A stretch of 42,850 nt of DNA from Candidatus Solibacter sp. Lineage in GTDB: Bacteria > Acidobacteriota > Terriglobia > Bryobacterales > Bryobacteraceae. A model generated the notes under the pieces. It was not told where the DNA came from. It did no database searches and saw only the letters and a program-made list of their open reading frames with translations. The stretch covers positions 1 to 42,850 of the forward strand of contig JANYAH010000107.1 in NCBI GenBank assembly GCA_025361425.1. Direction: 5' to 3'. Shown here piece by piece: positions 1 through 42,850 of the stretch; positions within the stretch are counted from its first letter, which is position 1, and every line of letters starts with the position of its first letter. The position numbers and the translations under genes are program-made.

Positions 1-439
1 CCCCATTGAAGCGCCTGCATGCGGCGGGCGATGCGGGCGGGGAGAGTGAAATCCGCGATCAATTGATCGCGGCCCCATTGGAGCGAGGGCAAAAAATGAA
101 CCTACCCAACGTAGACCCCAAATCCGCGATCAATTGATCGCGGCCCCATTGGAGCGCCAGGGCGAGGACTTCTGCGCGCGCTTCTTCCGGAAATCCGCGA
201 TCAATTGATCGCGGCCCCATTGGAGCCACAAATACTTCGTCTGTGGCGTCGAACCTCCAAGAAATCCGCGATCAATTGATCGCGGCCCCATTGGAGCTGC
301 TCGGAGATCGCGGTGGTCCATGAGGATCTGAAAAATCCGCGATCAATTGATCGCGGCCCCATTGGAGCTCGACTCGTTAATACGTCGCAGGACGCCACGC
401 AACAAATCCGCGATCAATTGATCGCGGCCCCATTGGAGC
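1..439. CRISPR. CRISPR array (right-hand end), 36-nt repeats
   Basis: Six full 36-nt repeats start at 49, 120, 191, 262, 333 and 404, separated by unique spacers of exactly 35 nt. A partial repeat occupies 1-12 and differs by one base (TTGAAGC instead of TTGGAGC); its spacer is 36 nt. The array continues off the left edge. Each repeat reads AAAT, then the 20-nt perfect palindrome CCGCGATCAATTGATCGCGG, then CCCCATTGGAGC. The palindrome would fold into a long hairpin in crRNA. No cas gene lies in the window, so the type is open. The reverse complement (GCTCCAATGGGGCCGCG and so on) resembles repeats I recall from type I systems, which would favour minus-strand transcription, but I cannot verify this. 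Small ORFs across the array are artefacts of the repeat. Confidence 0.97.
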
Positions 440-473
440 AGTAGGTTTGTATCTCTCCGCGGCGTGGGCCACC

Positions 474-484
474 AATTCCGCGAT
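474..484. repeat. possible degenerate terminal CRISPR repeat
   Basis: AATTCCGCGAT matches the first 11 bases of the repeat at 10 of 11 positions. It begins 34 nt after the last intact repeat, almost exactly one spacer length. The rest of the repeat is not recognisable. It may mark the decayed outer end of the array; chance similarity is not excluded. Confidence 0.35.
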
Positions 485-523
485 GGTGGGCAATCCGCAT
501 GGTTTCGGCCAAGAAGCGAACGC

Positions 524-946
524 TTACTTGGTTGCCATCAACTCCATCGCGATCCTGGTGAGCTCGCCTTTTCCGCCCGTCACGCGGTTTGGACTCACCA
601 TTGCCATGCGCTTGCCCTTCATCACGGTGATTGTGTTCGGATTGGCTCCGAAGCCTTTAGTGACGGTCCATCCGTTTGCCGGCAATTGCCGCAGGTAGAA
701 TGCTTTCACGGTCTCGACGGCGTCGTTGGTATCGAAGTGGTACTCCTGTCCAAGCTTCGGATCTCCGTACAGCGGGCCTGAGTGAGACAGTGTCGCATTC
801 TTGTAAACCGGGATGTCCGCCGGAAAGTCGGCCGGAGCCTTTCCGGCCTCCCCCGCCGGCTTGTTCTGGGCAATTGCTGCGACCGGGAAAAACAATAGTG
901 CCGCCAGCCCGAGCGTTATTATCAGAGTGGAATATCTGTTTGGCAT
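524..946 (-). CDS. secreted hypothetical protein, 140 aa
   Basis: The N-terminus has a clear Sec signal peptide (hydrophobic core LIITLGLAALLFFPVAAIA, cleavage near AIA-QN). The mature part is a small globular domain of about 110 residues with the phrases FPADIPVYKNA, TNDAVETVKAFYLRQLP and NGWTVTKG. This looks like a soluble periplasmic or extracellular domain, but I do not recognise a named family. The gene stands alone. Its 3' end lies about 40 bp from the degenerate repeat that ends the CRISPR array, and it is transcribed toward the array. The alternative frames across it on the plus strand are shadows. Confidence 0.75.
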   Translation of the reverse strand: MPNRYSTLIITLGLAALLFFPVAAIAQNKPAGEAGKAPADFPADIPVYKNATLSHSGPLYGDPKLGQEYHFDTNDAVETVKAFYLRQLPANGWTVTKGFGANPNTITVMKGKRMAMVSPNRVTGGKGELTRIAMELMATK

Positions 947-1213
947 TGGGGCATTCTATCACCTGTCACCGCACATCAAGCAAGGGAGAACTTCGATTCC
1001 GTCGCGCCGCTTTAGCGGTGGTGCGTGCCGGTACGGCCACACCATGACGATCGGCGGCGGAACTCTATTTCGGGGCCCAACTTCCGGCTTCGATTTGGCC
1101 CACCGGGAGGAACCGCGCCGTTTTCACGCCAGGGCAGACCCATGCCGAAGGGCACGGATTGAGCACGCGGGGCCAGATAGGCCAGTGGGCTGTGAATTTA
1201 AATGGAGATGTAC

Positions 1214-1289
1214 TGGTGAGCCGGGTGGGACTCGAACCCACGACCCTGTGATTAAAAGTCACATGCTCTACCAACTGAGCTACCGGCCC
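1214..1289 (-). tRNA. tRNA-Lys (anticodon UUU)
   Basis: On the minus strand the sequence folds as a complete 76-nt tRNA. The acceptor stem is GGGCCGG paired with CCGGCTC (one G-U), the D-arm is GCTCAGTTGGTAGAGC, and the anticodon stem-loop is TGTGA-CTTTTAA-TCACA, giving anticodon TTT. The T-arm is GGGTTCGAGTCCC with the canonical TTCGA. The discriminator base is A and the CCA end is genome-encoded at 1214-1216. It sits alone between a secreted hypothetical and the K+ channel gene. Confidence 0.97.
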
Positions 1290-1394
1290 TCAACAAAGGG
1301 TGAATCGTGTGACGGGTCTTTCCCAGTTTAACAGACCCGGTCGCCGTGTTCACACTTTTGAGCCGCGCCCGCTATACTTGATCCAGACGTCACC

Positions 1395-2420
1395 ATGAAT
1401 CGGCTCGCGCGGCGCTTCGCCCTGATTGGCGTGGCCATCGTCACCACACTCTCCATCGGGACAGTGGGCTTCACCGTAATTGACGGATACCCACCCTTCG
1501 ATGCCTTCTACATGTCGCTGACCACCATGACCACGGTGGGCTACGGCGAGATCCATCCGCTCTCCCGCGCGGGGCGCATCTTCAATTCCTTCCTGATCGT
1601 GTTTGGAGTCACGACGATTTTCATCGCCATCGGCGCGATGACCCAGACGATCATCGAACTGGAGTTCGGTGACGCCATTGGCAAGCGGCGGAACAAACGC
1701 ATGATCGACAATCTTAAAGATCACTACATTATCTGCGGATTCGGACGGGTGGGCGCCGGCGCCGCCAGCGAACTGAGCCACGCCGTTGTGCCGTTCGTGG
1801 TGGTGGACATCAACCCGGACCGGGTGGAACGGGCCATGCTTGCCGGGATGCTCGCCGTGGCCGCGGATTCCACGCACGACGAGACCCTCCGCATGGTGGG
1901 GATCGAGCGGGCACGGGGTTTGGTCGCCGCCCTGGCCACTGACGCCGACAACCTTTTCGTCCTGCTCTCCGCCAAGGGGCTGAACCCGGGGATCTACGTG
2001 GCCGCGCGCGCCGCCGAGGAAGGCGCCGAAGCGAAGATGCGGCGGGCGGGCGCGGACGCCGTTTTCGCGCCCTACGCGATAACCGGCCATCGCCTGGCGC
2101 AATCCCTGTTGCGGCCGCACGTGGTCCAGTTCCTGGACTTTACCACCAAGGACGTGGGCGAGGATATCGCCATCGAACAGGTGCGGGTCGCCAAGACCAG
2201 CGAGATGGTGTCGAAAACCATTAAGGAGATGCAACTGCGCAAGGAGGTGGGCGTCATCGTGATGGCGGTTCGCAAGGAAAGTGGCGAAATGGTATTTAAC
2301 CCGCCCGCCGAAACCGCGGTGCAGGGGGGCGACTACCTGATCGTGATGGGCCGCCCCGGGGACCTGCGCAACCTGGAGACGCTGCTAGCCGAACCCCGTG
2401 CCGCGCGCCGCGCGCCATGA
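1395..2420 (+). CDS. potassium channel protein with RCK (TrkA-N/TrkA-C) domains
   Basis: This 341-aa protein has two transmembrane helices (residues about 8-28 and 63-86) flanking a pore loop with the K+ selectivity filter TTVGYGE at about 46-52. A Rossmann-type RCK domain follows, with the nucleotide-binding motif GFGRVG at 115-120 and the acidic residue of VVDIN closing beta-2. A TrkA-C-like domain occupies about 255-335. The arrangement is that of the MthK/Kch two-helix channels, with gating by a ligand bound to the cytoplasmic ring. The stop codon overlaps the next ATG (ATGA at 2417), so the two genes are probably translationally coupled. No clear promoter was identified in the 100 bp after the tRNA. 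Confidence 0.9.
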   Translation: MNRLARRFALIGVAIVTTLSIGTVGFTVIDGYPPFDAFYMSLTTMTTVGYGEIHPLSRAGRIFNSFLIVFGVTTIFIAIGAMTQTIIELEFGDAIGKRRNKRMIDNLKDHYIICGFGRVGAGAASELSHAVVPFVVVDINPDRVERAMLAGMLAVAADSTHDETLRMVGIERARGLVAALATDADNLFVLLSAKGLNPGIYVAARAAEEGAEAKMRRAGADAVFAPYAITGHRLAQSLLRPHVVQFLDFTTKDVGEDIAIEQVRVAKTSEMVSKTIKEMQLRKEVGVIVMAVRKESGEMVFNPPAETAVQGGDYLIVMGRPGDLRNLETLLAEPRAARRAP

Positions 2421-3028
2421 AGCCAATCCGGAAATTCCTCGAATCGATCGTGTTTGCGGGTTTGAAGCCCGGCGGGCGGGCGGCGCCGAAACCGCAACTC
2501 ATGTGGCTCGGGCCGCTGCGCGCCCCTATGGAACGTCTTCTCTCGGGCGGTGCCGCACCCGCCGACCCGCTCTATCTGTCCAACCGGACTCTGGCTCAAA
2601 AAATCAAATCCTGGAGTCTGGTCGCCATACCCTGCGTGGTCCTGGCGGTGGGCATAGGAGTCACCTTGAGCAACGTCCTCAATACGCCCGCCGCCACACC
2701 CGTCAAGCAACCTACGGCGGCCGGGATCGCGGCGAAAGCGCTGCCGAATTTGGTGAAGGACATCAAGCTGGCGCCGCCCGCCGATGTGCAAGTGATCGAA
2801 CTCCAGGTGGAAGGCTGGCGGTTGGTTGGCGCGGTGAAGAACAACACCACGCGGGAGATCGCAGTGGTCGAACTGGTCATCGATCTCACCAACATGACCG
2901 GGAGTCAAGTGGGCGCGGTGAAGGGCGTGGTGGAAAAACTTCCGCCGTTAGGCCGCAAAGACTTCCAGATTCCGATCAGGCAAACCGGCGCGGCCTTCGC
3001 CTTGATCCGCGAAGTCACATCGCGCTGA
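2417..3028 (+). CDS. single-pass membrane protein of unknown function, 203 aa
   Basis: The start overlaps the stop of the K+ channel gene. Residues 1-60 are cytoplasmic and basic/proline-rich. One hydrophobic helix (about 67-88, SLVAIPCVVLAVGIGVTLSNV) is followed by a Thr/Pro/Ala linker. The C-terminal domain of about 90 residues has a beta-rich pattern (VQVIELQVEGWRLVGAVKN, then REIAVVELVIDLTN), reminiscent of FxLYD-like extracytoplasmic domains. The name and function are unknown. Coupling to the channel suggests a partner or an envelope protein from the same transcript. Confidence 0.75.
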   Translation: MKPIRKFLESIVFAGLKPGGRAAPKPQLMWLGPLRAPMERLLSGGAAPADPLYLSNRTLAQKIKSWSLVAIPCVVLAVGIGVTLSNVLNTPAATPVKQPTAAGIAAKALPNLVKDIKLAPPADVQVIELQVEGWRLVGAVKNNTTREIAVVELVIDLTNMTGSQVGAVKGVVEKLPPLGRKDFQIPIRQTGAAFALIREVTSR

Positions 3029-3039
3029 GGGGGATTCCA

Positions 3040-3465
3040 CTAACCCGCTGAGGGCACGGGCGCGAAGAAATCGATGGGTTCCAAGGCCACGATCCGCCAC
3101 TTACCGCCCTGCTTTTCGAGCCGGCACGTCACCACCTGCTCACGGCGCGCCGAACTTGTGGTGTGCTCCCCGCGCTGCAGGCTGAGAACCCAGTGGAACC
3201 GCGCGACGCGCCGCTGGCCGTCTCCCTGGTCCTCCAAAGGGTCGATCAGGGATTGGACGTCGCCCTGCGCGATCAACCCGGACACGTTTTCGCGCAGTTT
3301 CGCGTAGCCCGCCATGGCGGGGTCGAAAGCCTGGAGGAAGCGCGGCAGGTTGCCGGCACTGAGGGAAGCCGCGGCATCGGCAATGAGATTTAGCACCTCC
3401 CGCGCCGGGTCGGCGGCGCGGCAGCAGGCGGCCAGAGGGAGCAGGAGCAGGACACGGCGTGTCAT
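3040..3465 (-). CDS. putative lipoprotein with NTF2-like domain, 141 aa
   Basis: The N-terminus MTRRVLLLLPLAAC is a lipoprotein signal with lipobox LAAC (Cys14). The mature part has helical then beta content: ADAAASLSAGNLPRFLQAFDPAM, followed by VARFHWVLSL and VVTCRLEKQGGKWRIVALEPIDFF. The last phrase, strand-GGKWRI-strand, is typical of SnoaL/NTF2-like folds, so that fold is a reasonable guess. It lies 1 bp downstream of the argJ stop and is probably the last gene of the aroC-def-fmt-argJ transcript. No specific role can be assigned. Confidence 0.7.
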   Translation of the reverse strand: MTRRVLLLLPLAACCRAADPAREVLNLIADAAASLSAGNLPRFLQAFDPAMAGYAKLRENVSGLIAQGDVQSLIDPLEDQGDGQRRVARFHWVLSLQRGEHTTSSARREQVVTCRLEKQGGKWRIVALEPIDFFAPVPSAG

Positions 3466-3466
3466 G

Positions 3467-4645
3467 TCAGGTCCGGTAGCTGGCGTTGATCCGGATGTAG
3501 CCTTCGGTAAGGTCGCAGGTCCAGAAGCGCGCTTCGCCTTTTCCGTTTCCTCGAATGGCCAGGCGGATTTCGCAATCCGCGGCGTCCAGCTTGGTCTTCA
3601 GTTCCACTTCGGAGAACGGCGCGGCCAGCCCGCCCTGGCACACGGCGACACCCTGCATGTGGATGTCGATTTTCGCCGGATCGAAGGCGACGCCCGCATT
3701 GCCGGCGGCGCAGAGTATGCGGCCCCAATTGGGGTCCGACCCCGCGATGGCCGTCTTGACGAGGGGCGAGTTGGCAATGGCGCGCGCGACTCGCGCGGCG
3801 CCGTCACTGTCGCGAGCCCCCGTGACCACGATAGTGACAAACTTCCTGGCGCCTTCGCCATCGCGTGCAATCTGTTGGGCCAGCCGTTCCATGACATCCG
3901 CGATGGCGGCCTCAACCATGGCCAACTCCTTGGCATCCGGCCGCACCCCGGATGCGCCGTTGGCCAGCAGCAGCAGCGTATCGTTGGTGGAGGTATCGCC
4001 GTCCACGGAGATGCGGTTGTAGCTGCGCTCCACGCCGCGCCTGAGGATGGCGCGCAATTGCACCAGCGGGATTAAGGCATCGGTCATCACGAAACCCAGC
4101 GTGGTGGCCATCATCGGCTGGATCATGCCGCTGCCCTTCGTCATGCCCGCCACACGGATTGCGCCGCGCCGCAGCCTGGCTTCCGCGAAGGCGGTCTTCG
4201 GCACCAGGTCCGTCGTCATGATGGCGCGCGCCACGGGTTCAAAGCCTTCCGCGCTGAGTCCGCTCACGAGGCGCGGCAGAGTGTCGGTGATCTTGCGCGC
4301 GTCCAGTTCCACGCCGATCACGCCGGTTGAGGAAGGCACCACCTGAGTCACGGGCAGACGGAGCAGTTTGGCCGCCGTCTTGCAGGTGGCTAGCGCGACC
4401 GCGTCGCCGGTCCGGGTGGCGCAATTGGCGTTGCCGGCATTAATCACCACGGCGCCGCACAGACCCTTGGATGCCTTTAGATGAATGCGGCCGAGGCGCA
4501 CCGGCGCGGCCTGCACGCGGTTCTGCGTAAAGACGGCGGCGGCATTGGCCGGCATCCCGCTCACGATGAGCGCGAGATCGTCCTTTTCCACCTGCCTTAT
4601 GCCGGCGTAGGTGGCGGCGTATGCGTATCCCAGCGGAAGCTTCAA
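3467..4645 (-). CDS. argJ: bifunctional glutamate N-acetyltransferase/amino-acid N-acetyltransferase
   Basis: ArgJ transfers the acetyl group of N-acetylornithine to glutamate in the cyclic arginine pathway; bifunctional forms also use acetyl-CoA. The 392-aa length is normal. The self-cleavage region reads KGSGMIQPMMATTLGF, with the nucleophilic Thr at residue 181 after Ala180. Upstream motifs SSTGVIG and the C-terminal NWGRILCAAGNAGV fit the family, and the extreme C-terminus ends INASYRT. The start is TTG at 4645, with AGGAG about 10 nt upstream, overlapping the fmt stop (TTGA). Cleavage would give alpha and beta chains of about 180 and 212 residues. Confidence 0.96.
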   Translation of the reverse strand: MKLPLGYAYAATYAGIRQVEKDDLALIVSGMPANAAAVFTQNRVQAAPVRLGRIHLKASKGLCGAVVINAGNANCATRTGDAVALATCKTAAKLLRLPVTQVVPSSTGVIGVELDARKITDTLPRLVSGLSAEGFEPVARAIMTTDLVPKTAFAEARLRRGAIRVAGMTKGSGMIQPMMATTLGFVMTDALIPLVQLRAILRRGVERSYNRISVDGDTSTNDTLLLLANGASGVRPDAKELAMVEAAIADVMERLAQQIARDGEGARKFVTIVVTGARDSDGAARVARAIANSPLVKTAIAGSDPNWGRILCAAGNAGVAFDPAKIDIHMQGVAVCQGGLAAPFSEVELKTKLDAADCEIRLAIRGNGKGEARFWTCDLTEGYIRINASYRT

Positions 4646-5604
4646 TGGAGTGGCTCTCCTAAAATGTCATTGTGCGTCAAGCGCTGTCCGTTGGCGAAAT
4701 CGGCCGCCGAGATCCGCTTACGGCCTTCCAGTTGTACTTCGACAAGTTCCAGCCCGCCGCTGCCGCACGCTACCACCGGCGGTTTCAGGCTGACAAACTG
4801 ACCGGGCCGAAGCGTGGGGCGGACGCGCTCGTCGGCGCGCGGCCCCATGGTCGCGCTGTTGCAAGTTTTCCACACATGCAGCGGCACGCCGCGAAAGGTG
4901 GTCTGCGCGCCCGGCCAGGGTTGTAGGCCGCGCACGCGATTGTGGATGGCCGGCGCGGCCTCGGACCAATCGATGGCGCCATCTTCCTTTTTCAGCAGCG
5001 GGGCCAGCGTGGCTTGCGCATCATCCTGTTTTTCGGGGACGACTCTGCCCTCAAGCAACCTCTCCAGCGTCTCCACCAGCAGACCGGCGCCCAGCAACGC
5101 GAGACGCCGGCCGAGTTCGACGGCAGTCTCATCGGGGCCGATTTCGGTCTCCGCTTTGAGCAGCATATCGCCCGTGTCCAGGCCCGCATCGATCCGCATG
5201 GTGGTCACGCCGGTGCGCGTCTCGCCGCGCACAATGGCCCATTGAATGGGTCCGGCGCCGCGATACTTGGGCAACAGGGAGGCGTGTACATTAATGATAC
5301 CGAGCGGGGCGAGATCGATCGCCACCTGCGGAATAATCTGCCCGTAGCCCACCACTACCATGGCATCGCTGTTCATGCCGCGCAGATACTCCACCGCTTC
5401 GGGACGGCGGACGCGTTCCGGCTGGTAAACCGTGAGGCCGAGCGCGAGCGCCGCCTGCTTCACCGGAGACGCCGCCGCGTACTGCCCGCGGCCGCGCGGC
5501 CGGTCTGGCTGCGTGAGCACCGCGGCCACCTCATGCCCCGCCTTCACGACGGCTTCCAGCGTGGCCACGGCGAACGCGGGAGTGCCCAGGAATACGAGGC
5601 GCAT
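4642..5604 (-). CDS. fmt: methionyl-tRNA formyltransferase
   Basis: Fmt formylates initiator Met-tRNA using 10-formyl-THF. The 320-aa length is typical. Visible are the N-terminal MRLVFLGTPAFAV Rossmann start, the formyltransferase signature region around NVHASLLPKYRGAGPIQWAI with the catalytic Asn-His (N108/H110 region), and a C-terminal OB-like domain after about residue 210. It lies directly downstream of def (6-nt gap), the classic def-fmt pairing: one enzyme adds the formyl group that the other later removes. The 3' end overlaps argJ. Confidence 0.97.
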   Translation of the reverse strand: MRLVFLGTPAFAVATLEAVVKAGHEVAAVLTQPDRPRGRGQYAAASPVKQAALALGLTVYQPERVRRPEAVEYLRGMNSDAMVVVGYGQIIPQVAIDLAPLGIINVHASLLPKYRGAGPIQWAIVRGETRTGVTTMRIDAGLDTGDMLLKAETEIGPDETAVELGRRLALLGAGLLVETLERLLEGRVVPEKQDDAQATLAPLLKKEDGAIDWSEAAPAIHNRVRGLQPWPGAQTTFRGVPLHVWKTCNSATMGPRADERVRPTLRPGQFVSLKPPVVACGSGGLELVEVQLEGRKRISAADFANGQRLTHNDILGEPLH

Positions 5605-5610
5605 AAGCGC

Positions 5611-6126
5611 CTAGCTCCAATCCCCGGCGCGCTGCAGTTTCTTGATTTTGCGCCTCATCAGGTCGCGCTTGAGGGCGCTGATGTGGGTGATGTACAGCTT
5701 GCCGTGAAGGTGATCTGTCTCGTGCAGAAAGGCGCGCGCCAGCAGATCTTCCGCGGTCTGCTCAAACACCTGGCCGCGCACGTTCCGCGCCTGAATGGTG
5801 ACGTTGCGGCCGCGCCGCACCTGCTCACGGAATCCGGGAATACTCAGACAGCCCTCTTCGCCTTCCTGCCTGCCATCCACCTTCAAGATGGTGGGGTTGA
5901 TCAGCACCAGTTTGTCTTCGGGTCTCTCGCCGTTAGAGACGTCAATCACGGCGATCCGCCGGGAAACGCCGATCTGCGGCGCGGCCAGGCCCACCCCTTT
6001 GGCGACATACATCGATTCGAACATATCGTCCAGGAACTTGTGCAGTTCCGGCGTGTCGAATTCAGTAACTTCCGCGGCCTCGCGCTCCAGAACGGGGTCG
6101 CCAAATCTCACAATAGGATAAACCAT
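5611..6126 (-). CDS. def: peptide deformylase
   Basis: This 171-aa metalloenzyme removes the N-formyl group from nascent proteins. All three signature motifs are present: GVGLAAPQIG (about 44-53), EGCLS with metal-ligand Cys93, and HETDH with metal ligands His135/His139 and catalytic Glu136. The start at 6126 has AGAGAG just upstream. It lies between aroC (37 nt upstream) and fmt. The C-terminal tail KIKKLQRAGDWS is lysine-rich, as in many type 1 enzymes. Confidence 0.97.
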   Translation of the reverse strand: MVYPIVRFGDPVLEREAAEVTEFDTPELHKFLDDMFESMYVAKGVGLAAPQIGVSRRIAVIDVSNGERPEDKLVLINPTILKVDGRQEGEEGCLSIPGFREQVRRGRNVTIQARNVRGQVFEQTAEDLLARAFLHETDHLHGKLYITHISALKRDLMRRKIKKLQRAGDWS

Positions 6127-6163
6127 AACTCTCTCTTGCAGGCGGGCCGCCCCACGCCAGCCC

Positions 6164-7336
6164 TCAGTAATTTTTCACCTGTTCCCGATATCCATCGAAA
6201 TTGCGGCGCGTTTCCGTCAGCGAATCGCCGCCGAACTTTTCGAGAAACGCCTGCGCCAGCACAATTGCCACCATGGCTTCGCCAATCACCCCCGCCGCGG
6301 GGACTACGCAGACATCGCTGCGCTCATAGGCGGCGGGCGCGGCTTCCCGCGTCTCCAGATCCACCGATTCCAGGGGCCGCCGCAGCGTCGAAATCGGCTT
6401 GAGCATGCCGCGGACCAAGATATCCTGCCCGTTGGTCATCCCGCCTTCCAATCCGCCGGCCCGATTGGCGCCGCGGGTGAAGCACTGATCCTCGCGGTGG
6501 TAATGGATTGTGTCCTGCACCAGGGAGCCCATGGTGGCCGCACCCTCAGAGGCAAACCCGACCTCGACGCCCTTCACGGCCTGGATGGAGACAATGGCCT
6601 GGGCCAACCGCCCGTCGAGCCGCGAATCCCAGGTCACGTGCGAACCGAGGCCCACGGGGACGCCGCGCGCCACCACCTCAAACACGCCGCCCACGGTATC
6701 GCCGGTACGGTATGCCAAGTCCACCACTTCTTTCATACGCAGCTCCGTGGCCGCATCCACGCAGCCCAGGAGGACCTCCTCGCGCCGGCTGAGTTCCACC
6801 AATTCGTCCCACTCAGCGGCGCGCTCCAGGCGGACCGGTCCGACGGCGATGGCGTGGCTCAACACTTGGATGCCGAATTCCCCGAGCAGGGCCTTAGCGA
6901 TTGCGCCGACGGCCACGCGCGCGGCGGTCTCCCGGGCGCTGGCGCGTTCGAGAATATAGCGGGCATCGTGGAAATTGTACTTGATGGCTCCGGCCAGGTC
7001 GGCGTGCCCGGGGCGCGGACGGGTGACGGGCTTGCGCTTATCCTGGCCGCCATCCATATCTTCCACGGGCAGGGCTTCCGTCCAGTTCTGCCAATCCTTG
7101 TTACGAATGATGATGGCCAGCGGGGAACCGATGGTGCGCGAGTGGCGCACGCCAGCCACGATCTCCGCCCGGTCGGTCTCGATCTTCATCCGTCCGCCGC
7201 GCCCGAAGCCTTGTTGGCGGCGCCAGAGTTCCCGGTTGACGGTGTCCGTTGATATAGGTATTCCGGCGGGGAGCCCGTTGATGGTAGCCACCAGGCATTC
7301 GCCGTGGGACTCTCCAGCCGTCTCAAATCGCAGCAT
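6164..7336 (-). CDS. aroC: chorismate synthase
   Basis: This is the last enzyme of the shikimate pathway. It converts EPSP to chorismate with reduced FMN. The 390-aa product begins MLRFETAGESHGE, the conserved N-terminal signature with catalytic His. It contains the family motifs GRGGRMKIE, RPGHADLAGAIKY with SARETAARVA shortly after, and GGMTNGQDI near residue 300. It is the first gene of the minus-strand run aroC-def-fmt-argJ-lipoprotein. No strong Shine-Dalgarno lies upstream of the ATG, so a short or leaderless 5' end is possible. Confidence 0.97.
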   Translation of the reverse strand: MLRFETAGESHGECLVATINGLPAGIPISTDTVNRELWRRQQGFGRGGRMKIETDRAEIVAGVRHSRTIGSPLAIIIRNKDWQNWTEALPVEDMDGGQDKRKPVTRPRPGHADLAGAIKYNFHDARYILERASARETAARVAVGAIAKALLGEFGIQVLSHAIAVGPVRLERAAEWDELVELSRREEVLLGCVDAATELRMKEVVDLAYRTGDTVGGVFEVVARGVPVGLGSHVTWDSRLDGRLAQAIVSIQAVKGVEVGFASEGAATMGSLVQDTIHYHREDQCFTRGANRAGGLEGGMTNGQDILVRGMLKPISTLRRPLESVDLETREAAPAAYERSDVCVVPAAGVIGEAMVAIVLAQAFLEKFGGDSLTETRRNFDGYREQVKNY

Positions 7337-7444
7337 CAGGTAAGATTTTTATGGTAGCAGACTCGAACATTTGGTTGCCTTTTTACGTACAGGGACAGTG
7401 GGACAGCGACGCGCAGGCCCGGCGGCGGTCCAAGGAGGCGCGAT

Positions 7445-7633
7445 ATGAAGTTCTTGTTGTGGTGTGTTTTGCTGGTGCTGTGCTGGCCGCTGGCCCTGAT
7501 AGCGCTGGTGCTGTACCCGCTGGTTTGGCTGATCCTGCTGCCCTTCCGGCTGCTGGGGATTGCGGTGGAAGGTGCCCTCGGGCTGGTTTGGGCGATTGTC
7601 ACCCTGCCCGCCCGTATGCTTCGCGCGCGTTAG
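7445..7633 (+). CDS. small two-helix membrane protein, 62 aa
   Basis: The ATG is preceded by an excellent ribosome site, AAGGAGG at 7433-7439, which supports translation. The product is nearly all hydrophobic (MKFLLWCVLLVLCWPLALIA, then a second helix through VWLILLPFRLLGIAVEGALGLV). It ends with a short basic tail PARMLRAR and has no soluble domain. It is divergent from aroC and convergent with the PilZ gene. Function unknown. Confidence 0.7.
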   Translation: MKFLLWCVLLVLCWPLALIALVLYPLVWLILLPFRLLGIAVEGALGLVWAIVTLPARMLRAR

Positions 7634-7701
7634 GCCACGCCCTAGGCAAACAGGGGGCCGTGCGAAGTGGAAGACCGGGCGCGGCCACGGCTTTTGAGCG
7701 G

Positions 7702-8100
7702 CTAAATGAGGCGCACGTCCAGCGGCGCGGCTAGCGGACTTTGGAAGGTGCGCGAACCCTGGGTGCGGAATTCGTAGCGTTCAATGGCGACGGCGGCGCC
7801 CTTTTCGTTGCTGCGGACGACGCAGCCGTAGATCATCAGCTTCATGGGACAGGAATCGTTCAGCAGGACGGGCCAGTTCATGGAAAGCTCCACCGGCATG
7901 CCGGTGGTCAGCATGTTCTCGGTACCGAACCAGACGCCGCCGCTAGAGATGTTGAGGGTTCTGCCCACGCCGGTTTCGGCGATGCGCTGCCCGTAGAGCA
8001 TCTTATAACGGATTTCCTGATCAATCCGGAAGCGACGTTTGATGCGTCGTTCCCGGTCGATCGGGCCGCCGAATGTTCTGTCTTCCTGGCTCACCATCAT
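7702..8100 (-). CDS. PilZ-domain protein
   Basis: A protein of about 132 aa with the elements of a c-di-GMP-binding PilZ domain. A basic RxxxR-type segment (ERRIKRRFRID) precedes a beta-barrel, and the second motif reads NISSGGVWF in place of D/NxSxxG. I chose the ATG at 8100 because GGAAGG lies about 9 nt upstream; an in-frame ATG at 8124 lacks a ribosome site. Stand-alone PilZ proteins usually act as c-di-GMP effectors for motility or exopolysaccharide. The target here is unknown. Confidence 0.8.
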   Translation of the reverse strand: MMVSQEDRTFGGPIDRERRIKRRFRIDQEIRYKMLYGQRIAETGVGRTLNISSGGVWFGTENMLTTGMPVELSMNWPVLLNDSCPMKLMIYGCVVRSNEKGAAVAIERYEFRTQGSRTFQSPLAAPLDVRLI

Positions 8101-8369
8101 CAGACACCGCCTTCCAATCGTCAAAGTACAACGCGCCAGCCATCGGCGAAAGCTGTCTTTAGTTATTTGGATGGCACTATCACCCCTCGGCGGAGTTCGG
8201 CAAGATTGGGCTATCTGGCTTTTTTACAGCAACTTGTGAAGTAAGGGGGGGTACTAGTAACCAGTACTCACCAGGTAATTTTCCTGCACGGTTTCCGGTG
8301 CTTGCAGCACGCAGCATGGCGATTTTGGCTAGGGGGTGACCCGCCCGCAAAAATAGTTATAAATAATAC

Positions 8370-8398
8370 TGGACAACCGGACCTGAAACTGTTAGTAT
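8370..8398 (+). promoter_or_regulatory. promoter of tandem sRNA unit 1
   Basis: TGGACA (8370-8375), 17-bp spacer, TAGTAT (8393-8398). The AT-rich stretch before it (8350-8369) could act as an UP element. Confidence 0.75.
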
Positions 8399-8404
8399 AA
8401 AGCT

Positions 8405-8495
8405 AATAAACAGCATCCTAGGGCGGTGAGTCCCCTCCCACCGCCCCCTCTGAGTGCAGGCCCCGAGTTACCCAGCTCGGGGCCTTTAACTTTTT
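8405..8495 (+). ncRNA. tandem small RNA, unit 1
   Basis: Predicted transcript of about 91 nt starting about 7 nt after the -10. It holds the conserved single-stranded phrase ACAGCATC, then hairpin 1, whose stem GGGCGGTG (8421-8428) pairs with CACCGCCC (8439-8446) around the loop AGTCCCCTCC. A conserved CTCTGAGTGC linker follows. Hairpin 2, AGGCCCCGAG (8458-8467) with CTCGGGGCCT (8476-8485), is followed by a T-rich run to 8495, a textbook intrinsic terminator. No start codon with a ribosome site lies inside. It is the first of four copies. I do not know a named family for it; a match to an existing acidobacterial RNA motif cannot be excluded. Confidence 0.82.
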
Positions 8496-8542
8496 AGAAG
8501 CGTTTCCCCCAGTCGTGCCCCAAAAATAGTTATAAATAATAC

Positions 8543-8571
8543 TGGACAAGCGGGTCTTAAACTGATAGTCT
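8543..8571 (+). promoter_or_regulatory. promoter of tandem sRNA unit 2
   Basis: TGGACA (8543-8548), 17-bp spacer, TAGTCT (8566-8571). The upstream 22 bases are the same as in unit 1. Confidence 0.72.
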
Positions 8572-8577
8572 TAGATC

Positions 8578-8667
8578 AACAGACAGCATCCTAAGCGGTG
8601 AGTCCCCTCCCACCGCTTCCTCTGAGTGCAGGCCCCGAGTTATCCAACTCGGGGCCTTTAACTTTTT
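8578..8667 (+). ncRNA. tandem small RNA, unit 2
   Basis: Same architecture as unit 1. Hairpin 1 is AAGCGGTG (8593-8600) with CACCGCTT (8611-8618); both sides changed relative to unit 1, keeping the pairs. The loop AGTCCCCTCC is identical. The terminator hairpin runs from AGGCCCCGAGT (8630-8640) to ACTCGGGGCCT (8647-8657), followed by a T-run ending at 8667. Confidence 0.82.
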
Positions 8668-8719
8668 AGAGAACACTTCCCTGCCCCCGCTGGCGGCAAA
8701 AATTAATCCAAAATAATAC

Positions 8720-8748
8720 TGGACAACCGGACCTTAAACTGTTAGTTT
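8720..8748 (+). promoter_or_regulatory. promoter of tandem sRNA unit 3
   Basis: TGGACA (8720-8725), 17-bp spacer, TAGTTT (8743-8748). The -10 is weaker than in units 1 and 4. Confidence 0.7.
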
Positions 8749-8754
8749 GGAGAC

Positions 8755-8842
8755 AACAGACAGCATCCCAGGCGGTGAGTCCCCTCCCACCGCCTTTCTG
8801 AGTGCAGGCCCCGAGTACCCAGCTCGGGGCCTTTAACTTTTT
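8755..8842 (+). ncRNA. tandem small RNA, unit 3
   Basis: Hairpin 1 is AGGCGGTG (8770-8777) with CACCGCCT (8788-8795) around the invariant loop AGTCCCCTCC. The terminator hairpin is AGGCCCCGAG (8806-8815) with CTCGGGGCCT (8823-8832), followed by a T-rich tail to 8842. The 5' phrase ACAGCATC is retained. Confidence 0.82.
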
Positions 8843-8927
8843 AGCCCTGCGTCATGGCATGCCAGTTCCTTGCGATTTCGACGGGCGCTGGCGTCAAAAA
8901 CAACTTTAAAAAGTTTAAACAAATAAC

Positions 8928-8956
8928 TGGACAAAGAGATCTGCAATTGCTATTAT
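8928..8956 (+). promoter_or_regulatory. promoter of tandem sRNA unit 4
   Basis: TGGACA (8928-8933), 17-bp spacer, TATTAT (8951-8956). This has the best -10 of the four, and its upstream and spacer sequence is the most diverged. Confidence 0.75.
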
Positions 8957-8962
8957 GAACTC

Positions 8963-9049
8963 AACACAGCATCGTAGCGGTGAGTCCCCTCCCACCGCTA
9001 CCCTCTGAGTGCAGGCCCCGAGTACCCAGCTTGGGGCCATTACTTTTTT
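8963..9049 (+). ncRNA. tandem small RNA, unit 4
   Basis: Hairpin 1 is TAGCGGTG (8975-8982) with CACCGCTA (8993-9000), again with compensating changes at the stem base and the same loop AGTCCCCTCC. The terminator hairpin GGCCCCGAG (9014-9022) pairs with CTTGGGGCC (9030-9038) through a G-U wobble, followed by TACTTTTTT. The most diverged copy, but the structure is intact. Confidence 0.8.
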
Positions 9050-9059
9050 GGCCCCCCTC

Positions 9060-9297
9060 TCAAGCAGCATCAAACATGTGGGACCTCCCGTGCGGAGTCA
9101 CCCGTGAAGCAGCCAACGCAGGCGGCACTTGCGGAACACGCAGGCGCGCGCTGCGCCCGGCGCGATTCCTTGTCGACCCACACCGCGCCCTTGGCGATGC
9201 GCACGCGGGCACGCTCCCTGACTTGGTGAGGAAGAATGGGTGGGCAGGCGAAAGCGCCTGCCGCACACTTTTCCCAGCACCGGACAGTCTGCATTGA
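9060..9297. repeat. intergenic repeat-rich stretch with palindromes
   Basis: No credible gene. The segment around GCAGGCGGCACTTGCGGAACACGCAGG resembles sequence at 33196-33240, so it belongs to a dispersed family. A perfect hairpin GGCAGGCG-AAAG-CGCCTGCC lies at 9243-9262, and a related GGGCGAAAGCGCCTGCC recurs at 9467-9483. Confidence 0.5.
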
Positions 9298-9424
9298 TTG
9301 TGGGGCGGACCCCCTGGTTCGCAGCCGACGCCCCGTCGGCTTGCTGCCGTGTGTATGAAGCTGATTTCATTGGCGAAAAGCGGGTCCGGGGGGACCCGCG
9401 CGGACCAGGGGGTCCGCCCCACAA
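9298..9424. repeat. MITE-like element with 20-bp terminal inverted repeats
   Basis: This 127-bp element has perfect ends, TTGTGGGGCGGACCCCCTGG at 9298-9317 and its reverse complement at 9405-9424. An inner palindrome CGGGTCC-GGGG-GGACCCG lies at 9381-9398. Related copies are at 22733-22837 (inside ctaA) and, lacking the right end, at 13015-13101. It encodes no transposase and looks like a non-autonomous or REP-type element. Confidence 0.8.
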
Positions 9425-9526
9425 TTTCTGCAGGATTCGCAGATTTTGCAAAAAGTATGTGGCATTGGGCGAAAGCGCCTGCCGTGGATCTTCTGCCAGC
9501 GCGAGGGGAAGCCGGTCGCGCCCCCG

Positions 9527-9880
9527 TCAACCCTTTTTGTCGACCGCCTTAATGTGGCACTTGGTGGTGCAGTTGCCCTTGCTCTGGAAAGCTTTTCCGT
9601 CAACGTGGTGGCAGGAACCGCAGGAGGTTTTCGCGGTCTCGGCCGTCTTGTGCATGGCGGCCTTCCAATTCAACGGCGCCTTGGCATCCTGCGGCCACTG
9701 TGCCGGATGGCAGGTTTTGCATTCGTTCTTCTCGCGCTTGGCGTGCGCCGCGTGATCGTACGTGACGTTGCCGTTCTTGGCAGCCAGCACGAGTTTGGTA
9801 GGCGCCTTTTTGTCCTGGGCCACCATGGACGTCAACGCGACCATGGCAAACAGAAGACAACAGGCTAGAGCATTTCGCAT
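9527..9880 (-). CDS. small periplasmic multihaem cytochrome c (c7/triheme type)
   Basis: After a signal peptide (MRNALACCLLFAMVALTSMVAQ) the protein has CKTCH, CGSCH and a spaced CTTKCH (CX3CH) haem-binding site, plus His-rich segments (VTYDHAAH, SCHHVDG) that can supply axial ligands. This matches the short c7/c3-like triheme cytochromes used for periplasmic electron transfer. I start it at the ATG at 9880 (117 aa). The longer frame to 9910 would run through a strong promoter, with TATAAT overlapping its coding sequence. The gene is single, with repeats downstream and the transglycosylase gene upstream. Confidence 0.85.
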   Translation of the reverse strand: MRNALACCLLFAMVALTSMVAQDKKAPTKLVLAAKNGNVTYDHAAHAKREKNECKTCHPAQWPQDAKAPLNWKAAMHKTAETAKTSCGSCHHVDGKAFQSKGNCTTKCHIKAVDKKG

Positions 9881-9887
9881 GACCGCC

Positions 9888-9917
9888 ATTATAAGAGGTA
9901 GACGTCGCAAATGTCAC
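9888..9917 (-). promoter_or_regulatory. promoter of the triheme cytochrome gene, probably giving a leaderless mRNA
   Basis: On the minus strand: GTGACA (9917-9912), 18-bp spacer, TATAAT (9893-9888). Only 7 nt separate the -10 from the ATG at 9880, so transcription would start at or next to the start codon. Confidence 0.55.
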
Positions 9918-9993
9918 TCACTTGTGAATGGCCCACGTGGTAGATCTTCCGGGCTGGGTGAGCGCCGGAGGCACACGCGCGGAGATGGGTCTA

Positions 9994-12123
9994 CTACCGA
10001 TACAGCCGCCGGTACATTTCGGCATTTCGGAGCACCGCCTGCACGTAGTCCCGCGTTTCCGTGAACGGGATGGATTCGACAAACTCGGCGGGCTCCCGGT
10101 AGGTGCTCCACGCCATCCATTCCACCACCCGCTGCGGACCCGCGTTATACGCGGCCAGCGTCTGCTCCACTTTGCCACCTTGCCGATCCAGCATCGAGCG
10201 CAGAATCGAGCTGCCGATTTTCAGGTTCGCCGCCGGCTGGTAGAGTACGCTCATGGTCACTTTGGAGACCCCCGCCTGGCGCGCAAACTGCCGTCCGGTG
10301 GCCGGACGAATCTGCGTAAGCCCGTATGCTTTGGCGCGGGAAACGGCCTGCGGGTTGAACTCAGACTCCTGACGGATCAACCCCGCCAAGAGGTAGGGAT
10401 CCAGGTCGCGCTCCTGCGCGTTGCGCACCACATCCGCGCGGTAAGGCAGCGGGAAGAGGAGTTCCCAAAACTTGCGGGGCGCGGCGGGCACCGGCAGGTT
10501 CAGGTATTCCGGGCTGGTGCCCTTCATGATCCGCATGGCCTGGTGTGGCGCCTCGGCGGAATCCGCCAGTTCCATCGCCAACAGCGAGGGCTGGCCGTCC
10601 ATGCGCATTCCAAAGCGTAGTTCGGCGTCCGCCAGATCTTGCAACCCGGCGGTCCGCAGGAGGCGCGAGCGCGCGATGCGCGTTTGGGTGGCCGCCGCGG
10701 TTTCGGTGGCCATGGGCGCGGGCGGGGAGAAGCGGATTGCGGCCACGAACTGCGCGATTTCGCCGGTTGCCGCCGCCGGCGTCACGGTGGGCGGCGCCTT
10801 CAAGCGCTCGCGGGCCAACATGGCGTAGTAATGATTCTCGAACGCGGAGGCCAGCCTCTGGTAGCAGGCGCGCGCGCCGGCAACATCGCCCGAGCGTTCC
10901 AGATGGCGCCCCAGAAAATAGAGCGCCGCCCCGGCTGTGGAGTGCCCCGGGTACTGCCGCAGGTGCTCCTCCAGCAGACGGGACGCGTCCGCCTGGTCGT
11001 GAAGATAGGCCTGGAAGGTGACTTTCCAGTGACTGAGTGCCGCCGGCGCCGCACCGGGGAAACCCTGGTAGACCGCCTGGTACAGCGGCACGTAATCCTG
11101 CGGCCGGTTCAAGAGCAGGTAGCGATTGGCCGCGGAGATGAGCGCCTTCAGCCGCCACGGCGATTGCTGGTAGCGGGCCGCCAGTTGCCGCACCGCCGAC
11201 ATCATCTCGGCGTCGTCGTTACGCCGCCGCGCACACTCGGCAAGATAGTACAGGCGCTCCGCCGCGGCTTCGGGATCTGCGACCTGCAACCCGCGAAGAT
11301 ATGGCCAGGCCAGCGCGGTTTTCCCGGCCAGGTAGTCCGCCGCTCCCATGCTGACGAGCGCCCGGTCGCGCCCCGCCCCGCCGGCCAACGCGGCCGTCGC
11401 CTCGTATTCCATTCGGGCCCGCGGATACTCCTCCGCCTCCATCAGGCGGTCGGCGCGATGCAGCAGTTGCGCGGCTGCGGGCGGCGGATAGAGGCTGCCC
11501 ATAGCGTCCTTAAGGGCAAGCATGGCGGCCGACGCGCGCGATGCAGCGGCGCCGCTCAGGTAGTGATAGTAGACGCGCTGGTAGAACTCGGCGGCGTGCG
11601 CCAGATCATTGGCCGCGTGGTAACAATCGGCCAGGGTGACGTCGCCTTCGGGTTGCGGCAACTCGGCGTAATGTTCGCGCAGCAGCCGCACCGCGTCCGC
11701 GGCCGACGACGCTTTGCGCGCCCGTGCCTCGAGCAGCCAGCTCTTGCCATTGAGCGGCGAATTGCGGCGCGCGGCGGCTAGGTCCGTCGGCTCGAAATCG
11801 TTGGATTCCACGCGCGCCGCGGCCAGATAGTAGGCTGCATAATCGGCGATCGGCGCCAGTTTCCCTTGCAGCGGTTGCAGACCCGCAATGGCAGCGGCCC
11901 AATTCTTCTGTTCGTACTCTACGATTCCCAGCGCCAGATTGGCCAACGCGGCGTCCCGCGGATGCCCGGCGATATAGGAAGCGACGGCGCCGCGCCGCGC
12001 CGCGCTGGGGGATTCGCGATAGGCGCGCACCAGTAGCGCCAGCGGGCCGGCCGGGGGGGCCGCGCCCAGGCTGCTATGCCAGAGGGCCAGGATAAGTGCT
12101 GCCGAACAGATCCGGATCGTCAT
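9994..12123 (-). CDS. soluble lytic transglycosylase (Slt70-like) with helical repeats
   Basis: This 709-aa exported enzyme cleaves peptidoglycan between MurNAc and GlcNAc to form 1,6-anhydro ends. The signal peptide MTIRICSAALILALWHSSLGA is followed by about 500 residues of alpha-helical, TPR-like superhelix rich in Ala/Leu/Tyr. The C-terminal SLT domain (about 565-705) contains LIRQESEFNP with catalytic Glu586, YGLTQIRP, and AAYNAGP (657-663). These three motifs define family 1 lytic transglycosylases. Its 5' end overlaps the upstream gene by 50 bp. The overlap is accepted because the signal peptide starts exactly there. Confidence 0.92.
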   Translation of the reverse strand: MTIRICSAALILALWHSSLGAAPPAGPLALLVRAYRESPSAARRGAVASYIAGHPRDAALANLALGIVEYEQKNWAAAIAGLQPLQGKLAPIADYAAYYLAAARVESNDFEPTDLAAARRNSPLNGKSWLLEARARKASSAADAVRLLREHYAELPQPEGDVTLADCYHAANDLAHAAEFYQRVYYHYLSGAAASRASAAMLALKDAMGSLYPPPAAAQLLHRADRLMEAEEYPRARMEYEATAALAGGAGRDRALVSMGAADYLAGKTALAWPYLRGLQVADPEAAAERLYYLAECARRRNDDAEMMSAVRQLAARYQQSPWRLKALISAANRYLLLNRPQDYVPLYQAVYQGFPGAAPAALSHWKVTFQAYLHDQADASRLLEEHLRQYPGHSTAGAALYFLGRHLERSGDVAGARACYQRLASAFENHYYAMLARERLKAPPTVTPAAATGEIAQFVAAIRFSPPAPMATETAAATQTRIARSRLLRTAGLQDLADAELRFGMRMDGQPSLLAMELADSAEAPHQAMRIMKGTSPEYLNLPVPAAPRKFWELLFPLPYRADVVRNAQERDLDPYLLAGLIRQESEFNPQAVSRAKAYGLTQIRPATGRQFARQAGVSKVTMSVLYQPAANLKIGSSILRSMLDRQGGKVEQTLAAYNAGPQRVVEWMAWSTYREPAEFVESIPFTETRDYVQAVLRNAEMYRRLYR

Positions 12124-12958
12124 TGGCTAAGGTTCGTGTAAGCTCCAGGTGCAAGTAATCCACCATGCTCGCGCAACCCACGAAGAACTGAGAGAGAAAG
12201 GCCTGCCGCGCATCGTCGATGGGCTGGCGGAGGGCTTCGTAAAGATTGCGCCGGGTACGGCCCGCCTGCACCACATCGGCGTGATACAGGCGCATTTCCG
12301 CCGCCTGCACGCGCGCGAAACGCTGCGCCCGCAGATGGATCTGCTGTTCGGCCGGCGGGAGTTCCTGCCACGCGGCTGGCGGCTTGGCTTGGCCTGGCGG
12401 CAGAGCGGCCGCTACGGCAATGCTTACCAACTGCGGCGGGGGAACGGGAATCGCGCTCCACACGGAAGAAGCCATCTGCGCCAGCAGTTCGAGCGCCGCC
12501 ACCTGCACCGACCCCCAGCAGTAGAGCAGCGCGGCCACCCGAACGCCATGCACTACCGGAAAAATGGAAACGCGTGTATCGGGCGCGTGCGCCAGCAGTT
12601 CCACAAGCGGCGCTGACACCTCGCCGGGAGTGGCCGCCGCCATCAGGGGATCCTGCGATTCCGCCGCTGCCGCCAGGGCCGGCGCGTCGCCGAGGGGAAC
12701 ATCGATGCGGTCGCTACTGGCAGTGCCTTCCGCCACGCGGAACAAAATGGCCCCACTGGCCAGACGGGCCGCGGCATCGGCCAGGGTCGCGCACAGCTCG
12801 GCCGCGTCCGGCGCGATGCGCAAACGGCGGACCGCTTGGTTGAGTTGCTCCGCCTGCTCTCGCCGGGCTTGGTCGCGCGCACCATCGAACAGAACTTCGA
12901 GTTCGGTGGAAATCTCAGCTACGCGGTGTTCGAGAAGCTGACGCGGGCCAAACGGCAT
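12074..12958 (-). CDS. hypothetical protein, possible GAF-like domain, 294 aa
   Basis: There is no signal peptide, so it is probably cytoplasmic. The N-terminal 65 residues are a charged coiled-coil-like helix (LLEHRVAEISTELEVLFDGARDQ...). A middle domain alternates strands and helices (SGAILFRVAEG, VSIFPVVHGVRVAALLYCWG), reminiscent of a GAF-type sensor. A C-terminal helical segment of about 90 residues is rich in Gln/Arg and ends FLSQFFVGCASMVDYLHLEL. I do not recognise a named family. The 3' end overlaps slt by 50 bp, so the two are co-transcribed and perhaps functionally linked. Confidence 0.7.
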   Translation of the reverse strand: MPFGPRQLLEHRVAEISTELEVLFDGARDQARREQAEQLNQAVRRLRIAPDAAELCATLADAAARLASGAILFRVAEGTASSDRIDVPLGDAPALAAAAESQDPLMAAATPGEVSAPLVELLAHAPDTRVSIFPVVHGVRVAALLYCWGSVQVAALELLAQMASSVWSAIPVPPPQLVSIAVAAALPPGQAKPPAAWQELPPAEQQIHLRAQRFARVQAAEMRLYHADVVQAGRTRRNLYEALRQPIDDARQAFLSQFFVGCASMVDYLHLELTRTLANDDPDLFGSTYPGPLA

Positions 12959-13014
12959 GCTGACTTTATTTTAGCAGTCGCGGGTAGGGCATAGTCGGAT
13001 TACGGCGCGGGGCA

Positions 13015-13101
13015 TTGTGGGGCGGACCGCGGTCCGCAGCCGACGCCGCCGCCAGCTTGCGCCTTATGGATGATGCCGATTTCGTTGGCGAGAAGCGGGA
13101 A
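13015..13101. repeat. partial copy of the dispersed inverted-repeat element
   Basis: It starts TTGTGGGGCGGACC and continues GCAGCCGACGCC, then GATTTCGTTGGCGAGAAGCGGG, paralleling the left two-thirds of the element at 9298-9424. The right terminal repeat is absent. It abuts the 3' end of the metalloprotease gene. Confidence 0.7.
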
Positions 13102-13107
13102 AACTCA

Positions 13108-15621
13108 CTACTTCACCGCCAGGGTGGTGCCGGGGGGGCTGGTGTAGGTGCCGACGGAGATCTGAATGGGGACGGCGGGACCGCCGATGAGTTCCTTGGG
13201 GAGACGAATGTTGATTTGCAGCGCGCCGTTGACCAGGCCGGGAGCCGTACCCGCGTATTCGACCTGCGCGGGGAGTTTGCCGACGCGGGCAAACACAGGC
13301 GCGCGCGGCGCGACCAGGTGCGAGCCCATAATTTGCCCGTCGGGGATGGGCTCCGTCCACGGCCCGCCGCCGGTGGCGTAGAGTACGACCACGGAGTTGG
13401 GTTCGGCTGGGGTTGATGGCGAATTGGCGGTGAAACCATCCTGATTGAGCGCGGCGACCTGGCCTTTGCCGCTGGCATTGGCGGTAAACAGGGCGGGTGC
13501 GCTACCGGCGACACTAATCCGCAATGCGCCGCTCTGCGGCCCGTTGTACTCCGGTTGCAGCACGGTGCTGGTTTTGCCCGTGAGGGCGAATGGGACCACG
13601 GCGCTAACCTGGTTGGCCGACGTATAGATGATGGGAGCGGGCACGCCATCGAAAAGCACGCGCGTGCCGGCCAGCGTGGTGGCGATATTGCCATGGGAAT
13701 CGAGCTGCGCGGTGGTCCCCGATGCTGGTCCGAGGTTCGTGCCAAAGATGGTGACGATCTCGCCCGGTGTCACGAGAAATCCGGTGCTATCGAACTGCGG
13801 GTTGCCGACGAAGCTGGCGGCGTTGAGCACGCTGAAGGCAAGCGGCGCGCCGAAATACGCCGTGACATCGTGCTGATCGTCCATCGTGACGGATTGTTGT
13901 CGGGTATCGCCAGCGAAATCGCCCAGCCAGTAGCGCAGGGCGAAGCCCGAATTGGGGACGGCGGTGATTTGCACTTCGGTTCCGGCGTCGTAGTAACCGT
14001 CCGGGGAGGATGGGGAGAGGGTGACGGTACCAGACCCGATGGTGTCGGCGGTCAGAAGGTATTTGGTGGAAAAACTCGCCGTGAAAGTGGATGCGCCGCT
14101 GGCGGCGGTGACCGTGCGCGCGGTGGTGGCACTACCGTTTTCCCAGCCGGTGAACTGGTAGTGTATGGTGTTGTTGCCGAAAGTCGGGCTGGCGGCGAGA
14201 GCCAGCGTGTGCGTGCTGCCCGCGGTCCAGGCGAAGCGCACCGGGGTCAGATAACCGGTGCCATCCACCGTGATTGTGCGACCGGGGGGGGTGGAATCGA
14301 TGGTGGAGAGCGGAAGCGTGCTGAACGTTCCCAGATATTGGGTGTTGGCGGACAGCACCTGAACGGTGGCGTCGGTGGAGGAGACGCTGTAGCCGGCGGC
14401 TGTCAGGTTCGTAGTGCCGGTGGCCACCCAGCGGATGAACTGGCTGCCCTCGGCGGGAGTGGCGGTAACGCGAACGGGTTGCCGCTCTGGAAAGTAGCCG
14501 TCGGCGGAAACCGGGGTTGCGTCGACAGCGCCGGAACCGGAACTTACGTCGTAGGAAAACTTGTGCTGGGTTTGATACACGGCGCAGAAGACGGTCTGGG
14601 TGGTGCTGGCTGTGATGGTATGGCTCGGGTCGCCGCCATCGCTCCAGCGGACAAAAATGTAGCGCGGGTCAGCGGCCCCCGCCCGGGTGGCGACCGCGAT
14701 GGTGTGCGTGCTGCCCTCCGGCCAATGGAAGGACTGAGGAGAGACGGCGGCCACCTCATCGACGGTGATCGGCAGGCCCGAGGGAACCGTGGCGATGGTG
14801 GTGGTAGTGGGGATGAAGCCATAGGCGCGCGAAATGCCATCGATATCGCCCGCGGAGAGTCCGTTGCGCTGGCCAATCCGGATACCCACGGGCACGGTCT
14901 CCATGGAATCCAGCCCGTTGCGCGTGAAGCCGGTGGGGCCGTAGTGCATGATGGAATCGAAATCGTAGTAGGCGGCGTCGCTGGTGCTGGAGGGCGCCTG
15001 GTCGAAGTTGTAGAGGAAGCGCTTATCCATGTTCTGGTAGAGCACCGTGACGTTGCCGTTGCGGTCTGCGCGGACCTGTTCGTGGAGCAGTCCCCAGGCG
15101 TGGCCGATCTCGTGGATGACGCTGCCGGTGGAGCAGGCGTCGGTGGTGGCGATCTCCTGGGGGCCGCCGATCATGCCGAGGTAGGAGGAGCAGGCGGCGT
15201 CGAGCGTGATGCTGTGCGAGAAGTGGACGTAGTTGGCCTCACCGCTGCGCGGCACAATGTGGAACTGGGTCATGTTGTTCCAGTGGTCGATGCCATCGAG
15301 GATACGCTGCTTATTGGGGATGGCGGGGTCGATGTCGTAAGGCATGGTGGCGGCAGGCCATTTTTGCGGGTTGGCGGTATTGAAGAGGAGAACGGAGGCC
15401 AGCGGCTGGGGCGATTTGCCGGTGGAGGAACGGCGCGCGGCCTCCGCCTGGGCAGCGGTGCCGATGATGATGTCGCCCTCTACGACGGCGAACCCGCCGC
15501 GGATTTGGTAGCGGATGAGGCGTCCAGTGAGATCCAGCGAGCGCACTTCGGGCTCGGTCTGGGCGGACAGGGTAGCGGCCATCCAAAGCATGGCGGCGAT
15601 GACGGAAATGGGGGAGCGCAT
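13108..15621 (-). CDS. secreted astacin-like (M12A) zinc metalloprotease with repeat domains and Solibacter-type C-terminal domain
   Basis: This 837-aa secreted protein starts with a signal peptide (cleavage near LSA-QT). The astacin-type active site is HEIGHAWGLLHEQVR, with zinc ligands His170, His174 and His180 and catalytic Glu171, and SIMHYG at 223-228 provides the Met-turn. From about 280 to 600 come four or so repeats with the pattern F-x-W-x-x-GSTHT and WxxG, like bacterial beta-repeat units. The last 235 residues (VLNAASFV, GEIVTIFGTNLGP, QVSAVVPFAL, GLVNGALQINIRLP) match the TIGR03437 domain known from Solibacter. It probably degrades extracellular protein; the tail may serve surface attachment. 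AGGTAG precedes the ATG. Confidence 0.9.
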   Translation of the reverse strand: MRSPISVIAAMLWMAATLSAQTEPEVRSLDLTGRLIRYQIRGGFAVVEGDIIIGTAAQAEAARRSSTGKSPQPLASVLLFNTANPQKWPAATMPYDIDPAIPNKQRILDGIDHWNNMTQFHIVPRSGEANYVHFSHSITLDAACSSYLGMIGGPQEIATTDACSTGSVIHEIGHAWGLLHEQVRADRNGNVTVLYQNMDKRFLYNFDQAPSSTSDAAYYDFDSIMHYGPTGFTRNGLDSMETVPVGIRIGQRNGLSAGDIDGISRAYGFIPTTTTIATVPSGLPITVDEVAAVSPQSFHWPEGSTHTIAVATRAGAADPRYIFVRWSDGGDPSHTITASTTQTVFCAVYQTQHKFSYDVSSGSGAVDATPVSADGYFPERQPVRVTATPAEGSQFIRWVATGTTNLTAAGYSVSSTDATVQVLSANTQYLGTFSTLPLSTIDSTPPGRTITVDGTGYLTPVRFAWTAGSTHTLALAASPTFGNNTIHYQFTGWENGSATTARTVTAASGASTFTASFSTKYLLTADTIGSGTVTLSPSSPDGYYDAGTEVQITAVPNSGFALRYWLGDFAGDTRQQSVTMDDQHDVTAYFGAPLAFSVLNAASFVGNPQFDSTGFLVTPGEIVTIFGTNLGPASGTTAQLDSHGNIATTLAGTRVLFDGVPAPIIYTSANQVSAVVPFALTGKTSTVLQPEYNGPQSGALRISVAGSAPALFTANASGKGQVAALNQDGFTANSPSTPAEPNSVVVLYATGGGPWTEPIPDGQIMGSHLVAPRAPVFARVGKLPAQVEYAGTAPGLVNGALQINIRLPKELIGGPAVPIQISVGTYTSPPGTTLAVK

Positions 15622-15758
15622 CTCTACCTGTAATGGTATATCGGCGGACGGCAGCGAATGCTGTAGGCTGCCTGGAAACCGATGGGCAGCAGCATCTTCA
15701 CCCTTCGTTTTAGACGGCGCAAAAGTAACCGGGCATTTCGAACCCGATTCACCCGCGC
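15622..15758. other. intergenic, divergent promoter region
   Basis: No gene is seen. It lies between the divergent metalloprotease gene (minus) and the respiratory operon (plus). No conserved hairpin or repeat was recognised. Confidence 0.4.
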
Positions 15759-15787
15759 TTGCAAATAGTTAACCGCAATGATATAAA
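15759..15787 (+). promoter_or_regulatory. candidate promoter of the Rieske/cytochrome b operon
   Basis: TTGCAA (15759-15764), 17-bp spacer, TATAAA (15782-15787). It implies a leader of about 185 nt before the Rieske ATG. The leader holds no ORF with a ribosome site. The AAATAGTTA and CTGGAC words around it also occur in sRNA units 1 and 2. Confidence 0.5.
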
Positions 15788-15977
15788 TTTGCTGGACTCA
15801 GTGGGTCCGGGAATGGAAATTTCGCTCGCGAGGGACACGGTGAGGGGTCAGGGTCTTCAGGCACTGGGGTTGTTGCAAATCCACTCATATTAGGGGAATC
15901 GGGCTGAGTCGTTCGAACTGAGCCTGCCATCTTGCCGGGTCAACTCCGAGGGATTTAGGTCCGGGGAAATTCCGGAC

Positions 15978-16586
15978 ATGGGGACAAAGATGGCGAATTC
16001 TACGTTAGAGCCCGCCGGTTCCGCGCCACCTGCGCCGGGGACGAAGCCGTCCCTGGCGCAGGCGCTGCGATCCATATTCAGCAAGGGCGAAGAAGCGGAC
16101 GAAGGCAAGGTAATCGCGCGCCGGAGGAAGTTTGTCATGGCGGCGGTGCTGGGCACGCTGAGCGTGAACCTGCTGATGTTTCTGCGCTTTTTTTATCCGC
16201 GCGCGCTTTACGAACCGAAGGTCAAGTTCCGCATCGGATACCCGTCGGATTTCGGCTTTGGGGTGGATACGAAATTCCAGAATCAGTACCGCATCTGGGT
16301 GGTGCGGAATACGGAGGGCGTGTTCGTGATCTCGGCGATTTGCACGCACCTGGGCTGCACGCCGGACTGGAAGCCCAGCGAGAACAAGTTCAAGTGCCCG
16401 TGCCACGGCAGCGGCTACGATCCCGAAGGCGTCAACTTCGAGGGTCCGGCGCCGCGCCCCATGGACCGGGCGCACGTGGAACTGGACCCCGAGGGACAAA
16501 TCCTGGTGGACCTGAGCCACGTCTACCGGTGGCCCAAGGGCGAGCCGAGCCAATTTAACGACCCCGGCGCGATCATCCGGGGCTGA
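15978..16586 (+). CDS. Rieske [2Fe-2S] protein of a cytochrome bc-type complex
   Basis: This 202-aa iron-sulfur subunit takes electrons from quinol at the P side of the complex. One membrane anchor (about 53-70) follows a cytoplasmic N-terminus of about 50 residues. The cluster boxes are CTHLGC (Cys122 and His124 ligands, Cys127 disulfide) and CPCHGS (Cys140 and His143 ligands, Cys142 disulfide). The acidic loop and the PRPMD after box II fit the fold. It is the first gene of the operon with cytochrome b, subunit IV and the octahaem cytochrome. An in-frame ATG four codons downstream is an alternative start. Confidence 0.95.
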
Positions 16587-16620
16587 GGACCGATCTTACT
16601 GCGTACGATCACTGGATACG

Positions 16621-17568
16621 ATGATGCCTGAAACCAACGGACAAAATGGGACTCCCGCCGGCGACGGCGGCACTGGCGGGAACGGGGGGGGCGCGCCCGG
16701 CGAAAGCAAACTGGCCGCCGTCCTGGCCGAGGCCAAGGCGGTACAGGCGCGCGCCGTCGAAGAGTTGACGCAGACGGTGAAGGCGCCGGAGAAGACCGAC
16801 GTCTGGAAGAGCATCCTGCGCGTGAAGCACGATGAAACGCCGCGCAGCCGCGCACTCGGCGTGCTCAGCAACGTCTTCCTGCACCTGCATCCGGCCAAGA
16901 TCAACCGCGATGCCGTGGCCTACAACTATACCTGGGGCATGGGCGGGATGACGTTCTATATCTACATCACGCTGGTGTTCACCGGGACGCTGTTGATGTT
17001 CTATTACCATCCGTCGAAGGTGATTGCGTTCCGCGACATCCTGTACCTGGAGAACGACGTCCCCTTCGGCAAGCTGCTGCGCAACATGCACCGGTGGGGC
17101 GCGCACCTGATGGTGATTATGGTGGAGCTGCATATGTTCCGCGTGTTCCTCACGGGCAGCTACAAGAAACCGCGCGAGTTCAACTGGGTAGTGGGCGTGT
17201 TGCTGCTGGTGCTGACCCTGCTGCTCAGCTTCACGGGATACCTGCTGCCTGACGACCAGCTAGGGTTCTGGGCGGTCACGGTGGGGACGAACATGGCGCG
17301 CGCTACGCCCTTGTTGGGGCACGACGGGCCGTTCGGGCCGCAGATGGGCATGACGGCGTTCAACGACGTGCGATTCGGCCTGCTGGGCGGCTCCATCGTG
17401 GATTCGAATGCGCTGTTGCGGGCGTATATCTGGCACTGCGTGGCGATTCCGATCATCGCGAGCCTGTTCATGATTGTGCACTTCTGGCGGGTGCGCAAGG
17501 ACGGCGGTATTTCCGGCCCGGCGCCGATGATGCTGGAAAGCGAAATCAAGGAACCGAAAAAGGTTTAA
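16621..17568 (+). CDS. cytochrome b (N-terminal, b6-like subunit)
   Basis: This 315-aa protein carries both b haems. An unusual Gly/Ala-rich soluble extension of about 95 residues precedes the first membrane helix ([18 protein letters not shown]). The haem ligands are the histidine pair in [18 protein letters not shown] (spacing 14) and the pair in [19 protein letters not shown] (spacing 15). The 15-residue second spacing is the b6f-type arrangement, not the mitochondrial bc1 one. The position of the Cys that binds the extra haem c(n) in b6 appears to be Gly here (GMGGMT). The quinol-site PEWY-type motif falls in the next gene, as expected for a split cytochrome b. Confidence 0.93.
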
Positions 17569-17586
17569 GCCGGGGAGTAAGAAGCC

Positions 17587-18522
17587 ATGGATTTGCATCA
17601 ACTCTGGACTATCCTGAGCACGGCGGACAATGTGCCGATCGTGCTGTTGCTGCTGGTGGTGCCGTTCTACACGTGGTACGGCTTGCGGCAATCGTTCGCC
17701 AACGACCGCTTGATTGCGCAGCTTGAGGCCGACCCGGAGATGGCGAAGACGCATCATCGCAAGACCCAGCCGTGGCGGCCGGAGTGGGCGCGCGAAGTCC
17801 ACGTGTGGCCGTATTTGCTGCGCATTGAGTTTCTGGCGGCGATCATCCTGACCATCATCCTGCTGGTGTGGTCGATTACGTTGAACGCGCCGCTGGAAGA
17901 GCCGGCGAACCCGACGCTGACCATGAACCCGTCGAAGGCGCCGTGGTACTTCCTGGGATTGCAGGAGATGCTGGTGTATTTCGACCCGTGGATGGCGGGC
18001 GTGGTGATGCCCTCGTTGATCATCATCGGGCTGATGGCGATTCCCTATATCGACACTAACCCGCTGGGCAACGGCTACTACACTTTTAAACAGCGCAAGT
18101 ACTCGATACTTACGTTTATCTTCGGGTTTATTGTGCTCTGGGTGACGATGATCGTGATCGGGACGCTGATTCGCGGTCCTGGATGGATGTGGTTCTGGCC
18201 GGGGACTACGTGGGACCACAACCGGCTGATCTTCGAGGTCAACCGCGATCTGCCGGATATTTTCGGGATCCACACGCAGGTGCCGAAGATTATTTTCGGC
18301 GCCATCGTGGTGGGCGCGTACTGTGTGGCGGCCGCGTTCGGGATGCACAAACTGATCACGCGCAGTGCGTTCAACCGCAAGATCTACGCGCGGATGAGCG
18401 TACTGCAATACGCCGTGATGCAGGTCTTTCTGGTGACCATGCTCTCGCTCCCGGTAAAAATCATGATCCGGCTGCTGTTCCGGATTAAGTACGTCTGGGT
18501 GACGCCCTGGTTCAACATATAA
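17587..18522 (+). CDS. cytochrome b C-terminal subunit (subunit IV-like), extended
   Basis: The protein of 311 aa is about twice the length of cyanobacterial subunit IV. The core helix segment NPSKAPWYFLGLQEMLVYFDPW is the region carrying the Qo-site loop in this family. Six hydrophobic segments are visible: near the N-terminus, about 77-100, 136-152, 175-196, 238-257 and 277-300. The last three exceed the usual subunit IV. GGGGAGTAAGAAG lies upstream of the ATG, 18 bp after the cytochrome b stop. It forms the second half of the quinol-oxidising core. Confidence 0.92.
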   Translation: MDLHQLWTILSTADNVPIVLLLLVVPFYTWYGLRQSFANDRLIAQLEADPEMAKTHHRKTQPWRPEWAREVHVWPYLLRIEFLAAIILTIILLVWSITLNAPLEEPANPTLTMNPSKAPWYFLGLQEMLVYFDPWMAGVVMPSLIIIGLMAIPYIDTNPLGNGYYTFKQRKYSILTFIFGFIVLWVTMIVIGTLIRGPGWMWFWPGTTWDHNRLIFEVNRDLPDIFGIHTQVPKIIFGAIVVGAYCVAAAFGMHKLITRSAFNRKIYARMSVLQYAVMQVFLVTMLSLPVKIMIRLLFRIKYVWVTPWFNI

Positions 18523-18531
18523 GCGACCATT

Positions 18532-21500
18532 ATGAGCGATCCACAGAAAGACCCGGTAGTTCACTCGTCGTTGAGCAAGCCGCTGTTCATTTCCTCGGCG
18601 CTGCTGGTGGTTGCGATGGCTTGGGGACTGTACGACGAGACCTACGGCATACGCCCGTGGAAGGGCTATCAGGCGCGCTTCGTCAAACTCTATACGCGGT
18701 ACCTGAAGACGGCGGCGGGCGGGGAAGCGGAGGTCGAGCGGCAGATCAAGGCGTCGCTCGACTACAAGCGGCTGGACGCCGCCATGCAGGAGGCCGAGAA
18801 GGCGGCACAGCCGAGTGCGTCGGCCATCGATAAAAAGATCAACCAGGAACTGGTGCCCAGGATTCTGGCGCTCAACGACCCCTTCCAGGAAGTGCGCAGC
18901 CACATCGGCTCGCTGACCTACCAGATCGAGGTGTCGCATCGCGAGAGCACGAAGAACTCGCTGCGCAAGGAGATAGAGGAACTGCGCGCCGAGAAGCACG
19001 ATGTGGCGCTACCCGGCGAGCCGCAAAAGCGCAGCATGGATTTCAAGGTCATGAGCGACCAGTTGCAGGCGTGGAAGGACGAGAAGGCCAAGTTGCTGCA
19101 ACAGCGCGTGGATTTGATGAAGCAGGCGACCACCCTGCGCACGCAACGCGACCTGTATCTTTCGGACCGCATCGCGGAGGCCAGCACGGCGACCATCGCG
19201 GCGGTGGAGAACTCGCTGGGAAACTTCGATATCCGCATCCGGCAGATTCACGTGAAGGATGTGGACTTGGTGGACCGCTGCGAAAGTTGCCATCTGGGGA
19301 CGCGCGAGCCGGTGACCATCACCAAGGCGTCGATGGGCGGAGAGGCGGTGTTCGCCAGCCATCCGAACAAGGAATTGCTGAAGCTGCACGATCCCGAGAA
19401 GTTCGGTTGCACGCCGTGCCATGGGGGCAATGGGGCGGCCCTGGCAAGCGTGGAGAAGGCGCACGGGTACAACAAATTCTGGTTATGGCCGCTGCACCAT
19501 AAGGAGAATGTGGAGGCGGGCTGCCAGCAGTGTCACGTCAAAGAAGTGGTCACGGAGATGGCCGGGACGCTCAACCAGGGCCGCGAGATTTTCCGGCTGC
19601 GCGGCTGCATGGGGTGTCACCGGTACGAGGGCTTCGACCGGGAGGCCGATGAGATTGCGAGCGTCAGCCAGCAGATCCGCCAACTGGAGCAGCAGAAGGC
19701 CGAGTGGAAGCGCGAGGTAGGGTTCAGCGAACAGAAGGCCAACAATCCGCGCACCACCGACGACGAAGCCAAGAAGTTGCTGGCGCATGCCAACGATTTG
19801 AAGGTACGGGCCAGCGGGCTGGACGCCAAAATCGAGCAGTTCGACATGCGCTCGCGAAGCCTGGTGCGCGAGGTGAAGAAGGTGGGTCCCAGTCTCAAGG
19901 AAGCGCGCGCCAAATTGCGCAAGGAATGGATTCCGGTGTGGCTAAAGGATCCGCACCAATGGCGTGAAGGCACCAAGATGCCGAGCTTCCGCCTGGACGA
20001 TGGCGAGATCCGCGCGATTTCGGCATTTCTGTGGCAAGCCGGCGTGAAGGCCGAGTTGCCGCGGCAGAAGCCCGGCGACGCGGCGCGCGGTAAGGAAGCC
20101 TTCGAGACGCGCGGGTGCATGGCCTGCCACTCCATGGGCGAAGGCGCGGCCAAGCAGGGCGGCACGTTCAGCGCCAACCTGAGCCGCGAAGGCGAGAAGG
20201 CCAGCTACGATTACCTGGTGCGCTGGGTCCACAATCCGCGGCAGCGCTCGGCACCGTATTGCACCTTCGAGAAGAAGGACCTCACCGCCGAAGACTACCA
20301 GCGCAAGGGCCTGCCCTACGTATTCGACCTGGAGCACAGCAAGTGTCCCAACGATGGCCACGAGCTGCAGGTGCAGCAGATGACCCCCATGCCGAGCCTG
20401 CGCCTGAGCGAGGACGAAGCGCGCGATATTGCGAGCTACCTGCTGACCCGTAAGCGCGACAACGCCAGTTATCAGAACGCGGATTACATGGACGACGCCG
20501 GCCTGAAGAATCAGGGCCTGGCGCTGGTGCGCAATTATGGCTGCGCCGGCTGCCATGAGATCGCAGGCTTGGAAGAGGAGCAGCGCATTGGCACGGAACT
20601 GACCAAGGAAGGCTCGAAGCCCGTGGAGCGGCTGGATTTCGCGCTACTCGGTCACAAGGCGGAGGCGGAGGACTGGTACACCCACAAGGGGTTCTTCGAG
20701 CACAAGCTGCAAAACCCGGCGGTCTACGATACCGGCAAGGAGAAGGCCAAGCAGGACCGGCTGAAGATGCCGAACTTCAACCTATCCAAGCCAGAGATCG
20801 ACGCCGTGACCACCTTCCTCACAGGCTCGGTGGACGCCAGCGTGCCCGCGCGTTATTTCTACAATCCGACCGACGCGCGCCAGGACATCATCGATGGCTG
20901 GTGGGTGATCCGCAAGTACAATTGCATGGGCTGCCACAAGGTACACGTGGGGCAGGACAGCACTTTGGATGGCATGGCGAAGTATCAGGACCCCGACTGG
21001 AAAGATCAACGGCCGCCAACGCTGATCGGAGAGGGCGCGCGCGTCAATCCGGAGTGGCTGATGCGGTTCCTCAACAATCCGGCGCTCAGCGAAAGCGACA
21101 TGAATCGCGATGGCGTGCGGCAGTATCTAAAGGCGAGGATGCCCACTTTCAGCTTCTCCGATGGCGAGGTACGCAAGATCGTGCGCTTCTTCGAGGCGCT
21201 CTCCTCGCAGGCGCAGCCGTTCATCGCGGAGAGACTGGATCCGCTGACCGATGCCGAACGCACCATGGCGCGGAATCTGTTCACCAGTGAAGGCGCGCCC
21301 TGCTTGAAGTGCCACATGACGGGCGACGCGAAGCACGATTCACACGCCACGGCCCCCAACTTCACGGTGGCCAGGGAGCGCCTGAAGCCGGGCTGGACCA
21401 AGCGTTGGATGCTGGACCCGGCCCTAATGAGTCCGGGGACGGCGATGCCGAGCGGCCTGTTCCGCATGGACAACGAACGGTATGTGTTCACCGGGCCAAC

Positions 21501-21618
21501 GCCGCCCAGCTTCAACGGATATTCGAAAGACCACGCGGATCTGCTGGTCCGCTACATGTTCCAGTTCACACCGGGAGAATTAGGGCGTTTGCGCAGCAGC
21601 GCGGGCGCGGGGAATTGA
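18532..21618 (+). CDS. octahaem c-type cytochrome, 1028 aa, associated with the bc-type complex
   Basis: An N-terminal membrane anchor (about 17-34, PLFISSALLVVAMAWGLY) leads to a very large periplasmic region. Eight CXXCH haem sites are present: CESCH 250, CTPCH 293, CQQCH 331, CMGCH 359, CMACH 529, CAGCH 671, CMGCH 798 and CLKCH 924. Two charged helical stretches (about 70-240 and 375-440) look like coiled coils. Several segments before or after haem sites (MPSFRLDDGEIRAISAFL, MPTFSFSDGEVRKIVRFF) are repeated cytochrome-c-domain C-terminal helices with a Met ligand. The gene follows subunit IV by 9 bp, so this protein is the likely electron acceptor in place of cytochrome c1 or f. No close named family is recognised. 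Confidence 0.92.
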   Translation: MSDPQKDPVVHSSLSKPLFISSALLVVAMAWGLYDETYGIRPWKGYQARFVKLYTRYLKTAAGGEAEVERQIKASLDYKRLDAAMQEAEKAAQPSASAIDKKINQELVPRILALNDPFQEVRSHIGSLTYQIEVSHRESTKNSLRKEIEELRAEKHDVALPGEPQKRSMDFKVMSDQLQAWKDEKAKLLQQRVDLMKQATTLRTQRDLYLSDRIAEASTATIAAVENSLGNFDIRIRQIHVKDVDLVDRCESCHLGTREPVTITKASMGGEAVFASHPNKELLKLHDPEKFGCTPCHGGNGAALASVEKAHGYNKFWLWPLHHKENVEAGCQQCHVKEVVTEMAGTLNQGREIFRLRGCMGCHRYEGFDREADEIASVSQQIRQLEQQKAEWKREVGFSEQKANNPRTTDDEAKKLLAHANDLKVRASGLDAKIEQFDMRSRSLVREVKKVGPSLKEARAKLRKEWIPVWLKDPHQWREGTKMPSFRLDDGEIRAISAFLWQAGVKAELPRQKPGDAARGKEAFETRGCMACHSMGEGAAKQGGTFSANLSREGEKASYDYLVRWVHNPRQRSAPYCTFEKKDLTAEDYQRKGLPYVFDLEHSKCPNDGHELQVQQMTPMPSLRLSEDEARDIASYLLTRKRDNASYQNADYMDDAGLKNQGLALVRNYGCAGCHEIAGLEEEQRIGTELTKEGSKPVERLDFALLGHKAEAEDWYTHKGFFEHKLQNPAVYDTGKEKAKQDRLKMPNFNLSKPEIDAVTTFLTGSVDASVPARYFYNPTDARQDIIDGWWVIRKYNCMGCHKVHVGQDSTLDGMAKYQDPDWKDQRPPTLIGEGARVNPEWLMRFLNNPALSESDMNRDGVRQYLKARMPTFSFSDGEVRKIVRFFEALSSQAQPFIAERLDPLTDAERTMARNLFTSEGAPCLKCHMTGDAKHDSHATAPNFTVARERLKPGWTKRWMLDPALMSPGTAMPSGLFRMDNERYVFTGPTPPSFNGYSKDHADLLVRYMFQFTPGELGRLRSSAGAGN

Positions 21619-21624
21619 GTTCAA

Positions 21625-21631
21625 GGAGGGG
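21625..21631 (+). promoter_or_regulatory. strong ribosome binding site GGAGGGG
   Basis: The extended Shine-Dalgarno of the lipoprotein gene at 21641. Its seven bases GGAGGGG are an exact complement of CCCCTCC in the invariant loop of the four tandem sRNAs, making this a possible target. Confidence 0.6.
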
Positions 21632-21640
21632 CACAGGGAA

Positions 21641-22426
21641 ATGACGAAGATTTGGATGGGAGCAGTTCTGGCCGGCAGCCTGACACTGATGGGCTGCGGC
21701 GGCGAGAAACCGGCGGAGACCGCCAAGACGGAGGCTACCGCCCCTGGGGCGGCGGGCGGCACGGCCATGCCGGACGAAGCCAACGGTGGCACCATCACCG
21801 GAAAGGTGGCGTTCACCGGCGAGAAGCCGAAGATGGCGACGCTCGATATGTCGGCCAATCCGGCTTGCGAACGCGCGCACAAGGGGTCGGCGCAGAAGAG
21901 CGAAGAAGTGGTAGTCAACGAGAACGGCACGCTGAAGTATGCCTTCGTGTGGGTGAAATCCGGACTTCCCGCCGATAAGCAGTGGGCGGTACCCATCACT
22001 GGGGTCAGCCTGGACCAGCACGGCTGTATGTACCAGCCGCACGTGATCGGGCTGATGACGGGGCAGAGCTTTGAGATCAAGAACAGCGACCCCACCAACC
22101 ACAACATCCACCCCATGCCGAAGGTGAACCCCGATTGGAACGAGTCGCAGTCGCCGGGGCAGTCGCCCATGACCAAATCGTTCGCCCGCCAGGAAGTCAT
22201 GATCCCGGTGAAGTGCAACGTGCATCCGTGGATGCGCTCTTATATCGGCGTGGTGGGACACCCCTTCTTCGCCGTGACGGGCGACGACGGAACGTTTACA
22301 ATAAAGGGATTGCCTCCTGGGACCTACGTGATTCAAACTTGGCACGAAAAGTACGGACCGATGGAACAAACGGTGACCGTGGGCGCCAAGGAGAGCAAAA
22401 CTGTAGAGTTCTCCTATAAAGGATAG
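21641..22426 (+). CDS. lipoprotein with cupredoxin-like copper site and carboxypeptidase-regulatory-like domain
   Basis: This 261-aa lipoprotein has lipobox LMGC (Cys19) and a Thr/Ala/Pro linker. The domain from about 50 to 200 starts GGTITGKVAFTGEKP. It has His residues in NHNIHPMP and the cluster KCNVHPWM: Cys, His and Met spaced as in type-1 copper sites. The C-terminal GTFTIKGLPPGTYVIQTWHEKYG is typical of carboxypeptidase-regulatory-like beta domains. It is the last gene of the Rieske/cytochrome operon, 22 bp after the octahaem gene. A copper electron carrier docking to that complex is a reasonable guess. Copper binding is inferred from the spacing only. Confidence 0.8.
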   Translation: MTKIWMGAVLAGSLTLMGCGGEKPAETAKTEATAPGAAGGTAMPDEANGGTITGKVAFTGEKPKMATLDMSANPACERAHKGSAQKSEEVVVNENGTLKYAFVWVKSGLPADKQWAVPITGVSLDQHGCMYQPHVIGLMTGQSFEIKNSDPTNHNIHPMPKVNPDWNESQSPGQSPMTKSFARQEVMIPVKCNVHPWMRSYIGVVGHPFFAVTGDDGTFTIKGLPPGTYVIQTWHEKYGPMEQTVTVGAKESKTVEFSYKG

Positions 22427-22433
22427 ACAAAAA

Positions 22434-22459
22434 GGGGCAGGTTGTGGGAAGCCTGCCCC
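22434..22459 (+). terminator. hairpin between the respiratory and ctaA operons
   Basis: GGGGCAGG (22434-22441), 10-nt loop, CCTGCCCC (22452-22459), followed by CGTTT. It may terminate the respiratory operon. It ends only 7 nt before the ctaA ATG, which has no visible ribosome site, so it may also affect ctaA translation. Confidence 0.55.
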
Positions 22460-22466
22460 CGTTTCC

Positions 22467-23429
22467 ATGCATCATAACGATGTGGGTTCTCTCTGGTTAC
22501 GCCGCTACGCGGTGTTTGTGGCGTGCTGCACGTTCGGGCTGATGATTGCCGGCGGGCTGGTCACCAGCAACGACGCGGCCCTATCCGTGCCCGATTGGCC
22601 GCTTTCGTGGGGCCGTCTGGTGCCCACATGGGAAGGCGGGATCCGCTACGAGTTTGCGCACCGCTTGGCAGCGATGCTGGTGGGTCTGCTGACGGTCGGG
22701 CTGGCGGTGTGGATGAGGCAGGCTTCATCTGATGGTGGGCCGTACCCCCTGGTCCGCGGCCGACGCCCTCGTCGGCCTGCCGCGCTTGAAGAGCGGGTCC
22801 AGGGGGACCCGCGCGGACCAGGGGGTCCGCCCCACAGCACTCGGTTGGCATGGGCCGCGGTGGCGGTAGTGCTGGCGCAGGCCGGGCTCGGAGGGATGGC
22901 GGTGAAATATGTAACGCCTGCTTGGGCCACTATCGCGCACGCGACGCTGGGGCAACTCTTCTTCGCAATCACGGTAGCGATTTGTGTAGGGCTGTATGCC
23001 GGCTTCGAACGCCGCTGGGCCGCCCCGACCGTAATTTGTGTGGTGGCCCTCTTCGCCCAGACCATCCTGGGCGCAGGTGTCCGCTACGGAGTGATCGCGC
23101 CGGTGGCCCATATCGTGTTTGCGGTGCTCGCCACCATTCTGGTGATGTGGGCCGGCCTACCCATCCTGCTGAAGCACATGGACAATCCGCAGCTCCGCCG
23201 TCCGGCCATGCTCTTGCTATCCGTCACGTTTTCGCAGGTTTTCCTGGGCATTGGCGCGTACATGGCGCGCGTGGCTTATGCGGACGCGCCGCAGCCCATG
23301 CCGATGATGGTGTTGTTCACGGTGGCGCACGTCGCCGTGGGGTCGCTGGCGGTGGGCGCGGCGGTAGCGCTGGCCATGCTGGCGCGGCCCAATGCGTCTC
23401 GGGCACAGGGAGGGCTGGCCACCGCGTGA
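22467..23429 (+). CDS. ctaA: haem A synthase carrying an in-frame repeat insertion
   Basis: CtaA oxidises haem O to haem A for cytochrome oxidase. The 320-aa membrane protein keeps the family's functional residues: the ExxH pair in YEFAHR (Glu62, His65) and later histidines in IAHATLG, PVAHIVF and VAHVAVG. Eight hydrophobic segments are visible. Residues about 89-124 (GGPYPLVRGRRPRRP... to PPHS) are hydrophilic, Arg/Pro/Gly-rich and foreign. They are encoded by a 105-bp copy of the dispersed inverted-repeat element and sit in a loop between helices 2 and 3. The frame is preserved. The gene overlaps ctaB by one base. Confidence 0.92.
   Translation: MHHNDVGSLWLRRYAVFVACCTFGLMIAGGLVTSNDAALSVPDWPLSWGRLVPTWEGGIRYEFAHRLAAMLVGLLTVGLAVWMRQASSDGGPYPLVRGRRPRRPAALEERVQGDPRGPGGPPHSTRLAWAAVAVVLAQAGLGGMAVKYVTPAWATIAHATLGQLFFAITVAICVGLYAGFERRWAAPTVICVVALFAQTILGAGVRYGVIAPVAHIVFAVLATILVMWAGLPILLKHMDNPQLRRPAMLLLSVTFSQVFLGIGAYMARVAYADAPQPMPMMVLFTVAHVAVGSLAVGAAVALAMLARPNASRAQGGLATA
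22733..22837. repeat. copy of the dispersed inverted-repeat element inside ctaA
   Basis: 105 bp. The left end TGGTGGGCCGTACCCCCTGG is a slightly diverged form; the right end CCAGGGGGTCCGCCCCACAG matches the copy at 9405-9424 except for its last base. The length is exactly 35 codons, so the reading frame of ctaA is kept. Confidence 0.85.
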
Positions 23430-24292
23430 TGCGCGACTATATCGAATTGACGAAGCCGCGGATCACCTGGCTGATCCTGATGAGCACCGGCGTCGGGTAT
23501 TTCTTCGGGCTGCCTTCGCACGCCTGGCGGGATATCAACTGGCTGTTGCTGCTGAATACCATCCTGGGCACCGGTTTGATCGCTTCCGGCACGGCGGCGC
23601 TCAATCAATGGTATGAGCGCGCGGCAGACCTGAAAATGCATCGCACGGCGGGGCGTCCGCTGCCATCGGGCCGCCTGAAGGCGAGCCGGGCCCTGGCGTT
23701 CGGCATCGCGCTTTCCGTGGCAGGCTTCTTGGAGTTGTGGCTGGGAGTGAATCTGCTCAGCGGACTGATCGGCGCCTTCACGCTGGCCAGCTACCTTTTT
23801 CTCTACACGCCCATGAAGCAGCGCACCTGGTGGAGCACCACGGTAGGCGCCATCCCGGGGGCCATGCCGCCCATGATTGGGTACGCGGCCGCCGCCGGCG
23901 CCATCACCCGTGAAAGTTGGGCGCTGTTCGCCATTCTCTTCCTCTGGCAATTCCCGCACTTCTATTCGATCGCCTGGATGTACAAAGAAGACTACGCCCG
24001 CGCCGGCATACGGATGCTGCCGGTGGTGGAGCCGGATTGCCGCTCTACGGCGCGGCAGATTGTGCTCTACGGAATCGCCCTGATTCCGGTGAGCCTGGTT
24101 CCGGGTATGCTGGGAATGACGGGACGCATCTATTTGATTGGAGCATTAATCTTGGGCCTGGTGTATCTCTATTCCGGCGTGCGCGTGGCTTTGGATCGCA
24201 CCCTGGTGCGCGCGCGGGCGGTGCTGCTGACCTCGGTGTTGTACCTGCCGCTGATGTATGGTTTGATGCTCCTGGATAGGCCGGGACTGTGA
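23429..24292 (+). CDS. ctaB: protohaem IX farnesyltransferase (haem O synthase)
   Basis: CtaB farnesylates haem B to give haem O, the substrate of CtaA. The 287-aa UbiA-family membrane protein starts MRDYIELTKPRITWL, the usual N-terminal signature. The substrate-binding motif reads NQWYERAADLKMHRTAGRPL, a variant in which the first Asp of NxxxD is Glu, as in several bacterial CtaB proteins. A second conserved loop YKEDYARAGIRMLPVV is present. The ATG shares a base with the ctaA stop codon (TGATG), and the end overlaps the ABC gene, so expression is tightly coupled. Confidence 0.96.
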   Translation: MRDYIELTKPRITWLILMSTGVGYFFGLPSHAWRDINWLLLLNTILGTGLIASGTAALNQWYERAADLKMHRTAGRPLPSGRLKASRALAFGIALSVAGFLELWLGVNLLSGLIGAFTLASYLFLYTPMKQRTWWSTTVGAIPGAMPPMIGYAAAAGAITRESWALFAILFLWQFPHFYSIAWMYKEDYARAGIRMLPVVEPDCRSTARQIVLYGIALIPVSLVPGMLGMTGRIYLIGALILGLVYLYSGVRVALDRTLVRARAVLLTSVLYLPLMYGLMLLDRPGL

Positions 24293-25197
24293 TCGGAGTT
24301 CAAAACCTCACTCACCGCTACGGCGACCGGGTTGCGCTTTCGGACGTCAGCTTCGAAGTGAAAAAGGGCGAGATTTTCGGACTGCTGGGGCCCAATGGCG
24401 GCGGGAAATCGAGCCTCTTTCGCATTCTCTCCACCATGATGGTGCCTAGCGAGGGGCGGGCCGAAATCGCCGGGTTCGATGTGGCGCGCGACCCCGCCGC
24501 GGTTAGGCGCACGGTCGGCGTGGTCTTCCAAACCCAAAGCCTCGACAAAGCCCTCACCGTCGAAGAGAATCTGCGGGCGCAGGGGCACCTGCACGGTCTC
24601 AGCGGCGCCACCCTGCGCGGCCGCATGGCGAACGCCATGGAGCGACTGGGCCTGCAGGATCGCCGCAAGGATCTGGTAGAGACGCTTTCCGGCGGTCTGC
24701 GCCGCCGCGTGGAAATCGCCAAGGCGCTGCTCCACAAGCCGCAAGTCCTGCTGATGGATGAAGCCTCCACCGGACTTGACCCGGCGGCGCGCCGCGAACT
24801 CTCCCACCACATCGAAAGCCTGCGCGACCGCGCAGGCGTCACCATTCTGCTGACCACCCACATCCTGGGTGAAGCCGACCGCTGCGACCGGCTGGTGCTG
24901 CTGCATGAGGGGCAGATTGTGGCGCAGGGCAGCCCCACCGAATTGCGTTCGCGCATCGGGGGCGACGTGGTGGTGCTTGAGACCTCGGATGCGGAGTCGC
25001 TCGCCGCCGGAATCCGGCAGCGCTTCGGCGCCACGGCCAGCGCCCGCGATGGGCAAGTGCGCGTCGAAATCGCCAACGGCCATCGCTTCATCGCCGAAGT
25101 GGTGGAGGCATTCCCCGGCGCGGTGGATTCCGTAGGCTTGCACAAGCCCTCGCTGGAAGACGTTTTTGTGCGTGAAACGGGAGCATCCATTGAGTAG
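24289..25197 (+). CDS. ABC transporter ATP-binding protein (DrrA/CcmA type)
   Basis: 302 aa. The start is GTG at 24289, overlapping the ctaB stop (GTGA). All ATPase motifs are present: Walker A GPNGGGKSS, Q-loop VVFQTQS, signature LSGGLRRRVE, Walker B VLLMDEASTGLDP and H-loop LLTTH. The C-terminal 80 residues form the extra domain seen in ABC-2 type exporters. It pairs with the next gene. Its place inside a cytochrome oxidase assembly operon suggests export of a substrate needed for haem-copper oxidase or cytochrome biogenesis, but the cargo is not known. Confidence 0.92.
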   Translation: MIGVQNLTHRYGDRVALSDVSFEVKKGEIFGLLGPNGGGKSSLFRILSTMMVPSEGRAEIAGFDVARDPAAVRRTVGVVFQTQSLDKALTVEENLRAQGHLHGLSGATLRGRMANAMERLGLQDRRKDLVETLSGGLRRRVEIAKALLHKPQVLLMDEASTGLDPAARRELSHHIESLRDRAGVTILLTTHILGEADRCDRLVLLHEGQIVAQGSPTELRSRIGGDVVVLETSDAESLAAGIRQRFGATASARDGQVRVEIANGHRFIAEVVEAFPGAVDSVGLHKPSLEDVFVRETGASIE

Positions 25198-25930
25198 CTT
25201 TATTTTGCCCGCGGCCACCCTCTGGCAGCGCGAACTGGTGCGTTTCTGGCGGCAGAAAAGCCGCGTGCTGAGCGTGGTGGCGTCGCCCTTGATCTTCTGG
25301 TTGTTGATTGGCTATGGATCCAATGACCTGGCGCGCTACTATTCCGGAACGCTGGTACTGACGGTGATGTTCTCCGCCATCTTCTCCACCATCTCCATCA
25401 TCGAAGACCGGCGGGAAGGCTTTCTGTTGTCCATGCTGGTCTCACCGGCGCCGCGCACCAGCCTGGTGCTGGGCAAGATCCTGGGGTCGGCTACGCTAGG
25501 ATGGATACAGGGTCTGATGCTCTTGATTTTCGCCCCGCTGGCCGGGGTCAACATCGGCCTGGGGGAAATCGTCCCAGTGGTGGGGGCGATGTTCCTGATC
25601 TCGTTCACGCTTACCGGTTTGGGATTTGCAATCGCATGGAAAATGGATTCTACCGCCGCATTTCACGGCGTCATGATGCTTCTGCTCGTGCCCATGTGGA
25701 TGGTCTCGGGCGCGCTGTTCCCGATGGCGACGGCGCATGGAGCGGTCAAGGCGATCATGTGGGCCAATCCGATGACCTATTCGGTGGCGCTGCTGAACCA
25801 TACGCTGGGCCTGCCGAATGCCTACCCCGGCGCCACCGAGAGCCTGGTGGTGACGGCGGCGTTCGGTCTCGCGCTACTGCTGGCCAGCGGCATGTTGGCG
25901 GCGCAACAATCCACGCGCTCCGCCGCATGA
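25190..25930 (+). CDS. ABC-2 type transporter permease
   Basis: Six hydrophobic helices, with an ABC-2 pattern (SPLIFWLLIGYGSND, then EDRREGFLLSMLVSPAPRTSLVLGKILG) and about 246 aa. I prefer the TTG at 25190 (MSSFILPAATLWQREL), which has GGGAG 6 nt upstream and overlaps the ATPase stop by 8 nt; a further in-frame start lies at 25166. The region EDRREGFLLSMLVSP is the usual coupling segment for the ATPase. It forms a homodimeric or paired exporter with the preceding gene. Confidence 0.9.
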   Translation: MSSFILPAATLWQRELVRFWRQKSRVLSVVASPLIFWLLIGYGSNDLARYYSGTLVLTVMFSAIFSTISIIEDRREGFLLSMLVSPAPRTSLVLGKILGSATLGWIQGLMLLIFAPLAGVNIGLGEIVPVVGAMFLISFTLTGLGFAIAWKMDSTAAFHGVMMLLLVPMWMVSGALFPMATAHGAVKAIMWANPMTYSVALLNHTLGLPNAYPGATESLVVTAAFGLALLLASGMLAAQQSTRSAA

Positions 25931-26556
25931 GCGGTGCAGGCATGCTGGCCAGTCTTTCCCATTTGGCAAATGGACTGGAGCGGCATGCAACGGCAAGACA
26001 GGCCAGGAGGCCTGTCCTCCTTTGCCTGCTCCTCCTGCTTGCCGGATGCGTACCGGTGAAGCCACTGGCCGTTCTCGGCCAGGTGCCGCAATTCCAGCTC
26101 ACACTCGAAACCGATCAGCCTTTTGACAGCCGCTCGCTGGACGGGCACATCTGGGTGGCGAACTTCATCTTCACCACCTGCCAGGGCCCATGCCCCATGA
26201 TGAGCCACCAGATGCGCGGCATCCAGAATTCCACTGGGAATACGCCCGAATTGAAGCTGGTCAGTTTCACCGTGGATCCGGCGCACGACACGCCGCCGGT
26301 GCTCGCCAAATACGCCACCCACTTCAAGGCCGACCCGGCCCGCTGGCATTTCCTGACCGGCGAAATGGAGCGTCTCAACGAGCTCGGCCTCAACGCATTC
26401 AAGTTGAATAGTGTGAATGGCAGCCTGAACCACAGCACGCGTTTTGTCTTAGTGGACGGCAAGCGCCGCATCCGCGGTTACTATCTTTCGAGCGACGACG
26501 GCTTTCCTAAGAAGCTGTTGCACGACATCCGCCAACTGCAAAGCGAACCCACATGA
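25927..26556 (+). CDS. SCO1/SenC-family copper chaperone lipoprotein
   Basis: SCO proteins deliver copper to the CuA site of cytochrome oxidase. In this 209-aa protein the copper motif CQGPC (CxxxC) and the distal His in NHSTRFVLVDG are present in a thioredoxin fold. The lipobox LAGC follows LLCLLLL. The N-terminal region before the hydrophobic core is unusually long (about 33 residues) and basic. It contains the perfect palindrome GACAGGCC-AGGA-GGCCTGTC (25997-26016), a repeat-like insertion. The ATG overlaps the permease stop, and the 3' end overlaps the DUF420 gene. Confidence 0.93.
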   Translation: MSGAGMLASLSHLANGLERHATARQARRPVLLCLLLLLAGCVPVKPLAVLGQVPQFQLTLETDQPFDSRSLDGHIWVANFIFTTCQGPCPMMSHQMRGIQNSTGNTPELKLVSFTVDPAHDTPPVLAKYATHFKADPARWHFLTGEMERLNELGLNAFKLNSVNGSLNHSTRFVLVDGKRRIRGYYLSSDDGFPKKLLHDIRQLQSEPT

Positions 26557-26969
26557 TCTCCCTGCTGCCCTCGATCAATGCCACGCTGAATGCGTTCTCC
26601 GCGGTGCTGCTGGTGTGGGGCTACCTGCTCATTCGCCGCAAGCAGATTGAGCGGCACCGTCGCGTGATGAAGACCGCGTTCGCTACTTCCTGCCTCTTCC
26701 TGGTGAGCTACCTGGTGTATCACTCGCAAGTGGGATCCGTGCCTTTCCACCATGAAGGCACCACGCTGCGCACGGTATACCTCTCCATCCTGTTGACGCA
26801 CACGGTGCTGGCGGCGACGGTCCCCGTGCTCGCAGTGGTCACCCTGCGCCGGGGCTTGAGCGCCCGGTACGACAAGCACCGCCAGATCGCCCGCTGGACG
26901 CTGCCCATATGGCTCTACGTCTCTGTCACCGGCGTGGTGGTCTACGTCATGCTGTATCACGTGGCGTAA
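26553..26969 (+). CDS. DUF420 membrane protein (CtaM/YozB-like)
   Basis: This 138-aa protein has four membrane helices and conserved histidines in RRKQIERHRRVMK, YLVYHSQVGS and YDKHRQIARWT. This pattern is that of DUF420 proteins, which are encoded with cytochrome oxidase assembly genes and, in some Firmicutes, are needed for oxidase maturation. It is the last gene of the ctaA-ctaB-ABC-SCO1 operon, overlapping SCO1 by an ATGA. Its gene neighbourhood is its best functional clue. Confidence 0.88.
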   Translation: MISLLPSINATLNAFSAVLLVWGYLLIRRKQIERHRRVMKTAFATSCLFLVSYLVYHSQVGSVPFHHEGTTLRTVYLSILLTHTVLAATVPVLAVVTLRRGLSARYDKHRQIARWTLPIWLYVSVTGVVVYVMLYHVA

Positions 26970-27038
26970 GTCTGTCAAACAGCCGGCTTCAGCGAAGCAG
27001 GAGAGACCACACAAGGCGATGGTCTGTCCCACCACAAT

Positions 27039-27053
27039 GTGCCAAACTGGCAC
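27039..27053. promoter_or_regulatory. perfect inverted repeat at the start of the GH51-like gene
   Basis: GTGCCA-AAC-TGGCAC, 15 bp, immediately before the GTG start at 27055. It may be an operator or part of a repeat. Low support. Confidence 0.3.
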
Positions 27054-27054
27054 T

Positions 27055-28572
27055 GTGATCCCTCGCCGAGACTTCCTCGCCCTGGCCGCCGCCGCCACCA
27101 CCCCTCTCTTCGCCGCCGAGCCCAACGCCATTGCGCTCGACCCCACCCCTCAATTCGACCTCTCCCCCCACCTCTACATGCAGTTTATGGAACCCCTGGG
27201 CATCACCGATTCCTCCGTGGAGGCCGCCTGGGACTACGACCAGGACGATTGGCGCAAGGATTTCGTCGACGCGGTCCGCGATCTCTCTCCCAACGTCATC
27301 CGCTTCGGCGGCCTCTTCAGCCGCTATTACCTCTGGCGCGAAGGCGTCGGACCCGCCGCCAACCGCCCGGCCATGCGCAATTACGCCTGGGGAGGCAAGG
27401 AAACCAACCGCGTCGGCACTCGCGAGTTCGTCGATCTGTGCCGCCGAACGGGCGCGGAGCCCCTCTACTGCGTCAACTTCCTCTCAGACGGAGAGCAGCG
27501 CTACCGCAATACCCTTGAAGGCAACCGCACGGGTGACGCCCGCGAAGCCGCCGACTGGGTCTCCTACGCCAACGACCCCGATCAGCCCGACCGCAAACGC
27601 CACGGCTCCGCAGACCCGTTCCGCATCCAACTGTGGCAACTGGGCAACGAAACCTCCTACGGCAACGCCACCTTCAGTAAGGATGACGCCATCGCCCACA
27701 CCATCGAGTTCGCCAAAGCAATGAAACAGCGCGACCCCTCCATACGCTTGATCGGGTGGGGCGACCGCGGGCGCAACGGCGAACTCTGGGTGCGCGACCT
27801 GCTGGCGCGCGCCGGCGAACACCTGGACTACGTCGCCATCCACATGATGGGCCAGAGCCCCAAACGCGCCGATACCGTCCTCAAGGGCATCCGCTATCAG
27901 CGGGACCCCGAGCGCGCCTGGCACGAGCTCCTGGAACTCTCCGCCAACATCGAAACCCGCGTCACTGAACTGGAGCAAGCCATCGGGTCATACGATAAAC
28001 GCATCGGCATCGCCATCACCGAAGGCCATCTCAGCCTCAGCCCCCACAACGCCAACCCGATTCTCTGCGAGTGGCTCTCGGCCGCCTACCACGCCCGCAC
28101 GTTCAACATCTACCAGCGCCACGGGGCACGCGTGAAGATGGCTACCGCCGCCGATTTCCAGGGCAATCGCTGGACCGTGTCCGCCGTCATGATCCCCACC
28201 CCGAGCGGCGCCAGTTACCTGATGCCCGTCGCCTCCATCGCCCGCCTGTTCCGCCGCCACACCGGCGCCCAACACATCGCGGTGAAATCCGCACCCCCCG
28301 GACTCGATATCGCCGCCAGTCGCACCGCGAACAGGATTTTCCTCCACGTTGCCAATCTTGAATACCGCAAGGCCGTCGAAGCCACTTTCGCCGTCGCGGG
28401 GCTACGGGTGCAATCCGGCCGCGTCTTCGAAATCGCCCCCGAAGATCTGCGGCAGTACGTCAATCCGGATCAGCCGAACGTCTTCGCCCCGCGCGAATCC
28501 CCGCTGAGCGCCACCTGGCGTTTCCCGGCGGGCAGCGTCACCGCCATCGAATTAGATTTGCCGACGGGCTGA
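27055..28572 (+). CDS. Tat-secreted GH51-like alpha-L-arabinofuranosidase
   Basis: The N-terminus IPRRDFLALAAAATTPLFAA is a Tat signal. The catalytic domain has the clan GH-A pattern: acid/base Glu in WQLGNE (about residue 199) and nucleophile Glu in AITEGH (about 323). Together with DLSPHLYMQFMEPLG and VIRFGGLFSRYYLW near the N-terminus this fits GH51-type arabinofuranosidases. A C-terminal beta domain follows. The GTG at 27055 is chosen because it starts at the Tat motif; an in-frame upstream ATG at 27037 is possible. The enzyme would release arabinose from plant polysaccharides. The gene stands alone. Confidence 0.85.
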   Translation: MIPRRDFLALAAAATTPLFAAEPNAIALDPTPQFDLSPHLYMQFMEPLGITDSSVEAAWDYDQDDWRKDFVDAVRDLSPNVIRFGGLFSRYYLWREGVGPAANRPAMRNYAWGGKETNRVGTREFVDLCRRTGAEPLYCVNFLSDGEQRYRNTLEGNRTGDAREAADWVSYANDPDQPDRKRHGSADPFRIQLWQLGNETSYGNATFSKDDAIAHTIEFAKAMKQRDPSIRLIGWGDRGRNGELWVRDLLARAGEHLDYVAIHMMGQSPKRADTVLKGIRYQRDPERAWHELLELSANIETRVTELEQAIGSYDKRIGIAITEGHLSLSPHNANPILCEWLSAAYHARTFNIYQRHGARVKMATAADFQGNRWTVSAVMIPTPSGASYLMPVASIARLFRRHTGAQHIAVKSAPPGLDIAASRTANRIFLHVANLEYRKAVEATFAVAGLRVQSGRVFEIAPEDLRQYVNPDQPNVFAPRESPLSATWRFPAGSVTAIELDLPTG

Positions 28573-28686
28573 ATACACGCTTCCGGACCCGATTGAGTAA
28601 GTTGAACTGCGCCTGGATTAAATAAGCGAGAGGTTCGCCGCGCGGCACACGCGCACCGGCTGGTATGGTAACAAGAGATACCCAAC

Positions 28687-30522
28687 ATGCCCGTATATCG
28701 CTCTCGCACCACCACCCATGGCCGCAACATGGCCGGCGCCCGCAGCCTGTGGCGCGCCACCGGAATGAAGGACGGAGACTTCGGCAAACCGATTATCGCC
28801 GTGGCCAATTCCTTTACCCAGTTCGTACCCGGACACGTCCACTTGAAGGACCTGGGACAACTGGTGGCCAGAGAAATCGAGCGCGCGGGCGGGGTCGCCA
28901 AGGAGTTCAACACCATCGCCGTGGATGACGGCATCGCCATGGGGCACGGAGGCATGCTGTACAGTCTGCCCTCGCGGGAATTGATCGCCGATAGCGTGGA
29001 ATACATGGTGAATGCCCACTGCGCCGACGCGCTGGTCTGCATTTCCAACTGCGACAAGATCACGCCTGGAATGCTGATGGCCTCGCTGCGGCTGAACATT
29101 CCGGCGATCTTCGTTTCCGGTGGACCGATGGAGGCGGGCAAGGTGGAACAGGGCGGCCTGGTGCGCGCGGTGGACCTGGTGGACGCCATGGTTGCCGCCG
29201 CCGACCCGGGCGTTAGCGATGAATTCTCAGACGATATGGAACGCTCCGCGTGCCCCACCTGCGGAAGCTGTTCGGGGATGTTCACGGCAAACTCGATGAA
29301 CTGCCTGATGGAGGCGCTTGGCCTGGGGCTGCCCGGCAACGGGACTATCGTCGCCACGCATGCCGACCGCAGGGGGCTGTTTGAAGAGGCCGGGCGGCGC
29401 ATTGTGGACCTGGCCCGCCGCTATTACGAGCAGGACGAGGCAGGCATTCTGCCGCGCGGCATCGTCACTTTCGACGCCTTCGAAAACGCCATGACGCTGG
29501 ACATCGCAATGGGCGGATCCACCAACACGGTGCTGCATCTGCTAGCCGCGGCGCACGAGGCGGAGGTGCCGTTCACCATGCGCGATATGGACCGCCTCTC
29601 ACGGCGCGTGCCGCATCTCTGCAAGGTGTCGCCTTCGTCGCCTGACGTGCATGTGGAGGACGTACACCGCGCGGGCGGCGTCTTTGCAATTCTGGCGGAG
29701 CTGGATCGCGGCGGCCTGCTGCATCGCGGCGCGCATACGGTACACGCGGCCACTTTGGGCGACGCCATAGAACAGTGGGATGTGCGGCGCGGCGCAGCCG
29801 GGAGCGTGCAGGAATTCTATCGCGCGGCGCCCGGCGGAATCCGCACCACGGAGCCGTTCAGCCAGAGCCGGCGCTATGCCACCTTGGACCTGGACCGAGC
29901 CGAGGGTGCGATCCGCGATATGGCGCACGCCTTTAGCCAGGATGGCGGCCTCGCCGTGTTGTACGGCAATATCGCCGAGGACGGCTGCATCGTGAAGACG
30001 GCGGGCGTGGACCCGGCCAGCCTCACGTTCACCGGGCCGGCGCGCATTTTCGAAAGCCAGGACGATGCCGTCGAAGGCATTCTCGGCGACCGCGTGCAGC
30101 CGGGCGAAGTGGTGGTGATCCGCTACGAAGGGCCAAAGGGCGGACCCGGGATGCAGGAGATGTTGTACCCCACCAGCTATTTGAAATCGAAGGGTCTGGG
30201 GAAGGCGTGCGCGCTGGTCACGGACGGGCGGTTTTCGGGCGGGAGTTCTGGTCTCTCGATCGGCCACGTGTCGCCGGAAGCGGCCGAGGGCGGGGCGCTG
30301 GCGCTGGTGGAAGATGGCGATCGCCTGGCGATCGATATTCCGCAACGCAGCATTCGGCTGGACGTGAGCGACGCGGAATTGGCGCGGCGGCGGTCCGCGA
30401 TGGAAGCGCGCGGCGCGGCGGCGTGGAAGCCGGCGTCGCGGCAGCGCACGGTATCGAAGGCGCTGCAGGCATACGCGGCGATGACCACCAGCGCTTCGCG
30501 CGGCGCGGTGAGGGAATTTTAG
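28687..30522 (+). CDS. ilvD: dihydroxy-acid dehydratase
   Basis: IlvD dehydrates 2,3-dihydroxy-isovalerate and -methylvalerate in branched-chain amino acid synthesis. The 611-aa length equals the E. coli-type enzymes. Iron-sulfur ligands are visible in SNCDKITPG (Cys122) and [11 protein letters not shown] (Cys195), and the Mg-binding Asp lies in AVDDG. The C-terminal [12 protein letters not shown] motif is intact. The 5' region has no leader peptide or attenuator that I can recognise. It is separated from the GH51-like gene by 114 bp. Confidence 0.97.
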
Positions 30523-30562
30523 CGAGGTTCGCCTGGTCAGAAGCTGCGAAAAACTCAGTGAT

Positions 30563-30584
30563 GGGGCAAGCTAAAGCCTGCCCC
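30563..30584. terminator. palindrome between convergent genes
   Basis: GGGGCA-N10-TGCCCC, 41 bp after ilvD and before the converging gene on the other strand. It resembles other dispersed GGGGCA/TGCCCC palindromes in the window and may end both transcripts. No T-run. Confidence 0.4.
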
Positions 30585-30621
30585 ACCACGGCAACTGGTA
30601 AGCCTGCAATGAGCGATGGCC

Positions 30622-32058
30622 TTACGCCAGCACCTGCTTGATGGCGGCGCCGGCGCCTTTTAGGTTGGCGACTTTCATTTCGCTCCATTTGCGGGAGAGG
30701 ATCACGCCATCGGCGCCGCCTTTGAAAGCCGCCAGGACGGCGTCGTGCGTGCCGTTGGGGGTGGATTTCGACGAGGTGGCGGCGGTAGGAATATCGATAT
30801 CGATGCCGGGCCAGAGCTGCGTTTTCGTCCCGGCCAGCGCGGCGCGCGCGCGCTTGGCTTCGCGATACACGTAATCGCTCGACAGGCCCGCTTTGGCGAG
30901 ATCCGCCATCGGCTTTTCGCCCTGGTAATCCAACACGCGGTAATGGAAGTCGAGTAACTCCTGGGCCGGGACGTCGCCGTAGATGGTGCGCCCCACCTGA
31001 CCGATATAGCCGGCCAGGCGCTCGCCGCCGCAGTTGTGGTACATCACCATCTTCAGGAAGTCGGAATACTTAGAGAGTTCCGCGAGATCCTGCTCAGCGC
31101 GGTAGATGGGCGAGAAGGAATTCTGGTGCCAGATGTGCCAGCCCACGCCGACGCCCGGTTTGATGGATTTCACCTTGGCGTAAATTGCCGCGTAAGTTTC
31201 CCGCAGGCTATCGTGCCAGAGATTTTCCCAGGCGAGCAGTTCGGGGTAGCGCAGGATGAGGCGCCAGAGGGTTACGTAATAGCCATCCACCGGGCGTTTG
31301 GCCGAGCGAGTGAATTCGCCGAGCGCGCGGAAGCCGGCGCGGGCGCGGGCCACATCGATGCCGCGCTCCCGGGCTTTGCGCTCGCAGAATTGGCAGAAGC
31401 AGGTGACGCCGCCGGGGTTCACGCCGCGCGTCATATTGGAAAACGCGCCGTGACGCTCCGAGCCCCACATGATGCCGTCGATCTCCCAGGAGCGCGTGTA
31501 GTCCTCCACGGTGCCCAGCAGCCAGTTCCGGTAGTTGGGATTGTTGAAGCACAGGGTGCTCGCGTTCTGGCCGTCGAGCTGTTTTTCCTGCGCCTGGGCG
31601 ACGTTGGGAACGTCGCGGCTCCAGACGTCCTCAAACCAGCAGATGGTCTTCATGCCGCGCTTGCGGGCGGAGGGGAGGACGCTGGCCAACACGTCGAACT
31701 CGCCGAGATCGGGCGCGTGGAGATTCTGCAAAACGGTGTCGCGATAATATTCGGGATGAGTGCGGGTGTAGCTGCCGCCTTTAAAGGTGTCGGTATCGTA
31801 GGCCTGCTTGCCGTGATCGGGGAGCGGCTGTCCCGGCACCTGGCGGCCGGCGATGCCGCGGCCGTAAGTGAAGGTGGCGACGAAGAGGGTGTTGATGTAG
31901 GCGTCCTGCTGGAATTCATCCAGCACCTTCTCCACGCCTTCATCGACGAAGGAGACGGCGCCCACCTGAATGCCGACCATCTTGGAGGCGGCGGCGGCCG
32001 GCGCGGCAGTAACGGCGGTAACGGCGATCGCGTTGCGAATAAAGTTGCGGCGGTCCAT
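30622..32058 (-). CDS. Tat-secreted TIM-barrel-type putative glycoside hydrolase
   Basis: About 478 aa from the ATG at 32058; an in-frame TTG at 32079 adds seven residues. The N-terminus MDRRNFIRNAIAVTAVTAAPAAA is a Tat signal. The body reads as a beta/alpha barrel with repeated strand phrases (GMKTICWFEDVW, IDGIMWGSERHG, PGVGVGWHIWHQNSF, DFLKMVMYH, GVILSRKW). A CFCQFC cysteine cluster near residue 230, followed by ERKARERGID, recurs in hypothetical barrel proteins that I associate with glycoside hydrolase-like families. Candidate acids are in FEDV and GSERH. I cannot assign a family number or substrate. Confidence 0.7.
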   Translation of the reverse strand: MDRRNFIRNAIAVTAVTAAPAAAASKMVGIQVGAVSFVDEGVEKVLDEFQQDAYINTLFVATFTYGRGIAGRQVPGQPLPDHGKQAYDTDTFKGGSYTRTHPEYYRDTVLQNLHAPDLGEFDVLASVLPSARKRGMKTICWFEDVWSRDVPNVAQAQEKQLDGQNASTLCFNNPNYRNWLLGTVEDYTRSWEIDGIMWGSERHGAFSNMTRGVNPGGVTCFCQFCERKARERGIDVARARAGFRALGEFTRSAKRPVDGYYVTLWRLILRYPELLAWENLWHDSLRETYAAIYAKVKSIKPGVGVGWHIWHQNSFSPIYRAEQDLAELSKYSDFLKMVMYHNCGGERLAGYIGQVGRTIYGDVPAQELLDFHYRVLDYQGEKPMADLAKAGLSSDYVYREAKRARAALAGTKTQLWPGIDIDIPTAATSSKSTPNGTHDAVLAAFKGGADGVILSRKWSEMKVANLKGAGAAIKQVLA

Positions 32059-32099
32059 ATGGATCGGAAAGTAACACAATTCAAGGGCTGACGTGCGGG

Positions 32100-32231
32100 C
32101 GCGTCAGTGCGTCGCCGCACGGCGATGCCGACCAGCGCCGAGCCCATCGGGATTATGGTCGTGGGTTCAGGCGTGGTCTGATTTTCACCGAACAACCCCC
32201 GATGGTTGACCAGATTGCTGTCTGGTATCCA
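32100..32231 (-). pseudogene. orphan PEP-CTERM-like C-terminal fragment
   Basis: In one minus-strand frame the gap between two genes reads NNWIPDSN, VNHRGLFGEN, then TPEPTT, a hydrophobic stretch IIPMGSALVGIAV and RRR (32174-32109). This is the layout of a PEP-CTERM sorting signal: a PEP box, a short membrane helix and an Arg cluster. No matching N-terminal gene exists upstream; the frame runs into the membrane protein gene. It looks like the remnant of a deleted exported protein. Confidence 0.5.
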
Positions 32232-32232
32232 G

Positions 32233-33144
32233 TTATTTACCGACGCGCCAGGAGGCGTCGAGCGATACCCAGCGGTCGCCTTCGCCCATCTCAGTCTCGG
32301 CAAGAGACAACGCGCCGTGGCCCTCATCGCAGAGGAACTCCGTGGTGACAGGCTCGAACATGCTGGCCCAGGACCCCAAGGTGACGGGACGCGCCAGACG
32401 GTGGAGGCAGACCGGGCAGCGGCGGCGCTGATCGTCGAAGACCCAGATGGCGGCCAGGCCGAAGCCACCCAGAAACACCAGGGTGGCGCCGAATCCGGCG
32501 ACCCATACACGCAACACCTCCGGGGTAAGGAGGAGCCACAGCCAGCGGGACCCTTCGACCCATAACAGCGGAACCAAAACGATGACGGAGATAATCTTCA
32601 CGGCCAGGTAGAACCAGTAGCGCCAGCCGTAGCGCCCCAGCGACAGGCGGCCGATGGCGACCAGTGCCGCGCCGATGGCCAGCGCCAGCACGATAGGCAC
32701 GACGTGGCCCACTACCAGGTCGCCGCGCGGGTCATAGGGTAAGTGGCGGGACCCGATGAACTCGATAGGCTCGATGTTCCATTCGATGGCGGCGTCCACG
32801 ATGGAGCGGGTGGTCCGAAAGCCGTGTGAGAGCAGCGCCAACAGGAGCGCACCAGCCGCCACGAGGGCCATGACGAACTGCGGACCGAGGGTCCAATGGC
32901 GCAGGCCGGCGCGATTGAAGCGGAGCCAGAAGGCATTGCGGAGGGCGTCGCGGCAAATTAGCATCAACTCGGCGCGGTCGCGGCCGGCGACTTCGCCGCG
33001 GTCCACCAGGATGCAGAGGTTGGACAGGCGCGAGTTCCAGCGCTTGCGCCATTCGGGCCGTAAAGCCGGCGGCGCCAGGCGGCCCGCCATCCGCAGCAGC
33101 CAGCGGCAAAGCGCCGGCGGCGGCACTCCGTCAGGGTGGGACAT
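32233..33144 (-). CDS. multi-pass membrane protein with a C-terminal zinc-ribbon-like domain, about 303 aa
   Basis: An N-terminal helical cytoplasmic segment (residues to about 75, basic, WRKRWNSRLSNLCILVDRG) is followed by about four membrane helices. The C-terminal soluble domain has CPVC, then CDEGHG, a CXXC...C...H zinc-ribbon pattern. I start it at the ATG at 33144, with GAGG upstream; a GTG at 33159 is also in frame. The family is unnamed to me. The N-terminal segment is reminiscent of the leader part of acidobacterial ADOP-type permeases, but no permease follows. Confidence 0.75.
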   Translation of the reverse strand: MSHPDGVPPPALCRWLLRMAGRLAPPALRPEWRKRWNSRLSNLCILVDRGEVAGRDRAELMLICRDALRNAFWLRFNRAGLRHWTLGPQFVMALVAAGALLLALLSHGFRTTRSIVDAAIEWNIEPIEFIGSRHLPYDPRGDLVVGHVVPIVLALAIGAALVAIGRLSLGRYGWRYWFYLAVKIISVIVLVPLLWVEGSRWLWLLLTPEVLRVWVAGFGATLVFLGGFGLAAIWVFDDQRRRCPVCLHRLARPVTLGSWASMFEPVTTEFLCDEGHGALSLAETEMGEGDRWVSLDASWRVGK

Positions 33145-33190
33145 GAGGCCTCGTCTCACCCATTGGACACCGGCTTCCCTTATGATGTTC

Positions 33191-33300
33191 CAGCAGGCGG
33201 CAGCCGGCGTTCAGCCGGCGCTTGCGGAGCACGCAGGGGCGCGCTCGGCCCGAAAAAGCAACCTGAAAGGCGGCTGCGGGCAAGATTGCCCGCCCCACAA
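33191..33300. repeat. intergenic dispersed repeat with palindrome
   Basis: The CTTGCGGAGCACGCAGG region is shared with 9130-9150. A perfect hairpin GCGGGCAA-GA-TTGCCCGC lies at 33276-33293. There is no gene in the 160 bp between the membrane protein gene and lipA. Confidence 0.55.
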
Positions 33301-33320
33301 CCGGGGGAAAGAAGCTTGCC

Positions 33321-34196
33321 CTACGGTCGCGGCTCGGATTGGATGGCCGCGTGGTAAGAGCTGCGTACCAGCGGACCGGACTCGACGTGCGCGAAGCCCA
33401 TTTCGATGCCCGCGATGCGGAACTCCTCGAATTCGGCGGGCGTCACATAGCGGACGATGGGCAGATGCTTGGGCGAAGGGCGCAGGTACTGCCCCAGGGT
33501 GAGGAAGCCGACCTGATGGGCGCGCAGATCTCGCATCACCTGGAGCACCTCCTCCGCCGTTTCACCGAGGCCGAGCATCAGGCCGGATTTGGTCGGCGTC
33601 TCGGGCTGGATGCGGCGGGCGTGTTGCAGCACCTCGAGCGAGCGCTCATACCGGGCGCCGAGACGCACCTGACGGTAGAGCCTGGGTACGGTTTCGGTGT
33701 TGTGGTTGAGCACGCCGGGGCGGGCCTCCATGACGGTCTCGACGGCCTGGAGATTGCCCTGGAAATCTGGGATCAGGACCTCGACGCCGCACTGGGGAAC
33801 GCGCTGGCGGATGGCGCGGATCACCATGGCGAACAGCTCCGCGCCGCCATCCGGGCGATCGTCGCGGTTGACGCTGGTGATGACGGCGAACTTGAGCCCC
33901 ATGAGCGAGACTGCCTCGGCGATGCGGGCGGGCTCGTCGTAATCCACGGGCAAGGGCGCGCCTTTCTGCACGGCGCAGAAGCCGCAGCGGCGGGTACACA
34001 CGTTGCCCAGCATCATGAAAGTGGCGGTGCGTTGATTCCAGCATTCGCCGACGTTGGGGCAGGCGGCGCTTTCGCAGACGGTGTGGAGGCGGAGACGCTC
34101 GATGAGTTGCTTCAGATCGCGATAGTTCTCGCCGGCGGGGGCGGGTGCACGCAACCACTTGGGACGCTCGAGTTGGGGAGAAATGGAAACCAGCAC
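33321..34196 (-). CDS. lipA: lipoyl synthase
   Basis: This radical SAM enzyme inserts two sulfurs into octanoyl groups on lipoyl domains. The 291-aa length is typical. The auxiliary cluster ligands are in CESAACPNVGEC (Cys41, 46, 52), and the radical SAM cluster ligands are in CTRRCGFC (Cys67, 71, 74). The C-terminal RSSYHA motif is present and supplies the Ser ligand of the auxiliary cluster. It lies 5 nt downstream of the Ldh-family oxidoreductase gene and is probably co-transcribed with it. No lipB or odh/pdh gene is in the window. Confidence 0.97.
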   Translation of the reverse strand: MLVSISPQLERPKWLRAPAPAGENYRDLKQLIERLRLHTVCESAACPNVGECWNQRTATFMMLGNVCTRRCGFCAVQKGAPLPVDYDEPARIAEAVSLMGLKFAVITSVNRDDRPDGGAELFAMVIRAIRQRVPQCGVEVLIPDFQGNLQAVETVMEARPGVLNHNTETVPRLYRQVRLGARYERSLEVLQHARRIQPETPTKSGLMLGLGETAEEVLQVMRDLRAHQVGFLTLGQYLRPSPKHLPIVRYVTPAEFEEFRIAGIEMGFAHVESGPLVRSSYHAAIQSEPRP

Positions 34197-34201
34197 TGCC
34201 T

Positions 34202-35239
34202 TTATTGTACCGGGATGGCCGGGACGTTGACCTTGGCGGCGGCTTTCAGCAGCATATCCCAGTTACCGGCGGCGATGGGGAGGCCGTTGACGCGGCGCTC
34301 CGCCTCCATGCGCCATTCCGGGTCGCCGGCCACGAGCACCTCGTGGAAGCCCGGGGCGGCGGGCGTGGACTTCATGAGATGGACGAGTTGCGTGACGCGC
34401 GCGGTGAACTCTTCCACAGGCATGAAGCGGGCCACATCGATGGCGAGGAACATCTGGCTGACGCGCACTGTCTTGCCGCGGAAGCGGATGCCGCCGACCT
34501 CATTGCACATGGCGCCACCAGAGAGCACGGAGCAGAGAATTTCCACCATCATGGCGAGGCCGCTGCCCTTATAGCCACCCAAAGGCATGAGCATACCCTT
34601 GTAGGCGGCATCGGTATCAGTGGTGGGCACGCCTTCGGAATCGAAGGCCCAGCCGGCGGGGATCTGGGGCTGCCCGTTGAGAAACGCCTTGAAGACTTTG
34701 CCGGCGGCGACGGTGGTGGTGGCCATATCGAGCAGCCAGGGGCCGGGCACGGACATGCAGATGGGGTTGGTGCCCAACTGCCCTTTCTTGCCCTGCCAAG
34801 GCGGCACGATGGGGGAAGCGTTGCACATCACGATGCCGATTTGTCCAGCGGCGCGCATTTTCTGGGCCCACCAGGCGGCGGCGCCGAAGTGGTTGGATTC
34901 CTTGGCCAGGACCAGCGCCACGCCGTGCTGACTTGCGATGCGCACGGCGTGCGCGCAGCAGGATTCGGCCACCCATTGGCCGAGCGCATTCTGTCCGTCG
35001 AAATGGAGGCAACTGCCGAATTCAGAAATCACGCGGCCATCGGCGAGCGGGTCCATCTCGCCGGCCAGCAACTGGTCGATATAGAACGGCAGGAGTTGGA
35101 TGCCGTGGGAATCGACGCCGCGCAGGTTGGCGGAAATCAGACAGGCGGCGGTGATCTGGGCTTTGTGGCGCGGCACTCCGGCCCCCTGGAGGATGGCTTC
35201 GCAGAACTGGGTCAGTTGGGTGACGGGGACAGTGGGCAT
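34202..35239 (-). CDS. Ldh-family (malate/L-lactate/ureidoglycolate type) NAD(P)-dependent oxidoreductase
   Basis: This 345-aa protein belongs to the Ldh_2 family, which differs in fold from classical LDH. Conserved phrases are ANLRGVDSHGIQLLPFYI near residue 40 with the substrate His, ALVLAKESNHFGAAAWW, GTNPICMSVP and PLGGYKGSGLAMMVEIL. The family reduces or oxidises 2-oxo or 2-hydroxy acids such as malate, sulfolactate or ureidoglycolate. Sequence alone does not tell which. It precedes lipA on the same strand. Confidence 0.88.
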   Translation of the reverse strand: MPTVPVTQLTQFCEAILQGAGVPRHKAQITAACLISANLRGVDSHGIQLLPFYIDQLLAGEMDPLADGRVISEFGSCLHFDGQNALGQWVAESCCAHAVRIASQHGVALVLAKESNHFGAAAWWAQKMRAAGQIGIVMCNASPIVPPWQGKKGQLGTNPICMSVPGPWLLDMATTTVAAGKVFKAFLNGQPQIPAGWAFDSEGVPTTDTDAAYKGMLMPLGGYKGSGLAMMVEILCSVLSGGAMCNEVGGIRFRGKTVRVSQMFLAIDVARFMPVEEFTARVTQLVHLMKSTPAAPGFHEVLVAGDPEWRMEAERRVNGLPIAAGNWDMLLKAAAKVNVPAIPVQ

Positions 35240-35285
35240 GTAGTTCCAGGGTAACGCGGTGGGGGAGCCAGGCGGGCAAGGACTT

Positions 35286-35331
35286 CACCGCAGAGACGCA
35301 GAGACCGCAGAGATAAGCGCAGAGAAGCAGG
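35286..35331. repeat. short GCAGAGA-type direct repeats
   Basis: ACCGCAGAGACGCAGAGACC and following GCAGAG units form an imperfect tandem array, a low-complexity intergenic motif. The rest of the 220-bp gap holds the palindrome at 35420-35454 and no gene. Confidence 0.5.
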
Positions 35332-35419
35332 AGAAAGTCAGAGGCTGAAAGAACGCGGAGTTAACAAGGGGGCTTCGCGAGGCACGGGTGTGTTGGGCAC
35401 AGCCGCCGCCTACATGCCT

Positions 35420-35454
35420 GGGCAAGGCCGACGCGGTGGCGGTCGGCCTTGCCC
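35420..35454. terminator. 13-bp stem palindrome downstream of the propeller gene
   Basis: GGGCAAGGCCGAC (35420-35432), 9-nt loop, GTCGGCCTTGCCC (35442-35454), 7 bp from the stop of the propeller gene. It is a plausible end of the metal-resistance transcript. No T-run follows on the minus strand. Confidence 0.55.
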
Positions 35455-35461
35455 GAATAAA

Positions 35462-37507
35462 TTAGGGTTTGGTTACGTTGAACGGCGAGTTCGTCATCAC
35501 GCCCATCACCGTCCCGTTACTGGTTGGCAGGCGAACCTGGCGAGCGCCGACCACGGCGGCCGGAAGAATCTGAACGGAAGCGGTGATCTGGGTTCCGGCC
35601 GAGTTGGCTTGAACGTTCGAGACCTTGATGTTGGTATCCGCTTGACCGAGGGCGCTACCAGACCCTCCGCCCATCATGCCGCCACCCATGCCGTTTCCCG
35701 CGAGGATGAACTCGACCCCCTGGATGCCCTGAAACCCGGAGCCCGTGATGGTTAAAGTCAACGTGCTGCCAGCGGATGCGCTGCTGGGAGTGATGGCGGA
35801 AATCAGCGGCATAGTGAACTGTCCTTGGCGCTCGGTATCCCCGCCATTGATGCGATTCAGTATCCCGTAGCTTGCCAGATCGACGACATCCAGCGTTCCA
35901 GTTCCTTCGGCTAAAACGAGCAATTGGTTCTTGGCGGTGTTGACGGCAAGCGCCACTGGGCCCGGATCGACCGGGAAGGTTTTCAGCACGGCTCCAGAGG
36001 CCAGATCTGCCACCGTGACACTCGCGGTCATTTGGTTTGCGATGTAGGCCGTGTTGCCATTCACAGCGACGGCGCCGGGCCCCATGCCATTCCAGGTGCT
36101 GGTGGCCACTTGCGTGAAAGCCTTGGTGCCGAGGTCGAGGATGAGGAAGCCGTTGGACATCGGTGTCGTAATGACGGCCTTGTTCGACTGAGTGGAGATG
36201 GCGACCTCACGCGGGCGCGAACCGGCGGGCAGCGCCACGTTCGACACCGTGTAATTGGTCAGGTTGACGATCGAAATTGAGCCCGCCTGCATATTCGCAA
36301 CCACTGCCGTGCTGCCGGCGACCGCGATGCCGCTAGCTCCGAGTCCGACGTTCACGGTCTGGGTAACGGTCTTGCTGGCCGTATCGATCACCGAGACGGT
36401 GCCGCTGCCGGCGTTGGTCACCAGGAGATTCGATCCCGCGAAGACCAGGCGGCTGGGATAGTAACCGGTTCCAACTACCGAGAGCACCTTGTTTTGAGAC
36501 AGATCAATCAGCGCGATTGAAGCCTTGGTGCTCAACCCTACGGCTGCCATGGTGCCCGCGGCATTCACGGCAATCGCGTGAGCTTGGGATCCGCTTGGAA
36601 GCGTAATGGTCGCGGTGGTGGAGTTGGAAGCTAGTGAGATGACGCGGACAACGTCGTCGTTCTCGTCAGTAACCAGAGCGGTGCCATTGGCGGCATTGAA
36701 GGCCATGTAGCTCATCTCATGGCCGCGAGCCATATTCTCGCCGACCATCATGCCCCGTCCCCAGCCTGGCATGCCCTGCATCATCGCCGCCGTGGGCAGG
36801 ACGTGCATGAAGGTGACGTTGCTCACCTGACCGTTCGACGTCACTGTCACGGGCGTGCGGCCGACGCCGGCCATACCCGATGGGAGCGTTAGATTGATCT
36901 GCTGTAGTCCCGCGAAGCCAGGCGCGTTGCCGGACCACATCACGTCAACCTGCATGCCTCCGATTGTCACCGTCGGCTTGGTTGAGGGATCCAGGCCGGT
37001 GACGTACATCGCCACGTAAGTCGGCTGGCCGTTGGTGGAGGTGCTGAACGGCCCCATCTGCCACATTGTCCCGTTCAACATTGCGCCTTCGCCCATGCCC
37101 ATGCCGTTGAGCGCGAACATGCCTGGACCCGCGCTGCCGGCCATTGCGTTACCGGTCATCGTCTGAGACCCGTTATCCACCATCACGGTGGCTTGGCCGG
37201 AGCCTACGTTAGGGGGCATGATGAAATTAATCTGGCCTGGAGAAACGTACTGCATCATGGCAGACGCTCCGTTCACAGCCACGGAACAGCCGCCCAACGC
37301 GGTGGGCAGTTGACCGGGTGCGACCCAATTGCCAGCCATCGTCTGGGGACAAAGGTTCTGTCCGAAGATGGAGGCGAAGGAGCCGGGGGCGATCGGCTGA
37401 GCCGGATCGAAAGATGCCCCATTCACAATGCTCATCTGTGCAAACGACCGGGAAGCCCCAGTTATTCCTAAAAGACCGGCAAGTGCGAGTGCGGTAAGTG
37501 TTTTCAT
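35462..37507 (-). CDS. secreted Met-rich beta-propeller protein with Solibacter-type and IPT/TIG domains
   Basis: The ATG at 37507 (681 aa) has GGAGA upstream and opens a signal peptide MKTLTALALAGLLGITGASRSFA. Residues to about 230 match the TIGR03437 pattern (PGSFASIFGQNL, VSPGQINFIMP, YVTGLDPSTKPTVTIGG, PGFAGLQQINLTLP). A YVTN-type seven-blade beta-propeller follows (NSTTATITLPSGSQAHAIAV and similar repeats). An IPT/TIG-like domain near residues 570-660 ends the protein. Met-rich stretches (NGMGMGEGAML, MMQGMPGWGRGMMVG, GNGMGGGMMGGG) resemble copper-binding methionine motifs. It is the last gene of the copper cluster. Metal binding is an inference. Confidence 0.82.
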   Translation of the reverse strand: MKTLTALALAGLLGITGASRSFAQMSIVNGASFDPAQPIAPGSFASIFGQNLCPQTMAGNWVAPGQLPTALGGCSVAVNGASAMMQYVSPGQINFIMPPNVGSGQATVMVDNGSQTMTGNAMAGSAGPGMFALNGMGMGEGAMLNGTMWQMGPFSTSTNGQPTYVAMYVTGLDPSTKPTVTIGGMQVDVMWSGNAPGFAGLQQINLTLPSGMAGVGRTPVTVTSNGQVSNVTFMHVLPTAAMMQGMPGWGRGMMVGENMARGHEMSYMAFNAANGTALVTDENDDVVRVISLASNSTTATITLPSGSQAHAIAVNAAGTMAAVGLSTKASIALIDLSQNKVLSVVGTGYYPSRLVFAGSNLLVTNAGSGTVSVIDTASKTVTQTVNVGLGASGIAVAGSTAVVANMQAGSISIVNLTNYTVSNVALPAGSRPREVAISTQSNKAVITTPMSNGFLILDLGTKAFTQVATSTWNGMGPGAVAVNGNTAYIANQMTASVTVADLASGAVLKTFPVDPGPVALAVNTAKNQLLVLAEGTGTLDVVDLASYGILNRINGGDTERQGQFTMPLISAITPSSASAGSTLTLTITGSGFQGIQGVEFILAGNGMGGGMMGGGSGSALGQADTNIKVSNVQANSAGTQITASVQILPAAVVGARQVRLPTSNGTVMGVMTNSPFNVTKP

Positions 37508-37620
37508 TTTAGATCTCCATTCACGCCATGAATGTTGCAGTTGGAACTCCATGGGCTTTCCCGGATAACCCGAGTGTTTTCAATGTTGGGCAACCGGCCC
37601 CGCGGGGTCCGGCTGCAAGG

Positions 37621-37641
37621 CGGGCACACGTGGCGTGCCCG
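37621..37641. terminator. hairpin between outer-membrane and propeller genes
   Basis: CGGGCAC-ACGTGGC-GTGCCCG, 10 bp after the stop of the upstream gene. A repeat-type palindrome; may attenuate transcription into the propeller gene. Confidence 0.4.
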
Positions 37642-37650
37642 ATGTATCCG

Positions 37651-38841
37651 TTAGAAGTGCTTGCCGGGGAAGAGCAGGCGCACGAGGTCAACTCCTATTG
37701 ACACGCGAACAATCGTTAAATGAAATGGGACGCTTCGGGAAACGACTGAACTGAGAGAGAGGCCCGTGTGCAGCGGAACCGAGAGCCAGACAGAGGCACC
37801 GTAATCGCGAAGGTCGCTCGCGTTGACCACGCTCTGCTGGGTGCGATCATAGAACGGCATCGACGTGGCTGGTGGCATGGTAGTTTCTCCGTTGTTGCCC
37901 ATGCCCATACCAAAGCTCATGTTGCCGCCCGGCATCAACCCGCCCCCGTTCTGAGAGCCCGCCTGCGCGGTCTGGCTATAAATAACCTGATTACCGATTG
38001 GCTCCAGCCCGAAACCGCCGATGCCCGCGGCCACTTTACGCGGCAGTGTGAACTCCACCCCACCGCTGAGATGGATTGCGTTTCCGTCCGTAGTGTACGG
38101 GCGCTGGTAGCCGACGCTGTTGAAGACCGAGTTGGCAAACCCAGCCGACACCCATGGGCGTGCAAACGCGAAGCGGCGAGCCACGGTTCCGGTGGCATCG
38201 ATGGTGACTTTGCCCGCCCCTAACCCCTGGTTCCGATTTCCCGTCGGCGCACCGGCTGTGAGCGCCGATCCGAAGTCGAACCCGGCAGCCCGCCCCCGTA
38301 AGAACCCTGCAACGTAAACGTCGCCGAGGCCGCCGGACGATACGTTATTCGCGAAGGTACGGTAGTAAGGGACGCCGACGACCACGGCAGCGTGGATCGA
38401 GTCGAAGCCGAACTCCGGGACGAGGGAATACAGAGTCGCGGAAGAGTTGTAGTCAACGCTTGATCGCAAAGACAGAACGGGGCGAGGCGCTGTGACACTG
38501 GGTGTGACTACGTTGTAACGCGCCAATTGCCGATTCACATCCCGAAGGAGCGCGCTTAGGCTGCGCAGAATGCCTTCCTCGCGGATTCCGCGCGCGCGAA
38601 GTGCGGAGACGACGATGGCCGCAAAGGATTGTCCGGTGTCTTTATGCAGCAACAGAAGATGATTGCGATGCACCTGGAGGGTGTCCGCCATCGCGGCTAC
38701 GACCGCAAGCTTCAGGGCCGGGTCCGCACAGAGCGCATCGATCGTGCTCATTTCCCGCTGGATTGCCGCGTTGGGCGTTTGCGCGCACACGAATGGTGGC
38801 AGGACAAGCAACACGCACAGCGCTGTCAGAATCCGCTTCAT
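37651..38841 (-). CDS. outer-membrane beta-barrel-type protein with a Met-rich loop, 396 aa
   Basis: The signal peptide MKRILTALCVLLVLPPFVCA is followed by a helical domain of about 90 residues. From residue 115 a series of amphipathic strands (VLSLRSSVDYNSSATLYSL, FDSIHAAVVVGVPYY, RVSIGVDLVRLLFPG) ends in the aromatic C-terminus GKHF typical of outer-membrane barrels. One inserted segment, GGLMPGGNMSFGMGMGNNG, is methionine-rich, matching its neighbours. It is 7 bp downstream of the FecR-domain gene. I cannot name the family; a channel or metal efflux role is plausible from context only. Confidence 0.75.
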   Translation of the reverse strand: MKRILTALCVLLVLPPFVCAQTPNAAIQREMSTIDALCADPALKLAVVAAMADTLQVHRNHLLLLHKDTGQSFAAIVVSALRARGIREEGILRSLSALLRDVNRQLARYNVVTPSVTAPRPVLSLRSSVDYNSSATLYSLVPEFGFDSIHAAVVVGVPYYRTFANNVSSGGLGDVYVAGFLRGRAAGFDFGSALTAGAPTGNRNQGLGAGKVTIDATGTVARRFAFARPWVSAGFANSVFNSVGYQRPYTTDGNAIHLSGGVEFTLPRKVAAGIGGFGLEPIGNQVIYSQTAQAGSQNGGGLMPGGNMSFGMGMGNNGETTMPPATSMPFYDRTQQSVVNASDLRDYGASVWLSVPLHTGLSLSSVVSRSVPFHLTIVRVSIGVDLVRLLFPGKHF

Positions 38842-38848
38842 AACGTTC

Positions 38849-39598
38849 CTAGTGGTGGGGCCCGAGCCTACCAGGCATACCTGTCATCCCGCCAGAGAGC
38901 GCACTGCCCGGCATTGCGTCCATCGCGCCCGCGGCTCCCTTCATCGCATTACCGCCCATACCGGCGTTGCCCCGCTGGCCAGGCATCATGTCTGCGCGTT
39001 CAGAACGGCCTCGAAAAGCCTGGGCTCGTAAAGGGCGTCGATCCGCACCTACCCATGTGCGCTGTCCGGGACGCAGCAGGACTTCGTCCGCTGTCGAACG
39101 ACGGTTTGCAACCGCGACCATGCCCTCGTCCACCGCAACCAACGTGGCATCGGTGTCGTCAACGAACACGCTAAACGTGGTCCCTCGAACCGCGATTACG
39201 GCGGTCGGCGTCGTCATGCTATGGGGGTTGGGGCGACCGCTCAGCTTCTCGATGTGTACTTTAATGGAGCCGAAGAACAGATGCAGGAAATCGCTAATGC
39301 CGGCGGCGTGTTCGTTGTAAATGACGCGAGAATCCGGAAAGATGTGGACGGTGCTGCCGTCGTTGAATTGAATGACGGCTTCCGATTGCGCGTCGGTCAC
39401 GAGTTCGTCCCCGATCCCGACTGTTTCGTTCAAGGCCAACGCCCGGCTCGCCAGACTCGCCCGCCTCACCGATAGATTGCCCGTGACGCTGATGACGCGG
39501 CCTTGCCCCGCAAAAGGCGACTGCGCCACAGCAGGATCGCTGGACCAAACGAAGAGCGTGAGCGCAGCGGCAACAATCTTTAGGACAGACAGACGCAA
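38849..39598 (-). CDS. FecR-domain periplasmic protein with a Met/Gly-rich tail
   Basis: 249 aa. The start is TTG at 39598, with GAGGAG 5 nt upstream. A signal peptide (cleavage near AVA-QS) is followed by a FecR domain: VTGNLSVRRASLAS, GIGDELVTDAQSEAVIQFNDGS, HSMTTPTAVIAVRGTTFSVFV. The C-terminal 50 residues are Met/Gly-rich (MMPGQRGNAGMGGNAMKG, GGMTGMPGRLGPHH) and end in HH, unlike ordinary FecR proteins. No sigma factor is adjacent. In this setting it may sense or hold metal in the periplasm. Confidence 0.82.
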   Translation of the reverse strand: MRLSVLKIVAAALTLFVWSSDPAVAQSPFAGQGRVISVTGNLSVRRASLASRALALNETVGIGDELVTDAQSEAVIQFNDGSTVHIFPDSRVIYNEHAAGISDFLHLFFGSIKVHIEKLSGRPNPHSMTTPTAVIAVRGTTFSVFVDDTDATLVAVDEGMVAVANRRSTADEVLLRPGQRTWVGADRRPLRAQAFRGRSERADMMPGQRGNAGMGGNAMKGAAGAMDAMPGSALSGGMTGMPGRLGPHH

Positions 39599-39747
39599 GT
39601 TGACTCCTCGTTGGAATTAATAGTGCGATCGCAATGCCACGGCTGAGGTGGGTCTCTATTACCCAAGGATTCAATCCGCCGCTAGAGGTGACAGGCTGGA
39701 TCTGAGTGATATGCCCCAGTCGGTTGCGTCCGGCCTCCCAGCGCGGC

Positions 39748-39888
39748 CTATTTGCGATTCGCGGATGCGTACTTGGCCATTTGCTCGTGCGATGCTGCCA
39801 GTTCCCGTGCGACGTTAGCCGCTTCGCGAACCGATTTGGCGAAGTACTCGCAATGGGCAACCGTGTTTGGCGCCATCGGATTCTTCAT
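39748..39888 (-). CDS. small protein with HCxxxA...LAxxHxxM motif, 46 aa
   Basis: The ATG at 39888 has a perfect GGAGG 8 nt upstream (39901-39897); the longer frame to 39978 has no good ribosome site. The sequence is a single amphipathic helix region, AHCEYFAKSVREAANVARELAASHEQMAKYA, with one Cys and several His/Met. It resembles small helical proteins common in Acidobacteriota, but I cannot name the family. It lies between the ATPase and the FecR gene, on the same strand. Confidence 0.5.
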   Translation of the reverse strand: MKNPMAPNTVAHCEYFAKSVREAANVARELAASHEQMAKYASANRK

Positions 39889-40011
39889 CGCGGCCGCCTC
39901 CGACATCGTGCTCTTGTGGACTGTGAAAGCATCACGGCGGAGGCCTGGTATCGGTAGCAGACTCGCGACCCGCTGCATAAAGAATCTTGTTCACGTTGTT
40001 CAAGAGCTTGG

Positions 40012-42147
40012 TCACTTCTCCAATCTGAGCAGCCGCGCGTTGATGGCCACAATCACCGTGCTCGCGGACATCAGCACCGCGCCCAGGGCGGGAGTGAGCA
40101 GGACACCCCATGCGTAGAGGGCTCCGGCCGCCAGTGGAATGGCGACGACGTTGTAGGCCGTGGCCCAGAGAAGATTTTGAACCATCTTCCGATAAGTGGC
40201 GCGAGAAAGCTGCACGATGGCCACGACATCCAGCGGATTACTCCGCACCAGAATAACGTCGGCGGTTTCCACCGCGACATCGGAACCGGCTCCAATGGCG
40301 ATACCCAAATCAGCCTGCGCCAGAGCCGGGGCATCGTTCACGCCGTCGCCAGTCATGGCCACTAAGACTCCGCGGGATTGGACCTCTTTGACTTTTGCGG
40401 CTTTGTCTTGTGGCAGGACTTCGGCGAAGTATTCATCGAGCCCGACTTGGTCCGAAACCCATTTGGCGGTCGCTTTGTTATCGCCGGTGAGCATCATGCA
40501 ACGGATGTTAAGCGCCTTAAGGGCATCGATGGCTTGCTTCGCTTCCGGCCGGACAATATCGGCCAAGGCAATCGCTCCTTTGAGCTTCCCGTCAACGAGG
40601 ACAAACACGACCGTCTTGCCTTGGGCTTGCAGTGTCTCGACGCGCTTGTCGGTGGAATCGACGTTCTGTTCGCGCAAATAGCCCGGACTAACCACTTTGA
40701 CAACTCTGCCCTCAACGCTACCTTCGGCGCCTTTGCCCGTTATGCTCTTAAAGTTTTCGACGGGCAGTTTCTTTTCCGAAGAAGCGGCGATGGCTTTGGC
40801 GATGGGATGTTCGGAATTCGCGTCCACGGAGGCCGCGTACTTGCGCAGCGTTTCTTCGTCGATGTCCTGGGAAAGTACCAGAGTATCAGTGACGCCAAAG
40901 CGGCCCTCGGTAAGCGTGCCAGTCTTATCAAAAATAACGGCTTGCAGTTTTCGGGCGCCTTCGAAAGAAACGCGATTACGAATGAGCAGACCGTTTTTCG
41001 CGGCCAGCGCCGTGGAAACGGCTACCACCAGCGGCACGGCAAGACCTAGGGCATGCGGGCAGGCGATGACCATGACGGTGACGGTGCGTTCGATGGCGAA
41101 CGCGAAATCTTTGCCCATGAGAACCAGCCAAATAAGGAGAGTAATTACTCCGCCACCCAAGGCAACAATGGTGAGCCATAGCGCCGCGGTGTTGGCTAGA
41201 TCCTGGGTCTTTGATTTGCTCTCTTGGGCCTGTTTGACGAGATCGATGACCTGCGACAGAAAGGACTCCTTGCCGGTGCCTTTGACCTCGACAGTCAGCG
41301 AACCCTCCCCGTTGATGGAGCCGCCGAGAACCTTGCCGCCAATGTTTTTGGTAACTGGAGTTGATTCCCCGGTAAGCATCGCTTCATTGACCGAGCTCTC
41401 GCCCTCAACGACGATACCGTCGGCGGCGAGTTTCTCACCTGGTTTGACCAGGACTCTGTCATTCACAGCCAGTTCGGCGAGAGGCACGTCTTTTACGCTG
41501 CCGTCGGGCATGAGTTTGTGGGCGTCGGAGGGCATTAGTTTGGCAAGTTCCTCCAAAGCCCGCGAAGCGCCCATCACGGACTTCATTTCAATCCAATGCC
41601 CGAGCAACATGATATCGATGAGTGAGGCCAACTCCCAGAAGAACATCTTGCCCGTCAGGCCGAATACCACGGCGCTGCTGTAAACATATGCCGTAGTAAT
41701 GGCGACGGAGATTAGCGTCATCATCCCGGGCCGGCGAGACTTGAGTTCCGCGAACAAACCCTTTAGAAACGGCCAGCCGCCATACCAAAAGACCACGGAA
41801 GAAAGGCCGAACAGGACATACATGTCGCCGGGAAAACGAATGGCTTCCCGCAGGCCCACCATTGCTTGGAGCATCGGCGAGAGGACGAGAATGGGCAGGG
41901 TTACGACTAGCGAGACCCAGAACCGTTTCTGGAAATCCGCCGCCATGTGGGCATGGTGGTCGGGTGCGGTATGCGGCATCTTGGTTGGGGCCCCCAGTTT
42001 AGTTTCGGCCTCCAGCCAATTCTGCACGTCGCGTCCTTGCGGACGACCTTCCTTAACATAGATGGCGTATGCGCTTTTGGCCACCTCGCCTTCGGCCGGC
42101 TTGTTTTCGGGTTCATTTGCGCCTGGGTGTTCGTGTGGGTTCGTCAT
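40012..42147 (-). CDS. CopB-type copper/silver P-type ATPase with N-terminal DUF2934-like segment
   Basis: 711 aa from the ATG at 42147; the longer frame to 42225 has no support. This P1B ATPase exports copper or silver. Motifs: TGES (259-262), membrane CPH (363-365, which defines the CopB/P1B-3 class as opposed to CPC), DKTGT with the phosphorylated Asp (407-411), and GDGVND. There is no N-terminal CxxC domain. Instead a His-rich segment HTAPDHHAH (59-67) follows a 25-residue stretch AYAIYVKEGRPQGRDVQNWL that matches the DUF2934 pattern. The gene is the centre of the Met-rich cluster. Confidence 0.93.
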   Translation of the reverse strand: MTNPHEHPGANEPENKPAEGEVAKSAYAIYVKEGRPQGRDVQNWLEAETKLGAPTKMPHTAPDHHAHMAADFQKRFWVSLVVTLPILVLSPMLQAMVGLREAIRFPGDMYVLFGLSSVVFWYGGWPFLKGLFAELKSRRPGMMTLISVAITTAYVYSSAVVFGLTGKMFFWELASLIDIMLLGHWIEMKSVMGASRALEELAKLMPSDAHKLMPDGSVKDVPLAELAVNDRVLVKPGEKLAADGIVVEGESSVNEAMLTGESTPVTKNIGGKVLGGSINGEGSLTVEVKGTGKESFLSQVIDLVKQAQESKSKTQDLANTAALWLTIVALGGGVITLLIWLVLMGKDFAFAIERTVTVMVIACPHALGLAVPLVVAVSTALAAKNGLLIRNRVSFEGARKLQAVIFDKTGTLTEGRFGVTDTLVLSQDIDEETLRKYAASVDANSEHPIAKAIAASSEKKLPVENFKSITGKGAEGSVEGRVVKVVSPGYLREQNVDSTDKRVETLQAQGKTVVFVLVDGKLKGAIALADIVRPEAKQAIDALKALNIRCMMLTGDNKATAKWVSDQVGLDEYFAEVLPQDKAAKVKEVQSRGVLVAMTGDGVNDAPALAQADLGIAIGAGSDVAVETADVILVRSNPLDVVAIVQLSRATYRKMVQNLLWATAYNVVAIPLAAGALYAWGVLLTPALGAVLMSASTVIVAINARLLRLEK

Positions 42148-42298
42148 AAACTTCTTTCGCGGCGCAGCGACCAGTCTACCCGTGGTAATTCCAGACCGTG
42201 AGCAGGTCGCGGCGCCGCCTTTCATCGCAGGGTATCGTGACGATCCGCAATCGGTTCTGTCCTTGCGGATGTTCTTTGTGGGCGTCGGATGAGCTTTC

Positions 42299-42724
42299 TT
42301 ACATGCCCTTCATGTCCTTCATCATTGGGCACTGCGACATGGATTCCTTGCCCATCTCCATGTGCTGCATCATGTGCTGCATCATCTCGTCCTCCATCTT
42401 TGCCTTTCGCGCATCCATGGCGATCCGTTGCTGCGCCATGCCCGTGAGGGCGGCGGCCATCAGGTCCATCTTCTTGTCCTTCGACGCGCGGTTCATCTCG
42501 GCAAGCCGCTCAGTGAGTTGAGCGTCTTGAGCCTTCATGTCGTCCTTCATTTTCTGTTTCTGATCCTTCATTTCCTGACAACGTTCCATCATTGTGGCCT
42601 CTGTCATGGCTTTTCCCTGCGGAGGCTCGGGGGTTTGCGCGTGGACCGGAGACCAGATGGCAAAGGCTAGTGCCAAGGCAAGGCTGGAACGGATGGCGAG
42701 GCTCTTATTCGTTTGGTATCTCAT
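42299..42724 (-). CDS. small periplasmic Met/His-rich protein, 141 aa
   Basis: The ATG has AAAGGAA about 8 nt upstream. A signal peptide (cleavage near VHA-QT) is followed by a helical, highly charged body. The C-terminus is extremely rich in Met with interspersed His and Cys: EMMQHMMQHMEMGKES, then MSQCPMMKDMKGM. Such Met/His/Cys tails bind Cu(I) or Ag(I) in known periplasmic metal proteins (established for CopC/SilE-type motifs; assumed here). It is the first gene seen in the minus-strand metal cluster, 151 bp before the CopB-type ATPase. Confidence 0.82.
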   Translation of the reverse strand: MRYQTNKSLAIRSSLALALAFAIWSPVHAQTPEPPQGKAMTEATMMERCQEMKDQKQKMKDDMKAQDAQLTERLAEMNRASKDKKMDLMAAALTGMAQQRIAMDARKAKMEDEMMQHMMQHMEMGKESMSQCPMMKDMKGM

Positions 42725-42774
42725 ACTTTATTCCTTTCGTTGTGTTGTTCGTGTTTGTTTGAGCTGATAGCGTC

Positions 42775-42831
42775 CACCTGACAGCGTGTTTTGTGATACA
42801 TCGGATTCACCGCGATCCGAACATCTGACAG
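42775..42831. promoter_or_regulatory. pair of CAYCTGACAG direct repeats upstream of the metal cluster
   Basis: CACCTGACAG at 42775-42784 and CATCTGACAG at 42822-42831, 47 bp apart, lie 50-110 bp upstream of the Met/His-rich gene. They could be regulator sites, but the regulator is not in the window. Confidence 0.3.
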
Positions 42832-42850
42832 TAAGACCTATCCGTCTTGA

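Follow-up and report, generated by a model that had tools for sequence, protein, structure and literature searches.

Four tandem units lie on the same strand of the window, which is the whole 42,850-nucleotide stretch of Candidatus Solibacter DNA that was analysed. They raise the question of what RNA such units would encode, from which strand it is read and on what it acts.

Four tandem units match a named RNA family

Each unit has a -35 box TGGACA (at exactly 8370, 8543, 8720 and 8928), a spacer that is 17 bases long in all four, a -10 element of the form TAnTnT, the conserved 5' segment ACAGCATC (starting at 8410, 8583, 8760 and 8966), a first hairpin (hairpin 1), a linker and a terminator hairpin (Table 1). 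The sequence was re-read, and the tandem units, -35 positions, spacers and -10 elements are exactly as the initial annotation had given them. Alignment of the four units also confirmed the pair changes described for hairpin 1. The pairs at the base of the stem are GG/CC, AA/TT, AG/CT and TA/TA in units 1-4, and the stem core GCGGTG/CACCGC and the loop AGTCCCCTCC are invariant in all four. The linker had been described as shared by all units; it is CTCTGAGTGC in three of them but TTCTGAGTGC in unit 3. Each unit was said to close with a T-tailed GC hairpin, and the terminator rule indeed finds one in each of the four. With an extra site at 9147 this makes five sites between 8200 and 9200, all on the + strand, against 1.4 expected from shuffles. 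Searching the window's genome with a + strand model revealed no further convincing copy (next match E 0.04), leaving four copies in a single array. A palindromic REP/MITE-like repeat is present just downstream of the array (9285-9432) and again at 13014-13099 and 22719-22836. With its arms counted separately it has at least 73 matches in about 40 places of the window's genome, 40 of 128 candidates having been scored.

Table 1. Positions in the window of the array, its parts and the neighbouring chorismate synthase gene.
Feature	Position	Strand	Remarks
Chorismate synthase gene	6164..7336	-	Neighbour outside the array; Pfam match on homologue L271:1186-2397 only
Unit 1 promoter	8370..8398	+	TGGACA, 17-bp spacer, TAGTAT, TG before -10; passes 9-of-12 rule
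Unit 1 predicted sRNA gene	8405..8495	+	Model span; Rfam Acido-1 at 8422-8487 on -
Unit 1 ACAGCATC	8410-8417		
Unit 1 hairpin 1	8421-8446		Loop AGTCCCCTCC at 8429-8438
Unit 1 terminator hairpin	8458-8485	+	Follows linker; T-rich tail behind
Unit 2 promoter	8543..8571	+	TGGACA, 17-bp spacer, TAGTCT; below 9-of-12 rule
Unit 2 predicted sRNA gene	8578..8667	+	Rfam Acido-1 at 8594-8659 on -
Unit 2 hairpin 1	8593-8618		Loop at 8601-8610
Unit 2 terminator hairpin	8630-8657		T tail
Unit 3 promoter	8720..8748	+	TGGACA, 17-bp spacer, TAGTTT; below 9-of-12 rule
Unit 3 predicted sRNA gene	8755..8842	+	Rfam Acido-1 at 8771-8834 on -
Unit 3 hairpin 1	8770-8795		Loop at 8778-8787
Unit 3 terminator hairpin	8806-8832		T tail
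Unit 4 promoter	8928..8956	+	TGGACA, 17-bp spacer, TATTAT, TG before -10; passes 9-of-12 rule
Unit 4 predicted sRNA gene	8961..9049	+	Rfam Acido-1 at 8976-9041 on -
Unit 4 hairpin 1	8975-9000		Loop at 8983-8992
Unit 4 terminator hairpin	9014-9038		T tail

The initial annotation had no name for the family. All four copies match Rfam family RF01686 (Acido-1) with 67.3 to 78.0 bits, above the gathering score of 50 bits, over model positions 1-64 of 64. Every one of these matches lies on the - strand. The locus is certainly homologous to Acido-1, and both the score and the phylum (Acidobacteria) agree with membership; the strand does not agree and is disputed. In excerpts of Weinberg et al. 2010 (PMC2864571), Acido-1 is a probable RNA of Acidobacteria that is probably not cis-regulatory, and these excerpts do not mention its strand. 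When the open-access literature was searched by name and accession, RF01686 was found in PMC2864571 only; the string 'acido-1' also occurs in an excerpt of PMC8100337. The excerpts returned from this literature held no acidobacterial small-RNA study beyond the 2010 motif paper.

Strand of transcription

Related units were collected from other contigs. The contig pattern search was too loose, yielding at least 120 stretches that were mostly unrelated by organism name, and only stretches confirmed by regular expression were used. This expression gave 58 hits, from which duplicates and two false hits (L013:2084 and L108) were removed; a second expression served for L026, L027 and L034, and the result was 56 distinct units that include the window's four. 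A deeper set was drawn from 89 sources, the window and 88 of 272 loci, whose 139 matches comprise 123 distinct units. The loci from genome searches with the Rfam model and the + strand model are best matches only, and 60 stretches were hand-picked among the matches listed.

Upstream on the + strand, 45/51 units have a sigma-70-like promoter scoring 8 or more of 12, against a mononucleotide-shuffle expectation of 11.6; on the - side 2/51 do, against 4.1. Five of the 56 aligned units were dropped for short flanks. TDGACM-N17-TANNNT is found in 42 of the 43 units with enough flank in class A, the class of the window's units (see below). With four of the 123 units of the deeper set left out for short flanks, class A has a sigma-70-type promoter on the + strand in 56/57 units (13.6 expected) and on the - strand in 6/53. 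The 3' ends were compared in the 56 units. Hairpin 2 is followed by a run of four or more T on the + strand in 48/56, and no T run behind hairpin 1 on the - strand exceeds 3. Adjacent units, 158 to 1603 bases apart, share a strand in 40/40 pairs.

An RNA read from the - strand, where RF01686 is modelled and where all four copies exceed its cut-off, would begin with the GC hairpin and present GGAGGGG in the loop of hairpin 1. CsrA is a GGA-binding protein, and such an RNA could be a decoy for a protein of this kind. Folding speaks on both sides. The - strand folds are stable (complement z -3.0 to -5.0), and their raw energy is lower in three of the four window units; the + fold of each unit beats all 200 shuffles (z -5.1 to -6.0), with a z lower than that of its complement in 4/4. 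Wobble pairs are divided as well. In 46/56 rows hairpin 1 has A.C at pair 26/35 on the + strand, where the - strand would have G.U. In the deeper set this pair is A.C in 61/123 units and otherwise A-U (40), G-C (16), U-A (4) or C-G (1). Summed over all pairs on the + strand there are 58 G.U against 82 A.C, a raw count that favours the - strand. The remaining hairpin 1 pairs of the 123 units hold 41 G.U and 2 A.C, and hairpin 2 holds 17 G.U and 19 A.C, 17 of the latter at the variable loop-closing pair 76/89. Once pair 26/35 and the ill-aligned pair 76/89 are set aside, 55 G.U stand against 4 A.C; this is the only wobble count to favour the + strand, and the 123-unit alignment itself leans to that strand because it was fitted to a + model. 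In our reading, columns 26 and 35 belong to the class A loop, ten near-constant bases whose letters are kept for a reason other than pairing. The same A.C pair may explain why the other strand was chosen in Rfam.

The Rfam strand as given was rejected on promoters and T tails, with the A.C pair 26/35 remaining as counter-evidence. The sigma-70 promoters, and the sigma-54 promoters and enhancer described below, sit on the + side, and class B loops would read CUGGG on the - strand, without GGA. We consider a functional RNA from the - strand very improbable and, from the signals in the DNA, assign it to the + strand with high confidence. The promoters and T tails likewise support the proposal that these are complete + strand units of a family of sibling sRNA genes of about 90 nt.

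Selection on RNA structure

The initial annotation took the compensatory changes in hairpin 1 as strong evidence for selection on structure. Four related copies alone are weak evidence; the claim is upheld by a 55-row alignment, from which L117:3972 was left out for an insertion behind hairpin 2. Among these 55 units 8/18 pairs show changes in both partners, and covariation scores 0.191, compared with 0.104 for shuffles; on each of the two measures 0/500 shuffles were as high. Further pair types were not above shuffles (209/500). The proposed structure pairs in 94.6 percent of cells, against 44 to 51 percent when it is slid along the alignment. The annotation had also asked whether homologous copies lack promoters, terminators or covariation. 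Most of the 56 units show promoters and T tails, and 55 of them were used to show covariation.

The hairpin 1 loop is predicted to be open in both classes described below, with a mean probability of being unpaired of 0.94 in class A (59 units) and 0.97 in class B (54 units). For the linker, the predicted means are 0.80 for GCCCCUC of class B (60 units) and 0.45 for class A. One tandem unit, at L017:1670-1735 in genome G489, lacks hairpin 1, a natural deletion of the seed. It keeps the sigma-70 promoter, the 5' segment, the linker and the terminator.

Distribution

A covariance-model search of Rfam and acidobacterial genomes had been proposed. Besides RF01686 in Rfam, it gave matches of the + strand model in 97/257 genomes of the order, in 47/84 genera; five of these 97 matches (G484, G497, G502, G525 and G612) have E above 1e-5 and are possibly chance. 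At class level 51/399 genomes match, 36 of them in the window's family. The 15 outside it (E 2.6e-5 to 6.7e-4, below 29 bits) were rejected as chance terminator-like matches, as a group and not after single inspection, and a sub-cut-off match of the Rfam model, L003, was likewise taken as chance. The Rfam model matched 40/101 genomes at family level, 21 of them above the cut-off. At phylum level it matched 2/396, one being the window's own genome, in a listing that includes only three genomes of the window's family. Contigs with units are named Bryobacterales, Bryobacteraceae, Candidatus Solibacter, Candidatus Sulfopaludibacter, Terriglobia and Acidobacteria, and these names point to a family belonging to Bryobacteraceae. 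More than one unit was found in 32 of the 83 loci that hold units; copy numbers are lower bounds, several arrays reaching contig ends.

Two classes with different promoters

Two classes were defined by the loop of hairpin 1. Class A has UCCCCU or ACCCCU, within a CCCCUCC loop; among the 56 units TCCCCT occurs in 44, ACCCCT in 2 and another loop in 10. Class B has a [GA]CCCAG loop in 54/61 units and a linker with GCCCCUC or a close variant in 60/61. In 43/61 class B units GTC-N6-GAC is present, a sequence able to fold into a further 5' hairpin. Class B 5' ends (for example in L213) read AAGTCGTCATCGACTT or similar, with a possible 5' hairpin carrying a UCAU loop. By eye, no such 5' hairpin sequence was seen in class A units. 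The class expression misfiled two class A-type units as B, one without hairpin 1 and one cut by a contig end; after correction of these by eye, 0/65 genomes with fetched units hold both classes.

The classes also differ in their promoters. A sigma-54 -24/-12 element (at least 9 of 12, GG and GC fixed) precedes 37/62 class B units against 0.25 expected, and 25/62 are below this threshold; the total of 62 includes the misfiled unit without hairpin 1. A sigma-54 reading of class A promoters was rejected, with 0/57 units. The sigma-70 rule is passed by 15/62 class B units (11.6 expected), some of them clearly. One genome, G421, has three sigma-70-type paralogues, one of them weak, and one of sigma-54 type. 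Two lineage-exclusive classes with different putative sigma-factor promoters emerge. In class A promoters (for example 8376-8392 in the window) the 17-base spacer itself looks conserved by eye, like RGATCTKAAAYTGC, with TG before the -10 element and A-tracts upstream. This spacer region may hold an operator.

A candidate sigma-54 enhancer and the likely order of promoters

Motif finding upstream of 42 sigma-54-type class B units (sigma-54 score at least 8) revealed a palindrome, TGSGNNAWWTNNCSCA, which in 41/42 begins 58 to 109 bases upstream of the -24 element. Its motif score was 323, and shuffles scored 42 to 67. Refitting by the same procedure on 53 class A upstream stretches gave 173, so relatedness alone raises such scores. 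When held out by genus, 36/42 units from 18 genera reached 10 bits. At 10 bits the full model was found in 9/194 control flanks, 0/57 class A units, 0/19 other class B units and 0/210 shuffles. Examples lie upstream of class B units in L250, L216 and L240. The gene rpoN is present in 50/50 chosen genomes. Class B units of this type combine a -24/-12 element, a putative enhancer upstream and rpoN in the genome, and TGSGNNAWWTNNCSCA is likely to be the site of a sigma-54 enhancer-binding protein.

A tree of the rpoN protein was built from 30 chosen genomes. It is rooted by midpoint only, and 5/27 inner branches are starred and 12 open. Class A forms one group (13 rows, 88/87) inside class B, and its sister at 100/100 is G451, a genome with a class B unit of sigma-70 type among the copies fetched from it. 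Because class A is nested in class B, sigma-54 control is likely to have come first and sigma-70 later. On this one tree, sigma-54 and an enhancer-binding protein probably controlled the family originally. In the window's lineage the enhancer and the -24/-12 element would then have been lost and replaced by sigma-70 promoters of the extended -10 type, whose spacer is conserved, the units multiplied in tandem, and the seed loop changed from CCCAG to the anti-Shine-Dalgarno CCCCUCC. The broader proposal, that a core sRNA of Bryobacteraceae driven by sigma-54 and TGSGNNAWWTNNCSCA was rewired in one lineage to a new promoter, seed, signal and targets on a kept scaffold, is evenly balanced in our judgement.

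Genomic neighbours

Neighbouring genes were clustered over 83 loci, and one representative of each cluster was searched in Pfam. No neighbour gene occurs in more than 15/83 loci within 1-5 kb of locus sequence, and sharing is underestimated because most loci are short. We take the largest cluster (15 loci) to be shadow frames. Chorismate synthase lies upstream on the opposite strand in 10/83 loci, and a frame without Pfam match lies upstream in another cluster of 10/83. Smaller clusters are glnE (divergent, 6), adenylate kinase (upstream, 6), lptD (downstream, 6) and lactate permease (upstream, 5). The lack of a general neighbour fits a gene acting in trans. Class B arrays in L215, L216, L217, L218 and L219 are divergent to glnE-cluster frames and lie beside sigma-54 promoters; for the six loci of this cluster, Pfam was run on L219 only. 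A link of class B to nitrogen control via glnE, a nitrogen gene, is possible. As a general partner glnE was rejected, being divergent in six class B loci while other loci have other neighbours. A small multihaem cytochrome gene (Cytochrome_C7 in Pfam) lies near the array at 9527-9910 on the - strand.

Proposed function and rival explanations

On balance we favour reading the class A Acido-1 units as paralogues of one trans-acting sRNA with a C-rich anti-Shine-Dalgarno seed. Every unit would have a sigma-70-type promoter of its own, from which transcription would run rightward and stop at the intrinsic terminator, yielding an RNA of about 90 nt. The hairpin 1 stem presents the C-rich loop AGUCCCCUCC, predicted to be unpaired. 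This loop contains CCUCC, the core of the anti-Shine-Dalgarno sequence. It would most likely pair with the G-rich ribosome-binding sites of several mRNAs and block their translation. Hfq, present in 22/22 chosen genomes, probably assists pairing. Having several copies probably increases the dose or allows individual copies to respond to different signals. To Shine-Dalgarno pairing as the mechanism we give somewhat less credence, a little above an even chance. The class B loops (CCCAG) are not anti-Shine-Dalgarno and the class A linker is predicted to be open only about half the time; both count against it. In a target scan of the window's genome, GGGAGGGGA stood close before an ATG three times, as did a reversed control pattern, and only one of the three GGGAGGGGA sites is followed by an open frame longer than 20 codons. 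That sole candidate, which we take to be a hydrogenase/NADH-dehydrogenase-type small subunit, was rejected, since the complementarity is not kept in relatives and the ribosome-binding site is not conserved beyond GGGAGG.

The negative scan leaves room for an RNA that binds a protein instead of mRNAs, a multi-copy decoy whose conserved stem-loops are the binding sites. CrcZ is such a decoy for Hfq/Crc. Tandem copies and constant loops would suit a titrating RNA, and sigma-54-driven GlmY is a decoy of RapZ in excerpts of PMC4098024 and PMC7073468. Here the loop differs by class, CCCAG or CCCCUCC on a similar scaffold, for which changed mRNA partners are the easier explanation, and no protein-binding motif was recognised by eye. 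We regard a protein decoy as unlikely, at perhaps one chance in five. Least probable of all, and already disfavoured, is an inactive repeat spreading with its promoter and terminator: the tandem arrays, the multi-copy palindromic repeat just downstream and the loss of hairpin 1 at L017:1670-1735 would fit it, but the window's genome has only four copies in one array, the stems change in compensation, and promoter, loop and terminator are conserved across genera.

If this analysis is right, the database family needs its strand reversed, and annotations and probes derived from it will change. The family would acquire an anatomy open to testing and a candidate for its control signal. As a natural series it would show an sRNA exchanging both sigma factor and seed while its scaffold stays similar, and the two promoter types among the paralogues of G421 add to this series. 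Acidobacteria are abundant in many soils.

Comparison with known systems

The likeness to the LhrC sRNAs that had been suggested is supported in part. As in LhrC, there are several copies, each with the sequence signals of its own promoter and terminator, and the C-rich seed is predicted to be unpaired (0.94). Rfam has an LhrC model, to which neither the window at the gathering score nor 8300-9100, searched up to E 1, yielded a match. The present units differ from LhrC in phylum and in their likely sigma-54 ancestry. In excerpts of PMC4132741, LhrC1-5 of Listeria are multi-copy siblings in which three CU-rich motifs pair with ribosome-binding sites. The alpha-r14 RNAs, with NfeR1 of Sinorhizobium, are also similar: constant, unpaired anti-Shine-Dalgarno loops on variable stems and a link to nitrogen control are described in part of PMC10746234. 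The same part gives them three hairpins, each with CCUCCUCCC, and places them in alphaproteobacteria, unlike the RNAs studied here.

The sX13 family (RF02232) reaches 17.5 bits against a gathering score of 50, and the units are not members. GlmY/GlmZ are not among the Rfam matches here, and to our knowledge tandem arrays of GlmY/GlmZ are not known. They are a precedent for variation between sigma-54 and sigma-70 from species to species, with QseF as the enhancer-binding response regulator (excerpts of PMC4098024 and PMC7073468). By the same excerpts they differ in that two promoters overlap at glmY and that GlmY serves as a RapZ decoy.

Acido-1 as published, in the excerpts of PMC2864571, shares the phylum, and its whole model is matched by the window copies. 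Unlike that description, the RNA is placed here on the opposite strand, the unit gains about 17 nt of conserved 5' sequence, a T tail and a promoter, and tandem arrays and two classes are added. What is already known is the existence of the locus as a member of a described family. As far as the open-access literature shows, what is new is the strand assignment, the layout of the unit from promoter to terminator, its arrangement in tandem and the division into two classes, together with the sigma-54 enhancer promoter and its absence from class A.
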